NCBI RefSeq assembly: GCF_004087835.1
Contig: NZ_CP035119.1
Coordinates: 1,922,001-1,986,000 of the forward strand
Length of the DNA stretch: 64,000 nucleotides
DNA from: Halorussus pelagicus
GTDB taxonomy: Archaea > Halobacteriota > Halobacteria > Halobacteriales > Haladaptataceae
Reading direction: 5' to 3'
In this document: positions 1 through 64,000 of the stretch, one piece after another
Layout of the letters: each line of letters begins with the position of its first letter
Numbering within the stretch: the stretch's first letter is position 1
Made by a program: the position numbers and the translations under genes
The notes under the pieces: model-generated
Seen by the model: only the letters and a program-made list of their open reading frames with translations
Databases searched by the model: none
What the model was told of the DNA's origin: nothing

Positions 1-442
1 ACCATGCGGAAGGTTCGGTGAACTCGCGGTCGGACTCGACACGCGCCACCGCCCGCGCCACGCTTTTCCGCCGTTCGGAATCGTTTATCCTGTCGTTGCG
101 AACGATGGTGAGTGATTCGTTGTATCAGTAGCCGTTCTCCCACTCGACACACGTCTAATTTGGGGTCCGGCGTCGAACCATCCTGCGCTCGCACCGCGTC
201 CGTTTGCGTACGGGCGTTCGCATCGGTACGGCGACGAACGCTGTCACCGAGACTGGATAAATCACGAGTTGTCGTTTGCCGTTTCGGACCGTTTCACGGG
301 GGACTCGGTGTCCTCGGCCAACCAGCGAGGATTAGCTACCTGATAACTAAGCACGTGGGCTAGAGATATGGAGACATGTTCGGAACTATCCGACGTGTGA
401 GAACCGTCGAGAAACGGACGCGGTATCTCGGGGGACGATAGC
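1..442. other. Non-coding leader region, no gene supported
   Basis: No reading frame here has recognisable content. A complementary-strand ATG at 3-5 could be the first codon of a minus-strand gene leaving the window, but only five bases remain. The small frame at 112-363 is rich in Arg and Ser and resembles an out-of-frame shadow. An AT-richer stretch at about 330-370 could serve as promoter for the small membrane-protein gene that follows. Confidence 0.4.
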
Positions 443-595
443 GTGGCGATTCTCGAACTCGCCCTCGCCTTCTTTGTCCTCGCGGTCATCGCGGGGGCGC
501 TCGGGGCGGGCGGCGTCGCGGGACTGTCGATGGACATCGCCAAGTGGCTCGTCATCGCCTTCCTCGTGCTGGCGGTCGTCTCGCTGGTCATCTGA
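443..595 (+). CDS. Small two-helix membrane protein, DUF1328-like
   Basis: This 50-residue GTG-start gene encodes two hydrophobic helices. The first spans about residues 2-22 and the second about 32-50, joined by a Gly-rich turn containing [15 protein letters not shown]. The pattern matches the DUF1328/YtjA family of tiny membrane proteins, whose role is unknown. It is convergent with the RIO2 kinase gene, with 16 bases between the stops. The Gly/Ala/Val-rich composition and the match to the family length make it real despite its size. Confidence 0.75.
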
Positions 596-611
596 CCGCG
601 CCCGCGAGGCC

Positions 612-1529
612 TTACGCCTCGGTCGCGTACTCGCGGACCGACTCGAACTCGCCGTCCGCGATGGCGTCGGCGAGCGCTTCGGCGTCCACGTCGTCGGGCA
701 CGAGTTGGGGGTACTTCCGGCGGAAGTAGCCGACCACGTTTTTTACGTCGCGTTCGAGGAACTCCTCGGCGTTCTCGTGGTCGGTCGGGGTCGCTTGGGG
801 CCAGTCGAAGATGGTGATACCCTCCTCGTTGACGAAGACGTTGTACTCGCTCATGTCGGCGTGGACGTAGCCCTCGGCGTAGGCGTCGGCCATCTCCGAG
901 AGGACGAGGTCGAGAATCGGGACCACCTGCTCGTCTTCGAGTCGCGTCCGGGAGAGTTCCACGCCGTCGATTTTCTCCATCACGATGGCGTGGCGGTTGT
1001 GGTCCACCGGCCGGGGAACCTTCACGTCGGGGTAGAGCGCTTCGAGGGCCTCGTACTCGCGCTCGGCGGCCTTCCGCGCGGTGTAGAGCCACGAGACGTG
1101 TTCGCGGTCGGAGGTGTAGTCGCGCTCCTTCATCACTTCCCGGAAGTTGGTGTACCCCTCGCGGTGGTACTTCAGCGCGAGCGGTTTGTACGACTGGACC
1201 TCGTACACGTCGCTCTCTTTGCCGACGCCGAGGGGCGACCCGAACCCCTCGACGCTCTCGCGCTCGGCGAAGGTGTGGAGCGCCAGCGCGTCGTAGCCCT
1301 CGAACTTGAGACTGTAGCCCTCGTACTGAATCGTCTGGCGCTGTATCAGTTCCCGGTCGAGACAGCGGTCGAGTCGGTACTCGACCTCCTCGGCGGTCAG
1401 CCGCGAGAACTCGGGAATCTTCTCGCGGGCGACCCACTCCGAGAAGCGCATCCCCTGCTCGATGCCCGACAGCAGGTGGAAGTCCTCGGGTTCCAACTCT
1501 GCCAGCATGCCCGCGACGTTCTGAACCAT
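612..1529 (-). CDS. rio2: RIO2-type atypical serine kinase
   Basis: This 305-residue protein has the archaeal RIO2 layout. An N-terminal winged helix (about residues 1-90) precedes a RIO kinase domain. The nucleotide-binding loop reads GVGKESDVY near residue 102, the catalytic loop is VHADMSEYN near 218, and the metal-binding segment is IFDWPQ near 238. In archaea and eukaryotes RIO2 acts as an ATPase/kinase in late small-subunit ribosome maturation, so a cytoplasmic ribosome-biogenesis role is expected. The winged helix separates it from RIO1. The gene is monocistronic here. Confidence 0.93.
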   Translation of the reverse strand: MVQNVAGMLAELEPEDFHLLSGIEQGMRFSEWVAREKIPEFSRLTAEEVEYRLDRCLDRELIQRQTIQYEGYSLKFEGYDALALHTFAERESVEGFGSPLGVGKESDVYEVQSYKPLALKYHREGYTNFREVMKERDYTSDREHVSWLYTARKAAEREYEALEALYPDVKVPRPVDHNRHAIVMEKIDGVELSRTRLEDEQVVPILDLVLSEMADAYAEGYVHADMSEYNVFVNEEGITIFDWPQATPTDHENAEEFLERDVKNVVGYFRRKYPQLVPDDVDAEALADAIADGEFESVREYATEA

Positions 1530-1752
1530 TACCGCTTCCTAAACGGTCGGTCGGTAAAAGCCCCGCGCGTCACGGAAACGAGGACGGTCCGGGAGCGGTC
1601 CAAACCGGCGACTGAAGCGCCCGCGCGCCGACCACGCGACGAACGACTTTTAAACGTCGCCGTTGCGTGGTGTTGTAAATCACATATTGCGATACAAAAT
1701 CCTTCCGAGCGAGATAGCTCCGACGCTTCTCGCCGTCCACTCCCTCGCTCCC

Positions 1753-2235
1753 TCACCGCCCGAACGTCCCAGTGAAATCGGCGGAATCGCGGGCCTTCGC
1801 GCCGATTTCGTCCTCTACTGTCGGTCGAAGCGCGCCGGGTTCGGCGTCCAACTTCTCGTCTAACACGTACAGCATGAACCGGTACTCGTGGGGGTCGTCG
1901 CCCTCCGGCGGACAGGGACCGCGATACCCAACCTCGCCGAAGTCGTTCTCGCCTTGGCGCGCACCGCCGAGGTCCGGCAGTTCCTCTCGGGGCGCGACGC
2001 CCTCCTCGATTTCTACGGTGTCGGGCGGCAGGTTCCAGAGCAACCAGTGGGTGAACGTCCCGGCGGGCGCGTCGGGGTCGTCCACGACCACCGCGAGCGC
2101 CCCCGCGTCGTCGGGCGCGTCGTCGATGGTTAACTGGGGCGAGCGGTCCTCGCCCTCGCAGGTGTATTTTTCGGGAATCGATTCGCCGTGAGTGAACGCC
2201 GAGGTGCGAAACGAGAGGTTCGACACGGGAATCAC
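1753..2235 (-). CDS. PEBP / YbhB-YbcL family protein
   Basis: This 160-residue protein carries the phosphatidylethanolamine-binding-protein fold signature. The ligand-pocket motif VVDDPDAPAGTFTHWLLWN lies near residues 50-68, followed by YRGPCPPEG and HEYRF. Bacterial and archaeal members are called Raf-kinase-inhibitor-like, but no kinase link is known for them and a small-ligand-binding role is likely. There is no signal peptide, so it should be cytoplasmic. It shares no operon with its neighbours. Confidence 0.9.
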   Translation of the reverse strand: MIPVSNLSFRTSAFTHGESIPEKYTCEGEDRSPQLTIDDAPDDAGALAVVVDDPDAPAGTFTHWLLWNLPPDTVEIEEGVAPREELPDLGGARQGENDFGEVGYRGPCPPEGDDPHEYRFMLYVLDEKLDAEPGALRPTVEDEIGAKARDSADFTGTFGR

Positions 2236-2346
2236 TGTCTCGTCTCGTCGCCCGTCGTCATAGCACTGACGGCCCGCGGCGTCGCGCTGAAGGTAGAAAT
2301 CTCTCCTTCATCGGTGACCGAACCGGACCGAAAAGAGAACGCGAAA

Positions 2347-3051
2347 TCAGATGTCCACGTCGATGCCGCCAGCGTCGTCGCCGCTACCGGGGAGCGACCC
2401 GGCGATGGCGTCGGTGAACGTCTCCAAGCCGCGGGTCTGGTACCAGACGGTGCCGGGACCGGTGAACTCCATCACGAGGCCCTCGCCGCTGAGAAGGGTG
2501 CTCTTCAGACCGCCGACGCGTCGGGCGTCGAAGTCTACCGACCCCTCCCACGCGACGACGTTCTCGTTGTCCACGATGTATGACTCGCCGTGGTCGAGTT
2601 CTACCGTCTCGATGCCGCCGAACGCTTCGACGAAAACGTCGCCGGTGCCGTTCAACGCGAGCGGAACGAGACTCGCGCCAGCTAGCACCGACTTCAACCC
2701 GCCGAACTCCGAGTCGATGTCTACTTCGGTTCCGGACGCAAGGTACGCGCCGTCCACGGCGTAGAGCGTGTCGCCGTTGAGTTCGTGGTGGTAGATGTCG
2801 CCGGGCGTCGTCGGCGAGAGCGTCACCGTTCCGGTCTCGCCCTCGGCGGTGAACTCGTTCGCCATCAGCGATTCGCCGCCGAGCATCGACTTCGCGGAGT
2901 CCAGCAGGCCGTCCCGACTGGTCGTCGTCTCGATGGAAATCGACGGCGAATGGCTGACCATCGCTCCCGGTTCCGCGCGAATCGTCTCGCTGGGTCCGAG
3001 TTCGGCGACGAGGTGTGCGTAGGAGGGTCTGTGGGTGATTTCGAATTGCAT
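2347..3051 (-). CDS. AIM24 / TIGR00266 family protein
   Basis: This 234-residue protein is rich in Gly and beta strands and typical of the AIM24 (DUF124) family. It has an N-terminal EPGAMVSHSPSI segment, a central SLMANEF stretch and a late GLVMEFTGPGTVWYQTRG motif. The family forms beta-barrel-like folds of unknown biochemical role. In yeast a member affects mitochondrial inner-membrane organisation, and bacterial members often sit with TerD-type stress genes. Nothing nearby adds to that here. Confidence 0.85.
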   Translation of the reverse strand: MQFEITHRPSYAHLVAELGPSETIRAEPGAMVSHSPSISIETTTSRDGLLDSAKSMLGGESLMANEFTAEGETGTVTLSPTTPGDIYHHELNGDTLYAVDGAYLASGTEVDIDSEFGGLKSVLAGASLVPLALNGTGDVFVEAFGGIETVELDHGESYIVDNENVVAWEGSVDFDARRVGGLKSTLLSGEGLVMEFTGPGTVWYQTRGLETFTDAIAGSLPGSGDDAGGIDVDI

Positions 3052-3201
3052 GGTTGTTTAGACCGTGTTTCGCCCGGTAATTATCAGACCGAAGATATAG
3101 TTCTTGGGACCGGAGACCTGTGTGAGTCCGTGTCGGCGTCCGGTTCGCACCAGTCGTCGGGTCTGTTTCGGTTGTTGTCCGTACCGCCCTCGGGTCTCTG
3201 G

Positions 3202-3327
3202 CTATTGATTCCGAGCGTCGTCGCTTCCTGACTCGTCGGGTTCGCTCGTGGCGAACAGCCCGGCACAGACCGCCGCCCACGTCTTGGTCCGCTTCGCTCG
3301 CTTGGTACCGAGTCGGGACAGATCCAT
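3202..3327 (-). CDS. 41-residue basic/acidic bipartite small protein
   Basis: The ATG at 3327-3325 opens a 41-codon frame ending in TAG. Its N-terminal half is very basic (RLGTKRAKRTKTW), the middle is a short hydrophobic patch (AAVCAGLFA) and the tail is acidic (EPDESGSDD). I do not recognise the family. Support for a real gene is promoter geometry: an AT-rich box lies about 30 bases before the ATG, and a perfect inverted repeat sits between that box and the start. It is too short for routine gene callers and could still be spurious. Confidence 0.5.
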   Translation of the reverse strand: MDLSRLGTKRAKRTKTWAAVCAGLFATSEPDESGSDDARNQ

Positions 3328-3333
3328 ACAAAG

Positions 3334-3349
3334 TTTAGGCCGCCCTAAA
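3334..3349. promoter_or_regulatory. DtxR/IdeR-type metal-repressor palindrome
   Basis: The sequence TTTAGG-N4-CCTAAA is a perfect inverted repeat with 6-base arms and a 4-base spacer. The DtxR consensus has the same TTAGG-N4-CCTAA arm sequence and spacing. It lies 7 bases before the ATG of the 41-codon gene and downstream of a TATA-like element (GTTAAGTG on the minus strand). Repressor binding there would block a leaderless start. The metal-dependent reading is an inference from arm identity. Confidence 0.55.
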
Positions 3350-3448
3350 ACACTTAACTGTTCCGCTCGTCCTCGTCGTTGACGACCTCCTGTTCCGACT
3401 CACCGCGGGTTCGCAATCCACTTGGTCCCTTCCCGATAACGCTACTGC

Positions 3449-4261
3449 ATGGCGCTGTCTGACCGGGAGTGGCGACTGGTTCGAGAGGAGTCCCGACGCG
3501 GCCCGCTGAACATGGCCTTGGACGAGATCGCCGCGCGAACTGCGGCCCAAGAGGGTCTCCGGACCGTCCGGGTCTACCAGTGGGACCCCAGCACGCTCTC
3601 GCTGGGCTACCGACAGGACCCCGACACCGTGGCGTGGGACTACTGCGAGCGCGAGGGTATCACCGTCACTCGCCGACCTACCGGCGGCGGCGGCATCTAC
3701 CACGACCGATTCGGCGACATCTCCTACTCCATCGTCGCGCCCGCCGACGAACTGCCGGGCGACCTGATGGAGACCTACGAACTGCTCTGTGAACCCGTCT
3801 TCGACGCCTTCGAACGACTCGGCGTTGACGCTCAGTTCACCGACGAGAAACTCCCGGAAATCCACCAACCGGCCTGCTACCTGCGGGAACTCCACCCTGC
3901 ACACGATATCGTGGCAAACGGCCGAAAGATATCCGGTAACGCCCAGTACCGCCGGAAGGACGCTGTCATCCAGCACGGGTCGCTGAAGTTCGACCTCGAC
4001 GCCGAGCGCCACCTCTCGACGTTCGCCGACCCCGACACCTCGCCCGCGCAGTTCCGCGAGCGCGTGACGACGATAAATCGGGAAGCGGACGCGACTCGGA
4101 ACGAGGCCGTCGAAGCGGTCGAAGCGGCCCTCCGCGAGTGGGCCGACGCCGACGAGGGGAGTTGGACCGACGAGGAACTGGGGCGCGCTGAGGAGCGCGC
4201 CGAAGCAAAATTCGAGAGCGAGGCGTGGGTTCGAGACCGCGAGGACCCGACGGAAAACTAA
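3449..4261 (+). CDS. Lipoate/biotin protein ligase family enzyme (LplA-like)
   Basis: This 270-residue protein has the lipoate-ligase A core. The lipoyl-AMP binding loop RRPTGGGGIYHD spans residues 75-86. The invariant lysine falls in NGRKISGNAQ as K160. Enzymes of this fold attach lipoate or octanoate to E2/GcvH domains of 2-oxoacid dehydrogenases and glycine cleavage. The protein is somewhat longer at the C terminus than single-domain archaeal LplA-N, so it may combine transfer and accessory functions. Its stop overlaps the convergent redoxin stop by two bases. Confidence 0.88.
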   Translation: MALSDREWRLVREESRRGPLNMALDEIAARTAAQEGLRTVRVYQWDPSTLSLGYRQDPDTVAWDYCEREGITVTRRPTGGGGIYHDRFGDISYSIVAPADELPGDLMETYELLCEPVFDAFERLGVDAQFTDEKLPEIHQPACYLRELHPAHDIVANGRKISGNAQYRRKDAVIQHGSLKFDLDAERHLSTFADPDTSPAQFRERVTTINREADATRNEAVEAVEAALREWADADEGSWTDEELGRAEERAEAKFESEAWVRDREDPTEN

Positions 4262-4791
4262 AACCCGAACGTCTCCGGTCCGTCGTCGTCGAACTCGTTT
4301 TCGATGACCTCGTGAATCTCCGAAATCGGGGGCTGGTCGCGCGACGGGTCGAGCGGATGCTCGGCGATCCACTTGTACCGGACGACGCCCTCCGAGTCCA
4401 GCAGAAAACACGACCGACGTGACCGGGGCGCGATCTTGAACGCGCGGTACGCCACGTCGAACGCCGACGAGAGTTCGAGGTCGGTGTCGGCGTAGAGGGG
4501 AAACTGGAGTCCGAGGTGGTCGATGAACTTTCGGTGGGTGATCGGGCGTGACTTGCTGACGCCGATGACCTGCACAGCGTCGTTGCTGGTGAACCAGTCG
4601 TAGTCGCGGAACGAACACCACTCCTCGATGCAGTCCGGACTGAAGTCGTTCGTGTAGAACGTCAGGAGGACGGGGGCCTCGGTAAGCAACTCCGAGAGTG
4701 CTGTCTCGGTGGTCTCTCCGTCGGGGTAGACCAGCGTCTCGGACACGTCTTCGACTGACTCGCCGACGGCCAAGCCGGTAGAATCGCTCAT
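4258..4791 (-). CDS. Peroxiredoxin-like redoxin-domain protein
   Basis: This 177-residue thioredoxin-fold protein is of the AhpC/TSA type. A strand LLTFYTNDF leads to Cys54 in SPDC, the expected place of the peroxidatic cysteine, followed by Cys59. The later [15 protein letters not shown] segment is the typical second half of the fold. A reducing or peroxide-detoxifying cytoplasmic role is likely. A same-length paralogue at 30776-31309 aligns without gaps around this site but has Ser at position 54. Confidence 0.8.
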
Positions 4792-4920
4792 AGCAGTGTC
4801 TGTCGCGCCCGCGACTTAAGTTTCACTTCGTCGGCGAGCCGGACGCCGCCACCGACCGAGTGCCAACGTTTTCGCGGGGCGGCGGCGGCGAACGTTCTCG
4901 CGGCGCGAGCGGCGACACCG

Positions 4921-5235
4921 CTATACTGCCCGCGTGCGGTAGTAACTCCGCTCGCCCGTACCGGTGTCCACGACGCGGCGTTCCAGCGCACCGTTGTCCA
5001 CGAGCCGGTCCAGAATCGAACTCACGGTCGCCACGTCCAGCACCCACCCGACGTGTTCTTCGTCCTCGAACGGTTGCTCGACGTTCGACTCCGACCACCC
5101 CGCCTCCATCACCACCTCGGTGACCTCCCGGACGTTGTACGCCTGCTGGTCGTGTTCTCGGAGGAACGTCAGGATACGCTCCTCGATGGAGTAGCGTTTA
5201 CCGCCTTGCTCGAACCTCTCGCGGCTGATTGGCAC
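4921..5235 (-). CDS. Winged-helix DNA-binding-like protein
   Basis: This 104-residue acidic protein is predicted to be helical with a winged-helix arrangement. A first helix [15 protein letters not shown] is followed by [12 protein letters not shown], then a recognition-like segment [19 protein letters not shown] and a short wing ending SYYRT. This suggests a small transcription regulator. I recognise no named family. It is transcribed away from the divergent endonuclease IV gene, with 123 bases between the starts. Confidence 0.65.
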
Positions 5236-5358
5236 ACCGCCGATAGAACCTCCGGTTCAATAAGACTGCGGTTCGATAGAACACCGCACACGTCGATGTT
5301 CCGGCAGTTCGCCCCCAGTTCCGAAGCGCCTTTCACCCTCCCATACCTGCCCGGATAC

Positions 5359-6189
5359 ATGAGAGTTGGCGCGCACGAATCCATCGCTGGCGGCGTCTAC
5401 AACGCCGTAGACGCCCAGATAGAGGACGGCGGGAACTGCGGACAGATTTTCACTCACTCCCCGCAGGTCTGGCAGGACCCGAACATCGACGACGACGAGG
5501 CCGAGCAGTTCCGCACGGTCTCGGCCGACAACGACGTGGGACCGTGGGTCATTCACTCGTCGTATCTCGTGAACCTCTGCACGCCGAAAGACGACCTCCG
5601 CGCGAAGTCCATCGACTCGATGCAGAAGGAAGTCGATGCCGCCGACAAACTCGACATCCCGTACGTCAACGTCCACCTCGGTGCCCACACCGGCGCGGGC
5701 GTCGAGGGCGGTCTCGACAACGCCGCCAGTGCGCTCGATGAGTTGGACATCCCTGAGGGCGTGACCGTCCTCATCGAGAGCGACGCCGGGTCGGGCACGA
5801 AGTTGGGCGGGGACTTCGAACATCTCGCGGAAGTCCTCTCACGCTCCGAGCAGGACCTCGACGTGTGCATCGACACGGCCCACGCGTTCGCCGCGGGCTA
5901 CGACCTCTCCAGCGAGGAGGCCGTCCACGACACCATCGCGGAGTTCGACGAGGTGGTGGGTCTCGAACACCTCGAATGCGTCCACCTCAACGACTCCAAG
6001 CACGAATGTGGCACGAACAAAGACGAACACGCCCACATCGGCGAGGGACTCATCGGCGAGGAAGGCATGCGCGCCTTTATCAATCACCCCGACCTCGCGG
6101 ACGTGCCCCTCGTCCTCGAAACGCCCCACGAGGACGGCAAGGGCTTCGCGTGGAACATCGAGCGCGTCAGAGAACTGCGAGCGGACTGA
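5359..6189 (+). CDS. nfo: Endonuclease IV (AP endonuclease)
   Basis: This 276-residue TIM-barrel enzyme cleaves DNA at abasic sites in base-excision repair. All nine zinc ligands of the family can be placed: H66, H106, E140, D172, H175, H209, D222, H224 and E254. They lie in motifs such as [25 protein letters not shown] and LETPHE. The ATG at 5359 gives the family N terminus MRVGAHES; an upstream in-frame extension is not conserved-looking. It appears monocistronic. Confidence 0.95.
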
Positions 6190-6204
6190 GCGACGCGTCC
6201 CTTT

Positions 6205-6546
6205 TTACCCGAGCGCGAAGGTCAACAGCCACAACCCCGACATCCCGGCGACTAGCGTCGCCAGAATGTCCTCGGTCCGCCACGCCACCAGCACCGCGAG
6301 CGCGCCCGCCAGCAGTCGCGGATTGCCGGGCGAGAGCGCGAGCGCGCCGTCAGCGTAGACGAGCTTTGGGACGACCAGCGCCGAGAGGACCGCCGCCGGG
6401 ACGAACCGGAGCGCGCGCTCGACGCCCTCAGGCACGTCGTCGAGTCGGCCGAACAGCGCGACGAACGAGAGTCTGAGCGCATAGGTACCGATTCCTCCCG
6501 CAATGATGACGAGCCACACTCCGTCAGTTTCGAGCGGGGTCGCCAT
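6205..6546 (-). CDS. azlD: AzlD-type small subunit of a branched-chain amino acid exporter
   Basis: This 113-residue protein has three to four membrane helices and the AzlD-typical PxLxFVALFGRLDDVPEGVERALRFVP-like middle (here SFVALFGRLDDVPEG, then LRFVPAAVLSALVVPKL). AzlC and AzlD together form an exporter of branched-chain amino acids or analogues. It directly abuts the azlC stop codon, so translation is probably coupled. The inverse orientation to the endonuclease gene makes these two genes convergent. Confidence 0.88.
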   Translation of the reverse strand: MATPLETDGVWLVIIAGGIGTYALRLSFVALFGRLDDVPEGVERALRFVPAAVLSALVVPKLVYADGALALSPGNPRLLAGALAVLVAWRTEDILATLVAGMSGLWLLTFALG

Positions 6547-7311
6547 CTACGCCACCTCCCCGTCGTCGGCCCGGTCGCCGCCTGATTCTCTGCGGTCCTC
6601 GCCCTCGCCGCCAGCGTCGTCGGAGTTCACCGAGAACGCCGACTCGACGGCCAGTCCGACCGCGATACCGACGAGGGCCGCGACTATCAGTCCGAGGTTG
6701 TACGGCAGGCCGTTCGCCGCGACGGCGACGCCCCCGCCGACGACCGCGGCCGCGCCGGTCGCTCTGTCAGTCACCGCGGGCACGAGGACCGCGAGGAAGA
6801 CCAGCGGGACCGCGAATTCGAGTTGCCACCCCGAGGGAATCTGTGCGCCGAGCAGGACGCCGACAATCGTGGCAATCTGCCACGCGACCCAGAGGGGCAC
6901 CGCGACCCCGAGATAGTACCAGCGCCGACTCGTCTCCTCGTCGTTCTCGAACTCCAACAGCGAGACGGCGTAGGCTTGGTCGGTCAGCAGGTACGCGAGC
7001 GCGGCCTTCCACTTCGCGGACTGACGCCGGAAGTGGGGCGCGATGGACGCGCTGTACATTACGTGGCGGAGATTCACCACGAGGACTGTCAGGACGACGA
7101 CCGCGACCGGTGCGTTCCGCCCGATTAGCTCTATCGCAGCGAGTTGGGAGGCCCCGGCGAAGACGACGACCGACATGGCGAGCGCCTGTATCGCGGACAT
7201 GCCGACTCCGGCCGCGGCGACGCCAGCGACCATGCCGAAGGGGACGATTCCGAGGATGATCGGCGCGGCGACCCGAACGCCAGAGAGAAAATCTTCTCGT
7301 GGAGATGTCAC
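6547..7311 (-). CDS. azlC: AzlC-type branched-chain amino acid exporter, large subunit
   Basis: I chose the GTG at 7311, giving 254 residues. The longer open frame to 7476 adds about 55 Pro/Arg-rich residues unlike any membrane-protein start. The protein begins TSPREDFLSGVRVAAPIILG and contains the family motif LRHVMYSASIAPHFR near residue 80, with about six membrane helices. It exports branched-chain amino acids with AzlD, whose gene follows immediately. The divergent methyltransferase gene starts 185 bases away. Confidence 0.88.
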   Translation of the reverse strand: MTSPREDFLSGVRVAAPIILGIVPFGMVAGVAAAGVGMSAIQALAMSVVVFAGASQLAAIELIGRNAPVAVVVLTVLVVNLRHVMYSASIAPHFRRQSAKWKAALAYLLTDQAYAVSLLEFENDEETSRRWYYLGVAVPLWVAWQIATIVGVLLGAQIPSGWQLEFAVPLVFLAVLVPAVTDRATGAAAVVGGGVAVAANGLPYNLGLIVAALVGIAVGLAVESAFSVNSDDAGGEGEDRRESGGDRADDGEVA

Positions 7312-7495
7312 TGTGGGTTCGTAGGTCCTGCCGGGGGTATCAGCCTTGGTTTTTCGGCGAGGTATTCGGGGAGTCGTCGCAGGCGGAGGCGAATTGACTC
7401 GCGGGGTCGGACCGACTCGCTCTCTTGGACTGCCTCGCCCGCCCGGACCGCCCCGCTTTTCACCGCCGACCGCCAACTCCGAGTCAGAATCAGCC

Positions 7496-8296
7496 GTGCG
7501 ACAGTTCTCCGCCGACTACCTCCGAGACACGCGCCGCGGGATGTGGGACGACCGCGCGGCGCTTTCCGACCTGCGACTCGACTCCCGAGAGCGCGTCCTC
7601 GACGTGGGATGCGGCACCGGCGAACTCTCCCGCGTCCTCGCCGAGGAGACGCCCGGCGAGGTAATCGGGGCGGACGCCGACCCGGACCTGCTCGCGGTCG
7701 CCCGCGAGCAGGCCGGAATCGAGACCGCCGCGGCCGACGCGCTCCGCCTGCCCTTCCCGGATGACACCTTCGACCTCGTGGTCTGTCAGGCCCTGCTCAT
7801 CAATCTCCCCGACCCCGCCGCCGCGGTGGCCGAGTTCCGGCGGGTCTCCTCGGACCTCGTGGCCGCGGTCGAACCCGACAATGCCGCGGTGTCCGTCGAG
7901 TCCACGGTCGCGGCCGAGAGCGACCTTGCGGGGCGCGCGCGCCGGGCCTACCTCCGGGGCGTCGAGACCGACGTGACGCTCGGCGGGGAGGGCACCCGCG
8001 AGGCGTTCGCGGCGGCCGGACTCGCCGACGCGACGACCCGCCGCCACGTTCACGCCCGGACGGTCGAACCGCCCTACGCCGAGCGAGACCTGCGCGCGGC
8101 CCGCCGGAAGGCCAGCGGCGAGGCTCTGGCCGACGACCGGGCGACCCTGCTCGCTGGCGACCTCTCGGCGGCCGAGTACGACGACCTGCGGACCGACTGG
8201 CGCAAGATGGGCCGGGCCGTCATCAAGCAGATGCGCGCGGGGGAGTACCGCCGCGCGGAGGTCGTCCCCTTCTACGTGACCGCCGGGTCGGTGTGA
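7496..8296 (+). CDS. Class I SAM-dependent methyltransferase
   Basis: From the GTG at 7496 this encodes 266 residues. The SAM-binding motif VLDVGCGTGELS lies near residue 38, followed by the acidic strand-2 end GADAD and the motif IV region FDLVVCQALLINLPD. The C-terminal half is a helical insert ending VVPFYVTAGSV, which I do not recognise and which probably sets substrate choice. The substrate is unknown. The longer frame to 7346 is Arg/Pro-rich and was not used. Confidence 0.8.
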   Translation: MRQFSADYLRDTRRGMWDDRAALSDLRLDSRERVLDVGCGTGELSRVLAEETPGEVIGADADPDLLAVAREQAGIETAAADALRLPFPDDTFDLVVCQALLINLPDPAAAVAEFRRVSSDLVAAVEPDNAAVSVESTVAAESDLAGRARRAYLRGVETDVTLGGEGTREAFAAAGLADATTRRHVHARTVEPPYAERDLRAARRKASGEALADDRATLLAGDLSAAEYDDLRTDWRKMGRAVIKQMRAGEYRRAEVVPFYVTAGSV

Positions 8297-8362
8297 GTTC
8301 GAGCGGGTCGCCGCGCTCGCGTGCCAACCTCTTTATCTCTTCTCGCTAACGTTCCAAGCGTC

Positions 8363-9226
8363 ATGTTCGAGGATATCCTCCTCCCGGTTGACGGGAGTTT
8401 AGGGGCCGACGCCGCAGTCGGGCACGCCGCAGACATCGCCGACCGATTCGACGCGAGCGTCCACGTCCTGTTCGTTGCCAGCACGAACCGCGATAGCGTA
8501 ACCGTGGTCGGGGGCGACGTAGTGGACGCCTTGGAGCGCGAGGGCGCAGACATCGTGGACCCCGTGGCCGACGACGTTCGGGCGCGGGGCGTCGATTGTG
8601 ACTCTGAAGTCGTGCAGGGCGACCCCGCGGCGACCATCGCGGAGTACGCCGACTCGCGCGGGATGGACCTCGTGGTGATGGCGACGCAGGGCCGGACGGG
8701 TCTCTCGCGCTACTTGCTCGGGAGCGTCACCGAGAAGGTCGTCCGCCTCGCTGGCACGCCGGTCCTCACGATTCGAACTCACGAGGAGGCCCGCACCTCG
8801 TTCCCCTACGAGAACGTCGTCGTCCCGACCGACGGGAGCGCGGCGGCGAGTGCGGCCGCCGACCGCGCGACGGACCTCGCGGCGGCCGTGGACGCCACCC
8901 TTCACGCCGTTTCAGTGGTCGAAGAGGCATCGCTCGGGTTCGACGTGCGCTCGGCGTCCGTCAGCGACGAACTCGAAGCCATCACCGAGGACGCGATAGC
9001 CGACGTGGCCGCCACCGCCGCCGACGCGGGCGTCGAGCGCGTCCGCGAGAAAGTCCTTCGCGGGCGCGTCCATCGGGCGATTCTCGACTACGCGGCGGAC
9101 ACCGACGCGGACCTCCTCGTCATGGGAACACGCGGCCGGGGCGGAACCGACCGAATCCTCCTCGGGAGCGTCGCCGAGCGCATCGTCCGCACGTCGCCGA
9201 TTCCCGTCCTGACGGTGCGCCGGTAG
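8363..9226 (+). CDS. Tandem universal stress protein (UspA)
   Basis: This 287-residue protein is two fused Usp domains. Each begins with a VDGS or TDGS strand (ILLPVDGS, VVVPTDGS). Each ends with the ATP-binding signature: GRTGLSRYLLGS in the first domain and GRGGTDRILLGS in the second. Both copies keep the G-x2-G-x9-GS pattern, so both may bind nucleotide. Haloarchaea encode many such stress proteins and no partner is suggested by position. The ATG at 8363 gives the canonical MFEDILLPVDGS start. Confidence 0.92.
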   Translation: MFEDILLPVDGSLGADAAVGHAADIADRFDASVHVLFVASTNRDSVTVVGGDVVDALEREGADIVDPVADDVRARGVDCDSEVVQGDPAATIAEYADSRGMDLVVMATQGRTGLSRYLLGSVTEKVVRLAGTPVLTIRTHEEARTSFPYENVVVPTDGSAAASAAADRATDLAAAVDATLHAVSVVEEASLGFDVRSASVSDELEAITEDAIADVAATAADAGVERVREKVLRGRVHRAILDYAADTDADLLVMGTRGRGGTDRILLGSVAERIVRTSPIPVLTVRR

Positions 9227-9288
9227 GCCACAAGTGACGGCCGCGCGACTCGAAAAGACATATCGGTCCCCTCCGCGTCGGTGCTCGT

Positions 9289-10380
9289 ATGGACTCACGA
9301 ATCCGAACGCACGCCGATATTCTCGTGGACCACTGCACCGACCTCGACCCGAGCGACGACGTGCTGATTCGGGCACCACCGGTCGCGGAGGACCTCGCTG
9401 TCGCCGTCGCCGAGCGAGTCGGCGAAGTAGGCGCAAACCCCTCAGTGTCGCTCCAGAGCGAGCGCGCGACGCGGGCCTACCTTCAGGCGAGCGACGCCGA
9501 GGACTTCGAGACGCCCGAGCATCTGCTGGCGATGATGGAGTCCGCCGACGCCTTCATCCTCGTCACGGGCGACCTGAACACCGCCGAACTGAGCGACGTT
9601 CCGACGGAGAAACTCGCGGCGTTCCGACGCGCCCGGCGACCGATTCAGGAGGCCCGCATGGGCAAGCGCTGGGTCGGGACGCAGTTCCCGGCGTCCGGCA
9701 GCGCCCAGAAGGCCGAGATGAGTACCGAAGAGTACGAGGAGTTCGTCTACGAGGCGGTCAACAAGGATTGGGAGGCCCAGCGGGACCACCAGCAACAGAT
9801 GGTCGAGATTCTGGACCCCGCCGAGGAGGTCCGTATCGTCTCTGGCGACACGACCGACATCCGGATGAGCGTCGCGGGGATGAAGACGGTCAACGACGAC
9901 GGCAGGAAGAACCTCCCCGGCGGCGAGGTGTTCACCGCGCCGGTCCCCGACTCGGTGGCGGGCGAAGTGCTGTTCGACAAACCCCTGCTCCGCCACGGCC
10001 GCGAGATACAGGACGCCTACCTCCGGTTCGAGGACGGCGAGGTCGTCGAACACGACGCCTTGAAGAACGCCGACCTGCTGGCCAGCATCCTCGACACGGA
10101 CGAGGGCGCGCGACGACTCGGCGAACTCGGCATCGGGATGAACCGCGACATTGACCGATTCACCTACAACATGCTCTTCGACGAGAAGATGGGCGATACG
10201 GTCCACATGGCAGTCGGAAAGGCCATCGAGGAGACCGTTCCTGAGGGCCAACCGCTCAACGAGAGCGCGGTCCACACCGACATGATAGTCGATATGAGCG
10301 AGAACTCGTTCATCGAGGTAGACGGCGACGTGGTCCAGCGAAACGGTACGTTCCGGTTCGAGGACGGTTTCGAGGAGTAG
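9289..10380 (+). CDS. M29-family metallo-aminopeptidase
   Basis: This 363-residue cytoplasmic peptidase belongs to the AmpS/AmpII (M29) family. Visible family features are NLPGGEVFTAPV, which carries the first metal-binding Glu, the H-containing segment TVHMAVGKA, and the late HTDMIVDM metal-binding motif near residue 325. These enzymes remove N-terminal residues from peptides with a two-metal centre. The gene stands alone and is followed by a hairpin-rich spacer. Confidence 0.9.
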   Translation: MDSRIRTHADILVDHCTDLDPSDDVLIRAPPVAEDLAVAVAERVGEVGANPSVSLQSERATRAYLQASDAEDFETPEHLLAMMESADAFILVTGDLNTAELSDVPTEKLAAFRRARRPIQEARMGKRWVGTQFPASGSAQKAEMSTEEYEEFVYEAVNKDWEAQRDHQQQMVEILDPAEEVRIVSGDTTDIRMSVAGMKTVNDDGRKNLPGGEVFTAPVPDSVAGEVLFDKPLLRHGREIQDAYLRFEDGEVVEHDALKNADLLASILDTDEGARRLGELGIGMNRDIDRFTYNMLFDEKMGDTVHMAVGKAIEETVPEGQPLNESAVHTDMIVDMSENSFIEVDGDVVQRNGTFRFEDGFEE

Positions 10381-10603
10381 CGCAGTTTTTCACCGACGTT
10401 TGTGCGAGGAGCGTCGCCGAAGGCGACGCGACGAAAGACGGTCTCCCCAGTTCTACTGCAAGCATACGGCGCGAAGCGCCGTTTCGCCGCGAGCGAAGCG
10501 AGCGGGGCTTTTTCATCGACGTTTTTGCGACGAGTGGTGCCCGCAGCGAGCGAAGCGAGCGAGGACACCCGAGGAGGAAAAAGGTCGGAGGAAAACGGTC
10601 GTG
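10381..10603. repeat. Hairpin-rich spacer with an imperfect direct repeat
   Basis: The spacer contains two related segments, TTTTTCACCGACGTTTGTGC at about 10384 and TTTTTCATCGACGTTTTTGC at about 10512, each followed by purine-rich GCGAGGAGCG or GCGACGAG. Short hairpins intervene: GCGTCGCC-gaa-GGCGACGC, ACGGCGC-gaa-GCGCCGT and two CGAGCGAAGCGAG-type stems. T runs at both direct-repeat copies could end plus-strand transcription from the peptidase gene. No protein is encoded. Confidence 0.55.
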
Positions 10604-11251
10604 CTATACCACGTCGCCGCGGACCGTCGCGCCCTGTTGGCGCTTCCGGTAGGATTCGACGGCCTCGGCGGCCTCGTCGGTGTTTGCCTCGTCCATCCCC
10701 AGCATCTCCAGCGCGTCGGGGAGCGTCGGGAAGGCGAGTTCGCTCTCCCGGAGTTTGCGGAGGGCGTCGTCGCTGCGCTGGCCTTCCGCCCAGAGGCAGA
10801 CGCCTCGCGGGTCCAGAATTTGCTCGTAGCTCTCGCGCTGGATGGCTCCCCGCAGTCGCTGGGTCACGTTGTCCTCGAAGCTAGAGTTGCACACTTCGAG
10901 GTGGACCGGTTCGTCGTCGGGCAGGAGGTGGGCGGCCAGACACTTTTCGGGCGCGACGTGTCCGTTGTCGTTGGCCCGGATGAACTCGGGGAACTGTTCG
11001 GCCCACTCCGCGCGGACCGTCTTGCCGACGCCCTCGACGCCGTGGGACTTGTGGAACCGCTCGGCGGCGTCACCGTCGTCGCCGCGCAGGAGGAGGTCCT
11101 TGGTAACGTACACGTCCAGTCGCTCCACCGGGTCGAGTCCGAGCGCCGCGTCGCCGTAGACCCACAGTTCACGGACCGGCACCGGCATCGTCTCGTTCTC
11201 GACGGCGTCGAGGATGTCCTCGACGCGCTCGATGGCCTCGTCTCGATTCAT
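10604..11251 (-). CDS. Conserved haloarchaeal protein of unknown function
   Basis: This 215-residue soluble acidic protein begins with an EDILDAVENETMPVPVRE region. It continues with VERLDVYVTKDLLLRG, EKCLAAHLLPDDEPVHLEVCN and LDPRGVCLWAEG segments and ends in a conserved-looking QGATVRGDVV tail. I recognise it as a haloarchaea-restricted family, possibly DUF7095, with no known activity. The early strand-like VWVYGDAALGLDP could hint at a nucleotidyltransferase-type fold, but no catalytic motif is clear. Confidence 0.75.
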   Translation of the reverse strand: MNRDEAIERVEDILDAVENETMPVPVRELWVYGDAALGLDPVERLDVYVTKDLLLRGDDGDAAERFHKSHGVEGVGKTVRAEWAEQFPEFIRANDNGHVAPEKCLAAHLLPDDEPVHLEVCNSSFEDNVTQRLRGAIQRESYEQILDPRGVCLWAEGQRSDDALRKLRESELAFPTLPDALEMLGMDEANTDEAAEAVESYRKRQQGATVRGDVV

Positions 11252-11343
11252 TGCCAGCGTGTTGGTCGTCGGTCGGGTTAACGGTGGCGTGTCCGGATTC
11301 GTCGGTGGTTCGAGACTCGAGGTTCCGACGAAAAAGGCGAAGG

Positions 11344-11513
11344 GCTAGCTTTAGACTTGAACACAGGAGACCACCGCACAGCACCGCGACCGCGGACCTC
11401 ACACCTCCCCAACCGCCTGCGGTCCTCGGCCACAGGCCTGCGGTCCTCATCCACCGGAAGACAAACCACGTCTTCCGAGTCTGCGCTCACGTCCGTTCGC
11501 GCAGACCTCGCGC
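11344..11513. repeat. Dispersed intergenic repeat, copy A
   Basis: This segment starts GCTAGCTTTAGACTTGAAC and ends in an 88-base block at 11426-11513. The block recurs with only a few mismatches and no length change at 34024-34111 (copy B). It carries two inverted repeats: CGGAAGAC-N7-GTCTTCCG, whose loop differs between copies while the stem is identical, and TCTGCGC-N12-GCGCAGA. The 416 bases between the flanking genes hold no other feature except the next hairpin. Confidence 0.75.
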
Positions 11514-11517
11514 GGTT

Positions 11518-11547
11518 GGTGCGACGGCGCAGGTGCGCCGTCGCACC
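11518..11547. terminator. Perfect 13-bp hairpin, possible transcript 3-prime end
   Basis: GGTGCGACGGCGC and its exact reverse complement flank a 4-base loop (AGGT). It lies immediately after repeat copy A and about 120 bases beyond the stop of the minus-strand regulator gene. It could mark or stabilise that transcript's end, or be part of the repeat element. It is absent from copy B. There is no U-run on the minus strand, so a bacterial-type terminator is not claimed. Confidence 0.35.
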
Positions 11548-11668
11548 AGCACGCGCCGGAGTAAAAAACCGAGGTCGGCGCGCGTCCGTCGAAAGTCGAA
11601 GAGAGCGCGGGCCGACGGCGACGCCTCGAAATCGCCGCGTAGAAATCGAAACTCGACCTCGTCGTGGG

Positions 11669-12067
11669 TCAGTTCTCGGCCGCGACCGCCTGCTGGTCGT
11701 CGTACTTGTCGCGGAACTCCTGAACCAACTGGCCCATCTTGGCGTACCAGTCGTTGAGCATCCGTTGCATGTCGTCGGCCACCTCGTCGGGGTCGGTCGG
11801 TCGGTAGACGTGGTAGTAGCCGCCCTGTTCGTAGTTGACCTGTTCCTTCTGGACGAATCCGGACTGGAGGAGACGCTGGATGGCCCGGTAGGCCGTCGAG
11901 CGCTCGCGGTCCACTCGGTCGGCCACCTCGTCGATGGTCAGTGGTTCGGCGCTCTCGACGAGGACCTGAAAGCACTCGCGGTCGAGTTCCTTCAGCCCGT
12001 GGATGCACTCCAACAGGCCCTCACACTCCATGTCCTTCTGCAGGTATTCGGCCATCGAGTCTGCCAT
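11669..12067 (-). CDS. TrmB/MarR-like winged-helix regulator of the sulfur locus
   Basis: This 132-residue protein has an N-terminal helix with two Cys (MECEGLLECIHG). A winged helix follows: LTIDEVADRVDRERSTAYRAIQRLLQSGFVQKEQ. It ends with a helical tail containing DWYAKMGQLVQEFRDKY that probably dimerises. The Cys pair could sense sulfane sulfur, an inference from context only. It is the downstream member of the minus-strand sulfur genes. An AT-rich TATA-like box lies about 30 bases upstream of its ATG, implying its own leaderless promoter. Confidence 0.8.
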   Translation of the reverse strand: MADSMAEYLQKDMECEGLLECIHGLKELDRECFQVLVESAEPLTIDEVADRVDRERSTAYRAIQRLLQSGFVQKEQVNYEQGGYYHVYRPTDPDEVADDMQRMLNDWYAKMGQLVQEFRDKYDDQQAVAAEN

Positions 12068-12104
12068 TCTTAGCGGCCAGTACGGACCAAACACGTAAAA
12101 GGAT

Positions 12105-12121
12105 TTGCATAGTCTGCACAA
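12105..12121. promoter_or_regulatory. Candidate operator upstream of the sulfur-locus regulator
   Basis: The 17-base sequence TTGCATAGTCTGCACAA is an imperfect palindrome with TTG...CAA ends. It lies 38 bases upstream of the regulator ATG, just beyond the TATA-like TTTTACGTG. A related 17-base palindrome with the same TTGCA/TGCA arms occurs at 14402-14418 before the rhodanese gene. Autoregulation by the winged-helix protein is plausible but unproven. Confidence 0.35.
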
Positions 12122-12144
12122 CACTGCGCCGTACGGCCGTCGGG

Positions 12145-12663
12145 TCAGTCGCTGGCGGCCGACGCCGCGCTCCCGTCGGCGGTCCGCGAGCGCCAGATGC
12201 CCTGCGCGTACGCGCCGAGGAACATCCCGCTGATAGCTATCAGGACGGGGTAGTTCCCGATGCCGACGCTGGCGTAGGCCGCGCCCGGACAGATGCCCGA
12301 GATGCCCCATCCGACGCCGAAGATGACCCCGCCCGTGAGGACGTTCCGGTCGAACGACTTCAACCGTCGAGCGTATGCTCGCCCGGTCAGCGGCGCGCGG
12401 TCGAGGACGTTGACCCCGATTGCGAACGCGGTTCCCGCGACGACCGACCCGACGCCCAGCACGAACAGCAGGCCGAAGTCCTCGAACTGGAGGAAGTCCA
12501 GCACGACTTCGGGACGGGCCATCCGACTCAGGCCGAGTCCGAAGCCGAATATCAAGCCGCCGACCACGACGACGGGCAGGAACAGGGGGTGGCGGTCCCG
12601 CTCGGTCCCCGTTGCTCCGCCGTCCCCGCTGTCTCCGTCGCCTTCTCTCTTCGGGGCGCTCAC
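12145..12663 (-). CDS. YeeE/YedE-type sulfur transporter, second half
   Basis: This 172-residue membrane protein starts at GTG 12663, overlapping the stop of the preceding gene, so the pair is translationally coupled. It has four or so helices and the YeeE/YedE signature GVGWGISGICPGAAYASVG near residue 120, including the conserved Cys. Such proteins import thiosulfate or related sulfur compounds. In many prokaryotes one longer protein carries both halves; here they are separate genes. Confidence 0.85.
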   Translation of the reverse strand: MSAPKREGDGDSGDGGATGTERDRHPLFLPVVVVGGLIFGFGLGLSRMARPEVVLDFLQFEDFGLLFVLGVGSVVAGTAFAIGVNVLDRAPLTGRAYARRLKSFDRNVLTGGVIFGVGWGISGICPGAAYASVGIGNYPVLIAISGMFLGAYAQGIWRSRTADGSAASAASD

Positions 12664-13145
12664 GGCGACACCCCCGCGGCCTGCACGAGTTGCGCGGTCA
12701 CGATGGCGACGCCGAGGAACGTCGCCACGTTGACCAGCGAGGTGGGAGCCACCGACCCGACGCCGCAGATGCCGTGGCCGGAGGTACACCCCTTTCCGAT
12801 TCTGGTGCCGACGCCGACGAGGACGCCCCCGACGAGGAGACGCCACCACGACACCTCGGTCGTCCATCCGAAGTCGCCGAACGCCAGCGCGTAGACGGCC
12901 GCGCCAGCGACGATACTCAGCGTGAACGCGACTCGCCAGTCCCGCGACGCGATGTACTTCGCGCGGTTGAACCGCGACGCCTCGGAGATGTACGACAGCG
13001 TGGATTCGAGGAACGTGCTCGCGCCCGCGGGAATCGCGGTGGCGAGGTAGATGACGGCGGTGCCCAACCCGATGAGCGCGCCGCCCGCGGCGTACCGCCA
13101 GACTCCGTTCGGGAAGAGGTCCGCGAACGTTACCAGTGGTTCCAT
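12660..13145 (-). CDS. YeeE/YedE-type sulfur transporter, first half
   Basis: This 161-residue protein has about four membrane helices and the first-half motif RIGKGCTSGHGICGV near residue 118. That motif contains conserved Cys residues thought to relay sulfur through the channel. It forms a coupled pair with the next gene. Four bases separate it from the rhodanese/metallo-beta-lactamase gene upstream. The operon logic is uptake of thiosulfate or persulfide, then intracellular oxidation and sulfur relay. Confidence 0.87.
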   Translation of the reverse strand: MEPLVTFADLFPNGVWRYAAGGALIGLGTAVIYLATAIPAGASTFLESTLSYISEASRFNRAKYIASRDWRVAFTLSIVAGAAVYALAFGDFGWTTEVSWWRLLVGGVLVGVGTRIGKGCTSGHGICGVGSVAPTSLVNVATFLGVAIVTAQLVQAAGVSP

Positions 13146-13149
13146 GGTC

Positions 13150-14355
13150 TCAGTCCTGCGTCGCTTCGCCGTCGGTCATCGCGTCGGAACTCGCCGCGCA
13201 GTTGTTCGGGCCGAGTTCCAACTCGAAGGCCTCTTCGTCGCTCTGTTCTTCCTGCCCGAGGTTCGTCGCAATGACCTCCTCGTAGTTCGCGGGCCGGGGC
13301 GGCATGTCCGAGAGGACCAACTCCACGAACTCGTCTTCGTCCAGCGTCAGCGCGTCCATCGTCTCCTTCAAGTTGCCGATAGTCTCTGTGTAGGTGCCGT
13401 CCTCGCGGGTGTCGGCGGCGTCGCTGAAGTGTGCGCCACCCACAATAACGTCGTCGTCGAGCGTGAGGATGCGCTCCTGTAGCGACTCGTAGAGCTGGCG
13501 GGCCGCGTCGGGCGCGCCCTTGTCGCCGCTCTCCAAGTCGGGTCGGGCGACGCTCTCGGCGAACAGGCCATCGCCCGTCAGCAAGACCGCGCCGTCCACG
13601 AGGTAGGAGGTCATTCCGGAGGTGTGGCCGGGCGTGAAGACGGTCTCTATCTCCACATCGCCGACCTGAAACACGTCGCCGTCCTCGGCGTCGGTCACCG
13701 CGCCGTCGTAAGTGACGCCGCGGTCGATTGCCACGCTCGGGAGAACGCCCTCGATACCCTCGGCGGCGAGCGCGCGGACGCCCGAGACGTGGTCGGCGTG
13801 GACGTGCGTGTCGATTGCGTACGTCAGGTCCGCTCCGAGCGCGCGGGCGTCCTCGCGGTACCTCTCGGTGAACGCTCGCAGGGGGTCGATGACCGCGGCG
13901 TCGTCGCCGGAGACGACGAGGTAGCTCATGCAACCGCTGGACGGGCGCTGGTACTGCGCGACGGTCGCGTCGGTGTCGGCGTCGATTTCGACGGACTCGA
14001 AGATTCGCGCCCAGCCTTGCATGCCGTCCGCGAGGGTGTGGGCGTCGTAGCCGCGCTCGACGAGTTCGCCAGCGACGTACTCGCTGGACTCTCCTTTTCC
14101 ACAGAGGACGGTAATCTCGCGGTCGTCGGGCAGTTGCTCGAAGACCTCCTCGTCGGGGTCGCCCGCGAGGAACTCGAAGTAGGGGACGTTCGAACTCTCG
14201 ACGTTCTCGCCGTCGATGGCCCACTCGTCTACGTCGTCGGGGACGCGCGTGTCGAGGATAAAAACCTCCTCGCCGCTCTCGATGCGGTCTTTCAGGGTTT
14301 GGGGGTCGGTGCTTTCGACCTCCACGTCCGGAGTTGGGAACTCTGGTTCGCTCAT
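13150..14355 (-). CDS. Rhodanese-persulfide dioxygenase-like fusion protein
   Basis: In this 401-residue protein, residues about 15-125 form a rhodanese domain with active-site loop CGKGESS near residue 85. Residues about 140-330 form a metallo-beta-lactamase domain with the metal motif THVHADHVSG and later TPGHTSG. Together they resemble persulfide dioxygenase (ETHE1-like) fused to sulfurtransferase, but with the rhodanese at the N terminus. The likely reaction is oxidation of low-molecular-weight persulfide to sulfite plus transfer of sulfane sulfur. The C terminus is acidic and unassigned. It leads the minus-strand sulfur operon. Confidence 0.85.
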   Translation of the reverse strand: MSEPEFPTPDVEVESTDPQTLKDRIESGEEVFILDTRVPDDVDEWAIDGENVESSNVPYFEFLAGDPDEEVFEQLPDDREITVLCGKGESSEYVAGELVERGYDAHTLADGMQGWARIFESVEIDADTDATVAQYQRPSSGCMSYLVVSGDDAAVIDPLRAFTERYREDARALGADLTYAIDTHVHADHVSGVRALAAEGIEGVLPSVAIDRGVTYDGAVTDAEDGDVFQVGDVEIETVFTPGHTSGMTSYLVDGAVLLTGDGLFAESVARPDLESGDKGAPDAARQLYESLQERILTLDDDVIVGGAHFSDAADTREDGTYTETIGNLKETMDALTLDEDEFVELVLSDMPPRPANYEEVIATNLGQEEQSDEEAFELELGPNNCAASSDAMTDGEATQD

Positions 14356-14401
14356 TACGTCTTATCCAATCGGTTGCTCCCTGATAAGCATTTCTATAGT
14401 T

Positions 14402-14418
14402 TTGCACAATACTTGCAA
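14402..14418. promoter_or_regulatory. Candidate operator in the divergent sulfur promoter
   Basis: TTGCA-N7-TGCAA is a perfect inverted repeat with 5-base arms in the AT-rich region between the rhodanese-fusion gene and the tusA gene. It is 47 bases upstream of the rhodanese ATG and next to the TATA-like ACTATAGAAA on the minus strand. It could control both directions. The related palindrome at 12105-12121 supports a common regulator. Confidence 0.4.
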
Positions 14419-14637
14419 TACACGCTTCGCGGTTGCCGTGGTGTCGCTGTGGCGTCTGATACGGAATCAGCGTAAAGCGTCTAGAATGCTGTTCTAAGCG
14501 CCTTTTGTTCCGCCCTGTACTGAACACACCGGAATATCCTTGAAAAGAGAAATGGACAGTAAGCCCAAGAACCAACAACTTTTTATCCTCGACACCGGTA
14601 TTGCTTAGTACGCACAAGACAGAACACTGGTGATACA

Positions 14638-14883
14638 ATGAACGACGCATACGACGTTACTGAGACGCTCGACGTGAAAGGACAGTCCTGCCCGATGCCC
14701 GTCGTCAAGTCCAAGCAGGCGACCGACGGACTCGACGACGGCGACCTGCTGGAAGTGATTGCGACCGACGCCGGGAGTGTGAGCGACATCGAGGGATGGG
14801 CGAACACGACCGACGGCGTCGAACTCGTTGACCAGCGAGAGGGCGACGACGTGTACAAACACTACGTCCGCAAGACCGAGTAA
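14638..14883 (+). CDS. tusA: TusA-family sulfur carrier
   Basis: This 81-residue protein has the diagnostic CPMP motif (GQSCPMPVVKSKQA, Cys near residue 18) used to carry persulfide sulfur. TusA proteins pass sulfur to partners in tRNA thiolation, cofactor assembly or sulfur oxidation. Here it stands just ahead of a DsrE-like gene and divergent from the rhodanese fusion, pointing to sulfane-sulfur relay. A GGTGAT ribosome-binding-like sequence precedes the ATG, and a TTTTTATCC promoter element lies about 55 bases upstream. Confidence 0.92.
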   Translation: MNDAYDVTETLDVKGQSCPMPVVKSKQATDGLDDGDLLEVIATDAGSVSDIEGWANTTDGVELVDQREGDDVYKHYVRKTE

Positions 14884-14886
14884 TCC

Positions 14887-15471
14887 ATGAGCACGGACAC
14901 GCAACCGGCGGCCGAGACCTCCGGCGACACCGAAGACGTGGCGGCGCTCCGCGCTCGCGTCGAGGAGTTGGAGACCGAACTCGGCGAGGTGAAAGCCGAG
15001 GTCGGGGACGACCGGAAGAAGATGACCATCGTCGCCACGAAGGGGACCTTCGACATGGCGTACCCGCCGCTCATCCTCGCCAGCACTGCGGCCGCGTTCG
15101 GGTGGGATGTCGTGGTTTTCCACACGTTCTGGGGACTGGATATCCTCCACGAGGAGAAGTCCGAGAACCTGAAACTGAGTGCGGTCGGCAACCCGAGCAT
15201 GCCGATGCCCGACGCTGTCGCCGCGCTCCCGTTCATGGACTCGATGGCGACCAGGATGATGGAGTCGAAGTTGGACGAACAGGGCACCGCGACCATCGGC
15301 GAACTCATCGAACTGTCGCTCGATACCGGCGTGGACTTGCAGGCCTGCCAGATGACGATGGAACTGATGGACTACGACGAAGCGGAGTTTTACGACGAGG
15401 TGACGACCGGCGTCGGCGCGGCCACCGCGCTCGAACACATGGCCGACGCCGACATCCAGTTGCTCGTCTGA
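14887..15471 (+). CDS. DsrE/DsrF/DrsH-like (COG2210) sulfur-relay protein
   Basis: This 194-residue protein follows tusA by three bases. A charged coiled-coil-like segment (about residues 20-42, ALRARVEELETELGEVKAEV) precedes a DsrE-fold domain starting KKMTIVATKGTFDMAYPPLI. Conserved features are FHTFWGLDIL and LQACQMTMELM, the latter with the likely reactive Cys. COG2210 proteins are TusA partners in thiosulfate or polysulfide transfer and often hold sulfane sulfur at the membrane. This completes a small sulfur-relay module. Confidence 0.88.
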   Translation: MSTDTQPAAETSGDTEDVAALRARVEELETELGEVKAEVGDDRKKMTIVATKGTFDMAYPPLILASTAAAFGWDVVVFHTFWGLDILHEEKSENLKLSAVGNPSMPMPDAVAALPFMDSMATRMMESKLDEQGTATIGELIELSLDTGVDLQACQMTMELMDYDEAEFYDEVTTGVGAATALEHMADADIQLLV

Positions 15472-15636
15472 GTTCTGCTCGAAACACCCTTGCTCGCGGT
15501 CGGTTCGGCGTGGCTTCGTACTAGTTTATAATAAACCAATTTCTGCTATATAGAATTCCACTCTTCGCTGCCTTCGGACAGAATCTGAACACGCGATGAA
15601 ACGCTTGACCCTCCCGAAAATAGGGTCTAAGTCGAG

Positions 15637-16521
15637 CTAACGAACCAACAGGTCGAGTTGGTGCGCGCAGTAGACCAACTCGGCGTCGCCGATTTGCTCG
15701 CGGCGTCGTGTTGCCCACTCCGCGATGCGGTCGTCCTTGATTCCGCCTTCCTTGCGGACCGCTCCGGCGACCATCGCCACGATGCAGTCGAGAAAATACG
15801 CCTCGTCGGCGGGATAGCCCCCCTCACGCGGGTGGACGACCCAGTCGGACCCGGCCGCCGCGAGGACCTCGCCGGTCTCGCTAGCTTCCGCGAGGAGGTG
15901 GCGTCCGGCCCGACTGTCGCCCCCGTCGTCCAGATGCCGGTGAAACGAATCGAGGAATCGCTCCTCGAAGTCGGGGTCGTGAACCGGGTCGAAACTCGTC
16001 GCGCCGTCGTAGGTGATAGGGCAGTACGCGAGACCGTCGGACGCGAGCGCGCCCCGGAACGCCGCGAGCGCGTCGGCGGGGTCCGCCAGATCTACGAAGG
16101 CCTGAGCCACCACGAGGTCGAACTCGCGGTCGGTCGCATCGAGGAACTCGAAGGCGTCGGCGGTCCGAAAGCGGACCTCGGTCCGGCGCTGTCCCCGAGT
16201 GAGGACGACTCGGTCGTCCGCGTTCTCCCCCGCGCGCCGGACCGCGAATCCGCGCGGGGCGGCCCACGCTGGCAGACGCTCGCGCGCGAACGCGACGTTC
16301 TCCGGGTCGATGTCGAGCGCAGTGTACTCCACGCGGTCGGGAGGCCACGGTCGAGCGAGCAGTCGGGTGACACTCGACCCGATTCCCGCCCCGACCTCCA
16401 GCACGCGAAGTCGGTCATCTTCCCGGCCGCGAATCTCCTCGGCGAGTCGGGTCTCGACGCGGCGGTCGAGCGCGCGGTCGTCCACGCTTCGCTTGGCGGA
16501 GAGATAGCGTTGGAAGTTCAC
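15637..16521 (-). CDS. Class I SAM methyltransferase of the pterin/glycosyl cluster
   Basis: This 294-residue protein starts at GTG 16521, overlapping the glycosyltransferase stop by four bases. The SAM motif VLEVGAGIGSSVTRLLARPW lies near residue 40. It is followed by the strand-2 acidic end TALDIDPENVAFARERLPAW and motif IV FDLVVAQAFVDLADP. It is the last gene of a run of three overlapping or nearly touching genes. It probably methylates the product of its neighbours, possibly on the sugar or pterin; the acceptor is unknown. Confidence 0.82.
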   Translation of the reverse strand: MNFQRYLSAKRSVDDRALDRRVETRLAEEIRGREDDRLRVLEVGAGIGSSVTRLLARPWPPDRVEYTALDIDPENVAFARERLPAWAAPRGFAVRRAGENADDRVVLTRGQRRTEVRFRTADAFEFLDATDREFDLVVAQAFVDLADPADALAAFRGALASDGLAYCPITYDGATSFDPVHDPDFEERFLDSFHRHLDDGGDSRAGRHLLAEASETGEVLAAAGSDWVVHPREGGYPADEAYFLDCIVAMVAGAVRKEGGIKDDRIAEWATRRREQIGDAELVYCAHQLDLLVR

Positions 16522-17621
16522 GGCGCGGTCTCCCTCGGCGCGGACTTCGACGCCTCGGCGACGGTTTCGAGGAAGCGCCGGGCCGTCGTCATCGACTCGT
16601 CCCACCCCGGATGGCGCTCGAAGCGTCGCCGGGCGGCCAACCCCATCTCTCGCAGGCGCTCGCGGTCCACGCAGAGCGTTTCGACAGCCTCGGTGACGGC
16701 CGCGGAATCTCCGGGCGCGACGAGAAAGCCGTCCTCGCCGCGGGTCACGAGTTCGGTCGCACCGCCCGCGCTCGTTGCGAGCGCGGGCAGACCGAACCCC
16801 ATCCCCTCCAAGTAGACGATGCCGTAGCCCTCGAACAGCGAGGGGACCGCGAGCAGGTGGCTTTCGGCGAGGCGGTCGGCGAGCGCGGCGTCCGAGAGGC
16901 GACCCTCGAAACGCACCGCGTCGGCGATTTCGAGAGATTCGGTCCGCTTTCGGACCGTTCGGGCGTACTCCTCGTCGGTCGCGCTCCCGACGACCGAGAG
17001 TCGCCAGTCGCCTGCGACGCGGGCCAGTCCGTCGAGCAGGACGTGGAGACCCTTCCGCGGGACAAGGCTCCCGACGAAGACGATTTCGAAGGGGTCGCGC
17101 TCGGCGCGGGCGGCGATTCGCTCCGGAGTGATTTCCGGGTCGAATCGGTCGCCCGCGGGTCTGACGACGGCCGAGGGGCGCGGGGAGCGAGGTCCGGCGA
17201 GTCGCTCGGCGGCGCGCCGGGTCGCCTCGCTGGCGTAGAGCGCGGCGTCGGTCGAGCCGAGGTAAAGGCGCTCTACGGCCCGGTAGACGACGTTCTGCCA
17301 CGCGGGCCACTGCTCGCTCGCGCGGAGGTGGTGGACGACTGCGACGATTGGGACCGAGACGGCGCGATTGTGCCCGACCAGCGAGGGGTGACAGAGTTCG
17401 TCCTCGACGAGCAGGTCGAACCCCCGGAGTCGGCGGCGGAGCGAGCGGCGGACGCGAGGGTCGAGGTGGTCCGCGAGCGCGCGAGGGTAGTCGCGCCACG
17501 GCAGGGAGACGACGGTGACGCGGTGGCCCGCCTCGCGGAGCGCGCCCGCCAGTTTCCGGTCGTAGAGGAACCCGCCCGTCGTGGTTTCGAGGTTGCCGTA
17601 CACCACGAGACCGACGTGCAT
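16518..17621 (-). CDS. GT-B (GT4-like) glycosyltransferase
   Basis: This 367-residue protein begins MHVGLVVYGNLETTTGGFLYDR, a typical GT4 acceptor-binding N terminus. Its C-terminal donor domain has VGSLVPRKGLHVLLDGL and the E-x7-E signature EGYGIVYLEGMGFGLP. It should transfer a sugar from a nucleotide donor in the cytoplasm. It sits between the pterin-enzyme gene (two bases upstream) and the overlapping methyltransferase, so a small-molecule acceptor made by that pathway is more likely than a cell-wall polymer. Confidence 0.85.
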   Translation of the reverse strand: MHVGLVVYGNLETTTGGFLYDRKLAGALREAGHRVTVVSLPWRDYPRALADHLDPRVRRSLRRRLRGFDLLVEDELCHPSLVGHNRAVSVPIVAVVHHLRASEQWPAWQNVVYRAVERLYLGSTDAALYASEATRRAAERLAGPRSPRPSAVVRPAGDRFDPEITPERIAARAERDPFEIVFVGSLVPRKGLHVLLDGLARVAGDWRLSVVGSATDEEYARTVRKRTESLEIADAVRFEGRLSDAALADRLAESHLLAVPSLFEGYGIVYLEGMGFGLPALATSAGGATELVTRGEDGFLVAPGDSAAVTEAVETLCVDRERLREMGLAARRRFERHPGWDESMTTARRFLETVAEASKSAPRETAP

Positions 17622-17623
17622 CG

Positions 17624-18001
17624 TCAGACCTCGCGGCGGTGGGAGGCCCACGCCACGTCGTCCTCTTGCAGTTTGACGGTCAGGGCATCGATTTCCGGCG
17701 CGTCGAGACCTCGCCGGAATCGCTCGCCGAAGACGCGCGCGAAGTGTTCGAGACTCGGGTTCAACCCCTCGAACGCGGGCAGGTCGTTCAGCGTGGCGTC
17801 CCGGTAGCGGGCGACCGTGGCGTCGATTCGATCCTCGACGGCGTCGATGTCCGCGAGATAGCCGTGTTCGTTCAGTTCCTCGCCAGCCAACTCGACCGTC
17901 GCGGTGTAGTGGTGAGAGTGGAGGTCGCCCTCGGGACCGGGGTCGGGGACCGTCAGGAAGTGCTGTGCCACGAACTCGCGCTGGACCGTGACGGCGTACA
18001 T
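17624..18001 (-). CDS. PTPS/QueD-family pterin synthase, PTPS-III-like
   Basis: This 125-residue T-fold protein has zinc-ligand candidates H14, H28 and H30, in AQHFL and LHSHHY. In QueD and PTPS a cysteine lies four residues before the first His of HGH; here that position is E24 (EGDLHSH). Replacement of Cys by Glu is the hallmark of PTPS-III, which cleaves dihydroneopterin triphosphate toward hydroxymethyl-dihydropterin. The conserved SLEHFARVF and late LQEDDVAW stretches match the second active-site half. A pterin precursor role is therefore likelier than queuosine synthesis. Confidence 0.82.
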   Translation of the reverse strand: MYAVTVQREFVAQHFLTVPDPGPEGDLHSHHYTATVELAGEELNEHGYLADIDAVEDRIDATVARYRDATLNDLPAFEGLNPSLEHFARVFGERFRRGLDAPEIDALTVKLQEDDVAWASHRREV

Positions 18002-18122
18002 ACCACGTAGGCCACGACGGCGACGTTCTTGAAAGCCGGGGGCGAACTCGGTGGGAGTTTTGAGTGGTGTCGGCAGTAGCGCACTTCCCCTCCCCGTCCA
18101 CCCGTAGCTATCGCTCTCCCAG

Positions 18123-19166
18123 TCAGTATTCGAAGACCACACCGAGCGCCTCGCCTGGGCGCTCGTCCAGCAGTTCGTACGCTTTCCTCGCCTCACTGAT
18201 TCCGAACTCGTGAGTCACGAACCGCTCGGGGTCACTCTCGCGCAGGCGGTCCCACGCAACGTCCATCCGGCGCTCCTTTGACCACCGACCCCGGAGTTCC
18301 GGGTCGATGGTGCTGACCTGACTGCTCTCGACGCTGACGCGACTCCGGTGGAATCGCCCGCCGAGGTCCAACTGGGCGGGTTTCGTCCCGTACCACGACC
18401 CGACGACGACCCGGCCGTCGTACCCCGTCGCCGCGATGGCCGAGTCCAGCGCGTCGGGACAGCCCGAGAGTTCGTATGTCAGGTCCGCGCCCGCGATTTC
18501 GTCATCGGGGGTTTCGGTCTCGCTGCCGCCATTCTCGAACCGGTGCCGAACGCGCTTTCCGGCGTCGCCCTCGGGGTCGAACGCCGCGTCGGCACCGAGG
18601 GCGAGCGAGCGCTCGCGCCGCTCGGGGTAGCAATCGAGAGCGACCAGTTCCGCGAGCGGGAACTCCCCGAGAAGCGCCGTCGTGAGCAGGCCGACCACGC
18701 CCTGCCCGAAGACGACCGCGCGCTCGCCGAGTCGGGGCGCGCCGTCCTGCACGAGATTCACCGCGGTCTCGACGTTCGGCAGGAACGCGGTCCCGGTCGC
18801 CGAGCAGTCGTCGGGCACGGCCAGCACGTCTTCGACGGGCGCACAGAAGTGGCTCTCGTGGGGGTTGAACCCGAACACGCGCCGGTCGAGCCACGACGAG
18901 TCCACGCCCGGTCCGACGGCCTCGACCCGGCCGACGGCGGCGTAGCCGTACCGGAGCGGGTACTCGAAGGTGCCCGCGAGCGCGTCGATGGTCGCGTCGG
19001 CGGCCATCCCGGTCGGCACCTCGCCGCGGTAGACCAGCAGTTCCGTGCCGGGGCTGACCGCCGACCGCTCGGTTCGAACCCGGACCTCGCCCTCGTCGGG
19101 GTCGCGTCTCTCGCGTTCGCGCACCTCCACCGCCCGCGGTTCCGTGAAGTAGAGTGACCGTGGCAT
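18123..19166 (-). CDS. BchC-like medium-chain dehydrogenase
   Basis: This 347-residue protein is MDR-fold and is usually labelled zinc-binding alcohol dehydrogenase. It starts with EPRAVEVRERERRDP and has SAVSPGTELLVYRG where catalytic-zinc enzymes have a CGSD-type Cys. Its nucleotide-binding segment is VVFGQGVVGLLTTALLG. The lack of the usual Cys ligand and the SPGTE motif resemble the BchC-like subgroup. It probably oxidises or reduces a hydroxyalkyl side chain, such as that of a pterin. It is 121 bases upstream of the pterin-synthase gene on the same strand. Confidence 0.78.
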   Translation of the reverse strand: MPRSLYFTEPRAVEVRERERRDPDEGEVRVRTERSAVSPGTELLVYRGEVPTGMAADATIDALAGTFEYPLRYGYAAVGRVEAVGPGVDSSWLDRRVFGFNPHESHFCAPVEDVLAVPDDCSATGTAFLPNVETAVNLVQDGAPRLGERAVVFGQGVVGLLTTALLGEFPLAELVALDCYPERRERSLALGADAAFDPEGDAGKRVRHRFENGGSETETPDDEIAGADLTYELSGCPDALDSAIAATGYDGRVVVGSWYGTKPAQLDLGGRFHRSRVSVESSQVSTIDPELRGRWSKERRMDVAWDRLRESDPERFVTHEFGISEARKAYELLDERPGEALGVVFEY

Positions 19167-19248
19167 ATTCCCCCTGACGGCGCTCGGCCGCCCGACAGGG
19201 GTACGCGAGGGCGGCTTAATGATTCTTCGGCCCCCGAAACCGTCGGTC

Positions 19249-19842
19249 TCACCGAGCGGAGCCGCCGAGGACCGTTTCGACCGCGCCGCAGAGTCGCTCG
19301 AACAGGGGTTTTGCCACCGGGTTTGCGCCGACGCCGAGGTACGCGCGCTGTGGCGCAAACTCCCCCGAACGCATCCGGAGCGCCAGCGCCACCGCGCGGT
19401 GGTTGCCGTCGGCGACGTAGCGAGGCACGCACCCCTCGCGCGTCGAGACGACTAGCGGGCCTTGGGGCATCTCGTCTACGAAGTCGAGAACAGTCTCCAC
19501 GTCCACGCCGGTCTCGGCGGTCAGTTTCTCGGGGTCCTCGCTGGCGATTCGGTCGGCCGCGCTCCGCACCGTCCCGTCCGGCGAGAGGTCGCGCCACCGG
19601 AGGTTCGCGGGACCCGCGACGACTCGGAGGTCCGCGAAGTCAGCGCGGTCCAGCGTCGTCTCGTACCACGTCACCGGGGCGTCCCGCCAGACGAACGCCG
19701 CCGCGCCGGGTTTCCTGTCGAGCAGTTCGTCGAGGGCTTCCCGCTCGGACAGCGAGTCGATGGGAAACCACTCGGCGTCGGGGTGAGACCGCTCGACTCG
19801 AAGCCACTCTCGGAGGACCTCGACCTGAGCAACGCGGTGCAT
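19249..19842 (-). CDS. Uncharacterised protein with a ParB/Srx-like DGNHR motif
   Basis: This 197-residue soluble protein starts MHRVAQVEVLREWLRVE. The segment RYVADGNHRAVALALRMRSG near residue 143 resembles the DG-x-HR catalytic loop of ParB/sulfiredoxin-fold proteins, though the domain is atypical. A preceding GPLVVSTREGC stretch fits a strand into that loop. It is 82 bases upstream of the dehydrogenase gene on the same strand and may belong to the same unit. Function is unknown; the fold suggestion is tentative. Confidence 0.6.
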   Translation of the reverse strand: MHRVAQVEVLREWLRVERSHPDAEWFPIDSLSEREALDELLDRKPGAAAFVWRDAPVTWYETTLDRADFADLRVVAGPANLRWRDLSPDGTVRSAADRIASEDPEKLTAETGVDVETVLDFVDEMPQGPLVVSTREGCVPRYVADGNHRAVALALRMRSGEFAPQRAYLGVGANPVAKPLFERLCGAVETVLGGSAR

Positions 19843-20116
19843 CCGACGGGACTACGCGTCGCATGCACTCAATTCCACCTCTCGTTCGGACGGCATCGAG
19901 CGGTAACCACCGATTGTAACTCGCGAGAACGCCACCCCGTTCGCCGCTCGCGGACGCGCTCGCTGGGGGCGATTCGACCCGAATTAACAGCAGATTTACG
20001 CGACTGGTAGCATCTCCCCAACAGAGTTATTGGTCGTTTCCCTTCCCGGCGATACTCTGGATATATTTTACGGTCTGCGGGTATTAAGTCCGGAAAATCC
20101 TAACTCTCGAACCGGC

Positions 20117-20869
20117 ATGGTGTCACCTGACCAATTCGACGCACTGACGTACTGGACCCTGTGGATAACCGCGGCCGCGATGGGCGTGGGGGCCGTCGTC
20201 CTCTACGTCAAAGGCCGAGACATATCCACGGAGGAAGGCCGCGAACACGCGGTCGTATCCATCTTCATCCCGGCCATCGCGGCCACGATGTATCTCGCCA
20301 TGGCGCTCGGGTTCGGCGTCTCCCGAATCACGCTCGCTGGCGGCCAAGAACAGCTCGTATTCTGGGGTCGATACGCTGACTGGGCCGTGACGACGCCGTT
20401 GTTGTTGCTTGACCTCGCACTGTTCGCGGGCGCGGACCGCGAGACCATCGGGACGTTGCTCGGACTCGACGTGTTCATGATAGTCACCGGGTTCTTCGCC
20501 GCAAGTTCGGCCCAGCCCGCGAACCGCTATCTCTGGTGGGCCGTGAGTTCGGGCGCGTTCGTCGTCATCCTCTACGTCATCTTCGCCAAACTCCCGACGT
20601 TCGCCAACAGCTACGGTACCGACCGCGCGAGCAGTTTCGGCAACCTCCGGAACCTGTTGGCTGTGCTGTGGTTCGCCTACCCCTTGCTGTGGGTGGTCGG
20701 TACCGAGGGTGCCAGCGTGGTCCCGCTCGGCATCGAGACGGTCGGCTACGCCGTCCTCGACATCACCGCGAAAGTGGTGTTCGGCTACGCCCTACTGAGT
20801 AGCGTTGCCAGTCTCGCACCGCGTCGCCGCGAGACCGAGACCGGTGCTGGCGTCACGGCCGACGACTGA
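20117..20869 (+). CDS. bop: Bacteriorhodopsin, light-driven proton pump
   Basis: This 250-residue seven-helix microbial rhodopsin keeps every proton-pump residue. Helix C reads RYADWAVTTPLLLLDLALF, with R85, acceptor D88, T92 and donor D99 (bacteriorhodopsin R82/D85/T89/D96). Release-group glutamates E197 and E207, counter-ion D215 and retinal Schiff-base lysine K219 (LDITAK) are present. It pumps protons outward across the cell membrane. The ATG at 20117 is preceded by the TATA-like GATATATTTTAC. The carotenoid-to-retinal fusion gene follows 151 bases downstream. Confidence 0.97.
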   Translation: MVSPDQFDALTYWTLWITAAAMGVGAVVLYVKGRDISTEEGREHAVVSIFIPAIAATMYLAMALGFGVSRITLAGGQEQLVFWGRYADWAVTTPLLLLDLALFAGADRETIGTLLGLDVFMIVTGFFAASSAQPANRYLWWAVSSGAFVVILYVIFAKLPTFANSYGTDRASSFGNLRNLLAVLWFAYPLLWVVGTEGASVVPLGIETVGYAVLDITAKVVFGYALLSSVASLAPRRRETETGAGVTADD

Positions 20870-21020
20870 GCGCCCCGACGAGTCGCCTCGCGTCGGTCGA
20901 GTCGGTGAAGAGTAGCCGACCATACGGCGAGGCGACCCGGACGCGGCTGCCGCCACCGAACCGATTTTCAGGGCCGGTTTCGAAACCCCGCGAACGCCCG
21001 CGACTCGGGAGACAACACTA

Positions 21021-22952
21021 ATGCCCGCGCTCACCTACGTCGAGTTCCTGTCAATTTTCCTCGCGGTGCCGATTGCGGCACTGGCGCTCGCAGTCGCCAG
21101 CGAGACCGACAACCCCCGTCGCGTCCTCGCGGGCGTGACCGCGCTGGTCTGCATCGCGGTCAGCTACACTGCGCCGTGGGACAGTTATCTCATCAGCCGG
21201 GGCGTCTGGACCTACGGCGAGGGCGTCGTGGCGGTCCGCTTCGCCCGCGTTCCCCTCGGCGAGTGGCTGTTCTTCGTCCTCCAGACGACGGCGACCGGTC
21301 TCTGGTATCACCTGCTCGCGCCCGCCATCGACCCCGCGCTTCCCGGCAGAGATAGCCCCAGAAGGCACGACGCTCGGACCTTGAGCGCGCGGACCGCGGG
21401 GGCGGCCGGATGGCTCGCGCTCGCGGCGCTCGGCGGTGTTCTCGCAGTCGCCGGGTCAGGCACGTACTACCTCGGGATGATTCTGGTCTGGGCCGCGCCC
21501 GTCCTCGCGTTCCTCTGGGCGGTTGGCGGCCCGGTCCTCCGGCGCGACCGCCGACTGCTCGCCGCCGCAGTGGCGGTTCCGACCCTCTACCTCTGGGTCG
21601 CCGACTGGTACGCCATCCGGACCGGCCTTTGGGCCATCGCTCCGGAGTACAGCACGGGACTGCTCGCCTTCGGTCTCCCGGTGGAGGAGGCAGTCTTCTT
21701 CCTGCTGACGAACCTCCTCGTCGTGCAGGGTCTCGTGCTGTTCGACTGGGTGGTCGCCCGCGCGGCCGAGCGCGACCCGACGTACGCGGTGGCGGGACTC
21801 CTCCCGGACGGACTCGCTCGGCGCGTCCTCGGTTCCGGTCCGACATCGCCGGACTCCGCATCCGGGAGCGAGTCGGCGGATTCGGCCGCGGCCGAATCCG
21901 CCTCGCGCGACGAGTCCGCTGGGGGCGACCGTGAAGCGGACATCCTTGCTCGCGCGCTCGTCCGACTCGCGGTCGCACCCGCGTCGGTCGCGCTCGCGCT
22001 CGTCGCCGCGCTCTTCGGTCTCGGCGCGGGCGGCGACCTCCCGATAGCGGTTCGCTACCTCCCGTTTCTCGCCAGCCTCGTCGTCTTCGGCCTGCCTCAC
22101 GGCGCGGCCGACCACCTCGCAGTCGGGCGACTCGGCGGCCGTCACCCGCTAGTCGCGGTCGGCGTGGCCTACCTCGTCGGCGGCGCACTCTATCTCGCGC
22201 TCTGGCTGGTCGCGCCCCTCCTCGGGTTCGCCTCCTTCATCCTGCTGACGTGGTACCACTGGGGGCAGGGCGACCTCTACGTCCTGCTCGCGGTCGGCGA
22301 CCACCTCCGGACGCGAGGCCAGCGCCTGCTCGCGCTCGCGGTCCGGGGCGGTCTCCCGATGGTGGTCCCGCTGGTCGCGTTCCCCGAGGTCTACCGGTCG
22401 GTCGCCGCCGCGACGGTTCGGCTGTTCGACCCCGGTCTCGTCGGCGTCGCCGCGCTCGACGCCGCGTTTCGGCCCGAAACGCGGCTCGCGGTCGGGGGCG
22501 GACTGGCCGCGCTCTCGCTGGCGGCGCTGGCGCTCGGTGGCGTCCGCGGCGGCTGGCACAGTCGCGGCTGGCGAATCGACGCGCTCGAAACCGCGCTTCT
22601 CTGGGCGTACTTCCTCGTCGTGCCGCCGGTCCTCGCGGTCGGTCTCTACTTCTGTCTCTGGCACTCGGTCCGCCACGTCGTCAGGCTTCTCGCAGTCGAA
22701 GACGGCGGGAGTTCGCTCGCGCCGGGCCGACTCGATGTGGGACTCGCCGGATTCGCTCGGGACGCGTTCCCAAATACGGTCGGCGCGCTCGTCGTCCTCG
22801 GCGGACTCGCGGTTCTCGCGCCGCCCGAGGAGGGTTTCCTGTCGCTCCTCGCGCTGTATCTGGTGCTACTGGCAGTGCTGACCCTTCCACACACCGCGGT
22901 CGTGACGTGGATGGACCGGCGCGAGGGCGTCTGGTCGGTCGAGTCGGGTTAG
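21021..22952 (+). CDS. Fused lycopene beta-cyclase and Brp/Blh beta-carotene dioxygenase
   Basis: In this 643-residue membrane protein, residues 1 to about 270 are a lycopene-cyclase region (CrtYc/CrtYd type) with APWDSYLISRGVW, GEWLFFVLQT and VEEAVFFLLTN. An acidic Ala/Ser linker occupies about 272-306. Residues about 310-643 are a Brp/Blh 15,15-prime-dioxygenase. Its iron-ligand-type histidines lie in GLPHGAADHL, WYHWGQGDLY, CLWHSVRHV and LPHTAVVTW. One polypeptide could thus turn lycopene into beta-carotene and cleave it to retinal for the adjacent rhodopsin. The linker DNA contains a perfect 28-base palindrome. Confidence 0.92.
   Translation: MPALTYVEFLSIFLAVPIAALALAVASETDNPRRVLAGVTALVCIAVSYTAPWDSYLISRGVWTYGEGVVAVRFARVPLGEWLFFVLQTTATGLWYHLLAPAIDPALPGRDSPRRHDARTLSARTAGAAGWLALAALGGVLAVAGSGTYYLGMILVWAAPVLAFLWAVGGPVLRRDRRLLAAAVAVPTLYLWVADWYAIRTGLWAIAPEYSTGLLAFGLPVEEAVFFLLTNLLVVQGLVLFDWVVARAAERDPTYAVAGLLPDGLARRVLGSGPTSPDSASGSESADSAAAESASRDESAGGDREADILARALVRLAVAPASVALALVAALFGLGAGGDLPIAVRYLPFLASLVVFGLPHGAADHLAVGRLGGRHPLVAVGVAYLVGGALYLALWLVAPLLGFASFILLTWYHWGQGDLYVLLAVGDHLRTRGQRLLALAVRGGLPMVVPLVAFPEVYRSVAAATVRLFDPGLVGVAALDAAFRPETRLAVGGGLAALSLAALALGGVRGGWHSRGWRIDALETALLWAYFLVVPPVLAVGLYFCLWHSVRHVVRLLAVEDGGSSLAPGRLDVGLAGFARDAFPNTVGALVVLGGLAVLAPPEEGFLSLLALYLVLLAVLTLPHTAVVTWMDRREGVWSVESG
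21875..21902. repeat. Perfect 28-bp palindrome inside the cyclase-dioxygenase linker
   Basis: Positions 21875-21888 are the exact reverse complement of 21889-21902 (half-site GGCGGATTCGGCCG). In frame it encodes alternating Ala, Ser, Asp and Glu residues of the linker. A related half-site (CGGATTCGGC) forms a hairpin inside the cbiZ gene at 39552-39581. It may be an in-frame palindromic insertion element. Confidence 0.6.
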
Positions 22953-23173
22953 CTCGCAGCGTCGTCGCTGGCGGCCTCATCGTCTTTTCGAAGTAACTCG
23001 CGGATGTCCTCCTCGTCCAAGAGATCCACCAGACTCTCGCCGTTCTCCCACGCGGCTATCTCCTCGGCGGTCAGCCAGTTCGTGGGGTCTCGGCCCGTCG
23101 CGTCCATCAACTGCGAGAGTTTCTCGTCCAAGTCGTCGGGGTCGTACCCGCCTACAGGCATGCGTTCTTGCAC
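22949..23173 (-). CDS. Small acidic protein of unknown function
   Basis: This 74-residue protein (or 70 from the inner Met) has a helical TAEEIAAWENGESLVDLLDEEDIRELLRK core and an acidic tail. Its first part, MPVGGYDPDDLDEKLSQLMDATG, looks conserved. I know no function. It overlaps the end of the convergent cyclase-dioxygenase gene by four bases. Codon composition and acidity match real haloarchaeal proteins. Confidence 0.6.
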   Translation of the reverse strand: MQERMPVGGYDPDDLDEKLSQLMDATGRDPTNWLTAEEIAAWENGESLVDLLDEEDIRELLRKDDEAASDDAAS

Positions 23174-23407
23174 GACGCGAGTTGTCTTGGCTGTTCGGGC
23201 GCAGAGAACTGTTCACCGAGACGGCTGTACGGGTGGAAAATAGACGTTTCGTGGGTTTCGCCGTGGTTTCGCTCGACGCCGGGCGCTTGCTCGCGCCCCG
23301 GAAATCGGCTCGCCGATTTTCGTGCCGAGCGCGATTTGATATATCGAAGAGAGATTTATCAGTGCGAGGCGAAACCGACAAACGCCCGGACCCGAAAGCC
23401 ACACGCG

Positions 23408-24379
23408 ATGGACTGCGACAAATGCGGCCGCGAGTCGGTCATGCACGCCGCGTACTCGGGGTTGCACCTCTGCGAAGACCACTTCGTCGCCTCCGTGGAC
23501 AAGCGCGTCCGGCGTCGCATCCGCGAGGACGACCTCGTGCCGAGCGACGCTACCCCCGAAAATCCACAGACGTGGGTCGTCGGCCTGTCGGGCGGGAAAG
23601 ACAGCGTCGTGCTGACCGACATCCTCCACCGGACCTTCGAGAAAGACCCCCGAATCGAACTCGTCGCGCTGACGATTCACGAGGGCATCGAGGGCTACCG
23701 CGACGAGAGCGTGGACGCCTGCGAGGAGTTGACCGAAGAGTTGGAAATCCGCCACGAACTCGTCACCTACGAGGAGGAGTTCGACGTGCGGATGGACGAC
23801 GTGGTCGAGAAAGACCCCGAGGGCATGGCCGCCTGCGCCTACTGCGGGGTGTTCCGCCGGGACCTGCTCTCGAAGTACGCCGAGAAGTACGACGCCGACA
23901 AACTCCTGACCGGCCACAATCTGGACGACGAGGCCGAAACCGCGCTGATGAACTTTCTGGAGGGCGACGTGGCCCAAGTCGCCAAGCACTTCGACGCGAG
24001 TTTAGGCAACTTCGAAGAGCGCGGCGAACAGGACGACTTCGTGCCGCGCGCGAAACCGCTCCGGGACGTGCCCGAGAAGGAAGTCGCGCTCTACGCCCAC
24101 CTGAAAGACCTCCCGGCGCACATCACGGAGTGTCCCCATGCCGAGGAGGCCTATCGCGGCGAGATTCAGGAACTGCTCTACCAACTCGAAGAGAACCATC
24201 CGGGCACGCGCCACTCGATAATGGCTGGCTACGAGGAACTCGCGGCGCTGGCCGCCGACGAGTTCGGCGCGCGCGACGGCGGTTCGACCGACCTCGGCGA
24301 GTGCGAGCAGTGTGGCGCGTCCACGACGCGGGACATCTGCCGGAAGTGTTCGCTGTTAGAGTCTATTCACGCAGTCTGA
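23408..24379 (+). CDS. ncsA: tRNA U34 2-thiolation enzyme, Ncs6/NcsA family
   Basis: This 323-residue protein has an N-terminal zinc knuckle (C3, C6 and C22 region). The PP-loop SGGKDS at residues 61-66 activates uridine by adenylation. A catalytic CAYCG follows near residue 140, then TGHNLDDEAET, and a C-terminal zinc ribbon (CEQC...CRKC). In archaea NcsA works with a ubiquitin-like sulfur carrier to 2-thiolate the wobble uridine of Lys/Glu/Gln tRNAs. The ATG at 23408 gives the exact family N terminus; the longer open frame upstream is not family-like. Confidence 0.93.
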   Translation: MDCDKCGRESVMHAAYSGLHLCEDHFVASVDKRVRRRIREDDLVPSDATPENPQTWVVGLSGGKDSVVLTDILHRTFEKDPRIELVALTIHEGIEGYRDESVDACEELTEELEIRHELVTYEEEFDVRMDDVVEKDPEGMAACAYCGVFRRDLLSKYAEKYDADKLLTGHNLDDEAETALMNFLEGDVAQVAKHFDASLGNFEERGEQDDFVPRAKPLRDVPEKEVALYAHLKDLPAHITECPHAEEAYRGEIQELLYQLEENHPGTRHSIMAGYEELAALAADEFGARDGGSTDLGECEQCGASTTRDICRKCSLLESIHAV

Positions 24380-24551
24380 CGCCGGGACCCTTCTCGCTTC
24401 GGCCGCGGTCGGCGACCGCCGACCGCGGCCACGCTCGGGCGGATTTTGTCACCAACTGGCGGGTAGAACGGAACCCGCAACTACTCGTAGCAATCTGTCG
24501 GAAAGAGACCGAAAACCACGACCGACGAGGAACGCGAAAACCGAAGCGCCG

Positions 24552-25787
24552 TCAGCGAATTACGTCGAGACCGTTGCTCTTCTCGACTTCGTTCTGCCCC
24601 CCGTCGCTCTTCGTGCCCCACGAGTCCGACGACTGGCTGGTCGTTTGTCTGCTACCGCCGGAGTCGCCCAGACCGTCGATTCCCTCGATGTTCTGGCTGG
24701 CGTCGAAGTCCTGTGCGTCCACGTCGCGCATCTGCTGGCGGGACTTGTTGGCCTGCTTTTGGGTACTCGGACCGAGGACCTGCGCGCTCTGGACGCCGGT
24801 CATGATGGCCATGACTCGGACCTTGCCCTTGTAGTTGTCCTGAATGCGCGCGCCCCAGATGACGTTCGCGCTGGCTTCGAGTCGCTCGGTGATGTTGGAG
24901 GCGATGGATTCGGCCTCCTTGAGCGTGAGGTCCGGGCCACCCGTGATGTGGACCAGTCCGCCCGACGCGCCCCTGTAATCCACGTCGAGTAGCGGGTGGT
25001 TCATCGCGTCGCGGACGACTTCCTCGGTCTTGTTTTTGTCCTGAGTCTCGCCGACGAGCATCACCGCGACGCCGCCCTGATTCATGATGGAGGTCATGTC
25101 GGCGTAGTCGAGGTTGATGAGGCTCGGTTGGGTAATCGTCTCCGAGATGCCCTTGACCGTCTCGGCGATGATCTGGTCCATCACCGAGAACGCCTTGCCG
25201 ATGGGCAGGTTCGGGACGTAGTCGAGCAGTCGGTTGTTGTCCAGCACGATGATGGAGTCCGCTTCGTTGCGGAGCTTTTCGAGACCTTCCTCGGCTTTCA
25301 CCGTGCGCGCGCGCTCGACGTTGAACGGCGTCGAGACCATCCCGACGACGATTGCGCCCTGCTCTTTGGCAATTTTCGAGACGACGGGTGCCGCGCCCGT
25401 CCCGGTTCCACCGCCCATACCCGCAGTGACGAACACGAGGTCAGCGTCACCCAGTACCTCCTTGATGGTCCCCTGAGCCATCTCGGTGGCGCGCTCGCCC
25501 ATCGAGGGGTCGCCGCCAGCGCCGAGACCGTTGGTCAGGCTCTTGCCGACCAGAATCTTCGTGTCGGCCTCGATCATTTTGAGATGCTGTTTGTCGGTGT
25601 TGATAGCCACGGTGTCGGCACCTTCGACGCCGATATTGTAGAGTCGGTTGACGGTGTTGTTACCGGCACCGCCACAGCCGACGATGACGATTCGGGGGTC
25701 GCCGAACTCGTCGCCGTCTACCGAGGCGTCCATCTCGCGACTCTCCTCTTCGGCGTTCTCCAACGCGTCCTGAACGATATCCTGCAT
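24552..25787 (-). CDS. ftsZ2: Cell-division protein FtsZ2
   Basis: This 411-residue tubulin-like GTPase has the signature GGGTGTG at residues 125-131, after an N-terminal GTP-binding [14 protein letters not shown]. The C-terminal tail, from about residue 345, is Gln/Ser/Gly-rich and flexible. Its gene follows the cdrS ribbon-helix-helix gene by three bases. That order, together with cdrL upstream, is the known arrangement of haloarchaeal ftsZ2 rather than ftsZ1. FtsZ2 drives ring constriction at mid-cell. It is co-transcribed with cdrS. Confidence 0.95.
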
Positions 25788-25790
25788 TGT

Positions 25791-25973
25791 CTACACCTTG
25801 GCCCACGAGCGCTTGTTGGTCGTCTGCTCGCTCGTTCCGTCCTCGTGTTCGTTCAACATGTCTCGAACGGCAGCCCGAATCGCTTCGCTCCGATTCGGGA
25901 ACTCCCCGGTCTCGACCATCTGTTCGACCTCCTCGATCTGTTGTTTCGGAATCCGAAGTGTCACACGCTCCAT
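25791..25973 (-). CDS. cdrS: CdrS ribbon-helix-helix regulator
   Basis: This 60-residue protein begins [20 protein letters not shown], the beta-strand and first helix of a CopG-type ribbon-helix-helix domain. The second helix follows ([14 protein letters not shown]), then a short polar tail. In haloarchaea CdrS (cell division regulator, short) controls ftsZ2 and division, as established by earlier work. The start at 25973 gives the family N terminus; an 11-residue extension is possible but lies in operator DNA. Several GTAAGACG boxes precede it. Confidence 0.93.
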
Positions 25974-25994
25974 ATTGGTAGTCCCCTTTGTAGA

Positions 25995-26160
25995 GTAAGA
26001 CGGCACGCGGTTTCTTTCGTCTCCTGTCTTACGCCTCGTAACCGGTTAACACGGGCTTGAGACCCGTTTTCCGGTTTTGTGTAAGACGACCGTCTTACGC
26101 GGGCATACCCACATAGTGAGCAGTTAAATAGTTAACGGCCGTCGTAAAACGTCGTCTTAC
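25995..26160. promoter_or_regulatory. Five-copy GTAAGACG operator array upstream of cdrS-ftsZ2
   Basis: GTAAGACG or its complement CGTCTTAC occurs at 25995-26002, 26026-26032 (7 of 8 bases), 26081-26088, 26091-26098 and 26153-26160. The middle pair forms a perfect inverted repeat with a 2-base spacer. The last copy overlaps the end of the cdrL coding region. The density and symmetry suit a dimeric ribbon-helix-helix protein, so CdrS and/or CdrL binding is the natural inference. Confidence 0.65.
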
Positions 26161-26753
26161 GACCTGTCGAGAACGTCGGCCGCGGGCGTTCGGCGGCCGC
26201 AACCGGGGCAGAACCCCCAGTCGGAGCGCAGTTCATCGCCGCACTCGCAGAACGCCCGCTGGGACGCTTTCTCCCCGCAGTTGGGACAGTAAACGTGGTC
26301 GCTCGACAGCGTCTCGCCGCACTGCCCGCAGGCGGTTTCGCGCTCGTCGGGACGGTGGTCGATGCGACCTTCGGACTGTTCACGGCGGTCGGCGTCGGTG
26401 TCTGACGACGTGTCAGACACATGCCGTCCTTCGTCCGAGTCGTCTCGCGCGGGCGCGTCGCGTTCGAGCGCCACGTTGACGTTTACGTCCTGTGCGCGCT
26501 CGGCACGGTCGCGCTTTCGGGTCTCCCACGCGTCGAGTCGTTCCGCTACGAGTTCGTCCACGCGCTCGGCGAGGACGGCGTCGAGGCTGGCCGCGCTCCC
26601 GGCGTCTCGACGCGACTCGTCGCGGTCGGGCCGCCGGTCGTTTGCGTCGAGGTACTCCCGAAGCGCCTCGCGCATGATTTCGCTCTTGGAGGCGTCGCGG
26701 GTCTCGATGCGTTCGACCAGTTCCTCGTCCGCGCGAAAGGTAATCTTGCTCAT
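26157..26753 (-). CDS. cdrL: CdrL: ribbon-helix-helix plus zinc-ribbon protein
   Basis: In this 198-residue protein, residues 1-45 are a ribbon-helix-helix domain (MSKITFRADEELVERIET). The charged middle, about 46-140, is helical and disordered. The C terminus carries two zinc-ribbon-like knuckles (CGQCGE...CPNCGE, then CECGDE...CPGCGRR). This matches CdrL, the long partner encoded upstream of cdrS-ftsZ2 in haloarchaea. It probably regulates the same promoter. A 170-base gap separates it from the oppositely transcribed tRNA-Tyr. Confidence 0.9.
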   Translation of the reverse strand: MSKITFRADEELVERIETRDASKSEIMREALREYLDANDRRPDRDESRRDAGSAASLDAVLAERVDELVAERLDAWETRKRDRAERAQDVNVNVALERDAPARDDSDEGRHVSDTSSDTDADRREQSEGRIDHRPDERETACGQCGETLSSDHVYCPNCGEKASQRAFCECGDELRSDWGFCPGCGRRTPAADVLDRS

Positions 26754-26922
26754 AGGCCGGTTCGTCTCCCACTATCAGAGTCAGTATATTTTAACCTTCG
26801 GACACGGGAGACGGGCGCTGTTCGGTGAGGAGAGTGGTTGGGTGGGAATCGCTGGCCGGTGGCACGCTGTCTCCGAATAATAACTCTTAAGTCTTGCAGG
26901 GCACCTACGTAAAATTGCGTGC

Positions 26923-26996
26923 CCGCCCTTAGCTCAGACTGGTAGAGCAGTCGACTGTAGATCGACTTGCCCCCCGTTCAAATCGGGGAGGGCGGA
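26923..26996 (+). tRNA. tRNA-Tyr (anticodon GTA)
   Basis: The full cloverleaf can be drawn. The acceptor stem is CCGCCCT with AGGGCGG, the D stem GCTC/GAGC, and the anticodon stem GTCGA/TCGAC with loop CTGTAGA. The T stem is CCCCG/CGGGG with loop TTCAAAT, and the discriminator is A. The anticodon GTA reads tyrosine codons. There is no intron and CCA is not encoded. The accessory DNA begins directly downstream, as often happens at tRNA integration targets. Confidence 0.95.
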
Positions 26997-27460
26997 TTCT
27001 CTTACCTGTCGAACCAGAGCCGAGAAGAGCCGCGCCATCGTGCGATTCCATCTCGACGTGTTTGGGTTGAACAGGTCATCAAACTCGGGTTACCGCCGTC
27101 GTGCGTTCGCGTATAGCCGAACGTATCGGGGAATGTAGAAACTTTCGGCCCGAAGTCCCTTACTGCTGTTAGTCGGTCGCACAAGACTTGAGTGATGTGT
27201 TTCTTTTTAAGAACGCGTGAAAATAGGTCTATAGAAGCAGGCCACCCCGACTCTGGAAATATCTCAGATATGCGTCCAGCCATATGCGAGTAGGGTGGTT
27301 CGAGTATCCAGAATCGACCAGTTGCTCTATATGCCAAAACCCTGTGGAAGTCACCTGATTGTCAGACCATTATATGAGGGGCGATGATGATACAATCAGA
27401 AACGCAGAGAGTCACGTATTGAGCGAACAACAGGCGAGATAACACAGGTGGTGGGTGAAG
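26997..27460. other. Gene-free accessory DNA downstream of tRNA-Tyr
   Basis: This 464-base stretch is AT-richer than its surroundings. It holds no frame that I can connect to a protein; the small frames at 27002-27337 and 27362-27577 (minus) look random. I searched by eye for a second copy of the tRNA 3-prime end further downstream and did not find one. Confidence 0.5.
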
Positions 27461-27859
27461 ATGACCACACCTGCTATCGCGAAGTCCGACGGAGGGACTT
27501 GACCAGATAACCCCGGTCCCTCGGCAATCGGGTGCCTCGTAGAGATTCACGGCTGGACTGAGGGGGTGAGCGAACACATCGGAAAATCAACCAACAACCG
27601 AACCGAGTATCGCGCCCTCATCCAAGGGTTGGAACTCGCCTCTGAGAAGGGATGTACCGAGGTTGAGGCGAGAGGTGACTCCGAGGTAATCGTGAAGCAA
27701 GTCCGTGGTGAGTATGGGGTGAATGGACCAGCACTCCGTCCATTGCGTGACCGCGTGCAGGAGTTGGCTGACGAGTTCAAGCAATTCGAGATACAGCACA
27801 TTCCACGAGAGGAAAACTGGGAAACCGACGACTTGGTGGATCAAGCCTTCTCCGACTGA
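27461..27859 (+). pseudogene. RNase HI-type gene with an in-frame stop
   Basis: Read from the ATG at 27461, the frame gives MTTPAIAKSDGGT, then TGA at 27500-27502. It continues without shift as PDNPGPSAIGCLVE, GKSTNNRTEYRALIQGLELA, ARGDSEVIVKQVRGEYG and REENWETDDLVDQAF. These are the conserved blocks of a short RNase HI, including the NPGP turn, the NNRTEYRAL helix with the catalytic Glu and the D-S-E-V motif. Without the TGA it would be 132 residues, the family length. The GTG at 27566 would restart translation but lose the first catalytic Asp. It is a nonsense pseudogene, or a sequencing error. Confidence 0.72.
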
Positions 27860-27993
27860 CGAGGTCAGACTTTGCAAAGTGCGCTATCTGGGAATATCTC
27901 TGTGGAGGCTCTCACAACGGAAAGGGAGGCAAGAACGGGAAGCACTCAGATAAACCAACCCAAAAGGATGAATATACACGTCATCAGAATGTG

Positions 27994-28749
27994 CTAAGAT
28001 ACTAACAAAGTATATAGGGTTGCCAATATGCCAAAAATGGCCGCGATAAGTGCAATCAAATCTTTTAAATCAATGTCTTCTTCTTTTATTTTAAGTTTTA
28101 TATCTGAATCTGAATATAGTACCATTCTAAGTACAATCGTGGTAGTGATAAAGAGTAGTAACAAACCAATTCCAAAATCTGTCCGGTCTGCTGGAGGAGG
28201 TGTCGGGGTTACTGGAGGAGGTGTCGGGGTTTCTGGAGAAGGGGACGTAGAGGTTGATTGGAATGTAAGAGATATCCCATCAATTTGTCGTGACTGATTT
28301 TTAAGGCCAGCAGGCCAATAAGTAATATCCCCAGTGATAGTGAACTTTCCTGGTTGGGACCGAGAAACATCCGCCGAGATTGATTGAACCTCTTCTGGTT
28401 CTACATTGAACGAAGTTTGTATTAATCCGGACCCTCCACTTCCCCAGCCTGAAATTCCAGTACCGGATGGTACAGAGAGAGTTACAACAACTCGAATCGG
28501 ACATTCTATGTTTGCAGGGGCTTGGAATTCTCCACTAATTCGTCCTTGCTCCTCGGTTGTAATTTGTGTTTCTGCTGCGTATAGTCGGGCTTGTGACAAT
28601 TGGGGTACAACCGACTGTGAACAACCTTCTACCGCCCCATTCTGGTACTTTGAGTCAGTCTTTGTAGCAATAGCACCTACAGATTGAGTTGGAATTATTA
28701 TAAGTGCTATAAATATCGCCAATAGCAAAGCCCTTCTACGAACCACCAT
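27994..28749 (-). CDS. AT-rich membrane-anchored secreted protein, paralogue of 50023-50871
   Basis: This 251-residue protein has a signal peptide (RRRALLLAIFIALIIIPTQSVGA), an extracellular domain (about residues 40-170), a Pro/Thr stalk (TPTPPPVTPTPPPADRT), one membrane helix near 195-215, a charged loop and a final helix. The domain carries QARLYAAE, VTLSVPSGTGISGWG and YWPAGLKNQSRQIDGISLTF. These align with the equivalent blocks of the protein at 50023-50871. The DNA is much AT-richer than neighbouring genes, suggesting recent acquisition. The function is unknown. Confidence 0.78.
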   Translation of the reverse strand: MVVRRRALLLAIFIALIIIPTQSVGAIATKTDSKYQNGAVEGCSQSVVPQLSQARLYAAETQITTEEQGRISGEFQAPANIECPIRVVVTLSVPSGTGISGWGSGGSGLIQTSFNVEPEEVQSISADVSRSQPGKFTITGDITYWPAGLKNQSRQIDGISLTFQSTSTSPSPETPTPPPVTPTPPPADRTDFGIGLLLLFITTTIVLRMVLYSDSDIKLKIKEEDIDLKDLIALIAAIFGILATLYTLLVS

Positions 28750-28830
28750 TGTTGGATGTTAGTTACTTACGGCTTTAACAATTGTGGAAAAAGATGAAAT
28801 CTATCTGCGAAACAGTATTCTGCGTACAAA

Positions 28831-29499
28831 TCGGTCGTGTTAAGTTTAGCATGAATTGTGCCAGACAGCGAAGGCTTGCAACCACGATTCCGCGGTTTCT
28901 CGCTTGGCGTTGCGGAATGCATTCGAAAATGCAGACGTTCGCCGTTTTACCTCGTGGAACACACGATCGACACGATTCCGATTTCCGTGGCGAACATACT
29001 GAAATCGGAGTCCGAGCCGGGTCAGTGCAGTCTGGAGATGTTGCGCCCCATCGACTAGAAACGTGGCGTGCTCAACCTGCTGTTTCTCGCGGAAGTCTCT
29101 CAGAAACAGCAGAGTGAGTTGGGTTGTTAGCGTCTGAAACAGCCGAGAATGAAGGAATTCGTTCGTCACAGGATTGACCGCGGCGTACAGCCAACACCAT
29201 TCACCATTGACCCGAATCACCGTCTCGTCCACCGCGATCTGATTCGGAACCGTGTCGCTGGTCGGCTGTAGATCGGCTTTCTGCACCCAATTATGAATAG
29301 TTGAGCGACAGCGTTCGACACCGAACTGGTCGAGAACAGAAACAGTCTCCGAAAGTGATAATCCGGCCGCGTGAAGATGGATACTGAGCTTCATCAGCGG
29401 CTCCGGTGTCGCTTCTCTCCACAAAATCTAATTCGATCCAGTCGCTACATTCGTTGAGGCGGTTAAATTCGGGCATAGAGCACCACGAATCACAACCGC
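28831..29499. mobile_element. Small IS6-family-like insertion sequence (degenerate)
   Basis: Related 8-base ends CGGTCGTG (28832-28839) and CACAACCG (29491-29498, inverse of CGGTTGTG) flank an IS6-type transposase reading frame. The weak terminal match makes exact ends uncertain. The right end abuts a DUF2892 gene that lost its start, consistent with insertion followed by decay. The transposase is frameshifted, so the element is probably immobile on its own. Confidence 0.55.
28846..29476 (-). pseudogene. IS6-family transposase, frameshifted
   Basis: The N terminus MPEFNRLNECSDWIELDFVER (from 29476) and the body (WREATPEPLMKLSIHLHAAG onward) lie in different frames. They meet near 29410-29420 inside a GAGAGAAG run, consistent with loss of a GA dinucleotide. 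The body holds the DDE catalytic elements IAVDETVIRVNGEWCW, TFLVDGAQHLQ and the Glu-containing VFHEVKRRTSAF. It ends AVWHNSC. It belongs to the haloarchaeal IS6 group. Translation could begin at the TTG at 29424 but would lack the N terminus. Confidence 0.78.
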
Positions 29500-29530
29500 C
29501 TCATCCTTCAGCCTTATCTGAACACTACCC

Positions 29531-29722
29531 GGCGGCATCAACCGAGTCGTCCGGGGCGTCCTCGGCATCTGGCTGGTCGCCGTCGCCATCAGCGCGTTTC
29601 TCGACGACAAGCGCGTGACGGCGGCGACGGCCGCCATCGCGGGCGCGGGACTGCTTCGCAACGCCCAAGCCCAACACTGCGGCGGCAACGTGCTGTTAGG
29701 TATCGACACGACGACCGACTAA
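29531..29722 (+). pseudogene. DUF2892 membrane-protein remnant lacking its start
   Basis: The open frame reads GGINRVVRGVLGIWLVAVAI, then two-helix content and ends GGNVLLGIDTTTD. This is the C-terminal nine-tenths of a DUF2892 (YgaP-type inner-membrane) protein. An in-frame TGA lies just upstream and no start codon exists. The missing N terminus coincides with the right edge of the IS6-like element, which probably beheaded it. Confidence 0.75.
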
Positions 29723-29767
29723 TCGGCGGAGTGAGCGGCGACCCCTCCGAATCGCCGCTTCGACTGC

Positions 29768-30682
29768 TCAGAACTCCGCGACTATCTGGGGCACACAGCC
29801 AACATCGCGCTTGTAGTAGTCGCTGTGAGCGCTCACGACGCTCGACACGTCGTGGTCGGTGTAGTTCGCCACCGGCGTCCCGTCGAGTCCTTCCTCGCCG
29901 ACCGCGGTGTCGAACTCGCGGGTCTGGTAGATGTTGCCGAGGACGCCGTCGTTGGTGCTGTAGTAGTTGTGCAACTCCATCGTTCCGTCGCGGACGGCGT
30001 CGGCGTACGCGCCGCTCTGCGCTACCGACTGGTCGTCGATGGCTCCGCCGACGAGCGAGACCGAGGTCACGGCGTCCGACGCGCCGAAGTCCGCCAGTAG
30101 CGAGACCAGCGTCTCGGCGGAGACCCGCGCGCCGAGCGAGTGGCCGATGAGACGAATGTCTCGTCCGGTGTCGGCGTTCCAGTCGGTGACGAAGTTCGCC
30201 AACTTCTCGCCGTTCTTCTCGGCGATGGTCTTGGCGTCGGACCAGCCGCCGTCCCAACTGCTACCCTTGTCTGCGTCCCAACTGAACGCCGCCACGTCGT
30301 TCGCGTAGCCGTTCCCTTCGAGCGCCAGTTGGCACTCGTAGGCCGCGTCGAGCGCGCCCTGTTCGCTGACGTCCCACCCGTGGACGAACAGCGTCAGCGG
30401 CGCGTCGCCGAGCGCCGACCAGTCGCCGTTCCGGTCGTAGCTATCGGTCGTCTCGCCGCTGACGAGATTCGCGCTGTTGTCGAAGTGGTCGCGCGTCGAG
30501 ATTCGGGGGTAGTCGCTCGGCGCTGTCGCGGCCGTCGTCGGCGAGTCGGCGACGGCGGTCCCGCCGACCGCGCTCAGTCCCGCCGCGCCGACCGCGGCCG
30601 TCGTCGTCGCTTTCAGAAATCCGCGTCGGCTGGTTCCGGTAGTCGTTCCGTCGAGGTCTCGTTTGCCACTTGTATTTTGCAT
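29768..30682 (-). CDS. Tat-exported alpha/beta hydrolase (lipase/esterase-like)
   Basis: This 304-residue protein has a twin-arginine signal (SRRGFLKATTTAAVGAAGL) with cleavage likely after AVA near residue 45. The hydrolase core has strand TLFVHGWDVSEQ, nucleophile elbow IGHSLG (Ser), and a C-terminal region with TDHDVSSVVSAHSDYY that supplies a plausible Asp/His. Extracellular lipase or esterase activity is likely; the substrate is unknown. The start is set at the ATG 30682 because it places the RR motif about 18 residues in. Confidence 0.85.
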   Translation of the reverse strand: MQNTSGKRDLDGTTTGTSRRGFLKATTTAAVGAAGLSAVGGTAVADSPTTAATAPSDYPRISTRDHFDNSANLVSGETTDSYDRNGDWSALGDAPLTLFVHGWDVSEQGALDAAYECQLALEGNGYANDVAAFSWDADKGSSWDGGWSDAKTIAEKNGEKLANFVTDWNADTGRDIRLIGHSLGARVSAETLVSLLADFGASDAVTSVSLVGGAIDDQSVAQSGAYADAVRDGTMELHNYYSTNDGVLGNIYQTREFDTAVGEEGLDGTPVANYTDHDVSSVVSAHSDYYKRDVGCVPQIVAEF

Positions 30683-30775
30683 GCATTCAGTAATTATTTT
30701 AATATACAATAATAGTTCTATATTATGGCGGAGTTCCGGCGCTCCTCGCGGGGAACGACCTCGTTGATGTCGCGC

Positions 30776-31309
30776 TCACGCCAGTCCGAAACTCTCGCTC
30801 TCGGGGCGGCCCAGAACGTCCATCACGGTCTCGTAGAGGTCCCGGACGTGCGGGCGGGCGCGCTCGCTCCGGTTGCGGTCGCCGACCCAGCGGTATCGAA
30901 TCGTACCCTCGGCGTCCACGAAGAAGCAGGCCGGGCGCGCCCGGCGAGCGACCCCGAACGCCCGATAGGTCACGCCGTAGTCGTCGGCTATCGAGAGGTC
31001 GCGGTCCGAGCAGAACGGATAGCTCACGTCGAGGTAGTCGGCGAACTCGCGGTTGGTTCGCGGTCGGGCACGATTCACACCGACGACGCGCAGTCGCTCG
31101 TCGGCCCTGAACCAGTCGTACTCGCCGAGCGCGTGTCGCTCGGCGAGCGATCCCAAATCGAAATCCGTCGGTTGGAACACCAGCAACACCGCGCCGTCGG
31201 ACAGCAGCGACGACAGCGACACCTCAGACACCGACCCCTCGGGAGTCGCTAGCGGCGCGTTGAACGCCGGGGCCTGCGAACCGACGGCCGGACCGCCACA
31301 GTTGACCAT
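30776..31309 (-). CDS. Redoxin-domain protein with Ser in place of peroxidatic Cys
   Basis: This 177-residue paralogue of the protein at 4258-4791 has the same length and fold. Around the active site VLLVFQPTDFDLGSLAE aligns with [17 protein letters not shown], putting Ser54 at the peroxidatic Cys54 position. A separate Cys4 near the N terminus is the only early cysteine. The rest (ARPACFFVDAEGTIRYRW) keeps the fold. It may have lost peroxidase activity and act as a sensor or chaperone, which is inference. Its start is divergent from the small membrane-protein gene. Confidence 0.75.
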   Translation of the reverse strand: MVNCGGPAVGSQAPAFNAPLATPEGSVSEVSLSSLLSDGAVLLVFQPTDFDLGSLAERHALGEYDWFRADERLRVVGVNRARPRTNREFADYLDVSYPFCSDRDLSIADDYGVTYRAFGVARRARPACFFVDAEGTIRYRWVGDRNRSERARPHVRDLYETVMDVLGRPESESFGLA

Positions 31310-31406
31310 CGTCCGTAATATAATCCCGCACGGATTTAAAATTTTGTTAGATAAACGGCTCTAGCGTTTCAACCCATTTACTAGGCCGGAATAGTAACAA
31401 TGGTTC

Positions 31407-31745
31407 GTGATTTCCCCACTCGTCGCCGATGCGCTGGTTGTCGTGACGCTGGTCGGGTTCTACGGCGGTCTCGCGCGGGACCTCGGTGCGACCGCCGAGT
31501 TCCTCGATCCGCGTCTCGGTCTCGGGTTGTCGCTCGGAACCTACGTCGCGGGCGGCGTCGCCACACTGCTGGCGCTGGCGACGGTCGCAGTCGAGACCTC
31601 AACGGCGTCGCCCGCGGCCGAGGTGATTGCGACCGTAGTCGCGCTCTCGCTGCTGTTCGCCGCGGCGTTCGGCGTCTGCTTCCGGGTGGGAACCGCCGTT
31701 TACGCGATTCTGCTTCGAGTTGGATTCCGCCTGCCGCGGAGGTGA
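31407..31745 (+). CDS. Small integral membrane protein
   Basis: This 112-residue GTG-start protein has about three hydrophobic helices: VADALVVVTLVGFYGG, a Gly-rich second around residues 40-65 and a third around 72-95. It ends with the basic tail RVGFRLPRR. The family is unknown. A TATA-like box (ATTTACTAGG) lies about 25 bases before the GTG, consistent with a leaderless transcript. The ATG at 31400 opens a different, Arg-rich frame and was rejected. Confidence 0.65.
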   Translation: MISPLVADALVVVTLVGFYGGLARDLGATAEFLDPRLGLGLSLGTYVAGGVATLLALATVAVETSTASPAAEVIATVVALSLLFAAAFGVCFRVGTAVYAILLRVGFRLPRR

Positions 31746-31831
31746 GGTTCGGGGAACGTCGCTCCGACATCCTGCCGACAGGTTGCCCCCACGTCAACGT
31801 TTAACCTGCCGGGTTGCGTGAGTCGGGGTAC

Positions 31832-33034
31832 ATGCCGACGCGAGTACCCGACAGCGAGTTTCAGGACCGACTCGCCGCCGTCCGCGACCGAATCGCCGAG
31901 ACCGGCGCGGACGCGGGCGTCTGGTTCGGCGCGACGAGCATCGAGTATCTGACCGGTTTCGACCACATCCAGACCGAGCGCCCGGTCGTCCTCGCGGTGA
32001 CCGACGACAGCGTGGCGGTGACGGTACCCCGCCTCGAAGTCGAGCGCGTCGAGACGAACCCGCGCATCGACGCGGTGTATCACTACTTCGACTACCCCGG
32101 CGGGAACCCCATCGAGACCGCGGTCGAGATGCTCTCGGACCTCGGCGCGGAGTCGGTCGGCACCGACGCCGACGGCGCGCCGGGCGTGATGGGCTACGAG
32201 GGACCCACACTCTCGGAGTTCGTCGAGGTCGAGAGCCAGAGCTGGGTCGATAGGATGCGGTGGGCCAAATCCGACGCAGAGGTCGAACTCGTCCGCGAGT
32301 CCGCGCGGTGGGGCAACCTCGCCCATCGCTACCTCGCGGACTACACCGAGGTCGGCGAACACCCCGCGACCGTGAGCCAGCGCGCCTCGCTGGAGGCCTC
32401 GCGGGCGATGCTCGACACGCTCGGCGACGAGTACGTGCCCCGGACGCGCGGCGACGGTCCGGCGATGGCGGGGTTCATCACCGGCGAGCAGACCGCCCTG
32501 CCCCACGGCCACACCGCCAACCGGCGCTTGCAGGAGGGCGACGTGCTGGTCACGGGCGCGAGCGCGGACGTGGACGGCTATCACTCGGAGTTGGAGCGCA
32601 CGATGTTCCTCGGCGACCCGACTGACGAGCAGGCCCACTACTTCGAGGTCATGCTGGAGGCCCAGACTGTCGCCATCGACGCGCTCGGGCCAGGCGTCGA
32701 ATTGTCCTACGTTGACGAGCAGGTGTGGGACTACTTCGAAGAGCAGGGCGTCGCGGACCTCGCACGTCACCACGTCGGCCACAATATCGGCCTCGGCGGG
32801 CACGAACCGCCGTACATCGACCGCGGGTGGACGACCCACTGCGCCGACCAAGAGGGCCGCGAGGACGGCGACGCCGAGATGGAACCGGGCCACATCTACA
32901 CCATCGAACCGGGCATCTACACCGACACCTACGGTTATCGTCACTCCGACACAATCGCCATCACCGAGGATGGCGTAGACTGGTTGACCTACTTCCCGCG
33001 GGACTTGGAGTCGAACACGATTCACGTCGAGTAG
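31832..33034 (+). CDS. M24-family (creatinase/Xaa-Pro peptidase-fold) protein
   Basis: This 400-residue protein has an N-terminal creatinase domain (about 10-135) and a pita-bread domain. Fold markers are present: VGHNIGLGGHEPPY, TIEPGIYTD and GYRHSDTIAITEDG. The expected metal-binding Asp pair is replaced around SADVDGYHSELERT (Gly and Glu at the aligned positions), and the last Glu ligand is Ser in RHSDT. It may therefore work without a two-metal centre, as creatinase does, acting on a small amidine or N-methyl substrate. The true reaction is unknown. Confidence 0.82.
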   Translation: MPTRVPDSEFQDRLAAVRDRIAETGADAGVWFGATSIEYLTGFDHIQTERPVVLAVTDDSVAVTVPRLEVERVETNPRIDAVYHYFDYPGGNPIETAVEMLSDLGAESVGTDADGAPGVMGYEGPTLSEFVEVESQSWVDRMRWAKSDAEVELVRESARWGNLAHRYLADYTEVGEHPATVSQRASLEASRAMLDTLGDEYVPRTRGDGPAMAGFITGEQTALPHGHTANRRLQEGDVLVTGASADVDGYHSELERTMFLGDPTDEQAHYFEVMLEAQTVAIDALGPGVELSYVDEQVWDYFEEQGVADLARHHVGHNIGLGGHEPPYIDRGWTTHCADQEGREDGDAEMEPGHIYTIEPGIYTDTYGYRHSDTIAITEDGVDWLTYFPRDLESNTIHVE

Positions 33035-33150
33035 GTCGTTCGGCGTTTCGTGACGAATTTTCTGAGGCGACGTGCTTTTCCGGAGTTCTCTTCTGCGTAC
33101 GCTTTTCGAATTTACGTTCTGGCGCGTGGGGGCGTCTGCGCGAACGGTGC

Positions 33151-33259
33151 GCGGCGCTCCGCGCCGCGACAAGCGAGCGGTGGAACCGCGAGCAGACGTG
33201 AGCGCATGGCTCGTCGGACGCGGGTTGTCCGACGGCGCGACGCCACCGTGCGTCGCGCC
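33151..33259. repeat. Three consecutive perfect hairpins in the M24-halocyanin spacer
   Basis: Stem one is GCGGCGC-tcc-GCGCCGC (33151-33167). Stem two is CGTCGGAC-N7-GTCCGACG (33212-33234). Stem three is GGCGCGACGC-N6-GCGTCGCGCC (33234-33259). All are perfect. They fill the spacer between the M24 gene and halocyanin and may terminate or stabilise the upstream transcript, or be repeat-element remnants. Confidence 0.6.
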
Positions 33260-33311
33260 CCATTCTTCCACGAACGCAAACTACGTAAGTCGTCTCTCCA
33301 AACCAACGCTA

Positions 33312-33875
33312 ATGACCGATTCGACGCGCCGTCGATTCCTCCGGAGCGCGACCGCCGCCAGCGCGACTGCCGCCCTCGCCGGTCTCGCGGGGTGTGCGGG
33401 CGTCCTCTCGGACGAGGGACAGACCACGCCGATTGAGTACACGCTCCCCGAGGCCGCCGAGAGCGTCGAGGTGAAGATGGGACCGGACGGCTCGAACCGT
33501 AACGACCCCGAAATCGTCCATATCGAGGTCGGCGGCACCGTGACGTGGACCAACGCCTCGCGGAACCACTCGGCGACGGCTTACGCGCCCGAGAACGACT
33601 TCCCGCGCCGGATTCCCGAGGACGCCGCGTCGTGGGACACCGGTGTTCTTCTCGACAAGGGCGAATCAGCCTCCCACACCTTCGAGACGCCGGGCGTCTA
33701 CGACTACTACTGCACGCCCCACGAACCGCTGGGCATGGTCGGCACCGTCGTCGTCGGTGACCCCGACCCGGCCGACCAACCCGGTCTGAAACCGCCCCGC
33801 GACGACCGTGCGGGCGGGTCCGCGGCGAAGCTTGAGACGCTGAACGCGAAAGTGCGGTCGGGACTGGAGAAATAG
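33312..33875 (+). CDS. Halocyanin-like blue-copper lipoprotein
   Basis: This 187-residue protein has a twin-arginine signal RRRFLRSA followed by a lipobox ending at Cys28 (LAGLAGC). A type I copper domain has ligands H86 (NHSATAY), C134, H137 and M142 (YYCTPHEPLGM). Halocyanins carry electrons at the outer face of the membrane between respiratory complexes. The C-terminal tail, from about residue 150, is charged and Pro-rich. The ATG at 33312 places the RR motif at residues 6-8. Confidence 0.93.
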   Translation: MTDSTRRRFLRSATAASATAALAGLAGCAGVLSDEGQTTPIEYTLPEAAESVEVKMGPDGSNRNDPEIVHIEVGGTVTWTNASRNHSATAYAPENDFPRRIPEDAASWDTGVLLDKGESASHTFETPGVYDYYCTPHEPLGMVGTVVVGDPDPADQPGLKPPRDDRAGGSAAKLETLNAKVRSGLEK

Positions 33876-33947
33876 CGTTTCGGGGGTTTTTTGGAGAAGT
33901 TCTGTTAGTGGCATTTCGTTTCGGGGACTTCTTGAAGTCGAGAAGGA

Positions 33948-34111
33948 GCTAGCTTCAGGCTTGAACAAATCAGACCGCCACCCGCACCGCGACGGCCATG
34001 TCCTCCCCACCCGACTGCGCTACTCGGCCACAGGCCTGCGGTCCTCATCCACCGGAAGACAACCGGCGTCTTCCGAGCCTGCGCTCACGTCCGTTCGCGC
34101 AGACCTCGCGC
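33948..34111. repeat. Dispersed intergenic repeat, copy B
   Basis: It begins GCTAGCTTCAGGCTTGAAC and ends with the 88-base block 34024-34111 that matches 11426-11513 with no length change. The CGGAAGAC/GTCTTCCG stem is preserved while its loop has changed, and CTGCGC...GCGCAG is also kept. It fills most of the 364-base spacer between halocyanin and the HAD gene. The rest of the spacer shows no gene. Confidence 0.75.
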
Positions 34112-34239
34112 CCCCACGCGCCGGGATGGAGTTCACCCCTCTCACACCGCCGTGGACGACTCCCCGAACCGCCCGATTCACCACTGCCACGTTCGCCGAG
34201 TCCGAGCGATTCAAGTCCATTTGCACTAACACCGACGTA

Positions 34240-34863
34240 GTGGCAGTATCGTTCGACCTCTTCGGAACTCTCGTGGACGCGGACCGACCGGACGACCCCG
34301 CGAGCGCCGTCGCCGCGGAACTCGACGCGCGCGGCGTCACGGTCCCGGACGACTGGGCCGCGGCCTACCGCGAGGTCCACGTCGATGCGCCCGAGGGCGC
34401 GGAGGTCCCGCTGATGGCCCACGTCAGCGCCGCCTTGGCGAGCAGAGGCGTCGAGGCACCGAGCAACGCCGCACGCCGGGCGGTCATCTCGGCGTTCGAC
34501 CCCGATGTGGAGACCCGCGAGGGCGCGGTCGAAGCGGTCCGCGCGGCCAGCGAACGCGGCCCAGTCGCTATCCTCTCGAACTGCGCGGTGCCGCAACTCG
34601 CCCGGAAGGCGCTGATTCGCTCGAACCTCGACCGCGAGTCGTTCGACGCCATCGTCACCAGCGTCGCCTGCGGGTGGCGAAAGCCCGACGCCCGTGCGTT
34701 CGAGACTTGCGCTGACCAACTCGGCGTTTCCGTCGCCGACCTCGCGCACGTCGGCGACGACCCCCGGACCGACGGCGGTATTGAGGACTGTGGCGGCGAA
34801 GCAGTCTTCCTGTCGGACGTTCCGCTCACCGCGTTCCCCGACTGGGTGGAGGGTCGGCGTTGA
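34240..34863 (+). CDS. HAD-superfamily phosphatase leading the cobamide operon
   Basis: This 207-residue protein starts at GTG 34240. HAD motif I is FDLFGTLVD, motif II AILSN, the lysine motif GWRKPDARAFE, and the last motif HVGDDPRTDGG. Its stop overlaps the cbiB start (TTGA), so it is cotranslated with cobamide genes. No alpha-ribazole-phosphate or cobamide-phosphate phosphatase of CobC or CobZ type is seen in this operon. This HAD enzyme is a plausible replacement, which is inference from position. Confidence 0.82.
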   Translation: MAVSFDLFGTLVDADRPDDPASAVAAELDARGVTVPDDWAAAYREVHVDAPEGAEVPLMAHVSAALASRGVEAPSNAARRAVISAFDPDVETREGAVEAVRAASERGPVAILSNCAVPQLARKALIRSNLDRESFDAIVTSVACGWRKPDARAFETCADQLGVSVADLAHVGDDPRTDGGIEDCGGEAVFLSDVPLTAFPDWVEGRR

Positions 34864-35819
34864 ACCCCGCGGTCCCGATTGCGCTCGCGCTGGTCCTCGA
34901 CGGGCTGGTCGCGGAACTCCCGCGGCGACTCCACCCCGTCGCGTGGTTCGGGTCGCTGGTCGCTCCGTTCGACCGCGAGTGGTCCCGGCCGCGACTCGCG
35001 GGTCTCGGTGTCGCCGTCGCGCTCCCCCTGCTTGCGGCCGCGCTGGTCGCGCTTGGGGTCGAAATTGCCGCTCGCGCCTCCCCCGTCGCTGGCGCGCTCG
35101 CGGCCGGACTCGTCGTCTTCGCCACGACCAGTCTCCGGATGCTCACCGGGAAAACCGCCGAGGTCGTCGCCGCGACCGAGACCGACCTGCCGACCGCGCG
35201 CGAGCGACTGCGCTGGCTGGCTGGCCGCGACGCCGCGAACCTCTCGGCGGGCGAGGTCCGGAGCGCCGCCGTCGAGAGCGCGGCCGAGAACCTCGCCGAC
35301 GGCGTGGTGGCCGCCCTGCTCGCGTTCGCGCTGTTCGCCCCGGTCTCGCTCGCCGCCGGGACCGGAGCGGCGGCGTGGGTGAAGGCGGTCAACACCCTGG
35401 ATTCGATGCTGGGCTACCCCGAGAAGTCCCACGGCACGGCGAGCGCGCGCCTCGACGATTTTGTCATGTGGATTCCCGCACGCGCGAGCGCGGGGTTGCT
35501 CGCGCTCGCCGCCGCCCTCCCGACCGCCCGCGCCGCCGCGTCGGGACCCACCTCACTCGCCGCCGCTCGCCGGTGGGCCGACGCCGCGCCCTCGCCTAAC
35601 TCCGGGTGGCCGATGGCGACCCTCGCGGCGGTCCTCGACGCCCGCCTCGAAAAGCCGGGCGTCTACGTGCTGAACCCCGAGGCCGCGCTCCCCTCGGTCG
35701 AAACCTCGCGGGCCGGAATCCGGGTCGTCGGTCTCGCGGGCGTCCTCGCGTTCGTCTTCGCCGGGGCGTTCTCGGGGGGCGCAAGCGCCCTCGCTCCGGA
35801 GGTGGTCTCGTGGTTCTGA
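34860..35819 (+). CDS. cbiB: Adenosylcobinamide-phosphate synthase CbiB
   Basis: This 319-residue integral membrane protein starts at TTG within the HAD stop codon. Family motifs are HPVAWFGSLV, SLRMLTGKTAEVV, AVESAAENLADGVVAA and VKAVNTLDSMLGY. CbiB attaches aminopropanol (or its phosphate) to adenosylcobyric acid at the membrane. Its end overlaps the cobS start by ten bases. The aminopropanol donor comes from the CobD decarboxylase encoded downstream. Confidence 0.92.
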   Translation: MNPAVPIALALVLDGLVAELPRRLHPVAWFGSLVAPFDREWSRPRLAGLGVAVALPLLAAALVALGVEIAARASPVAGALAAGLVVFATTSLRMLTGKTAEVVAATETDLPTARERLRWLAGRDAANLSAGEVRSAAVESAAENLADGVVAALLAFALFAPVSLAAGTGAAAWVKAVNTLDSMLGYPEKSHGTASARLDDFVMWIPARASAGLLALAAALPTARAAASGPTSLAAARRWADAAPSPNSGWPMATLAAVLDARLEKPGVYVLNPEAALPSVETSRAGIRVVGLAGVLAFVFAGAFSGGASALAPEVVSWF

Positions 35820-36586
35820 CCGCCGTTCGGGGCGCGCTCGGCTTTCTCACCCGCCTGCCGACCGGCCGGAGCGAAGCGGCGTGGACCGCGTTCAGCGAGA
35901 CGCCCGCCGCCTTCCCGCTGGCCGGGTGGGTCGCCGGCGCGCTGGCCGTGACGCCGCTTGCGGTTGCGGCGATTTCGCCCCTCCCGGTCCCGACCGCCGC
36001 GTTCGGCTACCTGCTCGCGCTCTACGCCGTCACCGGAATCAACCACGCCGACGGGGTGGCAGACCTCGGCGACGCCGCGGTCGTTCACGGCGACCCGGAG
36101 GAGCGCCGCGCGGTGCTGAAGGACACCGAGGTCGGCGTCGGAGCGGTGCTTTCGCTCGCGCTCGTCCTCGCGGGACTCGCGCTGGCCGCGCTGGCGCTGG
36201 CCGGACTGCCCGCCGTTTCGCCCGCCACCGCCGCGGTCGGCGTGCCCGCCGCGGTCGCCATCGCCGTCGCCGCGGAGGTCGGCGCGAAACTCGGGATGGC
36301 CGCGCTGGCCTGCCTCGGCGACCCCGCTTTCGAGGGACTGGGGTCGGCGTTCACCGACAACCGCCCGGCCGCGCTGGTCGCTCCGGCGCTCGTTGCGGTC
36401 CCGGTCGCCCTGCTCGGCGTCCCCGCCGTCGCGGCGCTCGGCGGCGCGCTGGCGGGCGCGCTTGGCGTCCTGCGCTGGTCGCGGGCTAACCTCGGCGGAG
36501 TCAACGGCGACGCCTTCGGCGCGGCGAACGAACTCGGCCGACTCGCGGGCCTGCATCTGGGGGTGGTCGCGTGGACGCTCTCGTGA
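35810..36586 (+). CDS. cobS: Cobalamin synthase CobS
   Basis: This 258-residue protein, from GTG 35810, is very hydrophobic with six to seven helices. Motifs are ALGFLTRLPTGRSE at the start, GINHADGVADLGDAAVVHGDPEERRAVLKD (metal-binding Asp cluster) and LGGVNGDAFGAANELGRL near the end. CobS joins adenosyl-GDP-cobinamide with alpha-ribazole phosphate at the membrane. It overlaps cbiB upstream and cobY downstream. Confidence 0.93.
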   Translation: MVLTAVRGALGFLTRLPTGRSEAAWTAFSETPAAFPLAGWVAGALAVTPLAVAAISPLPVPTAAFGYLLALYAVTGINHADGVADLGDAAVVHGDPEERRAVLKDTEVGVGAVLSLALVLAGLALAALALAGLPAVSPATAAVGVPAAVAIAVAAEVGAKLGMAALACLGDPAFEGLGSAFTDNRPAALVAPALVAVPVALLGVPAVAALGGALAGALGVLRWSRANLGGVNGDAFGAANELGRLAGLHLGVVAWTLS

Positions 36587-37146
36587 TGTGCGGCGGCCGG
36601 GGCACCCGCCTCGACAGCGACCGCGAGAAACCCCTGTTCGAGGTTGGCGGCCGCTCGATGGTCGCCCGCGTCGCCGACGCGCTCGCCGAGAGCGACATCG
36701 AGACCGTCCGCGCGGTCGTCTCGCCGAACGCGCCCGCAACTCGAACATTCGCCGACGAACGCGACGACCTCGCCACCGTCGAGACGCCGGGCGAGGGCTA
36801 CGTCGCGGACTTACAGGTCGCGCTGGAGGCGGTCGAACCGCCGGTCCTGACCGTCGCGGCCGACCTGCCACTGCTCGACGCAGACGCCGTAAACGAGGTC
36901 ATCGACGCCTACGGCAGGACGGAAGGCGAACTGTCGATGACCGTCTGCGTTCCGGCCGAACTCAAGCGCGCGCTCGGCGCGAGCCTCGACACCGCCTTCG
37001 AGCGCGACGGCCGGGAACTCGCCCCGACCGGTGTCAACGTCGTCGCCGAAACCGACGGAGAAACCATGTACGAAACCTACGACGCACGACTGGCAGTGAA
37101 CGTGAATCGACTCCCAGATGCCGCCCTCGCGGAGGGTCTGCTATGA
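36571..37146 (+). CDS. cobY: Adenosylcobinamide-phosphate guanylyltransferase CobY
   Basis: This 191-residue nucleotidyltransferase-fold enzyme has the loop MCGGRGTRLDSDREKPL at its start and the metal-site stretch TVAADLPLLDADAV near residue 95. CobY is the archaeal non-orthologous replacement for the guanylyl activity of bacterial CobU. It makes adenosyl-GDP-cobinamide. It starts at GTG 36571 inside cobS and overlaps cobT by four bases. Confidence 0.92.
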   Translation: MDALVMCGGRGTRLDSDREKPLFEVGGRSMVARVADALAESDIETVRAVVSPNAPATRTFADERDDLATVETPGEGYVADLQVALEAVEPPVLTVAADLPLLDADAVNEVIDAYGRTEGELSMTVCVPAELKRALGASLDTAFERDGRELAPTGVNVVAETDGETMYETYDARLAVNVNRLPDAALAEGLL

Positions 37147-38183
37147 GACTGCTTCTGTTCGCCGGAACGACCCGGACCGCCGAAATCGACGGGATAAGCG
37201 CCGCTGGCGCGGACCCAGAGGCGATGGTCAAGACGCCGAGCGCCGACGCCGAGATTCTGGAGTACGGCGAACCCGTCCGCCTGCCGGAGATTCCGGTCAG
37301 TCCTTCCGGGTGTCCGACGCCCGCGCTCGTGACCCGAGCGGTCCGCGATGTCGCCGACTTCGAGACCGGCGTCGTGGACGCCGGACTCGCCGAACCGAGC
37401 GCCGCGCCGACCGTCTCTGTCGGCGCGCGCCCCGGCGAGGACATCCGCGAGGACGACCCCGTGGCGACCGCACCGGGGGCCTACGCCGCCGCCCGGCAGT
37501 TCGGCCGCCAGATACCGGACGACGAAGTCATGGTTGCCGAGACGATTCCCGGCGGCACGACGACCGCGCTCGGGGTCATGACCGCGCTCGGCGAGGAACG
37601 CGGCGTCTCCTCGTCGCTCCCCGACAACCCCATCGAGCAGAAGCGCGAGGTGGTCGCCGACGCGCTCGCCGCCAGCGGACTGCAACCCGGCGACGCTCGG
37701 GGCGACCCCCGTCTGGCGGTCCGGCGCGCGGGCGACCCGGTGCTGGCGAGCGCCGCGGGGTTCGTCGTCGGGGCCGCCCGGACCGGCACCGCGATTACGC
37801 TCGCTGGCGGGACCCAGATGCTCGCAGTCGCGGCGCTCGCGCGCCACGCCGACCTCGACGCGCCGCTCTCGCTCGCCACGACGACGTTCGTCGCCGAGGA
37901 CCCCGCCACGGACCTCCGAGAGGCCGCCGTCGAGTTCGACCTCGACTTGACCGTCACCGACCCCGAGTTCGAGGCCTCGGACCACCCCGCGATGGCTCGG
38001 TACGTCGCCGGAGAGGCCAAGGAGGGCGTCGGGATGGGCGGGGCCTTGGCGCTCGCCGAGCGCGAGGGGATTCCGATGGCCCGCGTCCGCGACCGGATTC
38101 GGACGCTGTACGACGAACTGGTCGAGGGCGACGCCGCCGACGGCGACTCGGCCCTCGCGGAGCGCGACGATGGACCCCGATAG
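37143..38183 (+). CDS. cobT: Archaeal CobT-like nicotinate-mononucleotide:base phosphoribosyltransferase
   Basis: This 346-residue protein is of the archaeal TIGR00303/CobT type. It contains PEIPVSPSGCPTPALVTRA, ETIPGGTTTALGVMTALG, RTGTAITLAGGTQMLAVAAL and GEAKEGVGMGGALALAE. It activates the lower-ligand base to alpha-ribazole phosphate for CobS. It overlaps cobY at ATGA and cobD by 14 bases, so the whole set is one translationally coupled operon. Confidence 0.9.
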   Translation: MRLLLFAGTTRTAEIDGISAAGADPEAMVKTPSADAEILEYGEPVRLPEIPVSPSGCPTPALVTRAVRDVADFETGVVDAGLAEPSAAPTVSVGARPGEDIREDDPVATAPGAYAAARQFGRQIPDDEVMVAETIPGGTTTALGVMTALGEERGVSSSLPDNPIEQKREVVADALAASGLQPGDARGDPRLAVRRAGDPVLASAAGFVVGAARTGTAITLAGGTQMLAVAALARHADLDAPLSLATTTFVAEDPATDLREAAVEFDLDLTVTDPEFEASDHPAMARYVAGEAKEGVGMGGALALAEREGIPMARVRDRIRTLYDELVEGDAADGDSALAERDDGPR

Positions 38184-39180
38184 CGTCCGGGAGGTCGGCC
38201 GGGTGCCCCACGGCGGGAGTGACGACCCCGACCTGCTCGACTTCAGCGCGAACACCAACCCGCGGACGCCGCCGGGAACCCGCGAGGTCTACGCCGACGC
38301 GCTCGACGCCTCGCGGTCGTATCCGGACGACGACTACCCCGAGTTCCGGGCCGCGGCCGCCGACTTCGCGGATTGTGACCCCGAGGCGGTCGTCCCGACG
38401 CCGGGCGGTCTCGCGGCGCTCCGCCTCGCGTTCGCCGTGAGCGTCGCGCCCGGCGACTCCGTGTTGGTCCCCTATCCGAGTTTCGGCGAGTACGCCCGTG
38501 AGATTCGCTTGCAGGGCGGCGAACCGGAGTTCGTCGCGCACGACCGACTGCTTGAGACCGACCCGCGAGACCACGCCGCGGCCGTGGTCTGCAATCCGAA
38601 CAACCCGACCGGCGACGCCTGCGACCCCGACGCGCTCCGCGACTTTGCAACTCGGTGCCGCGAGGCTGACACGCTCCTCGTGGCCGACGAGGCGTTTCTC
38701 GGGTTCACCGACCGCGAGTCGCTGGCGGGCACCGATGGATGCGTCGTCGCGCGCTCGCTGACCAAACTCTTCGGCCTGCCGGGTCTCCGCGCCGGGTTCG
38801 CCGTCGCGGTCGGCGAGGTCGGCGCGGACCTCGCCACCGCCCGGCGAGCGTGGTCGCTCGGAACCCCGGCGGCCCGCGTCGGCGCGCACTGCCTGCGAGC
38901 GGACGAGTTCGTCGCCGAGACCCGCGAGCGCGTCCGCCGGGAGCGCGCCCGGATGGCCGATGCGCTCGGCGAGAACTTCGGCGTTCACCCCTCGAAAGCG
39001 CCCTTCCTCCTGTTGGACACCGGCGAGCGCGACCCCGCGGAAATCGTCCGGCGCGCCCGCGAGCGCGGCGTCGCTATTCGGGACGCCACGACGTTCCGGG
39101 GTCTCGACTCGCACGTCCGAGTTGCGGTCCGAGCGCCCGAGGAAAACGACCGACTGCTGGAGGTTCTTGACGATGTCTGA
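38170..39180 (+). CDS. cobD: L-threonine-O-3-phosphate decarboxylase CobD
   Basis: This 336-residue PLP enzyme is of aminotransferase fold type I. Features are HGGSDDPDLLDFSANTNP at the start, CNPNNPTGD, the Asp motif LLVADEAFLGF, and the PLP-lysine motif SLTKLFGLPGLRAGF. It produces (R)-1-amino-2-propanol phosphate, the nucleotide-loop linker used by CbiB. It overlaps both neighbours. Confidence 0.9.
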   Translation: MDPDSVREVGRVPHGGSDDPDLLDFSANTNPRTPPGTREVYADALDASRSYPDDDYPEFRAAAADFADCDPEAVVPTPGGLAALRLAFAVSVAPGDSVLVPYPSFGEYAREIRLQGGEPEFVAHDRLLETDPRDHAAAVVCNPNNPTGDACDPDALRDFATRCREADTLLVADEAFLGFTDRESLAGTDGCVVARSLTKLFGLPGLRAGFAVAVGEVGADLATARRAWSLGTPAARVGAHCLRADEFVAETRERVRRERARMADALGENFGVHPSKAPFLLLDTGERDPAEIVRRARERGVAIRDATTFRGLDSHVRVAVRAPEENDRLLEVLDDV

Positions 39181-39961
39181 GGACTGCGCGTTCGAGACGA
39201 CCGTCAGCGAGGGCGTCCTCCGGGTCCGCCACGAGGGCGCGCGCTGGCTCTCGACGGGGTGGTCGGGCGGCGAGTGGCGCGCCGACGCCGCCGACAACGT
39301 CTCGGTCCCCGAGGGCTTCGACCGCACGGACCTCGACGCCTACCTCGCCGAGCGCCGTCGGGCGGCGGGGTTCGAGGATTCGGGACCCGCGCTCCTCACG
39401 GGCGTCGATTTGCGCCACGCTCGCGCCGCCCGACTGGGTTCGGTCTCCGCGGTGGCGACCGCGGGGGTCTCGAACCCCGCCGCGCTCCCGATGGACCCCG
39501 CGGCCGAGTCCGCCGACGAGTCGGCGGACTCGGTCGCAGGCGATGAGCGTGCGGATTCGGCGTCGAGAGACGCCGAATCCGGCGACGACTCGACGCTCCC
39601 CGAGGTCGGCACGGTCAACGTCGTCGTCGGCACCGAGCGGTCGCTGGCCGACGGCGCGCTGGCGAACCTGCTCGCGGTTGCAGTCGAAGCCAAGACCGCG
39701 ACCCTGCTCGCAACGACCGGTTTTCCTGGCACGACGAGCGACGCCGCAATCGCGGCCTGCGACCCCGCGGGCGAGGAAGTCGCCTTCTCGGGGAGCGCCA
39801 CGGAAGTCGGGAGCAGCGCGCGGGCCTGCGTCCGGGAGGCCGTGCGCGCGAGCGTCGAATCGCGGTACGGCGACCGGACGGACGCGACGATTCCCAAATC
39901 GGTCGGCGACGCCGACCACGGCGTACGGACGGACCGACGCGCAGCGGTGTTTAACCCATGA
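39173..39961 (+). CDS. cbiZ: Adenosylcobinamide amidohydrolase CbiZ
   Basis: This 262-residue salvage enzyme cleaves the aminopropanol side of scavenged cobinamides back to cobyric acid. Family motifs include GARWLSTGWSGGEW, LLTGVDLRHA, SAVATAGVSNPA, VNVVVGTERSLADGALANLLAVA and GTTSDAAIAAC. Between the AGVSNPA strand and the VNVVVG strand lies an acidic Ala/Ser/Asp/Glu insert of about 35 residues. It is encoded by two perfect DNA hairpins (39504-39533 and 39552-39581). The insert is probably an exposed loop. Confidence 0.92.
   Translation: MSEDCAFETTVSEGVLRVRHEGARWLSTGWSGGEWRADAADNVSVPEGFDRTDLDAYLAERRRAAGFEDSGPALLTGVDLRHARAARLGSVSAVATAGVSNPAALPMDPAAESADESADSVAGDERADSASRDAESGDDSTLPEVGTVNVVVGTERSLADGALANLLAVAVEAKTATLLATTGFPGTTSDAAIAACDPAGEEVAFSGSATEVGSSARACVREAVRASVESRYGDRTDATIPKSVGDADHGVRTDRRAAVFNP
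39504..39581. repeat. Two perfect palindromes encoding the CbiZ insert
   Basis: Hairpin one has 14-base arms, 39504-39517 and 39520-39533, around a 2-base centre. Hairpin two has 13-base arms, 39552-39564 and 39569-39581 (CGGATTCGGCGTC), with a GAGA loop. The second shares CGGATTCGGC with the 28-base palindrome in the cyclase-dioxygenase linker. Both translate in frame to alternating Ser/Ala/Asp/Glu. Confidence 0.6.
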
Positions 39962-40584
39962 CTCACGATACAGAATCCACCAACGACGCGGACGACGAAC
40001 GCACTCCCGAACAGACTCCCACCATCGAACCGGCCGAACCCGAGGAGTTCGGTCTCGTGCAGGTCTGGTGGGGCGACGGCAAGGGCAAGACCACCGCGGC
40101 GCTCGGCATGGGCTTTCGGGCGGCGGGCCACGGCTACCGGGTCCACCTGCTCCAGTTCATGAAGGGCGGCGCGGACAGCGTCGAGGACACACGCGGCGAG
40201 TACGCGGCTATCGACGCCCTGCCGACGTTCACCTACGAGACGACCGGCGAGTACGGGTGGCACGGCTTCTCGGACGGGAGCGACGACGACGAACACGCCG
40301 CCAGGGCGAAGGCCGCGCTGGCCCGCGCCCGCGAGGCCGCCGCCGAGGGCTACGACATGCTGATTCTCGACGAAGTGCTGTACGCCGCCAACCGAAATCT
40401 CGTGGACCCCGACGACGTGCGGGAGTTCGTGGAGTCGAAACCCGACGACCTCGAACTCGTCCTGACCGGCGGCCACCGCCGACCCGAGTACGTCACCGAC
40501 CTCGCGGACCTCGTGACCCACGTCGAGAAGGAATCCCATCCCATCGAGGACGGGCAGGGTGCGCGGAAGGGAACCGAGTTCTGA
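39958..40584 (+). CDS. cobA: Corrinoid adenosyltransferase CobA/BtuR type
   Basis: This 208-residue protein has an acidic N-terminal extension of about 30 residues. It then has the P-loop WWGDGKGKTTAALGMGFRA (about 39-57), VHLLQFMKGG, a Walker B-like DMLILDEVLYA and LTGGHRRPEYV. It transfers the adenosyl group of ATP to cob(I)alamin precursors. It is the last gene of the cobamide operon and overlaps cbiZ by four bases. A new AT-rich promoter follows. Confidence 0.92.
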   Translation: MTHDTESTNDADDERTPEQTPTIEPAEPEEFGLVQVWWGDGKGKTTAALGMGFRAAGHGYRVHLLQFMKGGADSVEDTRGEYAAIDALPTFTYETTGEYGWHGFSDGSDDDEHAARAKAALARAREAAAEGYDMLILDEVLYAANRNLVDPDDVREFVESKPDDLELVLTGGHRRPEYVTDLADLVTHVEKESHPIEDGQGARKGTEF

Positions 40585-40655
40585 GCCGCGGCTAATTTCT
40601 AGTGTAATAAAATAGAGAAATTTGTGCGCTAGGGACCGAAATTGGAACTCGAAAC

Positions 40656-41330
40656 ATGACCGATACAGACGAATCCATTGACGCCGAAAAGTCCTGTTCG
40701 CGCCGAACGGCGCTGAAGACCGTCGGTGCCGCCGGTGTGGGTCTCGCCGGGTCCGTCGTTGCGACCGGCGACGCCGCGGCGGCCGGGCCGACCGCCGTCA
40801 TCGAAGCGGACGCGCTCCCGGCCGAGGAGGGCGAGGAAGTCACGTTCGACGGGAGCGGTTCGACCGGAGACATCGAGAGCTATACGTGGTACTTCCGGAA
40901 TAACGAAACTCTCGGGGGCGGATACGGCGAGTACGCCAGCGGCCCGAGTTTCGCGGAGACGTGGACGAACAACCCCTACACGGTCAAGTTAGAGGTCACA
41001 GACGCCGACGGCAACACCGACACTGCGACCGTGGACTTCTACCCCACGGAGACGGTCACGCCGATAGCCCGCATCGAGGAGGAACCGGCCACCGGCGACC
41101 CCGACCTGCGAACGTTCATCGGTCGGTACTCGTCGGCACCTCGCGGGAGCATCGAGAGCTATACGTGGTACTTCCGGAACGACGATGCTGGCAACGATAG
41201 TTTCGGTGAGTGGGCCAGCGGACCGACATTCACCCAAGAGTTCGCCAGTAGTTACCAGTACACCGTCAAACTGGAAGTCACCGACTCGCGGGGGCGGACC
41301 GACTCCGATACGGTGACGTTCCACAACTGA
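40656..41330 (+). CDS. Tat-exported protein with two PKD-like repeats
   Basis: This 224-residue protein has a twin-arginine signal SRRTALKTVGAAGVGLAGS cleaved near residue 43. Two PKD-like beta-sandwich repeats follow (about 45-130 and 135-224), each containing the IESYTWYFRN element and VKLEVTD. A 30-base stretch is identical between the repeats (40871-40900 and 41150-41179), pointing to recent duplication or conversion. There is no anchor, so it is probably released or held by other surface proteins. Confidence 0.78.
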   Translation: MTDTDESIDAEKSCSRRTALKTVGAAGVGLAGSVVATGDAAAAGPTAVIEADALPAEEGEEVTFDGSGSTGDIESYTWYFRNNETLGGGYGEYASGPSFAETWTNNPYTVKLEVTDADGNTDTATVDFYPTETVTPIARIEEEPATGDPDLRTFIGRYSSAPRGSIESYTWYFRNDDAGNDSFGEWASGPTFTQEFASSYQYTVKLEVTDSRGRTDSDTVTFHN

Positions 41331-41689
41331 GCGGGCGCGTTCGCTCGGTCCCGTCGAACGGACACCGCGGCCACGTCGCGGCGTCCGGAGAAACCGAGTG
41401 CGAAAGGAGGGCCGAAGCAGTCGGGGAGGGGGTCGAAGTCGCAGGAGAACGCGGAGGGCCGAAGCGAGAGCAGGCGGCGCGCGGAGCGTCCGCCCTCGTT
41501 ACTCCTCCCGGCCGACGGCACGCCAGTCTCGCGTCGAGCGTGGCGTCGAACCCCATCGAACCCTGAAACCGCGAACACCGTATACAAACGTCCAGAGTTG
41601 CTGGTCTCGCAAGCGCGGAAAAGATTTATACATTCGCGTAAATTTCCGCACGACCAACTTTTTAACACATCGGGCGCAACCACGACTCG
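41331..41689. other. Spacer between PKD protein and MinD genes
   Basis: There is no supported gene in this 359-base spacer. Frames are Arg-rich and GC-skewed. The end of the spacer turns AT-rich (AAAAGATTTATACATTCGCG at about 41619, then ACTTTTTAAC near 41660), about 30 bases before the minD start, and is the likely promoter. Confidence 0.55.
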
Positions 41690-42463
41690 ATGGTCGAGGC
41701 GTTCGCGGTTGCGAGCGGGAAAGGCGGAACCGGCAAGACCACGACGACGGTGGCGCTCGGGATGGCGCTGGCCGAGGAGTACGACGTGACCGTCGTGGAC
41801 GCCGACACCGGGATGGCCAACCTTCTCTTTCACACCGGCCTGACCGACGCCGACACGACGCTTCACGACCTGCTGGTCGCGGACGCCGACGCCGCCGTCT
41901 CCGACGCGGTGTACGACCGGTTCGGCATGTCGGTGGTCCCCTGCGGGACGAGTCTCGCGGCGTTCGAGGACGCCGACCCCGACCGACTCCGCTCGGTGGT
42001 CGCCGAACTCGCCGCCGACACCGACGTTCTCCTGCTGGACTCGCCCGCGGCGCTCGGATCCAAGAGCGCGGTCCTGCCGGTCGTCCTCGCGGACCGCGCG
42101 GTCGTCGTCCTCCAACCGACGATTCCGGCGCTCAGCGACGGTCTCAAAGTTCAGGAGTACGCCCACTCCTACGGCACTGGAACCGCGGGCGTCGTCTTCA
42201 ACAAGGTCCACGACCCCGAGGAGGCCGCGGGCGTTGCCGAGAAGACCGAACGCTACTTCGAGGGACCGACGCTGGCGAGCGTGCCCGATTCGGACGCCGC
42301 GCGCGCGGCCCGGCGCGAGGGCGTCCCCCTGCTCGCTCACGCGCCCGACAGCGAGGCGGCCCGCGCCTACCGCGAGGCGGCCGCGAATCTGGACGTGCGA
42401 GCGGGCGAATCGGACGCCGTGGCCGACCGCTTCCGGAGCGCCGTGATTCCCGACTCGCCATGA
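41690..42463 (+). CDS. minD: MinD/ParA-family ATPase
   Basis: This 257-residue protein has the deviant Walker A GKGGTGKTT at residues 10-18, switch I region VVDADTGMANLLFHTG, and Walker B VLLLDSPAALG. It has no obvious C-terminal amphipathic helix like bacterial MinD. Haloarchaea carry several MinD paralogues, some of which place archaella or chemosensory arrays rather than dividing cells. It is coupled to the next gene by an ATGA overlap, suggesting a dedicated partner. Confidence 0.88.
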   Translation: MVEAFAVASGKGGTGKTTTTVALGMALAEEYDVTVVDADTGMANLLFHTGLTDADTTLHDLLVADADAAVSDAVYDRFGMSVVPCGTSLAAFEDADPDRLRSVVAELAADTDVLLLDSPAALGSKSAVLPVVLADRAVVVLQPTIPALSDGLKVQEYAHSYGTGTAGVVFNKVHDPEEAAGVAEKTERYFEGPTLASVPDSDAARAARREGVPLLAHAPDSEAARAYREAAANLDVRAGESDAVADRFRSAVIPDSP

Positions 42464-43089
42464 CCTCCGGGAACTCCCTCGCGTCCGACCCGCCCGATTC
42501 CCTCGCGCTCTCGGACCTGCCCGACGGCACCCTCGTCCGCTCGCGGGTCGAGTCCGACCCGACCGCGCCGCTCTCGGCGGCGCTCGACGGCGAGGTGACG
42601 GGCTACGCCGTCTTCGAACCGCAGGACGCGCTCCTGCTGGACGCCGACGGCGCGGGCGTGGTGGCGTTCGAGGACGGGGTGCCCCGCTTCGCGTACCACA
42701 CCGGCACGGGCCGGGGCGGTCCGGCAGCGCTGGCCGACCTCGTGGTTCCGGGACCGTACGACGTGGCGCTCCGAGAGACCGACGCCAAGGTGCTTCGGGA
42801 GTTCGCGGCGGTCGAACGGGCGGACCTCCGCGTCTCGCCCGGCGTCGTCGCCGACCGACTCGCTGGCAATTCGGACCTCGCCGAGCGCGTGCGGGCGGCC
42901 GCGCCGCCGGAGGGCCACTCCAGCGGCGCGGCCGCTGAGACCCCCGACGAGCAGTCGGCGAGCGACGACGCCTCGGCCGTCGAGGCGTTCTTGGACGACG
43001 AGGAGAAAATCGCCGCGATTCGGGACCGTGCCCGCGAGGAAGCCAAAGAACGCGCCGAGGAGTGGGGCTTGGACGGCGAGTTGCAGTAA
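42460..43089 (+). CDS. Unknown acidic protein coupled to MinD
   Basis: This 209-residue protein has a beta-rich first part (ALSDLPDGTLVRSRVES, GYAVFEPQDALLLDADGAGVVAFEDG, RFAYHTGTGRGGPAALADL). A linker of Ala, Ser, Glu and Asp spans about residues 145-170. It ends with a charged C-terminal helix EEKIAAIRDRAREEAKERAEEW. I recognise no family beyond haloarchaeal conservation. Translational overlap with minD suggests it is an adaptor for that ATPase. Confidence 0.7.
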   Translation: MTSGNSLASDPPDSLALSDLPDGTLVRSRVESDPTAPLSAALDGEVTGYAVFEPQDALLLDADGAGVVAFEDGVPRFAYHTGTGRGGPAALADLVVPGPYDVALRETDAKVLREFAAVERADLRVSPGVVADRLAGNSDLAERVRAAAPPEGHSSGAAAETPDEQSASDDASAVEAFLDDEEKIAAIRDRAREEAKERAEEWGLDGELQ

Positions 43090-43130
43090 CGACTTGTTGC
43101 CACGACCAGTGGCGTTGTTACCACGCCGAT

Positions 43131-43412
43131 ATGGACGTTATCGAGGCGGCTACCGGAACGACCCGTCTGGACGCCCCGAACTCGTCGAGACCCTGGAACG
43201 GTACGGTCTCTCGCCGTAGCAGGCCGCGGCGTACGTCATCATGGTCGAGCAAGGCACGATAGCCGCGCAGGAAGTCGCCGACGCCAGTTCGGTCCCGGAG
43301 CCGCGAGTATTCGACATTCTCCGCGATTTGGAAGGTCCACACCGTCGGCGGGTTCGACGCCATCATCGAGGATATCGAGGCGACCCGAGCCGTCGTGACG
43401 CAAATCGAGTGA
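43131..43412 (+). pseudogene. TrmB-family regulator remnant
   Basis: One frame reads RPELVETLERYGLSP, TAG, then QAAAYVIMVEQGTIAAQEVA and VPEPRVFDILRDLE, which is the winged helix of TrmB regulators. After DLE the frame shifts, and VHTVGGFDAIIEDIEATRAVV appears, resembling the end of the same family with the middle missing. The first codons (MDVIEAATG) are in yet another frame. It is therefore a stop, two frameshifts and an internal deletion. It sits between the MinD pair and the PKD surface protein. Confidence 0.7.
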
Positions 43413-43421
43413 GAGCGCTCG

Positions 43422-46040
43422 CTACGACCGCCGCTTCGCCGCGACCCAGAGCGCGACGACGATTCCGGCAACGGTGACGCCGGGACCGAATCCGGGCGTA
43501 GTTCCCTCCGAATCGAGTGGGTCGGTTCTGGCCGAGTCACGTTCGTCCTCTTCGGCGGCAACGTCCCGCATCGCCGCTTCCGTGCCGACGGTTATCGGTC
43601 CGATGTCTCGGTCCCGGCGGTCGTCCTGTCCGCCGAAGTAGTAGACGGCCTTCCCGCCGATGTCGTACGTGCCCGGTTCGTTCACCTGCAGACGGACGCG
43701 GAAGCTCTTGTCCTCGCCAGCGCCGACTTTGAAGAAGTTGGTGGCCTTCCGACTCGCGGGGGACTCGCCGCCGACGCTCTGTATCGAGACTCCCTCCTCT
43801 GGCAGGTCGAGTTCGAGTTTCACCTGCAGGGACTCGTCGTTGACGTGATTCGACGCGCTGAACATCACGACGGCGGTCCCGTTTCCGGTCTCGACCGTCC
43901 CGCGGTCGGCGGTCAACTGGAAGTAGGCGTTCTGCTGGACGGTGACGATTTTGCTCGCCGTGTTCGCCATGCCGCTGTTGCCGACGACACGGAGTTTCAC
44001 CGAGTATTTGCCCGGCGAATCGAACGCCCGAGCGGCGTTCCGACCGGTCGCCTCGTACTCGCCGTCGCCGTCGAAGTCCCACTCGTAGCGGTCGATGCGC
44101 GCGTCTCGTTCCGCCTCGAAGGAGACGCTCTGGCCCGAACCGGGCTGTTCGGGCGCGAAGTCGAAGGCGGCCGGTGGCTCGCTCCGGACCGACAGCGACT
44201 GCGTGGCGGTGTCGGACCCGCCGTCGCCGTCGATAACGGTGAGTTCGACCGTGTCGTCGTCGGTGTCTCCGACCGTGTACTGCACTCGCTCACCGTACTT
44301 GACCGAGCCACCGAGGTCCCACTTGTACTCCGAGATGCGCCCGTCGGGGTCCCGCGAGCCGTCCGCGTCGAACTCCACCGTGTCGCCGCGCTCGATGCGC
44401 CGCGGCGAGTAGGCGATGTCGGCGGTCGGCTTCTCGTTGGTCTCGCGCACGGTGACCCGCTCGGTCGCGGTGGCCGTCAGGTCGTCGCCGTCGGCGACTT
44501 CGAGTTCGACTGCGTAGGTGCCCGGTTCGTCGAAGACGTGGGTGACGCGCTCGCCGTAGTCGGTCCCGCCGTCCTCGAAGCGCCAGTCGAACTCCTCGAC
44601 CGCGCCGTCCGGGTCGCTCGACCCCGCGGCGCTACACTCGACGGGTTCGCCCGGTGCGACCTCGTCGGGGCGACACGAGATCTCGGCCGACGGTCGCTTC
44701 TCGACGGCCTCGGCCCGAATCGTCCCGGAGAGGCTGTCGGTCAGGCCGTCGTCGTCGGTGATTTCGACTTCGAGAGTGTGGCTTCCCGCCTCCTCGAAGG
44801 TGTGCGTGACGCGAGCGCCGTACTCGATGGTTCCGTCGCCGAACTGCCACTCGTACTCCTCGACGGTTCCGTCGGGGTCGTTCGACCCGGCGGCGCTACA
44901 CTCGACGGTCTCGCCGACCTTCACTTCGTCCGCGGAACACATCACGTCGATAGAGGGCCGTCGTTCGGCTTCCTCGACGTAAATCCGCTCGGATGCGGTG
45001 TCGGTGGCTCCCGCCCCGTCGGCGACTTCGAGTTCGACGGAATAGGTGCCCGGTTCGTCGAAGGCGTGGCTCTCGTACTCGCCGTACCCGGTTTCGCCGT
45101 CGCCGAAGCGCCAGTCGAACTCCTCAAGCGCGCCGTCCGGGTCGTCGGACCCGGCGGCGCTACACTCGACGGTCTCGCCCACCTTCGCGTCGGTGGGACG
45201 ACACGTAATCTCGGCCGACGGCGCGTCGTTGGCGTCCTCGACACGGACGCTTCGGGACGCCGTATCGGTCGCTCCCTCGTCGTCGGTCACGGTCAGTTCG
45301 AACTCGTAGTAGCCGCTCTGCTGGAAGGCGTGAGACGCCGAATCTCCGTATTCGGTGTCCTGACCACTGATGTCCCATCGGTACGACTCGATTGACCCGT
45401 CGGGGTCGGTCGAGCGCTCCGCCGAACAGGTCACCCACTCGTCAGTTGCGACCTCGGTGTCGGTACACGCCATCTCGGCGCTCGGCGCTCGGTTCGGTCG
45501 CTCGACGACCTCGAAGGCACCGTACCGCCGTTCGTCGTCCAGTCGCGTGTGGAGGTTGTCACGGTCGCTTTCCTCCCAGACCGCCGTTCGCGCGTCGTAC
45601 CGTCCGGTAGGCGCGTCGTCTTCGACGGTCCAACTGACCGCTATCCAGTCGCGCTCGTTCGCGTTCAGCGTGACTCGCGTGCCCGTTCGCTCGTCGTTGT
45701 TGTACCACGTCCCGTCGGGTCCTTGGACGCCGTACCCGACGAAGAAGGTGTGTCTGGTACTGCCAGTGTTCCGAACCTCTACCTCCGCCATGACGCGCTC
45801 GCCCGATTCGACACGACCGGTCTGCTGGTTGAAGTTGAGTATGCGCGCAGTCGCGCCGCTCGTTGACTGTGCCAGTGCCCCAACGCCGCCGGTCGTCTCG
45901 GCGTGGTCCGGGTCGGTCGCGGCCCCCGCACTCGACGGAGCGTCCGCGTTTCCGGCCGACGCCGCACCGGCGACGGGCGTCATCACGAGTAGCACCGCGA
46001 GTATCACCGTCACTCCTGTTTCGAGAGTGTTCTCCATCAT
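43422..46040 (-). CDS. Surface protein with six PKD repeats and a PGF-CTERM anchor
   Basis: From the ATG at 46040 this gives 872 residues. A signal peptide (TGVTVILAVLLVMTPVAGAASA) precedes a CARDB-like domain. Six PKD repeats follow (about residues 130-640), four of which hold a Cys pair (ITC...VECSAAGS). A beta domain around 650-790 (SLQVKLELDLPEEGVSIQSVG) is next. The end, TPGFGPGVTVAGIVVALWVAAKRRS, matches the PGF-CTERM signal processed by archaeosortase. It is thus predicted to be lipid-anchored outside the cell. The longer frame to 46175 is possible but spoils the signal peptide. Confidence 0.85.
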   Translation of the reverse strand: MMENTLETGVTVILAVLLVMTPVAGAASAGNADAPSSAGAATDPDHAETTGGVGALAQSTSGATARILNFNQQTGRVESGERVMAEVEVRNTGSTRHTFFVGYGVQGPDGTWYNNDERTGTRVTLNANERDWIAVSWTVEDDAPTGRYDARTAVWEESDRDNLHTRLDDERRYGAFEVVERPNRAPSAEMACTDTEVATDEWVTCSAERSTDPDGSIESYRWDISGQDTEYGDSASHAFQQSGYYEFELTVTDDEGATDTASRSVRVEDANDAPSAEITCRPTDAKVGETVECSAAGSDDPDGALEEFDWRFGDGETGYGEYESHAFDEPGTYSVELEVADGAGATDTASERIYVEEAERRPSIDVMCSADEVKVGETVECSAAGSNDPDGTVEEYEWQFGDGTIEYGARVTHTFEEAGSHTLEVEITDDDGLTDSLSGTIRAEAVEKRPSAEISCRPDEVAPGEPVECSAAGSSDPDGAVEEFDWRFEDGGTDYGERVTHVFDEPGTYAVELEVADGDDLTATATERVTVRETNEKPTADIAYSPRRIERGDTVEFDADGSRDPDGRISEYKWDLGGSVKYGERVQYTVGDTDDDTVELTVIDGDGGSDTATQSLSVRSEPPAAFDFAPEQPGSGQSVSFEAERDARIDRYEWDFDGDGEYEATGRNAARAFDSPGKYSVKLRVVGNSGMANTASKIVTVQQNAYFQLTADRGTVETGNGTAVVMFSASNHVNDESLQVKLELDLPEEGVSIQSVGGESPASRKATNFFKVGAGEDKSFRVRLQVNEPGTYDIGGKAVYYFGGQDDRRDRDIGPITVGTEAAMRDVAAEEDERDSARTDPLDSEGTTPGFGPGVTVAGIVVALWVAAKRRS

Positions 46041-46550
46041 TGTCGGAATCCCTCGCTCAATTGGGTCTCGCTCGGCGATTCGGACCTCGCCGACTTGCGT
46101 TGCTGAGTCGTCGTTGGCGGGCACCGCGACGGCGGTTCTGACCATCCGCGTCGAACGCGCGACGTTGGCCGCCACCGAACCGGTGAAAAACTGCGACCTC
46201 CCTGCACGTCACGCCCGCGTATCATACACAAACATATATATCAAATATGGATAAAAGTGTTGATGGGCCGCTCAGACGGTCTTTACGGCCTTTTTGTACT
46301 TTAAATAAATATAAGAAAATATAGTTATCTTCGCGTCGGCTCGGCCGTACGGCGACGTACGCTGGTTTGCGCGTTTACGTGTCAACGTTTGCACTCAACG
46401 ACCCCGTGTTTTCGACTTTCAGAAGCGTTATCCAGTCATTCTCGTTCTATCGGATGCCGTAGTTGTGCGGAAAACGATACGTTCGGTCTCTCTCGCCGTC
46501 GTGCGCTCCAGTTGCTCGGAACTGGGTCTCGGGGTCTCCGCGCTCGCTTC
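46041..46550. other. AT-rich regulatory spacer
   Basis: This 510-base spacer is mostly AT-rich between about 46210 and 46330 (ACAAACATATATATCAAATA, then AAATAAATATAAGAAAATAT). The first may be the PKD-protein promoter, leaving a long leader of about 160 bases before the chosen start. A GGCCG...CGGCC stem followed by five T (about 46267-46298) reads on the plus strand. No gene is supported. Confidence 0.5.
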
Positions 46551-47495
46551 TCAGGGCGTCTGGACGTTTAACACCGCGGGGTCGGTCTCCACTTTGACGA
46601 CTGCGACGCCGGGCGACCCCGCGTTGAACGCGTAGCGGTCGCCGCGGGCGGTTCTCACGGTGTCGATGCCGTAGACGTGGGTGTGTCCGCTGAACACCGC
46701 GTGGGGCGCGGCGCGCCGGACGGCGTGTTTGAGGGCTATCGACCCGCTCCGAACGCGGTCCCGGAGTCCGTTCGTCGCGTGATGGTGGTCGAAGGCAACG
46801 TCGAACGGCGAGACGTGCGAAAAGAGCAGGACGCGCTCGTCGGCGGTCGCCAGCGAGTACAGCGTCTCGTAGCGGTCTTCGAGCGTCGCCAGTTGGTCGG
46901 GCAGTCGCGCTCGGGCGTCGCCTGCGAGACCGAGCGGGCTTGCGACCGCCTCGGCGTCGGCCGTCCCGTCGAGATACCGGCCCGCGGCCGACTCGACCTC
47001 TTGGGCGCGCTCGGCCGCGACGTGGTCGATGGTCGCGCTGGTCGCGTCTTCGAGGGGGTCGGTCGCGGGGAACTCGGTGTATCGAATCTCGGGACCTTGG
47101 TCGAACTGTTCGCATCCCGCTCCTGCGAGCGCGAACCCCTCGAAGTCGGCGTCCGCGTTCGGGAAGTCGGATTCGCGGAGGACGCGCTCGTGGGCGACGA
47201 CGGCCCGGTCCAATCCCTCGGTGAGACGTTCGACGCAGTCGAGCGGGTCGTGATTTCCGGGCACGGCGAGAATCGGGAGGTCGTACTCCTCGTGGAGGAA
47301 CTCGTAGAACGCCCGGCCGACTCGCTCGTAGCGGTCTCCGGCCGCCGCGGACTTGGCGTGGTCGCGGTTCTCGTCTACGATATCGCCCACGGTCACGATT
47401 GCGTCGAACTTCGCCTCGTTGATGTCCGGGCGGGCGTACGCCGGTCGGTCGTCGCTCGGGCCGAGGTGCAGGTCGTGGAGTATCAGGAGTCGCAT
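46551..47495 (-). CDS. Calcineurin-like metallophosphoesterase
   Basis: This 314-residue protein has all main motifs of the fold. These are LLILHDLHLG (first Asp/His, slightly altered from DxH), VTVGDIVDEN, VPGNHDPLDC, LLFSHVSPFD and FSGHTHVYG. It should hydrolyse phosphomonoesters or diesters with two metals. The long acidic insert around residues 150-215 is unusual. It is the last gene of the minus-strand run from 50871, 34 bases after the TIM-barrel gene. Confidence 0.88.
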   Translation of the reverse strand: MRLLILHDLHLGPSDDRPAYARPDINEAKFDAIVTVGDIVDENRDHAKSAAAGDRYERVGRAFYEFLHEEYDLPILAVPGNHDPLDCVERLTEGLDRAVVAHERVLRESDFPNADADFEGFALAGAGCEQFDQGPEIRYTEFPATDPLEDATSATIDHVAAERAQEVESAAGRYLDGTADAEAVASPLGLAGDARARLPDQLATLEDRYETLYSLATADERVLLFSHVSPFDVAFDHHHATNGLRDRVRSGSIALKHAVRRAAPHAVFSGHTHVYGIDTVRTARGDRYAFNAGSPGVAVVKVETDPAVLNVQTP

Positions 47496-47529
47496 GTGTG
47501 GTCGGTCTGTCGCGTCTCTCGTCTCGGTG

Positions 47530-48465
47530 CTATCGACGCGCTTCCCCCGCGTCGGTCAGTCGCTCCCGGAGCGCGGCGGCGCGCCGTCGCAGTTCCTCGG
47601 GGTCGGCGAGCAGGTCGTCGCTCGGTTCGAGGACCACCTGCGCGTCGCAGTCGGCGAGCGCCGCCAGCGCCCGGTCGAGTACCGGGTCCTCGTCGTGAGC
47701 GTCGAACCGCGGCACGTCGTCGGTCGTCGGGTCGTTCAGGTGGACGCTCTCCACGGCCCGACCGCCAAACCGGAGCGCCTTCAGGAGCGGCAGATACGGA
47801 CTGTCGCCGTCCGCCGGAGGCCACTCCTCGGGCAGTCGATCTTCGAGGTCGGTCTCGAAATCGTGCGCCGCGGCGGGGACGCTCCGGCCGACTCTGGCGC
47901 GTATCGTCTCGACGTTCTCCGAGTCGAGTCCGCGCCGGGCACCCGCTTGGGGCAGGTGCGCGCTATCGACCGTCAGTCGGAGTTCCGACAGGGGTCGGTA
48001 TCGTCGGACGAGCGACGCGAGGAAGCCGAGGTCTTCGGGCGTGTACCACGGCGATTCGACCGCCGTGTTCTCGACGGAGATGTGGCGGTTCGTGCAGTCG
48101 AGCAGGGTCGAAAACAGCGGTATCGCCTCGCCGTATTCGACCCTTTTCGGCGGGTGCGCGACCAGCGTGGCCGCCGCGAGACGCGAAAGCTGGGAGTGAA
48201 CGAAGTCCACTATCGTCCCGCGGTTCTGGCTCGTGAGTGCCATCCCCACGTCGTCGCCCCGCGTCTCGGTCCCCGGCGGGAGATGGACGCTGGCGATTCG
48301 GTGGGCATCGACGCCCGCCTCGTCGAGGTGGGCGTCGAGGTCTCGCTCGCCGATCAACAGGTCGCGGTGGTCCCAACTGAACTTGAGTTCGACCGCGCCG
48401 GGGAGTCGGTCGGCGACCGCGAGGTCGTCGGGAGCGAGCGAAATCGAAACCGGCGGGTCTAGCAC
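47530..48465 (-). CDS. Xylose-isomerase-like TIM-barrel protein
   Basis: This 311-residue protein starts at GTG 48465, overlapping the stop of the 51-codon gene. Barrel-strand ends supply metal-binding-type residues: TLVAHPPKR, ISVENTAVES, RLTVDSAHLPQ, VESVHLNDP and VVLEPSDD. These match the AP-endonuclease-2/sugar-isomerase superfamily, so it may be an isomerase, epimerase or metal-dependent hydrolase. It is followed closely by a phosphoesterase, suggesting a joint pathway on a phosphorylated metabolite. Confidence 0.78.
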   Translation of the reverse strand: MLDPPVSISLAPDDLAVADRLPGAVELKFSWDHRDLLIGERDLDAHLDEAGVDAHRIASVHLPPGTETRGDDVGMALTSQNRGTIVDFVHSQLSRLAAATLVAHPPKRVEYGEAIPLFSTLLDCTNRHISVENTAVESPWYTPEDLGFLASLVRRYRPLSELRLTVDSAHLPQAGARRGLDSENVETIRARVGRSVPAAAHDFETDLEDRLPEEWPPADGDSPYLPLLKALRFGGRAVESVHLNDPTTDDVPRFDAHDEDPVLDRALAALADCDAQVVLEPSDDLLADPEELRRRAAALRERLTDAGEARR

Positions 48466-48614
48466 GCCCCGGCCTCCCGAACGGCGTCGGCGGTTCGAGC
48501 GACCGTATCGGCGGTTCTGAACGACGACCGGAGTTCGACGACTAGCGGACACTCGTCGCCACGAGCGGCCTGCGAGAGGTCTTCCGGCGTCGCGCTGAAG
48601 CGGCGTTCGGGCAT
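48459..48614 (-). CDS. 51-residue peptide coupled to the TIM-barrel gene
   Basis: The ATG at 48614 opens MPERRFSATPEDLSQAARGD and the frame ends TADAVREAGAC. Its stop TAG overlaps the next gene's GTG start, and seven bases separate it from the winged-helix gene upstream. Such tight spacing supports a real gene. The content (LVVELRSSFRTADTVARTAD) looks like one beta-alpha unit, so it could also be an N-terminal piece of the barrel split off by a shift. Confidence 0.5.
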   Translation of the reverse strand: MPERRFSATPEDLSQAARGDECPLVVELRSSFRTADTVARTADAVREAGAC

Positions 48615-48621
48615 GGACTCA

Positions 48622-49182
48622 CTACTCGGTCAGTTCTCGTAGCCCCTCGCGCACCGCGGAGCGAGGCATCTCGGTGTCGGACGCGATTCGGCCGACGTGT
48701 CTGCCAGTCAGGTCCTCGACGAAGTAGTCGTTCTTGAGCGCCCAGTGGCGCACCGCGTCGGCGATGCTCGGCGTGTAGAGGATGGTTCGTCCATCGCGGT
48801 ACCGGCCGAGTTCGCCAGCGTCCACCAGCGCGTTGAGTTGGTTCGACATCCACGGTCGGTGTTTCGCCGAGCCGTGCTCGTCGAAGAACGACGGGTGTTG
48901 GTCGGCGAGCAAGTCGATTATCTCGTTCGTGCTTCGGGGGTTGCCCATCGAGTCGAGGAGTTCGCCGAGGCGTTCCTGCGCGGGCGTGAGGTCGGCGGTC
49001 TCGCTGTTCTCGACGGTGTCGGCCGACTCGGACTCGGCGTCGAGATAGCCAAGATCCGCCAGTGTCTCGCGCAACAGCGCCGGATCGTTCTGCGCGAGGC
49101 GTCGCAGTGCGGCCTCCGTCTCCGAACCGAGCGTTTCGAAGGCGGATTCGACTCGCGCGTCGGGCGACCCCTCACTCGCCAT
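48622..49182 (-). CDS. Winged-helix protein paired with the JAMM protein
   Basis: This 186-residue protein has an N-terminal helical region (about 1-45) and an acidic Ser/Glu/Asp linker (DAESESADTVENSETAD). A winged-helix-like domain follows with STNEIIDLLADQHPSFFDEH and WMSNQLNALVDAGELGRYRDG. A second small helix-turn-helix-like segment, VGRIASDTEMPRSAVREGLRE, ends it. It overlaps the JAMM gene by 11 bases. A DNA-binding or adaptor role tied to the protease is likely. Confidence 0.72.
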   Translation of the reverse strand: MASEGSPDARVESAFETLGSETEAALRRLAQNDPALLRETLADLGYLDAESESADTVENSETADLTPAQERLGELLDSMGNPRSTNEIIDLLADQHPSFFDEHGSAKHRPWMSNQLNALVDAGELGRYRDGRTILYTPSIADAVRHWALKNDYFVEDLTGRHVGRIASDTEMPRSAVREGLRELTE

Positions 49183-49987
49183 CGGCTATCACCACGTCCC
49201 GCGAGTTTCTGAACCGCGGCCCGAACAGCGCGAGTTCGTGACGGTACTGTTCGCCGCGCCACGAGACGCCGCCGCTGAGCGCGGTCGCGTCGTGTCGCTC
49301 CTCGACCGACGGGACGCCCGACTGGTCCACGTAGGCGTGGATGCCGTGGAAGAACTCGAACTCGTCGGTCCCGAAGGCGTCTCGGTAGCTCTCTTTGACG
49401 CTCTCGGCGCTCTTCACGTCCACGTCACTCGGCGTCGTCGTCCCGCCCGGATGGGTGTGGAACCGAGCGACGACGTTCGGCGTCTCGCCGTCGGGATAGG
49501 ACGCCGCGACGCGCCGGGCGACCTTTCCCTCGAAGGTGGTGACGCTGGTTCGAGTCGCCGACTCGTAATACTCGGGCTTGTCGAGACCGAACAGTTCGGT
49601 CGGCGTTGTCGGCGATTGGCCCGTCAAGACGTACACCGTCTCGACGCGCTCGTGAGCGCCGTTCTTGCCGCGCGTTTCGAGCGCCTGCATGAACGGCTTC
49701 GAGTCGGGGAACGCGAAGGTTCCGCGCGGATACGAACCGACGGGGGAGTCCCGAGGAGACACGTCCGGTCGGGGTCGGGGTTGGCTCCGAGTCCCGGTCG
49801 AACTCTCCGCGGAGTCCACGTCGAACGTGTGGGTGTCGAACCACGAGTCCCCGTCGAGGACGCCCGAGGGGTCGCCGGATCCGACGTTGACGTTCGTTCC
49901 CCACGCGCCAGCGTTAGTTTGGACTTCAACGTCCGCCTCGGAGTTGGCGTCCGAGTCGTCTTCGTTGCCGAAGAATCGGTCGAACAT
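49172..49987 (-). CDS. JAMM/MPN-domain metalloprotease-like protein
   Basis: This 271-residue protein has a disordered acidic N terminus (1-75). Its MPN domain contains the zinc motif H177-T-H179-P...P-S187-D-V-D190 (FHTHPGGTTTPSDVD). The usual upstream Glu may be E116 in ERVETVYVLTG. In archaea, MPN proteases remove ubiquitin-like SAMP tags; related ones act in defence or on N-degron-type tails. It is longer than desampylases. It overlaps its winged-helix partner and is 35 bases from the membrane-anchored protein gene. Confidence 0.82.
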   Translation of the reverse strand: MFDRFFGNEDDSDANSEADVEVQTNAGAWGTNVNVGSGDPSGVLDGDSWFDTHTFDVDSAESSTGTRSQPRPRPDVSPRDSPVGSYPRGTFAFPDSKPFMQALETRGKNGAHERVETVYVLTGQSPTTPTELFGLDKPEYYESATRTSVTTFEGKVARRVAASYPDGETPNVVARFHTHPGGTTTPSDVDVKSAESVKESYRDAFGTDEFEFFHGIHAYVDQSGVPSVEERHDATALSGGVSWRGEQYRHELALFGPRFRNSRDVVIADGE

Positions 49988-50022
49988 TGGCGATTACCTC
50001 GCTTGCAGTCCGAAACGGACTG

Positions 50023-50871
50023 TCACTTTTTGACTCCGATGTTGATGTCTCGCGGACTCATCTTGGTCATGGCCAGCACCGCCACGAGCAGGATGAACAT
50101 GAGACCGACGATGATCAGCATGTTCTGGGAGAGCGGGAGACCGCCGCTGCCGCCGGTGCTCGAAGCCACGGTCGTCGTGTTGCCGGAGTTGTCGGACGAG
50201 CTATTTCCGGACTCGACGGTCGCCTCGACCGGTTCCTTCACGTCGAAGGTGAACGACATGCCGTCGATTTCCCGCGCCATGTCCTTGTGGCCCTTGGGCC
50301 AATACTGGATGTCGGCGGTGACCGTGCGCGTGCCGGTGTTCGTGCTGTAGACGTTCGCGCGGATGTCCTTGATACCGCCCTGCGGTCGGACCTCGAAGTT
50401 GCCCGAGACCATCCCGGCACCGCCCGTGAAGATGTCGGACGAACCCTGAATGGTCATGCCGCTCGGAACGCTCATCGTGACGTGGACGACGACGGGGCAG
50501 GTCGCGGTGGGGTCAACCTGAAAGCCGCCCGCGATCTGACCGGGCTTGGTCTTCTCGATGGTCTTCTCGGCGGCGTAAAGGCGGGCCTGCTCCATGCTCG
50601 GCGGCGAGGCCGGTGCCTCACACGCGCTCTGGGAGGCCGCGCTTTCGGTGGTAGCCATGGTCTCGGTGGTCGTCGCAGCTTGCGTGGTCGTCATGGCCTC
50701 GGTGGTTGTCGGGACCGCGGTCGTCGTCGCGGCCTGCGTGGTGGTCTGTGCGTCGTTCGCGGCCGTAACGTCGTTGTAAGTCTGTGCGGCTGCCGGAGCG
50801 CCGACGCTCGACGCGAGGACGAGGAGCGCCGTGACGGCGATGAACGTGCGTTTGAACTGGATCTTCTTCAT
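50023..50871 (-). CDS. Membrane-anchored secreted protein with Thr-rich stalk
   Basis: This 282-residue protein has a signal peptide (FIAVTALLVLASSVGAPAAA) and a mucin-like Thr-rich stretch of about 50 residues (TTTQAATTTAVPTTTEAMTT). A beta domain follows with QARLYAAEKTI, VTMSVPSGMTIQGS and YWPKGHKDMAREIDGMSFTF. It ends with a C-terminal helix (NMLIIVGLMFILLVAVLAM) and a basic tail. The domain is shared with the protein at 27994-28749. It is the first gene of the JAMM run and has its own strong TATA-like promoter with two upstream boxes. Confidence 0.78.
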   Translation of the reverse strand: MKKIQFKRTFIAVTALLVLASSVGAPAAAQTYNDVTAANDAQTTTQAATTTAVPTTTEAMTTTQAATTTETMATTESAASQSACEAPASPPSMEQARLYAAEKTIEKTKPGQIAGGFQVDPTATCPVVVHVTMSVPSGMTIQGSSDIFTGGAGMVSGNFEVRPQGGIKDIRANVYSTNTGTRTVTADIQYWPKGHKDMAREIDGMSFTFDVKEPVEATVESGNSSSDNSGNTTTVASSTGGSGGLPLSQNMLIIVGLMFILLVAVLAMTKMSPRDINIGVKK

Positions 50872-50898
50872 CTCTCATTTCCGATGTATAACTCCACA

Positions 50899-50944
50899 CG
50901 TATATATCTTTACGAGTAACTTTACTAATATCCGTTACGAGTAA
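50899..50944. promoter_or_regulatory. Promoter with twin TTACGAGTAA boxes
   Basis: On the minus strand a TATA-like ATATATA (about 50900-50908) lies 29-37 bases before the ATG at 50871, consistent with a leaderless transcript. Immediately upstream are two identical TTACGAGTAA sequences at 50910-50919 and 50935-50944, each with TTAC/GTAA inverted arms. They are 25 bases apart. Their place just behind TATA suits an activator or repressor dimer. Confidence 0.55.
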
Positions 50945-51124
50945 AACGCCCTCTGAGCGACTAAAAGCTATCTACAGCCGATATGAACTCGTGAATCTAT
51001 CTGCCATACCTGTTCTCAGATAGTGATAGAACAGCCTTCGAAGAATAATTGAAATGTGATAGCTGTCTCTTGAATTGGGGGCGACGCCGCGACCGACCGG
51101 GGCGTCACGGTGCCCGAACTTCGT

Positions 51125-51664
51125 TCACTCCACTCGTTCGACGATCAGCGTCAGGGCCGTCTCCGCGTTCTCGGTGGTCACGCGCACGTCGAACGCAACC
51201 GCGAGGATGTGGGTCTCGTCCGCGCGCTCCTGCACGACGACGCCCTCGTGTGCTTGGCACGGACCGAACTGTCGGTTCGGCCCGCCGGGACAGTTCGCGT
51301 CGCTCCACGCCCCGGCCGCCGATTGGTTATACCCGACCTGATACACCGTCCCGGATTCGACGCGCGAGGACCGAAGCGCATTGAGTCTCGGCGACAAATC
51401 GCTGCGAACTGCGGCCGCGGCCGCAGTTCGCTCGCCCCACGCGAACTCGCCAGTCGCCTCGCCCGCGGCGTCGTGGACTGCCCGCGAGAGCAACCGCTCG
51501 GCGTTCCGGTCGGGGGCGTCGTACTCCGCGGTGGCGGTCACGTCGGCGTGGTAGCCTAGCTGAAGGTAGGCAACCACGACCGGCGCGAGCGCGACGGCGA
51601 CCAGCGCGGCCGCCGCGAGGACGAGTTGGGCGCGCTCGCGGGTCGCTGGCGTCTCTCCCTTCAT
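51125..51664 (-). CDS. Pilin-like minor protein of the pilus locus (DUF7261-like)
   Basis: This 179-residue protein has a short N terminus ending RERAQLVLAAAALVAVALAPVV, a single membrane helix, then an extracellular part with two Cys (DANCPGG...FGPCQAH). The start at 51664 overlaps the previous stop (ATGA). It is the final gene of the pilus operon. The helix is preceded by an R-x-A-Q motif shared by its neighbours. I assign it by position and layout; the DUF number is from memory. Confidence 0.75.
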   Translation of the reverse strand: MKGETPATRERAQLVLAAAALVAVALAPVVVAYLQLGYHADVTATAEYDAPDRNAERLLSRAVHDAAGEATGEFAWGERTAAAAAVRSDLSPRLNALRSSRVESGTVYQVGYNQSAAGAWSDANCPGGPNRQFGPCQAHEGVVVQERADETHILAVAFDVRVTTENAETALTLIVERVE

Positions 51665-52101
51665 ACATACCACACCCAAATCCGCACGTCGCCATGGGCA
51701 GTTGTCACGCTCGCGGTCCCGACAGCCACGCCCGCGGGTTTCCGGAACCCGACCGCGCCGCGGGGCGTCCGAACCCGGAACATGAGGTTGTCGGGGAGGA
51801 TTCGCGCGACCCGTCGCCGGAGGGCATCGCGCTCGCGGTCGAAGGCGTCGGGCGAGCGCACGACTTCCGAGAGTCGCGTTGCGCCGCCGTGGCGCGGCGG
51901 TTCGCCAGCGAGGACCGTCGCGGCGTCCTCCGCGTAGAGGTCCAGTTGGGCGGCCCTGTCGTCGGGGGGCGCGACCCCGAGCGCGAACCCCATCGCCACC
52001 GCGAGAATCAACACGACGCCGACGCCCGCCTCCACGACCGACAGCGATAGCTGGCCTCGCGGCGTCCGCCCGCGGACGCCGCGAGCGCGCTTCTCAGTCA
52101 T
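51661..52101 (-). CDS. Pilin-like minor protein of the pilus locus (DUF7262-like)
   Basis: This 146-residue protein starts with a basic N terminus and RGQLSLSVVEAGVGVVLILAV, a class III-like or pseudopilin helix containing a conserved Glu five to six residues in. A compact extracellular domain ends in DVRIWVWYV. The Glu resembles Glu5 of type IV pilins, which pairs subunits in the fibre. It overlaps both neighbouring genes by four to eight bases. Confidence 0.75.
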   Translation of the reverse strand: MTEKRARGVRGRTPRGQLSLSVVEAGVGVVLILAVAMGFALGVAPPDDRAAQLDLYAEDAATVLAGEPPRHGGATRLSEVVRSPDAFDRERDALRRRVARILPDNLMFRVRTPRGAVGFRKPAGVAVGTASVTTAHGDVRIWVWYV

Positions 52102-52771
52102 CGACGGTCACCGCCAGCACCGCCTTGCTCGTCTCGGCGGGGTAGTAGGTCAGTTCGACGCTCCCCTCGGCCAGCGCCCCGTCGCTCTCGAAGGCGAGCG
52201 TCGTGGTCTCGAACCGCGAGAGCCGAACTTCGAACCGGCCGCGGAGTCCGGACTCGTTCCGAAGAACCACATTCTCGTTTGCTTTAACCATCTTTACATT
52301 GCTCTCGTCCAGCGGGGTCAGTTCGATTTCGACTCGGGGCGAGCGCCGGGGGAGCGTCACGGCGGGGTCGCTCGGCGAGAGGTCGGGCGTCAGCGACGCC
52401 GTCGTTCGATTCTCGACCAGCACGATGCGACGGACGGTCGTCCCACCGGTCGGGTCGCCTCCGACCGCGAGCGTTCGGTCGCCGAGTCGGACCTCCACGT
52501 CGGCGTCGCCGGTCACGGGAAACTGGCTTCGGAGTCGAGAGTGGTTCAGGTCTGCGACAGTCTCGCTGTCGAGGACGTTCGCGCGCGTCGTGACCTGCGA
52601 GTCGGGCGCGACGAGGCGTTCCGAGAGCGCCACCGCAATCCGGCGCTCGTCGGCATCGCGCTCGGCGCTCAGGTACGCCCGGTCGGCGAGACCGAGGCTC
52701 ACGACCGTCACCGAGGTCACGACGAGGAGTGCGACCGCCAGCGCGGGCAGGTTCATCTGGCCGCGAGTCAT
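52094..52771 (-). CDS. Single-helix extracellular pilus-locus protein (DUF7263-like)
   Basis: This 225-residue protein begins MTRGQMNLPALAVALLVVTSVTVVSLGLADR, a short basic start followed by a membrane helix. The rest is a beta-rich outside region with RFEVRLSRFETTTLAFES and a C-terminal ELTYYPAETSKAVLAVTV. It shares the G-Q start of the neighbouring minor subunits. It overlaps neighbours on both sides. The role is presumably a minor pilin or assembly factor. Confidence 0.75.
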   Translation of the reverse strand: MTRGQMNLPALAVALLVVTSVTVVSLGLADRAYLSAERDADERRIAVALSERLVAPDSQVTTRANVLDSETVADLNHSRLRSQFPVTGDADVEVRLGDRTLAVGGDPTGGTTVRRIVLVENRTTASLTPDLSPSDPAVTLPRRSPRVEIELTPLDESNVKMVKANENVVLRNESGLRGRFEVRLSRFETTTLAFESDGALAEGSVELTYYPAETSKAVLAVTVDD

Positions 52772-53346
52772 ACCCGCTCGCCTCCGGGACCGCGCTCTCC
52801 GCCGGATTCGAGGCGCACCGCGAGTCCGCCGGTTTCCTCGTTCCGAACGATGACGAACGCCGACTCCCGACTCGACCAGTTGCCCGACACCGAGGTGACC
52901 GTCTCGGGAAGTGCGAGCGCTACCCGACCACTCACTCGGTCGGCGGGGTGGTCGAGGACCAGCGCCCGCTCGTCGGTCCGGACCGCGTAGGTCTCCCCGC
53001 GGATGGTCCGGGGGAGCGATATCTCGGTGCGGACCCGGACCGCGCGAGCGTCGGTCGGCACGGCCTGCTGGACGCGCTCGGCCGACTGGGCAAGCACGCG
53101 CTCGCCGACCTCCGCGCCCGCCGCTGTCCGGTAGTCTGGAACGACGCCGCCGTAGAGCGTTGACGACAGGAGACCGATGTAGAGGACCACGATGCTGGCC
53201 TCCAGGGCCTTGCCAACGACCGGCGAAACGGCGCGGTCGGAGCGACCGCGCCGATTGCCCTGCTGACTGGCGGGCTGACAGTCGCGCCGACTGGCGTGCC
53301 ACCCATCGCGCCGCCCGCCTCGCGGCGGTCGGCGCTCGCTATCCAT
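52768..53346 (-). CDS. Pilin-like protein of the pilus locus (DUF7266-like)
   Basis: This 192-residue protein has a long basic Arg-rich N terminus of about 35 residues, then DRAVSPVVGKALEASIVVLYIGLLSSTLY. That is very close to the haloarchaeal pilin/archaellin RxxSPVVG pattern cleaved by PibD-type peptidase. An ALPETVTSVSGNWSS segment lies in the outside domain. It overlaps its neighbours by four to eight bases. Confidence 0.75.
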   Translation of the reverse strand: MDSERRPPRGGRRDGWHASRRDCQPASQQGNRRGRSDRAVSPVVGKALEASIVVLYIGLLSSTLYGGVVPDYRTAAGAEVGERVLAQSAERVQQAVPTDARAVRVRTEISLPRTIRGETYAVRTDERALVLDHPADRVSGRVALALPETVTSVSGNWSSRESAFVIVRNEETGGLAVRLESGGERGPGGERV

Positions 53347-54118
53347 TCCGCACCTCCAGTCCCATTCTGTGGACGACAAGGTATCCGACGCGCTCGCCGG
53401 GGTAGGCGGCCACGACGCTCTCGACGCCGTCGCCGTCGAAGTCCCGCGCGGTCACGGTCGCGTTCTGGCGCTCGAAGTACCGCCGCCACGCGCTGGGCGT
53501 CGCGGTCTCGACCGCTACTCGATACGTTCCGTTCCCGAGGTTGGTCCGCTCGTGAGAGACGGTCGTCCGGAGCGAGACCGACGCGCCGCCGGACCCCGAG
53601 ACTGCGACCGACCCGTTTAGCGCGGGCGCGCCGACGACGAGGACGCCCGTGGAGTCGGGGTCGCCGCCTTCTCTGTCCCCACCGCCTCCGCCGCGGGAGA
53701 CCGTAATCGGGGGTGGCGTCCGGACCACGGCGTTGTCCGGCGGCCCGCGGACGATTGCGCCCGCGAGGAACGCGACCCTGCGGTCGCCCGCGGTGAACAC
53801 GAGCGCGTCGGTCCGGACGGTCCCGACGACGCCCGATTCGTTCAACACTCGGAGGTCGCGCTCGACGGTCCGCAACTCGCCGTCGGTGAACGAGACCCGG
53901 CCGCGGTGGACACCCGTCGCTTCGACCGGTTCGAGCGCGGCGTCGAAGTCGGCGGCGACGCGCGCGGAGTCGGCCGCCGCGGCGTTCTCCTCGACGACCG
54001 ACCCGATGCCCGCGGTCAGCGACCCGAGCGCGACGACGACCACGCCGAGCAGGATGGCGACGCCGACGACGTTCGACTGGGCGCGGTCGGCGCGCGAGCG
54101 GGACGTGTTCCGGGTCAC
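53339..54118 (-). CDS. Pilin-like protein of the pilus locus (DUF7289-like)
   Basis: This 259-residue protein starts at GTG 54118, overlapping the pilC stop. The N terminus has RADRAQSNVVGVAILLGVVVVALGSLTAG, an archaeal pilin-type signal and helix. A larger outside domain follows, with a Gly/Asp loop (SRGGGGGDREGGDPDS) and YFERQNATVTARDFDGDG near the end, which could bind calcium. It is the first subunit gene after pilC. Confidence 0.75.
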   Translation of the reverse strand: MTRNTSRSRADRAQSNVVGVAILLGVVVVALGSLTAGIGSVVEENAAAADSARVAADFDAALEPVEATGVHRGRVSFTDGELRTVERDLRVLNESGVVGTVRTDALVFTAGDRRVAFLAGAIVRGPPDNAVVRTPPPITVSRGGGGGDREGGDPDSTGVLVVGAPALNGSVAVSGSGGASVSLRTTVSHERTNLGNGTYRVAVETATPSAWRRYFERQNATVTARDFDGDGVESVVAAYPGERVGYLVVHRMGLEVRNG

Positions 54119-56016
54119 ACCATCCCGACCCCCGCGAAGACGAAGTACGCGACGGCGACGAGCGCGCCCGAGTGAAGCAACGCCTCGTAGCGCCCGCGAC
54201 TCGCGTACCCCGCGAACCACCCGCAGGCCAGCATCGTCGCCTGCGTCACGACATAGAAGCGCCGCTGGTCGCGGGCCGGTTGCACGGCGTCGGCGTCGAG
54301 CGCGATGCCCGCGTCGGCCGTCGAGATAGAGGAGAGTTGCGCGAAGCTATCGAGGACGTGAACGTTGACCGCGACCATGATGCCGACGACCAGCAGGGCC
54401 GTGGTCCACCCGACAGCGACGTAGACGAGCATGTTCGAGCGGAGCGACTTCCGCTCGTGGTAGAGTCGTCCAATTTCGACCTGTAGGGTCTCGAAGACGG
54501 TCTCGGCGTCACCGCCCGCGTCGAGCGCGCCCGTGACCAGCCCGATGGTCTGGTCGGCCAGCGGGGTCCCGACTCGACCGACGAACCGCGAGAGCGCGGC
54601 GGCCTGCAAGTCGCCGCTCCGCGTCGTCAGGTTAGTGTTGAACGCGAGGTCGGCCACGTCGTCGTCCAGCGCGCCGAGGTCCACGTCGCTGGCGACGCGC
54701 TCGACCGCCTCCGAGAACGGTCTGCCGAGGCTGACGTGTCCCGAGACGGCGTGAACGAAGTCCTTGATTTCCCGGTCCTTGGCGTCGTCGAGGTTCGCCC
54801 GCCGGAGCGAGACGAGACCAACCGGCAGGGCGGCAGCGACGTAGCCGAGCAGCGCGACGTTGACCGCCGAGTAGTCGAGCGCCCAGAGTGCGAGCGCGAC
54901 GCCGACCGCGAGCGGTCCGAACGCGACCGACGCGCTCGCGGGGTTCCGGAGCGCGCTGGCGAGCGTGGCGAGCGCCCCCTCGGGGCGCTCGTAGACTCGC
55001 CCGGACTGGTCGGGCGGGCGGAGCGCGGCCACTACCACGGCCGCGCCCGCGCCGACGACGAGGATGGACGCGCCGCTTCCGTAGACGAGAAGCGCCCGGA
55101 CCGAGACGGACCCGACGGGCGTCGCGGTCTCGGCGCTCAGGCCCGGCGCGAGGACGCTCATCACGGTCACGATGATGACGAGTAGTGCCGGAAGCACGAG
55201 CAGGACGACGAACATCTCCGCGACGAGTTCGAGGAAATCGCCCGCCTGCTCGCGGTCTCTGGCCTGCCGATTGCTCAGCATTCGACTCTCCATCTGGAGG
55301 TACTGGGCCAGCGCGTCCGGTCCCTGCTCGGTGTGTTCGCGGAACTTCACCAGAAACGGAGCGAGCGCGTCCCGCGACGGCGTATCGCGGGCAACAACCC
55401 GCAGTCCCTCTCCCAGACTCCCGGTCAGCGTCGCCTTGTTCAGCGCCTTCCGGAACGCCACCGCGGTCTCGCCGTAGGCCTGCTCGCGGTCGGCGACCTT
55501 GCGGAGCATCGCCGCGCCGTCGTCGTTGCCCGACGAGAGCGCGTGGAGGTACCGGACCGCGCCGGGAAGCGTGCGCTCGATGTTCGACCGCCGGGCGCTC
55601 GCGGTCCACTTGAGATAGCGCCCGCCGAGCGCGACAGTCGCGCGCTTGCCCGCGAGACCGACGCTGAGACCGACCCCGGCGGCCACGACGGTCCGCGAGA
55701 CGGCCGGAACACCGACCGTTTCGAGACCGGGGACCCCTCGCCGAAGGAAGTCGGCGGCGGCCGCCAGCGTGGCGTCGGGAAGCGCGACCACGACGACGAA
55801 CGTCCACGCCGCCAACAGGCCCAAGACCGCCCACGATAGGCCGTAGGTCCGAGAGAGGTACACGTCGAAACTCGTCGTGACGCCGGTCGCGCGGTACCGC
55901 TTGCGGTCGGCGTCGTGGCGCGCCCGGTCGGCGTGCCGGGAGAACAGCGCGTAGAGCGCCCGGTCGAGGACCGAGAGAGTCGAGGCGGTGTGGTCGGCGT
56001 TAGCAGACGTGTTCAC
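54115..56016 (-). CDS. pilC: Pilus platform protein PilC (T2SS F family)
   Basis: This 633-residue GTG-start protein has a duplicated T2SSF domain: two cytoplasmic helical halves (about 140-270 and 420-540), each followed by membrane helices. Characteristic stretches are GAVRYLHALSSGNDDGAAML and KDFVHAVSGHVSLGRPFSEAVE-like text (given here as VHAVSGHVSLGRPF). It anchors the PilB motor in the membrane. A strong GGAGGAGG ribosome-binding-like site precedes the start. Several pilin-like genes follow with overlaps. Confidence 0.9.
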   Translation of the reverse strand: MNTSANADHTASTLSVLDRALYALFSRHADRARHDADRKRYRATGVTTSFDVYLSRTYGLSWAVLGLLAAWTFVVVVALPDATLAAAADFLRRGVPGLETVGVPAVSRTVVAAGVGLSVGLAGKRATVALGGRYLKWTASARRSNIERTLPGAVRYLHALSSGNDDGAAMLRKVADREQAYGETAVAFRKALNKATLTGSLGEGLRVVARDTPSRDALAPFLVKFREHTEQGPDALAQYLQMESRMLSNRQARDREQAGDFLELVAEMFVVLLVLPALLVIIVTVMSVLAPGLSAETATPVGSVSVRALLVYGSGASILVVGAGAAVVVAALRPPDQSGRVYERPEGALATLASALRNPASASVAFGPLAVGVALALWALDYSAVNVALLGYVAAALPVGLVSLRRANLDDAKDREIKDFVHAVSGHVSLGRPFSEAVERVASDVDLGALDDDVADLAFNTNLTTRSGDLQAAALSRFVGRVGTPLADQTIGLVTGALDAGGDAETVFETLQVEIGRLYHERKSLRSNMLVYVAVGWTTALLVVGIMVAVNVHVLDSFAQLSSISTADAGIALDADAVQPARDQRRFYVVTQATMLACGWFAGYASRGRYEALLHSGALVAVAYFVFAGVGMV

Positions 56017-56044
56017 TCCGTCGTCCTCCTCCAGTCGCGTTCAT
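56000..56044 (-). CDS. Possible 14-codon leader ORF overlapping the pilC start
   Basis: ATG at 56044 opens MNATGGGRRSEHVC and stops at TAA inside the first codons of pilC, in a different frame. A TATA-like TTAAGTACC lies about 30 bases upstream of this ATG. If the transcript begins there, it would be leaderless for the mini-ORF and use the GGAGGAGG site for pilC. Chance is possible. Confidence 0.25.
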   Translation of the reverse strand: MNATGGGRRSEHVC

Positions 56045-56196
56045 GGCCGTTCCTCTCTTCGCTCTGGTACTTAAGGTCTAGTGATATGGCCGGTAAACGA
56101 ATCGGAAGAGCAGTTCGAAATTGAAATAGGTGTTAACACAATACAATTAGGTAGAAAATTAATTATTAATAACAGGGATTGTTGATGTGGTCGTTC

Positions 56197-56451
56197 ATGA
56201 AACGACGTACCGCACTCAAGCGACTCGCCGCCGGTGCAGGGTCAACCTTCGCGCTGGTGGGTGCCGCAGGCGCATCGGATTCCGAACCGAAGAATCTCGA
56301 CGACGTTGAGTTCAAGTATCGGGTGACGGAGGATGGACTCGAAGAAGTCGAACCGGACGACGGATTCTGCGAGGAGAATCCGGACTGTTGCGTGTTCGAC
56401 TGCAGTGACTGTCCGTACGACTGCTACGACGGTTGCCGGTGTGCAGGGTAG
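56197..56451 (+). CDS. Small Tat-exported peptide with eight C-terminal cysteines
   Basis: This 84-residue protein has a twin-arginine start MKRRTALKRLAAGAGSTFAL and an acidic middle. Its last 27 residues contain eight Cys (C58, C64, C65, C69, C72, C76, C80, C82), in CEENPDCCVFDC and CPYDCYDGCRC. The spacing suggests a disulfide-rich peptide or metal knot, as in some halocin-like or small secreted factors. It lies on the opposite strand between pilB and pilC, with its own AT-rich promoter (AATTAATTATTAATAAC). No family is recognised. Confidence 0.72.
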   Translation: MKRRTALKRLAAGAGSTFALVGAAGASDSEPKNLDDVEFKYRVTEDGLEEVEPDDGFCEENPDCCVFDCSDCPYDCYDGCRCAG

Positions 56452-56484
56452 CACCGACTGTCCCCCATTTTTCGAGCGAAGAGT

Positions 56485-58707
56485 TCAGTTGCGTTCCCGC
56501 TTCACGCGCTCGACGGTCGCGGCCTCGTCGTTGCGTAGGTCCGCGAGGAACGCGAACAACTCCTCGAAGTCGTCCATGCCCTCGCGGGCCATGTACTGGA
56601 CGTAGCGGTGCTTACGGTGGAATTCGGTCTCGACTTCCTCGACCGGCCGGTCGGTCCGTTCCGCCAATCTGTCGAAGAACCGAAAGCGGCGTTCGCTCGA
56701 CTCGTCGCCCGCATCCGTCGCGTCGGCGGCGAGGTGGAACTCGCCCTCGGTATCGCGCCACGCGACGGTGTTCCAGTAGACGGTCGTCTCTTCTTTCTCT
56801 ATCGCGCCACAGCGCGCTCGCTCGGCGTCGAGGTCCGCGAACTCCGACTCGGTGAGCAGTTCGACCACCTCACCGACGTAGCGGTCGCCGTCCGCGCGCC
56901 GGGGGAAGACCACGAGGTCCAACTCCTGGAGGAGGTAGGGCGGTAGGCCCTGCTCGACGACGCGGTTGACCAGTTTCTCCACGTCTTCGGCGTGGGTGGT
57001 GCCGATGATGCCGTGGCCGGTGTTCAGACTCTCGGCGAACGTTTGGAAACTCGCAGGCGTGTTGATTTCGGCGATGACCTCCACGTCGGGGTTCAGGTAG
57101 TTACACTCGGTCATCAGGTCGGCCATCGTCACGCGCTTGTAGTCGCTCTCGTGGTCGCGCGTCGTCAGCGAAACGCCGGTCTCGTGGGGCAGGCGGACCT
57201 CCCGCGAGCCTTCGTCGATGGAGATGGGCCGGTCGCGGTAGGGGATAAACGGCATGTGCGAATTCATCAGCGTCGTCTTGCCGGTGCCAGTCGGCCCGGA
57301 GAATAGCACGACGCCGTGGTGTTCGTAGGCCTGCCAGAGTAGGGTGACGATTTCGGTCGAGAGGCTGTCGGAGTCGAGCAAATCCACGGGCGTCATCGCT
57401 TCGGGGGCCTGCTTCCGGATGGAAATGTGCGGCCCGTCCTCGCTGATGACCCCGAGCGCGACGGCGGCCCGAATCGTGACCTCCTCGGGGACGCCCTCCG
57501 GTCGGAGGTTCACCTTCGCGCTCGGGTTCGAGGCGTTGAGTTCGGTCCCGTCGCTGGCGGCCATCTGGGTGACGACGTTGGCGAACGTCTCCTCGTCTTC
57601 GAACCGGAGGTTCGTCGGCGCGCGCTCGCCGTGGCCGATTTCGCGGCCGCGCGGGACGACCTTGATGCGCTCGCCGACGCGGTTGGCCTCGATGTCCTCC
57701 AGCAGGTCGTCCCGAATCGGGACGGTGAGTTTGCCGTGGCCCACGAAGTCCCGCATCACGTAGTACAGCAGGTCCGAGAGCCTGTCAGTCGAGAAGCGAT
57801 GGTTGACCGGCGGCACCGCCAAATCGTACTCCGCCAAGGCGGTCCGGACCCGATAGGCGGCGGCGTCGAGCCACGCCCTCGTATTTCGCGCCGTGAGTCG
57901 CCGCGAGAGGAAAGTCCGGGCGCGTTCGCGGACGAACGCCGCGCGGTCCTCGACTACACCGTCAACGTTGGTCTCCCAAATTCTGTCTTTGCATTCCTGA
58001 ATCAACTCCTCGTCGCCGGGGAGCAGGTCGGGTTCCAGCACGGCGTACTTCGTCGTAAAGGAGTCGTTGGCCAGCAGATGCTCGCGGTAGACGACCACCG
58101 GGACCTGAAACTCCCGGAAATCGACGGTGTGGCTCTCGACGCGCTCGCTGGCGAATCGCTCTAGATAGTCGGCGTCGGCCGCGAGACCGGTGTCGGCGGG
58201 CGCGTAGTCGTCGGTGTGAACGACCAGACGCTCGCCAGCGCTGTCGGCCACCTCGATGCCCTCGTCGAGCGCTAGCGGCGTCAAATCGCCGAGACACCGG
58301 AGGTTCCGGAGCGCGCGGTACTCGACGCGTCGCCGGGCGTCTGGCGGCAGGTCGGTCAGTCGGTCCACGATGCGCCGATACTTCGAGTCGAATCCGGCGG
58401 CCATTCGCTCGCGGGCACCCTCGCGGGTCAGCGGTCGGGCGAGGTTCGCGTCGGCGAAGTGGTCGCCGATGGTTTCGAGGGCGTCTGTCCCCGCTGGCGA
58501 GAGACGGGGTTCTCGGACGCGATAATCGAATCCAGCGTCGGTCTCGGTAATCGTGGCGACGACGCCGGGGTGGAGTTCGTACTGGGCGCGGGTGTCGGGC
58601 GCGTACCACGCCTCGGGGTCGTCGGGCGGTTTCGGCGACGGAACTCGGGGCGTCTCGTCGGACCGGTCGGTGGTCGGGCCGCCGCCCGCCCCTGCAATCT
58701 CGGTCAT
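56485..58707 (-). CDS. pilB: Pilus assembly/secretion ATPase PilB
   Basis: This 740-residue protein starts at ATG 58707. Its archaeal-type N-terminal domain (about 1-330) leads to the GspE/VirB11-like ATPase. Walker A SGPTGTGKTTLMNSH is near residue 471, followed by the Asp-box IDEGSREVRLPH, Walker B-like DVEVIAEINTPASF and the His-box GIIGTTHAED. It powers pilus extension at the inner membrane face. It lies upstream of pilC on the same strand, separated by the inserted Cys-rich gene. The longer frame to 58827 is AT-rich promoter DNA. Confidence 0.93.
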   Translation of the reverse strand: MTEIAGAGGGPTTDRSDETPRVPSPKPPDDPEAWYAPDTRAQYELHPGVVATITETDAGFDYRVREPRLSPAGTDALETIGDHFADANLARPLTREGARERMAAGFDSKYRRIVDRLTDLPPDARRRVEYRALRNLRCLGDLTPLALDEGIEVADSAGERLVVHTDDYAPADTGLAADADYLERFASERVESHTVDFREFQVPVVVYREHLLANDSFTTKYAVLEPDLLPGDEELIQECKDRIWETNVDGVVEDRAAFVRERARTFLSRRLTARNTRAWLDAAAYRVRTALAEYDLAVPPVNHRFSTDRLSDLLYYVMRDFVGHGKLTVPIRDDLLEDIEANRVGERIKVVPRGREIGHGERAPTNLRFEDEETFANVVTQMAASDGTELNASNPSAKVNLRPEGVPEEVTIRAAVALGVISEDGPHISIRKQAPEAMTPVDLLDSDSLSTEIVTLLWQAYEHHGVVLFSGPTGTGKTTLMNSHMPFIPYRDRPISIDEGSREVRLPHETGVSLTTRDHESDYKRVTMADLMTECNYLNPDVEVIAEINTPASFQTFAESLNTGHGIIGTTHAEDVEKLVNRVVEQGLPPYLLQELDLVVFPRRADGDRYVGEVVELLTESEFADLDAERARCGAIEKEETTVYWNTVAWRDTEGEFHLAADATDAGDESSERRFRFFDRLAERTDRPVEEVETEFHRKHRYVQYMAREGMDDFEELFAFLADLRNDEAATVERVKRERN

Positions 58708-58881
58708 ATCTCTCTTTCCACGCGTTTTCGTATTTAAAACTTGACGCTCGTTCCGGCCCTCGTTTGTGGCGTCGATCACAGCATACCGATTCGAATATAA
58801 ATACGATATTATAGAATATAAATTCACTTAAGATTTTTCAGAAGACATATAATTTGGCGGCCGCCAGAGTGAGCCGTCGCA

Positions 58882-60072
58882 ATGTCGCACCACTCGCGCC
58901 GCAGTTTCCTCACGGTCGCAGGAGCATCGCTACTGAGTACCGCGGGCCTCGGAGTTTCGAGCGAGGTGGGTACCGCCCAGTCTTCGGGGGACGAGTTCAC
59001 GGTCGTCGAGGAGTCCCCGACGACAAAGACGCTGTTCAGCGCAGTCACGTCGAGCGAGGGCCCCGTCGCGGTCGGCGCGGGCGGCGATGTCGTCGCCCGC
59101 GGCGCGAACGGCTGGTCGAAGATAGTCGAGTACGGCCCGCAGGCCCGGAGTCGTCCGCTCCGCGGTGCCGCCGTCACTGACGACGGGAACGGTGTCTGGT
59201 TCGTCGGCGGGTCGGGCGTCATCGGGGAGTACCGGGTCGATACGGACACGCTGACGAACTACTCGGCTCCGAAGGGGAAAACGAGTACGTGGGAGGACGT
59301 GGCGGTGGTCGGCCACGCCGGAACCGACGAGCGCCTCTACTTCGTCAACGGTTCGGGCGAACTGCTCGTCGGCGTCCGTCAGGAGTCGGGAGCGATACGG
59401 TACGAGGAGGTTCTCAAGCCCGGCGGCGGCTCCACCATCCCCGGCATCGACTTTCACGGCCGAAAAGCGGGCCACGTCGCCAGCACGAGTCAACTCGTCG
59501 CGGCGACGAGCGACGGCGGCATGGAGTGGAACCGAATCGGCATCGACTTCGCGGGCGGGGCGTTCTACGACCTCGCCAGCGTCGCGGCGGACGATGTCAA
59601 CGTGGCTGGCGGTGACGGCATCGTCTACAGGTACGACGGGTCGCGCTGGACGCCTCACGTAATCGACGGCGACAGGCAGGCGATTCGCGGCATCGACCGG
59701 GACGGCGGCGACGGTCTCGCTGTCGGGACCGACGGAAAAATCTACGAGCGACAGTCCGCGGGCGAGTGGACCCGGTTCCAGACGGCGACCGACGCCCAGT
59801 TCAACGGCGTCGCCAGCGGCCCGAACTTCGACGTTGCGGTCGGGAACACCGGAGCCATCGCCGAGCGGACGGTGGACGGCGACGATGGCGACGACGGTAT
59901 TCTCCCGATTCTCGGCGGGTCCGCGACCGACTCGCTCGTGACCACGACGCTCGACAGCACGACGACCGACTCGATTCTCGACGGCGATTTCGAACCGGAG
60001 TTCCCCGTGGCTTACGACCCGGATGCCGTCGTCGAAGTCGTCGAGGGCAAGTGGGTCCTCGGCGAGTCGTAA
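58882..60072 (+). CDS. Tat-exported beta-propeller-like protein
   Basis: This 396-residue protein has a twin-arginine signal (SRRSFLTVAGASLLSTAGL), with cleavage near residue 34. The body consists of repeated blocks such as LFSAVTSSEGPVAVGAGGDV, GVWFVGGSGVIGEY, VASTSQLVAATSDGGMEWNR and NVAGGDGIVYRYDGSRW. These are YCF48/BNR-like propeller blades. A Thr/Asp-rich tail follows residue 330. It is probably extracellular, with an unknown ligand. It is divergent from pilB and precedes the ABC genes by 179 bases. Confidence 0.75.
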   Translation: MSHHSRRSFLTVAGASLLSTAGLGVSSEVGTAQSSGDEFTVVEESPTTKTLFSAVTSSEGPVAVGAGGDVVARGANGWSKIVEYGPQARSRPLRGAAVTDDGNGVWFVGGSGVIGEYRVDTDTLTNYSAPKGKTSTWEDVAVVGHAGTDERLYFVNGSGELLVGVRQESGAIRYEEVLKPGGGSTIPGIDFHGRKAGHVASTSQLVAATSDGGMEWNRIGIDFAGGAFYDLASVAADDVNVAGGDGIVYRYDGSRWTPHVIDGDRQAIRGIDRDGGDGLAVGTDGKIYERQSAGEWTRFQTATDAQFNGVASGPNFDVAVGNTGAIAERTVDGDDGDDGILPILGGSATDSLVTTTLDSTTTDSILDGDFEPEFPVAYDPDAVVEVVEGKWVLGES

Positions 60073-60251
60073 CCGAGCGGTAACGGTCTCCCGCGGCCGC
60101 TTTTCGATCCTCCATTCGTTGCGGCTCCGCCGCCCGTTACACTCTCGGCTGGTCAGCGCTGCTCCGAGAGTACCGATTTCTCTACTAGACCACATATCAA
60201 TAGATAATGTTTTTCAACAACACTATTACCGGAGAAGTCAACAGTGAACTC

Positions 60252-61169
60252 ATGCCAGCGATACGAACCGAAAACCTAACCAAGCGATTCGGCGACGACG
60301 TGGTCGCCGTCGAGGACTTGAACCTCACCGTCGAGGAGGGCGAGGTGTTCGGCTACCTCGGCCCGAACGGCGCGGGCAAGTCCACGACCATCAACGTCCT
60401 GCTGGACTACATCCGGCCGTCCGAGGGGACCGTGACCGTCCTCGGCCACGATGCCCAAGACGAGAGCCAGCGGATTCACGAGCGAATCGGCATCCTGCCC
60501 GAGGGCTTCGACCTTTACGACCGCCTTTCGGGGCGAAAGCACATCGAGTTCGCGGTGGACTCGAAGGACACCGACGACGACCCCAGCGAGATTCTGGACC
60601 GGGTGGGACTCGAACCGGAGGCGGCCGAGCGCAAGGCCGGTGGCTACTCGACCGGGATGGCCCAACGCCTCGCGCTCGGGATGGCGCTGGTCGGCGACCC
60701 CGACCTGCTGATTCTGGACGAACCATCCTCGGGACTCGACCCCAACGGCGCGCGCCAGATGCGCGAGTTGGTCCGCGAGGAGGCCGACCGCGGGACGACG
60801 GTCTTCTTCTCCAGTCACATCCTCGGACAGGTCGAGGCGGTCTGTGACCGGGTGGGTATCATGAACGGCGGCCGCCTCGTCGCCGAGGACACTATCGAGG
60901 GCCTGCGCGAGTCGGTCGGGTCCGGTTCGACGCTCGAACTCTCGGTGGACCGCGTGCCCGACGACCTGCATCTCGACGACATCGAGGCGGTCAGCGACGT
61001 GACCGTCAGCGAAACGGTCATCCGGGTGATGGTCAGCGACCCGAACGTCAAATCGAAGGTCATCAACCGCGTCGAAGAACAGGGCGCGACCGTCACCGAC
61101 ATCGCCACCCAGCAGGCCTCGCTGGAGGACCTGTTCGCGGCCTACACCTCTGTGGGGGTGACGGCATGA
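60252..61169 (+). CDS. ABC transporter ATP-binding protein
   Basis: This 305-residue protein has Walker A GPNGAGKSTT near residue 40, signature STGMAQRLALGMAL, Walker B LLILDEPSSGLDP and the switch His in SSHILGQVE. A C-terminal extension after about residue 215 is typical of ABC-2 exporters of the NosF/CcmA kind. The start at 60252 gives MPAIRTENLTKRFG; a 15-residue extension upstream is AT-rich and less likely. It is coupled to the permease by a four-base overlap. Confidence 0.9.
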   Translation: MPAIRTENLTKRFGDDVVAVEDLNLTVEEGEVFGYLGPNGAGKSTTINVLLDYIRPSEGTVTVLGHDAQDESQRIHERIGILPEGFDLYDRLSGRKHIEFAVDSKDTDDDPSEILDRVGLEPEAAERKAGGYSTGMAQRLALGMALVGDPDLLILDEPSSGLDPNGARQMRELVREEADRGTTVFFSSHILGQVEAVCDRVGIMNGGRLVAEDTIEGLRESVGSGSTLELSVDRVPDDLHLDDIEAVSDVTVSETVIRVMVSDPNVKSKVINRVEEQGATVTDIATQQASLEDLFAAYTSVGVTA

Positions 61170-62005
61170 GCTGGCTCGTCGTCGCGCGCAAGGACTTCGC
61201 GGACGCGGTGCGCTCGCGGATGCTGTGGGTCATCACCGCCATCTTCCTGCTGTTCACCGTAGGCGCGGTGTTCATCCAGAGGGTGGTCTTCTCCGAGCAA
61301 CCGGGCTTCCCGAGCGCGGTGCAGTTTCTGACGGTCCCGGCGGGACTCATCGTCCCGTTGACCGCGCTCGTGGTCGCGTACCTCGCCATCGCGGGCGAGC
61401 GCGAGTCGGGAAGTATCAAGATTCTGCTCGGCCTGCCACACACCCGCGCCGACGTGGTATTGGGCAAACTGGTCGGCCGGACCGCGGTCGTCACCGTCGC
61501 TCTCCTCGTCGCGTTCGTCGGCGCGGCGCTGATCCTGCTCGGACTGTCCGGCGGCCTCGCGGTCGTGGAGTTCGTCCTGCTGACGCTCCTGACCGCGCTG
61601 TTAGGTCTCACCTTCGTCGGCATCGCCATCGGTGCGTCGGCGCTCTCGGCGACGCGCTCGCGGGCGATGGCGCTGGCTATCAGCGCGTTCTTCCTCTTTC
61701 AGGTCATCTGGGACATCATCCCTCTCGGAACCTATTACCTCGTGGAGGGCGGGCTACCGACCGGGGCGACGCGACTTCCGGCGTGGTTCTACCTCGTGCA
61801 GGGTCTCAATCCCACGAACGCCTACTCGCAGGCCTCCGAAATCGTCTTCTCGGGGATCGGCCCGATAGTTCCGGCCGAGGCGCTAGCCGGGTCCTCGGTG
61901 CCGTTCTACGTCCAGAACTGGTTCTGTCTCGTCATCTTGGCCCTCTGGCTGGTCGTGCCAGTGGCGTTGGGCTACTGGCGCTTCGAGCGCGCCGACATCG
62001 GATAG
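61166..62005 (+). CDS. ABC-2-type permease (NosY-like)
   Basis: This 279-residue protein has six membrane helices. It begins MSWLVVARKDFADAVRSRMLW, the amphipathic elbow typical of ABC-2 permeases. The middle has LVVAYLAIAGERESGSIKILLGLPHTRADVVLGK. It works with the preceding ATPase, probably for export. A LanM synthetase gene follows 73 bases later. Whether this transporter handles its peptide product is unknown, since haloarchaea have many similar pairs. Confidence 0.88.
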   Translation: MSWLVVARKDFADAVRSRMLWVITAIFLLFTVGAVFIQRVVFSEQPGFPSAVQFLTVPAGLIVPLTALVVAYLAIAGERESGSIKILLGLPHTRADVVLGKLVGRTAVVTVALLVAFVGAALILLGLSGGLAVVEFVLLTLLTALLGLTFVGIAIGASALSATRSRAMALAISAFFLFQVIWDIIPLGTYYLVEGGLPTGATRLPAWFYLVQGLNPTNAYSQASEIVFSGIGPIVPAEALAGSSVPFYVQNWFCLVILALWLVVPVALGYWRFERADIG

Positions 62006-62078
62006 CCGCCCGCGACAAATTTCCGAACCCTCTCCTGCAAAATTATTAACCTCCGGCGGAACCACTGTCCGCTCACGC

Positions 62079-64000
62079 ATGCGCCGGACGTTCCTCACCG
62101 ACTGCGCGGCCCGGTCTCGACCGCTGGCCGAACTCTTCGACTCGACGGCGAACGCCTCGCTCCCACCCGAATACGCCCCCGAAGACCTGCTCGCGGACTG
62201 GCGAGACGTATTCGACGCCGACGAGGAGTTCCGGGAACGCCTCGAACTCGCGGACCTCACAGTCGAGCGCGTCGGCGAGCGACTTCGAGACGGGGCGGAC
62301 GCCTCCGAATCGCGTCCCGAGTCGCTTCCCGAGCCAATCGAAATCGCCGGGCGAATCGTGGACCGCGCAACCGAGTCCGACCGCGGCGAGGCGCTCGCCG
62401 AGCGCCACGCCGACTCGCCGTTCGTGGATTTGCTCGCGCCCCTCGCCGCGGCCGTCAGCGAACCAGTCGCGCTCGACGCCGACCGCGCTCCGGCGGCCTT
62501 CGAATCGCTGGAAGACTGGCTGTTCGAGCGACTGACGGCGGCGTTCCAGCATCCGCTGTTCATCCTGTTCAAGGCCTATCAGAAGGGGGAGTATCCCGAC
62601 CGCGATTTCGCGGACGCGACCGATTCGACCGCGGTCTACGACGAGTTCGTCGCGGCCCACCGCGACTACGAACCCGTCTTCGAGCAGTACCCGGTCTTGG
62701 CGAAACTGCTCGGCGTCGTCGCCGAGCAGTGGCGCGAGATGGTCCGCCGACTGGACGACCGAATCGCGGCCGACCGGTCCGACCTCGCGCGACGGTTCAA
62801 CGACGGCGAAAAGTTGGGTCGGTTGCGCGACGTGGCGACGCTCTCGGACGACCCCCACGGCGAGGGCGAAATCGTCCTGCGACTCGACTTCGAGCGCGAC
62901 TGCTCGGTCGTCTACAAGCCGCGGTCGGTCGGCGGCGAGGCGGCGTTCGGCGCGGTCATCGACTGGACGAACGCCAACGCGGCGGTGCCGGACCTGTACG
63001 TTCCGGCAGTTCTGGACCGCGGGGAGTACGGCTGGATGGAGGTCGTCTCTCACCGACCCTGCGACTCCGCGGCGGGCGTCGGGCGCTTCTACGAGCGAAT
63101 GGGCGCGCTGACCGCGCTGGCGTTCGTTCTCGGTTCGACCGACCTGCACCACGAGAACATCGTGGCGATGGGCGACCATCCCGTCATCGTGGACCAAGAG
63201 ACCGCCCTCTCCCCGCAGGTCGGCACCTCGAACAAGCCGGTCTCGCCCGCGATGGACTCGCTACTGGAAGACTCCGTGTTGAACACGGTGTTGATTCCGT
63301 TTGCGAAGGACTCGGGCGGACCGGACGCCGACCGGACGAGCAACGGACTGACCGACCTCGCGGGCGAACAGCGCCGCGAGAAGCGCCCGAACTTCCGACA
63401 CCCGAACACCGACGCGATGGAGATGGGCTTCGACAAGCCCTACCGACTCGACGGGGAGAACCTGCCCCGATTCGACGGCGAGGTCCGGGGCGTTTCGTCG
63501 CATCTCGACGAACTGAAGCGGGGATTCCGGGCCGTGACTGACGCGATACTCGCCGACCGAGAGGGATTCGCCGGGCCGTCGGGAGCGCTCGCCGCGTTCG
63601 AGGGGACCGACGTGCGATACTTACCGCGCCCGACGAGTCACTACGCCTCGAAGCTTTCCGAAAGCCTCTATTCGTCGCAACTCCGGTCGGGGGTCGGCCG
63701 GTCGCTCGCGCTGGAGTCGCTCTACACGGTGTTCGTGCCGCGGGCCGACGGCGACGCCGACCTCTGGAAACTCGTCTCGACGGAGCAGGCGACGCTCCGG
63801 CGACTCACGATTCCCCGGTTCACGGTCGAAGCGGACGGCCGCGAACTGGCGGACGGCCGCGGGAACCGACCGGGCGTCGCCGTCGAGGAGTCGCCGCTCG
63901 ACCACGCTCGCCGCCGCGTTTCGAACCTCGACGACCACCGGGTCGAGACCCAACTCCGACTGGTGGACCTCGCGTTCACCGGGTCGTCGGTCTCGGACCC
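62079..64000 (+). CDS. lanM: LanM-type class II lanthipeptide synthetase (5-prime part)
   Basis: The frame is open for 640 codons and leaves the window. It has the LanM dehydratase (DUF4135) layout. An N-terminal helical region runs to FEQYPVLAKLLGVVAEQWRE; the kinase-like core has VVYKPRSVGGEAAF near residue 277. The DLHHEN motif is at 355-360, and VDQET at 371-375. These residues phosphorylate and eliminate Ser/Thr of a precursor peptide. The zinc cyclase domain, expected after about residue 650, lies beyond the window. A TATA-like AAATTATTAAC is about 30 bases upstream. No precursor gene is visible nearby. Confidence 0.88.
   Translation, partial: MRRTFLTDCAARSRPLAELFDSTANASLPPEYAPEDLLADWRDVFDADEEFRERLELADLTVERVGERLRDGADASESRPESLPEPIEIAGRIVDRATESDRGEALAERHADSPFVDLLAPLAAAVSEPVALDADRAPAAFESLEDWLFERLTAAFQHPLFILFKAYQKGEYPDRDFADATDSTAVYDEFVAAHRDYEPVFEQYPVLAKLLGVVAEQWREMVRRLDDRIAADRSDLARRFNDGEKLGRLRDVATLSDDPHGEGEIVLRLDFERDCSVVYKPRSVGGEAAFGAVIDWTNANAAVPDLYVPAVLDRGEYGWMEVVSHRPCDSAAGVGRFYERMGALTALAFVLGSTDLHHENIVAMGDHPVIVDQETALSPQVGTSNKPVSPAMDSLLEDSVLNTVLIPFAKDSGGPDADRTSNGLTDLAGEQRREKRPNFRHPNTDAMEMGFDKPYRLDGENLPRFDGEVRGVSSHLDELKRGFRAVTDAILADREGFAGPSGALAAFEGTDVRYLPRPTSHYASKLSESLYSSQLRSGVGRSLALESLYTVFVPRADGDADLWKLVSTEQATLRRLTIPRFTVEADGRELADGRGNRPGVAVEESPLDHARRRVSNLDDHRVETQLRLVDLAFTGSSVSD

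Follow-up and report, generated by a model that had tools for sequence, protein, structure and literature searches.

Among the closest described counterparts of the gene cluster analysed here is the PTPS-IV family (SCO6650, PDB 3D7J), whose neighbourhood includes GTP cyclohydrolase II (GCH II) and RibD_C (PMC5445326). QueD (PTPS-I) and the PTPS-II and PTPS-III enzymes share with the PTPS-like enzyme of the cluster a T-fold, a zinc-histidine pattern and a pterin-anchoring glutamate, but in the cluster enzyme the catalytic cysteine and Asp-His dyad are replaced and the neighbouring genes are different. The cyanobacterial pteridine glycosides (BGluT/PgtA, cyanopterin) likewise combine a pterin enzyme with a GT4-type glycosyltransferase, and the cluster glycosyltransferase has weak C-terminal similarity to BGluT (PMC3546692); their synthesis starts from GCH I, whereas the cluster is associated with GCH II or GCH III, has a core of dehydrogenase and methyltransferase, and carries the glycosyltransferase as an option. 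The early riboflavin and F420 pathway (RibA or ArfA-ArfB, followed by RibD_C/ArfC) provides the same first enzymes as are found in the operon, which differs from it in encoding a dehydrogenase, a PTPS, a methyltransferase and a glycosyltransferase; no deaminase, lumazine synthase, riboflavin synthase or CofG/CofH gene was seen at the cluster loci.

The four-gene unit and its distribution

The window, a stretch of 64,000 nucleotides from Halorussus pelagicus, encodes on its minus strand a class I SAM-dependent methyltransferase (MT; 15637–16521, GTG start, 294 aa; Pfam Methyltransf_12/25/11), a GT4-type glycosyltransferase (GT; 16518–17621, ATG start at 17621; Pfam Glycos_transf_1, 4e-31), a PTPS-like T-fold enzyme (17624–18001, 125 aa, motif GPEGDLHSH...RDATLND; Pfam PF01242, 8e-25) and a BchC-like medium-chain dehydrogenase (DH; 18123–19166, 347 aa; Pfam ADH_zinc_N, 1e-8). 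The sequence, the translations and the Pfam matches bear out these assignments, which were made in a preliminary description of the locus, as well as the close packing reported there for three of the genes: MT and GT overlap by 4 bases in the window sequence and translations, and 2 bases separate PTPS from GT (PTPS stop tca at 17624–17626, GT ATG at 17619–17621). The gap between DH and PTPS is 121 bases. An opsin gene is also present in the window at 20030–20869; a link to bacteriorhodopsin was dropped because no opsin was matched in any fetched locus and only a brp-like gene recurred, in a single one.

In the host's family, Haladaptataceae, almost every PTPS-positive genome keeps the gene order, and among 40 sampled haloarchaeal loci DH adjoins PTPS in 37 and MT adjoins it in 36, so that the rare adjacency named in the preliminary description as counting against a cluster is not what was found. 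Gammaproteobacteria and Bacteroidota/Rhodothermota share this core (DH in 22/22 bacterial loci, MT in 17/22), and the cluster is not confined to haloarchaea. Because the order recurs in the host's family, in the 40 haloarchaeal loci and in bacteria, the four genes form a real conserved unit, beyond chance. GT is an optional part of it, present in 25 of the 40 haloarchaeal and 8 of the 22 bacterial loci. The PTPS subfamily was found in 234 of 391 haloarchaeal species and 64 of 86 genera, which is to say that approximately 60% of the species searched carry the gene and 40% lack it. In the PTPS tree the haloarchaea are nested inside bacteria, and the DH tree leaves the direction of transfer unsettled.

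A CDP-alcohol phosphotransferase gene (CDP-OH) is a near neighbour of the cluster in 29/40 haloarchaeal loci, and such genes are also found close to bacterial clusters; a single query, run with no positive control, matched no close homologue in the window genome. Cytochrome b561 genes were observed in two bacterial loci. Because GT, MT and CDP-OH content varies by genome, the products of the cluster probably differ among genomes.

A fifth minus-strand gene (19249–19842), encoding a 197-aa protein of unassigned family with a conserved DGNHR motif, belongs with the four cluster genes in Haladaptataceae. It was placed by the co-occurrence of its orthologues with PTPS: a close orthologue is found in 20 of 21 PTPS-positive genomes of the family and in 0 of 7 PTPS-negative ones, also when unlinked, and the gene adjoins GCH III or MT in three other haloarchaeal loci. 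Profile searches returned no Pfam or solved-structure match for the protein, and its AlphaFold model, built from two sequences, is poor (pLDDT 44).

The PTPS-like enzyme

The window protein belongs to the PTPS superfamily (PF01242, T-fold) by profile, fold and zinc-histidine pattern alike. Its modelled T-fold (pLDDT 93) is nearest to SCO6650 (Z 17.2 over 125 residues, rmsd 2.9), with Z of 14–17 to PTPS structures, and SCO6650 also ranks first among solved structures in sequence similarity (E 6e-9). Cluster members carry the motif GxE[GN]xxH[SA]H plus RD..LND. In the alignment H14, H30, E24, D68 and E113 are invariant and H28 is near-invariant; H14, H28 and H30 retain the zinc-histidine pattern, for which metal binding is predicted, and Glu and Asp occupy the positions of the catalytic Cys and His. 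The enzyme has neither the Cys nor the Asp-His pair with which PTPS/QueD carry out catalysis, one of the points on which the preliminary description is not borne out in its original form.

Comparison with the established subfamily motifs gives a similar result. The PTPS-I motif CxxxHGH (PMC5041015), with its catalytic Cys and Asp-His, is not matched, Glu being found at the Cys position; the region corresponding to the PTPS-II (biopterin) motif CxxxxxHGH contains no Cys; and in place of the PTPS-III (folate) motif ExxHGH, the Glu precedes the first His by four residues instead of three, with S or A standing for G. Database records annotate the gene as 6-carboxytetrahydropterin synthase, as would be the case for a misplaced folate or archaeosine enzyme, but both roles were rejected as very improbable given the mismatch to CxxxHGH and ExxHGH, the different neighbours, the species that lack the gene, and a second, QueD-type PTPS gene in the window genome, which stands without any cluster neighbours.

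Relative to PTPS-IV, the signature FGPAQ reads PGPEG in the window protein and GPAQ in four PTPS-IV loci. PTPS-IV has GPAQ..HGA where the present subfamily has ExxxHSH, and has thereby lost the second motif histidine, whereas the present subfamily keeps three zinc histidines and has the Glu and Asp substitutions described above. The tree separates the two as well-supported groups, and on sequence grounds we assign the cluster enzyme to a distinct subfamily near the orphan PTPS-IV. The resemblance extends to genome context, as PTPS-IV of bacterial plasmids sits in an identically ordered DH-PTPS-GT-MT series, close to genes for CDP-OH, RibA, RibD_C or creatininase. A role in coenzyme F420 synthesis, stated for PTPS-IV from unpublished work (PMC5041015), could be extended to the cluster enzyme, F420 also drawing on ribitylamino-pyrimidine; however, among the genomes tested, 11/11 PTPS-negative haloarchaea exceed the CofG cut-off and 19/19 PTPS-positive bacteria fall short of it. 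This distribution uncouples F420 synthesis from the cluster PTPS, and such a role is disfavoured as having hardly any likelihood.

Precursor genes and the candidate route

The pair of neighbours that marks PTPS-IV, GCH II (PF00925) and RibD_C (PF01872), is also found with the present subfamily in bacteria, where RibD_C is present in 22/22 loci and GCH II (RibA) in 20/22, directly upstream of DH; Methylomicrobium has RibA and RibD_C fused into one protein. In haloarchaea GCH II is replaced by GCH III (ArfA), a non-homologous archaeal enzyme found in 16/40 loci, as a second copy in 10 of these 16 genomes and as the sole genome copy in 6; on Haloarcula plasmids GCH IIa adjoins DH-PTPS-MT. That two non-homologous cyclohydrolases of one pathway take the same place in the cluster points to a riboflavin-pathway precursor. 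Since RibD_C had no deaminase domain in 10 of 10 proteins scanned, retention of the 2-amino-4-oxo (pterin-type) half is expected. At E. coli position 105, bacterial RibA retains Tyr in 20/20 loci with no creatininase nearby, and Streptomyces RibA has Met at this position, with a creatininase gene adjoining. Given the role ascribed to Tyr105, the Met and the adjoining creatininase fit a formyl intermediate plus a deformylase. Counting against the route proposed below, neither RibD_C nor GCH III adjoins the cluster in the window organism, where arfA and RibD_C are each a single housekeeping gene.

These neighbours bear directly on a conventional pterin-glycoside pathway of the cyanopterin type, in which GCH I or MptA would supply dihydroneopterin phosphates and the GCH II/III neighbours would be coincidental. 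In favour of it, dihydroneopterin derivatives are the usual ligands of the PTPS fold, cyanobacteria and Sulfolobus are known to contain pteridine glycosides (PMC3546692), and GT matches tetrahydrobiopterin glucosyltransferase among solved structures (9v0l, 5ze7; E 1e-12), though only in the C-terminal domain and with lower scores than other GT4 enzymes. Such a product, of cyanopterin or solfapterin type, is nevertheless unlikely: the dedicated cyclohydrolases are of the riboflavin type and recur with RibD_C (bacteria) or as GCH III (archaea) at the same operon place, no GCH I gene was seen at the haloarchaeal or bacterial cluster loci, the PTPS catalytic residues are gone and GT is often absent.

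We consider it about an even chance that the cluster is the haloarchaeal version of a biosynthetic operon, common to archaea and bacteria, whose product is a tailored pterin-like small molecule derived from a riboflavin-pathway pyrimidine. The T-fold PTPS enzyme, the retained 2-amino group and the tailoring by GT and MT make this the most economical reading. In the first step, which the gene context strongly supports, GTP would be opened to 2,5-diamino-6-ribosylamino-4(3H)-pyrimidinone 5'-phosphate, the enzymes being RibA in bacteria and ArfA with a deformylase in haloarchaea. RibD_C would then reduce the ribosyl to a ribityl group, leaving C2 not deaminated, as the bacterial loci support; in the window organism the housekeeping reductase ArfC may serve, and the substrates of both steps would come from the single arfA and RibD_C genes. 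On chemical grounds, DH could oxidise the ribityl 2'-OH to a ketone that closes on the 5-amino group, and the C1' reduction and the later C2' oxidation would together be equivalent to the Amadori rearrangement of GCH I, giving a dihydroneopterin-phosphate-like pterin without GCH I. The putative zinc-binding PTPS-like enzyme, with Glu/Asp for catalytic Cys/His, may reshape the side chain or aid ring closure. Judging by their families, MT would methylate the product and GT, where present as in the window, would glycosylate it; in other genomes the CDP-alcohol phosphotransferase might attach a phospho-linked group.

The best NCBIfam model for DH is bchC (TIGR01202; 8e-15), but its 54.7 bits fall far below the cut-off of 291, and we therefore call the enzyme BchC-like only; as it has neither the cysteine nor the GHE-type zinc-ligand motifs typical of zinc alcohol dehydrogenases, alcohol oxidation is not assured. 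A search of solved structures by sequence gave no relative of MT.

The same precursor could also lead to a non-pterin product, in which the ribitylamino-pyrimidine is kept or becomes another bicyclic compound (8-ribityl-type or flavin-like), the ribityl chain is the target of DH and PTPS, and a glycosylated or phospho-linked molecule is built by GT, MT and CDP-OH. The ribityl side chain yielded by RibD_C follows flavin logic, and the frequent CDP-OH neighbour and the cytochrome b561 genes are consistent with such a product, but the loci showed neither a lumazine-synthase-like nor a deaminase gene, and a PTPS-fold enzyme together with a dehydrogenase suits pterin ring closure better; we regard this outcome as doubtful. 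For the tailored pterin-like reading in its fullest form, we tentatively suggest a cofactor-like or signalling pterin made without GCH I, through a redox Amadori reaction (RibD_C and DH), a Zn-Glu-Asp PTPS that completes ring or side chain, and the addition of methyl, sugar and CDP-alcohol-derived groups, on a route common to haloarchaea and distant bacteria in which an archaeal cyclohydrolase has taken over in the archaeal operon. In the window organism the product is probably methylated, also sugar-linked and pterin-like. Of the 'glycosylated, methylated pterin' first proposed, the conserved unit and the tailored, pterin-like character hold up, glycosylation does not define the cluster, and the word pterin has to stay conditional.

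Implications

A multi-gene pathway is thus carried by a majority of the haloarchaeal species searched and by several bacterial groups, with its product found nowhere named and the annotation of its genes going no further than queuosine synthesis or generic enzymes. Should the proposed route be true, it would be a second way to pterins from GTP, would supply a function for the PTPS subfamily that neighbours the orphan PTPS-IV, and might account for the unusual pterins reported from haloarchaea decades ago.

Conservation of the gene cluster

The four genes lie on the minus strand where the preliminary description placed them, with family calls that match Pfam and NCBIfam: a BchC-like dehydrogenase (DH; 18123–19166), a PTPS-like T-fold enzyme (17624–18001), a GT4-type glycosyltransferase (GT; 16518–17621) and a SAM methyltransferase (MT; 15637–16521). 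DH and PTPS are 121 bases apart and PTPS and GT 2 bases, while GT and MT overlap by 4 bases. The term BchC-like holds for DH as a resemblance, but not as an identity (54.7 bits against the NCBIfam cut-off of 291).

PTPS is present in 21 of 28 genomes of the Haladaptataceae, nearly all of which have DH, GT and MT adjoining it, and in 234 of 391 species and 64 of 86 genera of the haloarchaeal class. Among 40 haloarchaeal loci of many genera, picked by descending the class-wide ranking of PTPS matches and counted on related genomes with small proteins tallied where a reference existed, the neighbours were DH (37), MT (36), CDP-alcohol phosphotransferase (CDP-OH; 29), GT (25), a DUF7475 membrane protein (20) and the archaeal GTP cyclohydrolase GCH III (16). 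None of these surrounds the second, QueD-type PTPS of the window genome. Together, the counts and the lack of such neighbours at the paralogue indicate that PTPS orthologues do adjoin the partners proposed for them, and DH, kept nearly everywhere PTPS is, is thus assigned to the core. The pathway may include an additional enzyme, a Gfo/Idh/MocA oxidoreductase that recurs near CDP-OH in several haloarchaeal loci (L117, 3643–5382; L126, 4919–6889, where it forms a fusion with an aldo-keto reductase). The PTPS match of Haloarcula marismortui ATCC 43049 (L116, 8001–8374) falls into two pieces with no annotated gene and looks frameshifted; the H. sinaiiensis copy (L126) is intact.

A fifth gene (19249–19842, minus strand) encodes a 197-residue protein to which Pfam and further profile searches assigned no family. 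Close orthologues (E below 1e-43) occur in 20 of 21 PTPS-positive versus none of seven PTPS-negative genomes of the family, counts that shared ancestry makes non-independent; in two of the former the gene is not adjacent to the cluster, and the latter hold weaker paralogues at most, or nothing. In other families the gene adjoins GCH III or MT (L153, L166 and L188). Back to back with it in the window are a bacteriorhodopsin-like gene (20030–20869) and a long brp/lycopene-cyclase-like gene (21021–22952), both on the plus strand; in Halorussus aquaticus (L026) a brp-like gene adjoins it, with no opsin match there. Directly downstream of the cluster, an apparent sulfur-transfer group (12145–15471), as read from the sequences, comprises two YeeE/YedE-like membrane proteins, a metallo-beta-lactamase/rhodanese fusion, a TusA-like protein and a DsrE-like protein.

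Residues of PTPS and DH and the modelled PTPS fold

The cluster PTPS carries the motif GxE[GN]xxH[SA]H, with the first of the two histidines replaced by Asn in a few members, and most members conserve an Asp before LND. It retains the zinc-ligand histidines and E113, the anchoring Glu, but differs from QueD in having Glu at the catalytic Cys position and Asp at the catalytic His position. At Z 17.2 and an rmsd of 2.9 over 125 residues, SCO6650 is the structure most similar to the model of the window enzyme (pLDDT 93); PTPS and QueD follow (Z 14–15). The SCO6650 family, PTPS-IV, is the closest known; it lacks the second motif histidine, whereas the cluster subfamily keeps its zinc ligands, and the two form separate groups in the tree (support 100/99 and 100/98). 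Haloarchaeal sequences form one group (85/64) beside those of Bacteroidota and Rhodothermota, and a single transfer between domains, in either direction, is likely. In DH the usual catalytic-zinc motifs are absent, SxGTE and YGY standing for the Cys and GHE motifs; E42, Y73, H103, S257, W258 and H273 are invariant.

Neither a folate nor an archaeosine role stands up to the motifs, the separate QueD-type paralogue or the distribution. A role in F420 synthesis is disfavoured, as CofG occurs in all 11 PTPS-negative haloarchaea tested and is absent above cut-off from all 19 PTPS-positive bacteria tested.

Bacterial loci and the probable precursor

Methylomicrobium's order and the phylum to which the Rhodothermaceae locus belongs also contain members of the subfamily. 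All 22 bacterial loci examined, likewise picked by their PTPS matches, have the order RibD_C, DH, PTPS, with MT following in most and GT in others, and 20 contain RibA (GCH II), often fused to RibD_C. Four related gammaproteobacterial loci have an HbpS-like gene of the haem-degrading type ahead of this fusion (L099, 5074–5511). Plasmid-borne PTPS-IV genes of Streptomyces, Thiodictyon, Methylosinus and Peteryoungia stand in a DH-PTPS-GT-MT arrangement, close to RibA, RibD_C, creatininase or CDP-OH genes. A cytochrome b561 gene in two PTPS-IV loci, between MT and RibD_C or just past RibD_C (L122, 11528–12085; L124, 12055–12582), is a hint that the product may act in redox reactions. Proximity of GCH II and RibD_C to PTPS-IV was noted in a 2017 network study (PMC5445326); we saw neither the haloarchaeal form nor the DH-GT-MT-CDP-OH association described in the open-access papers searched.

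The non-homologous enzymes GCH II and GCH III belong to a single pathway; both adjoin DH-PTPS, GCH II in bacteria and GCH III in archaea. Where the cluster includes GCH III, this is a second copy in 10 of the 16 haloarchaeal genomes and the sole copy in six; in the window genome, GCH III and RibD_C are each encoded by a single gene away from the cluster. We consider it probable that the cluster encodes a biosynthetic pathway fed by the GCH II/III precursor. Position 105 (E. coli numbering) of RibA is Tyr in all 20 loci without a nearby creatininase, and Met in Streptomyces, where a creatininase gene adjoins; the pattern would fit a formyl intermediate needing a deformylase.

A candidate route to a pterin

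No deaminase domain was found in the 10 RibD_C proteins scanned, so nothing in the operon would strip the 2-amino group, and its predicted retention favours a pterin-type product; a non-pterin ribityl product is possible. A pterin glycoside built from GCH I is made less probable by the operon context. Beyond the conserved gene order, subfamily residues, modelled fold and riboflavin-type first genes, which are observed, we infer a series of reactions in which RibD_C would reduce C1' of the ribosyl chain, DH would oxidize C2', and the resulting ketone would close a ring with the 5-amino group; PTPS may assist or alter the side chain, and MT and GT would decorate the product. This exact redox-Amadori scheme is less likely than not, and the chances of a pterin-like product by the general route are about even. 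Reduction followed by oxidation at adjacent carbons would amount to the Amadori step of GCH I, and would thus yield a pterin without GCH I.
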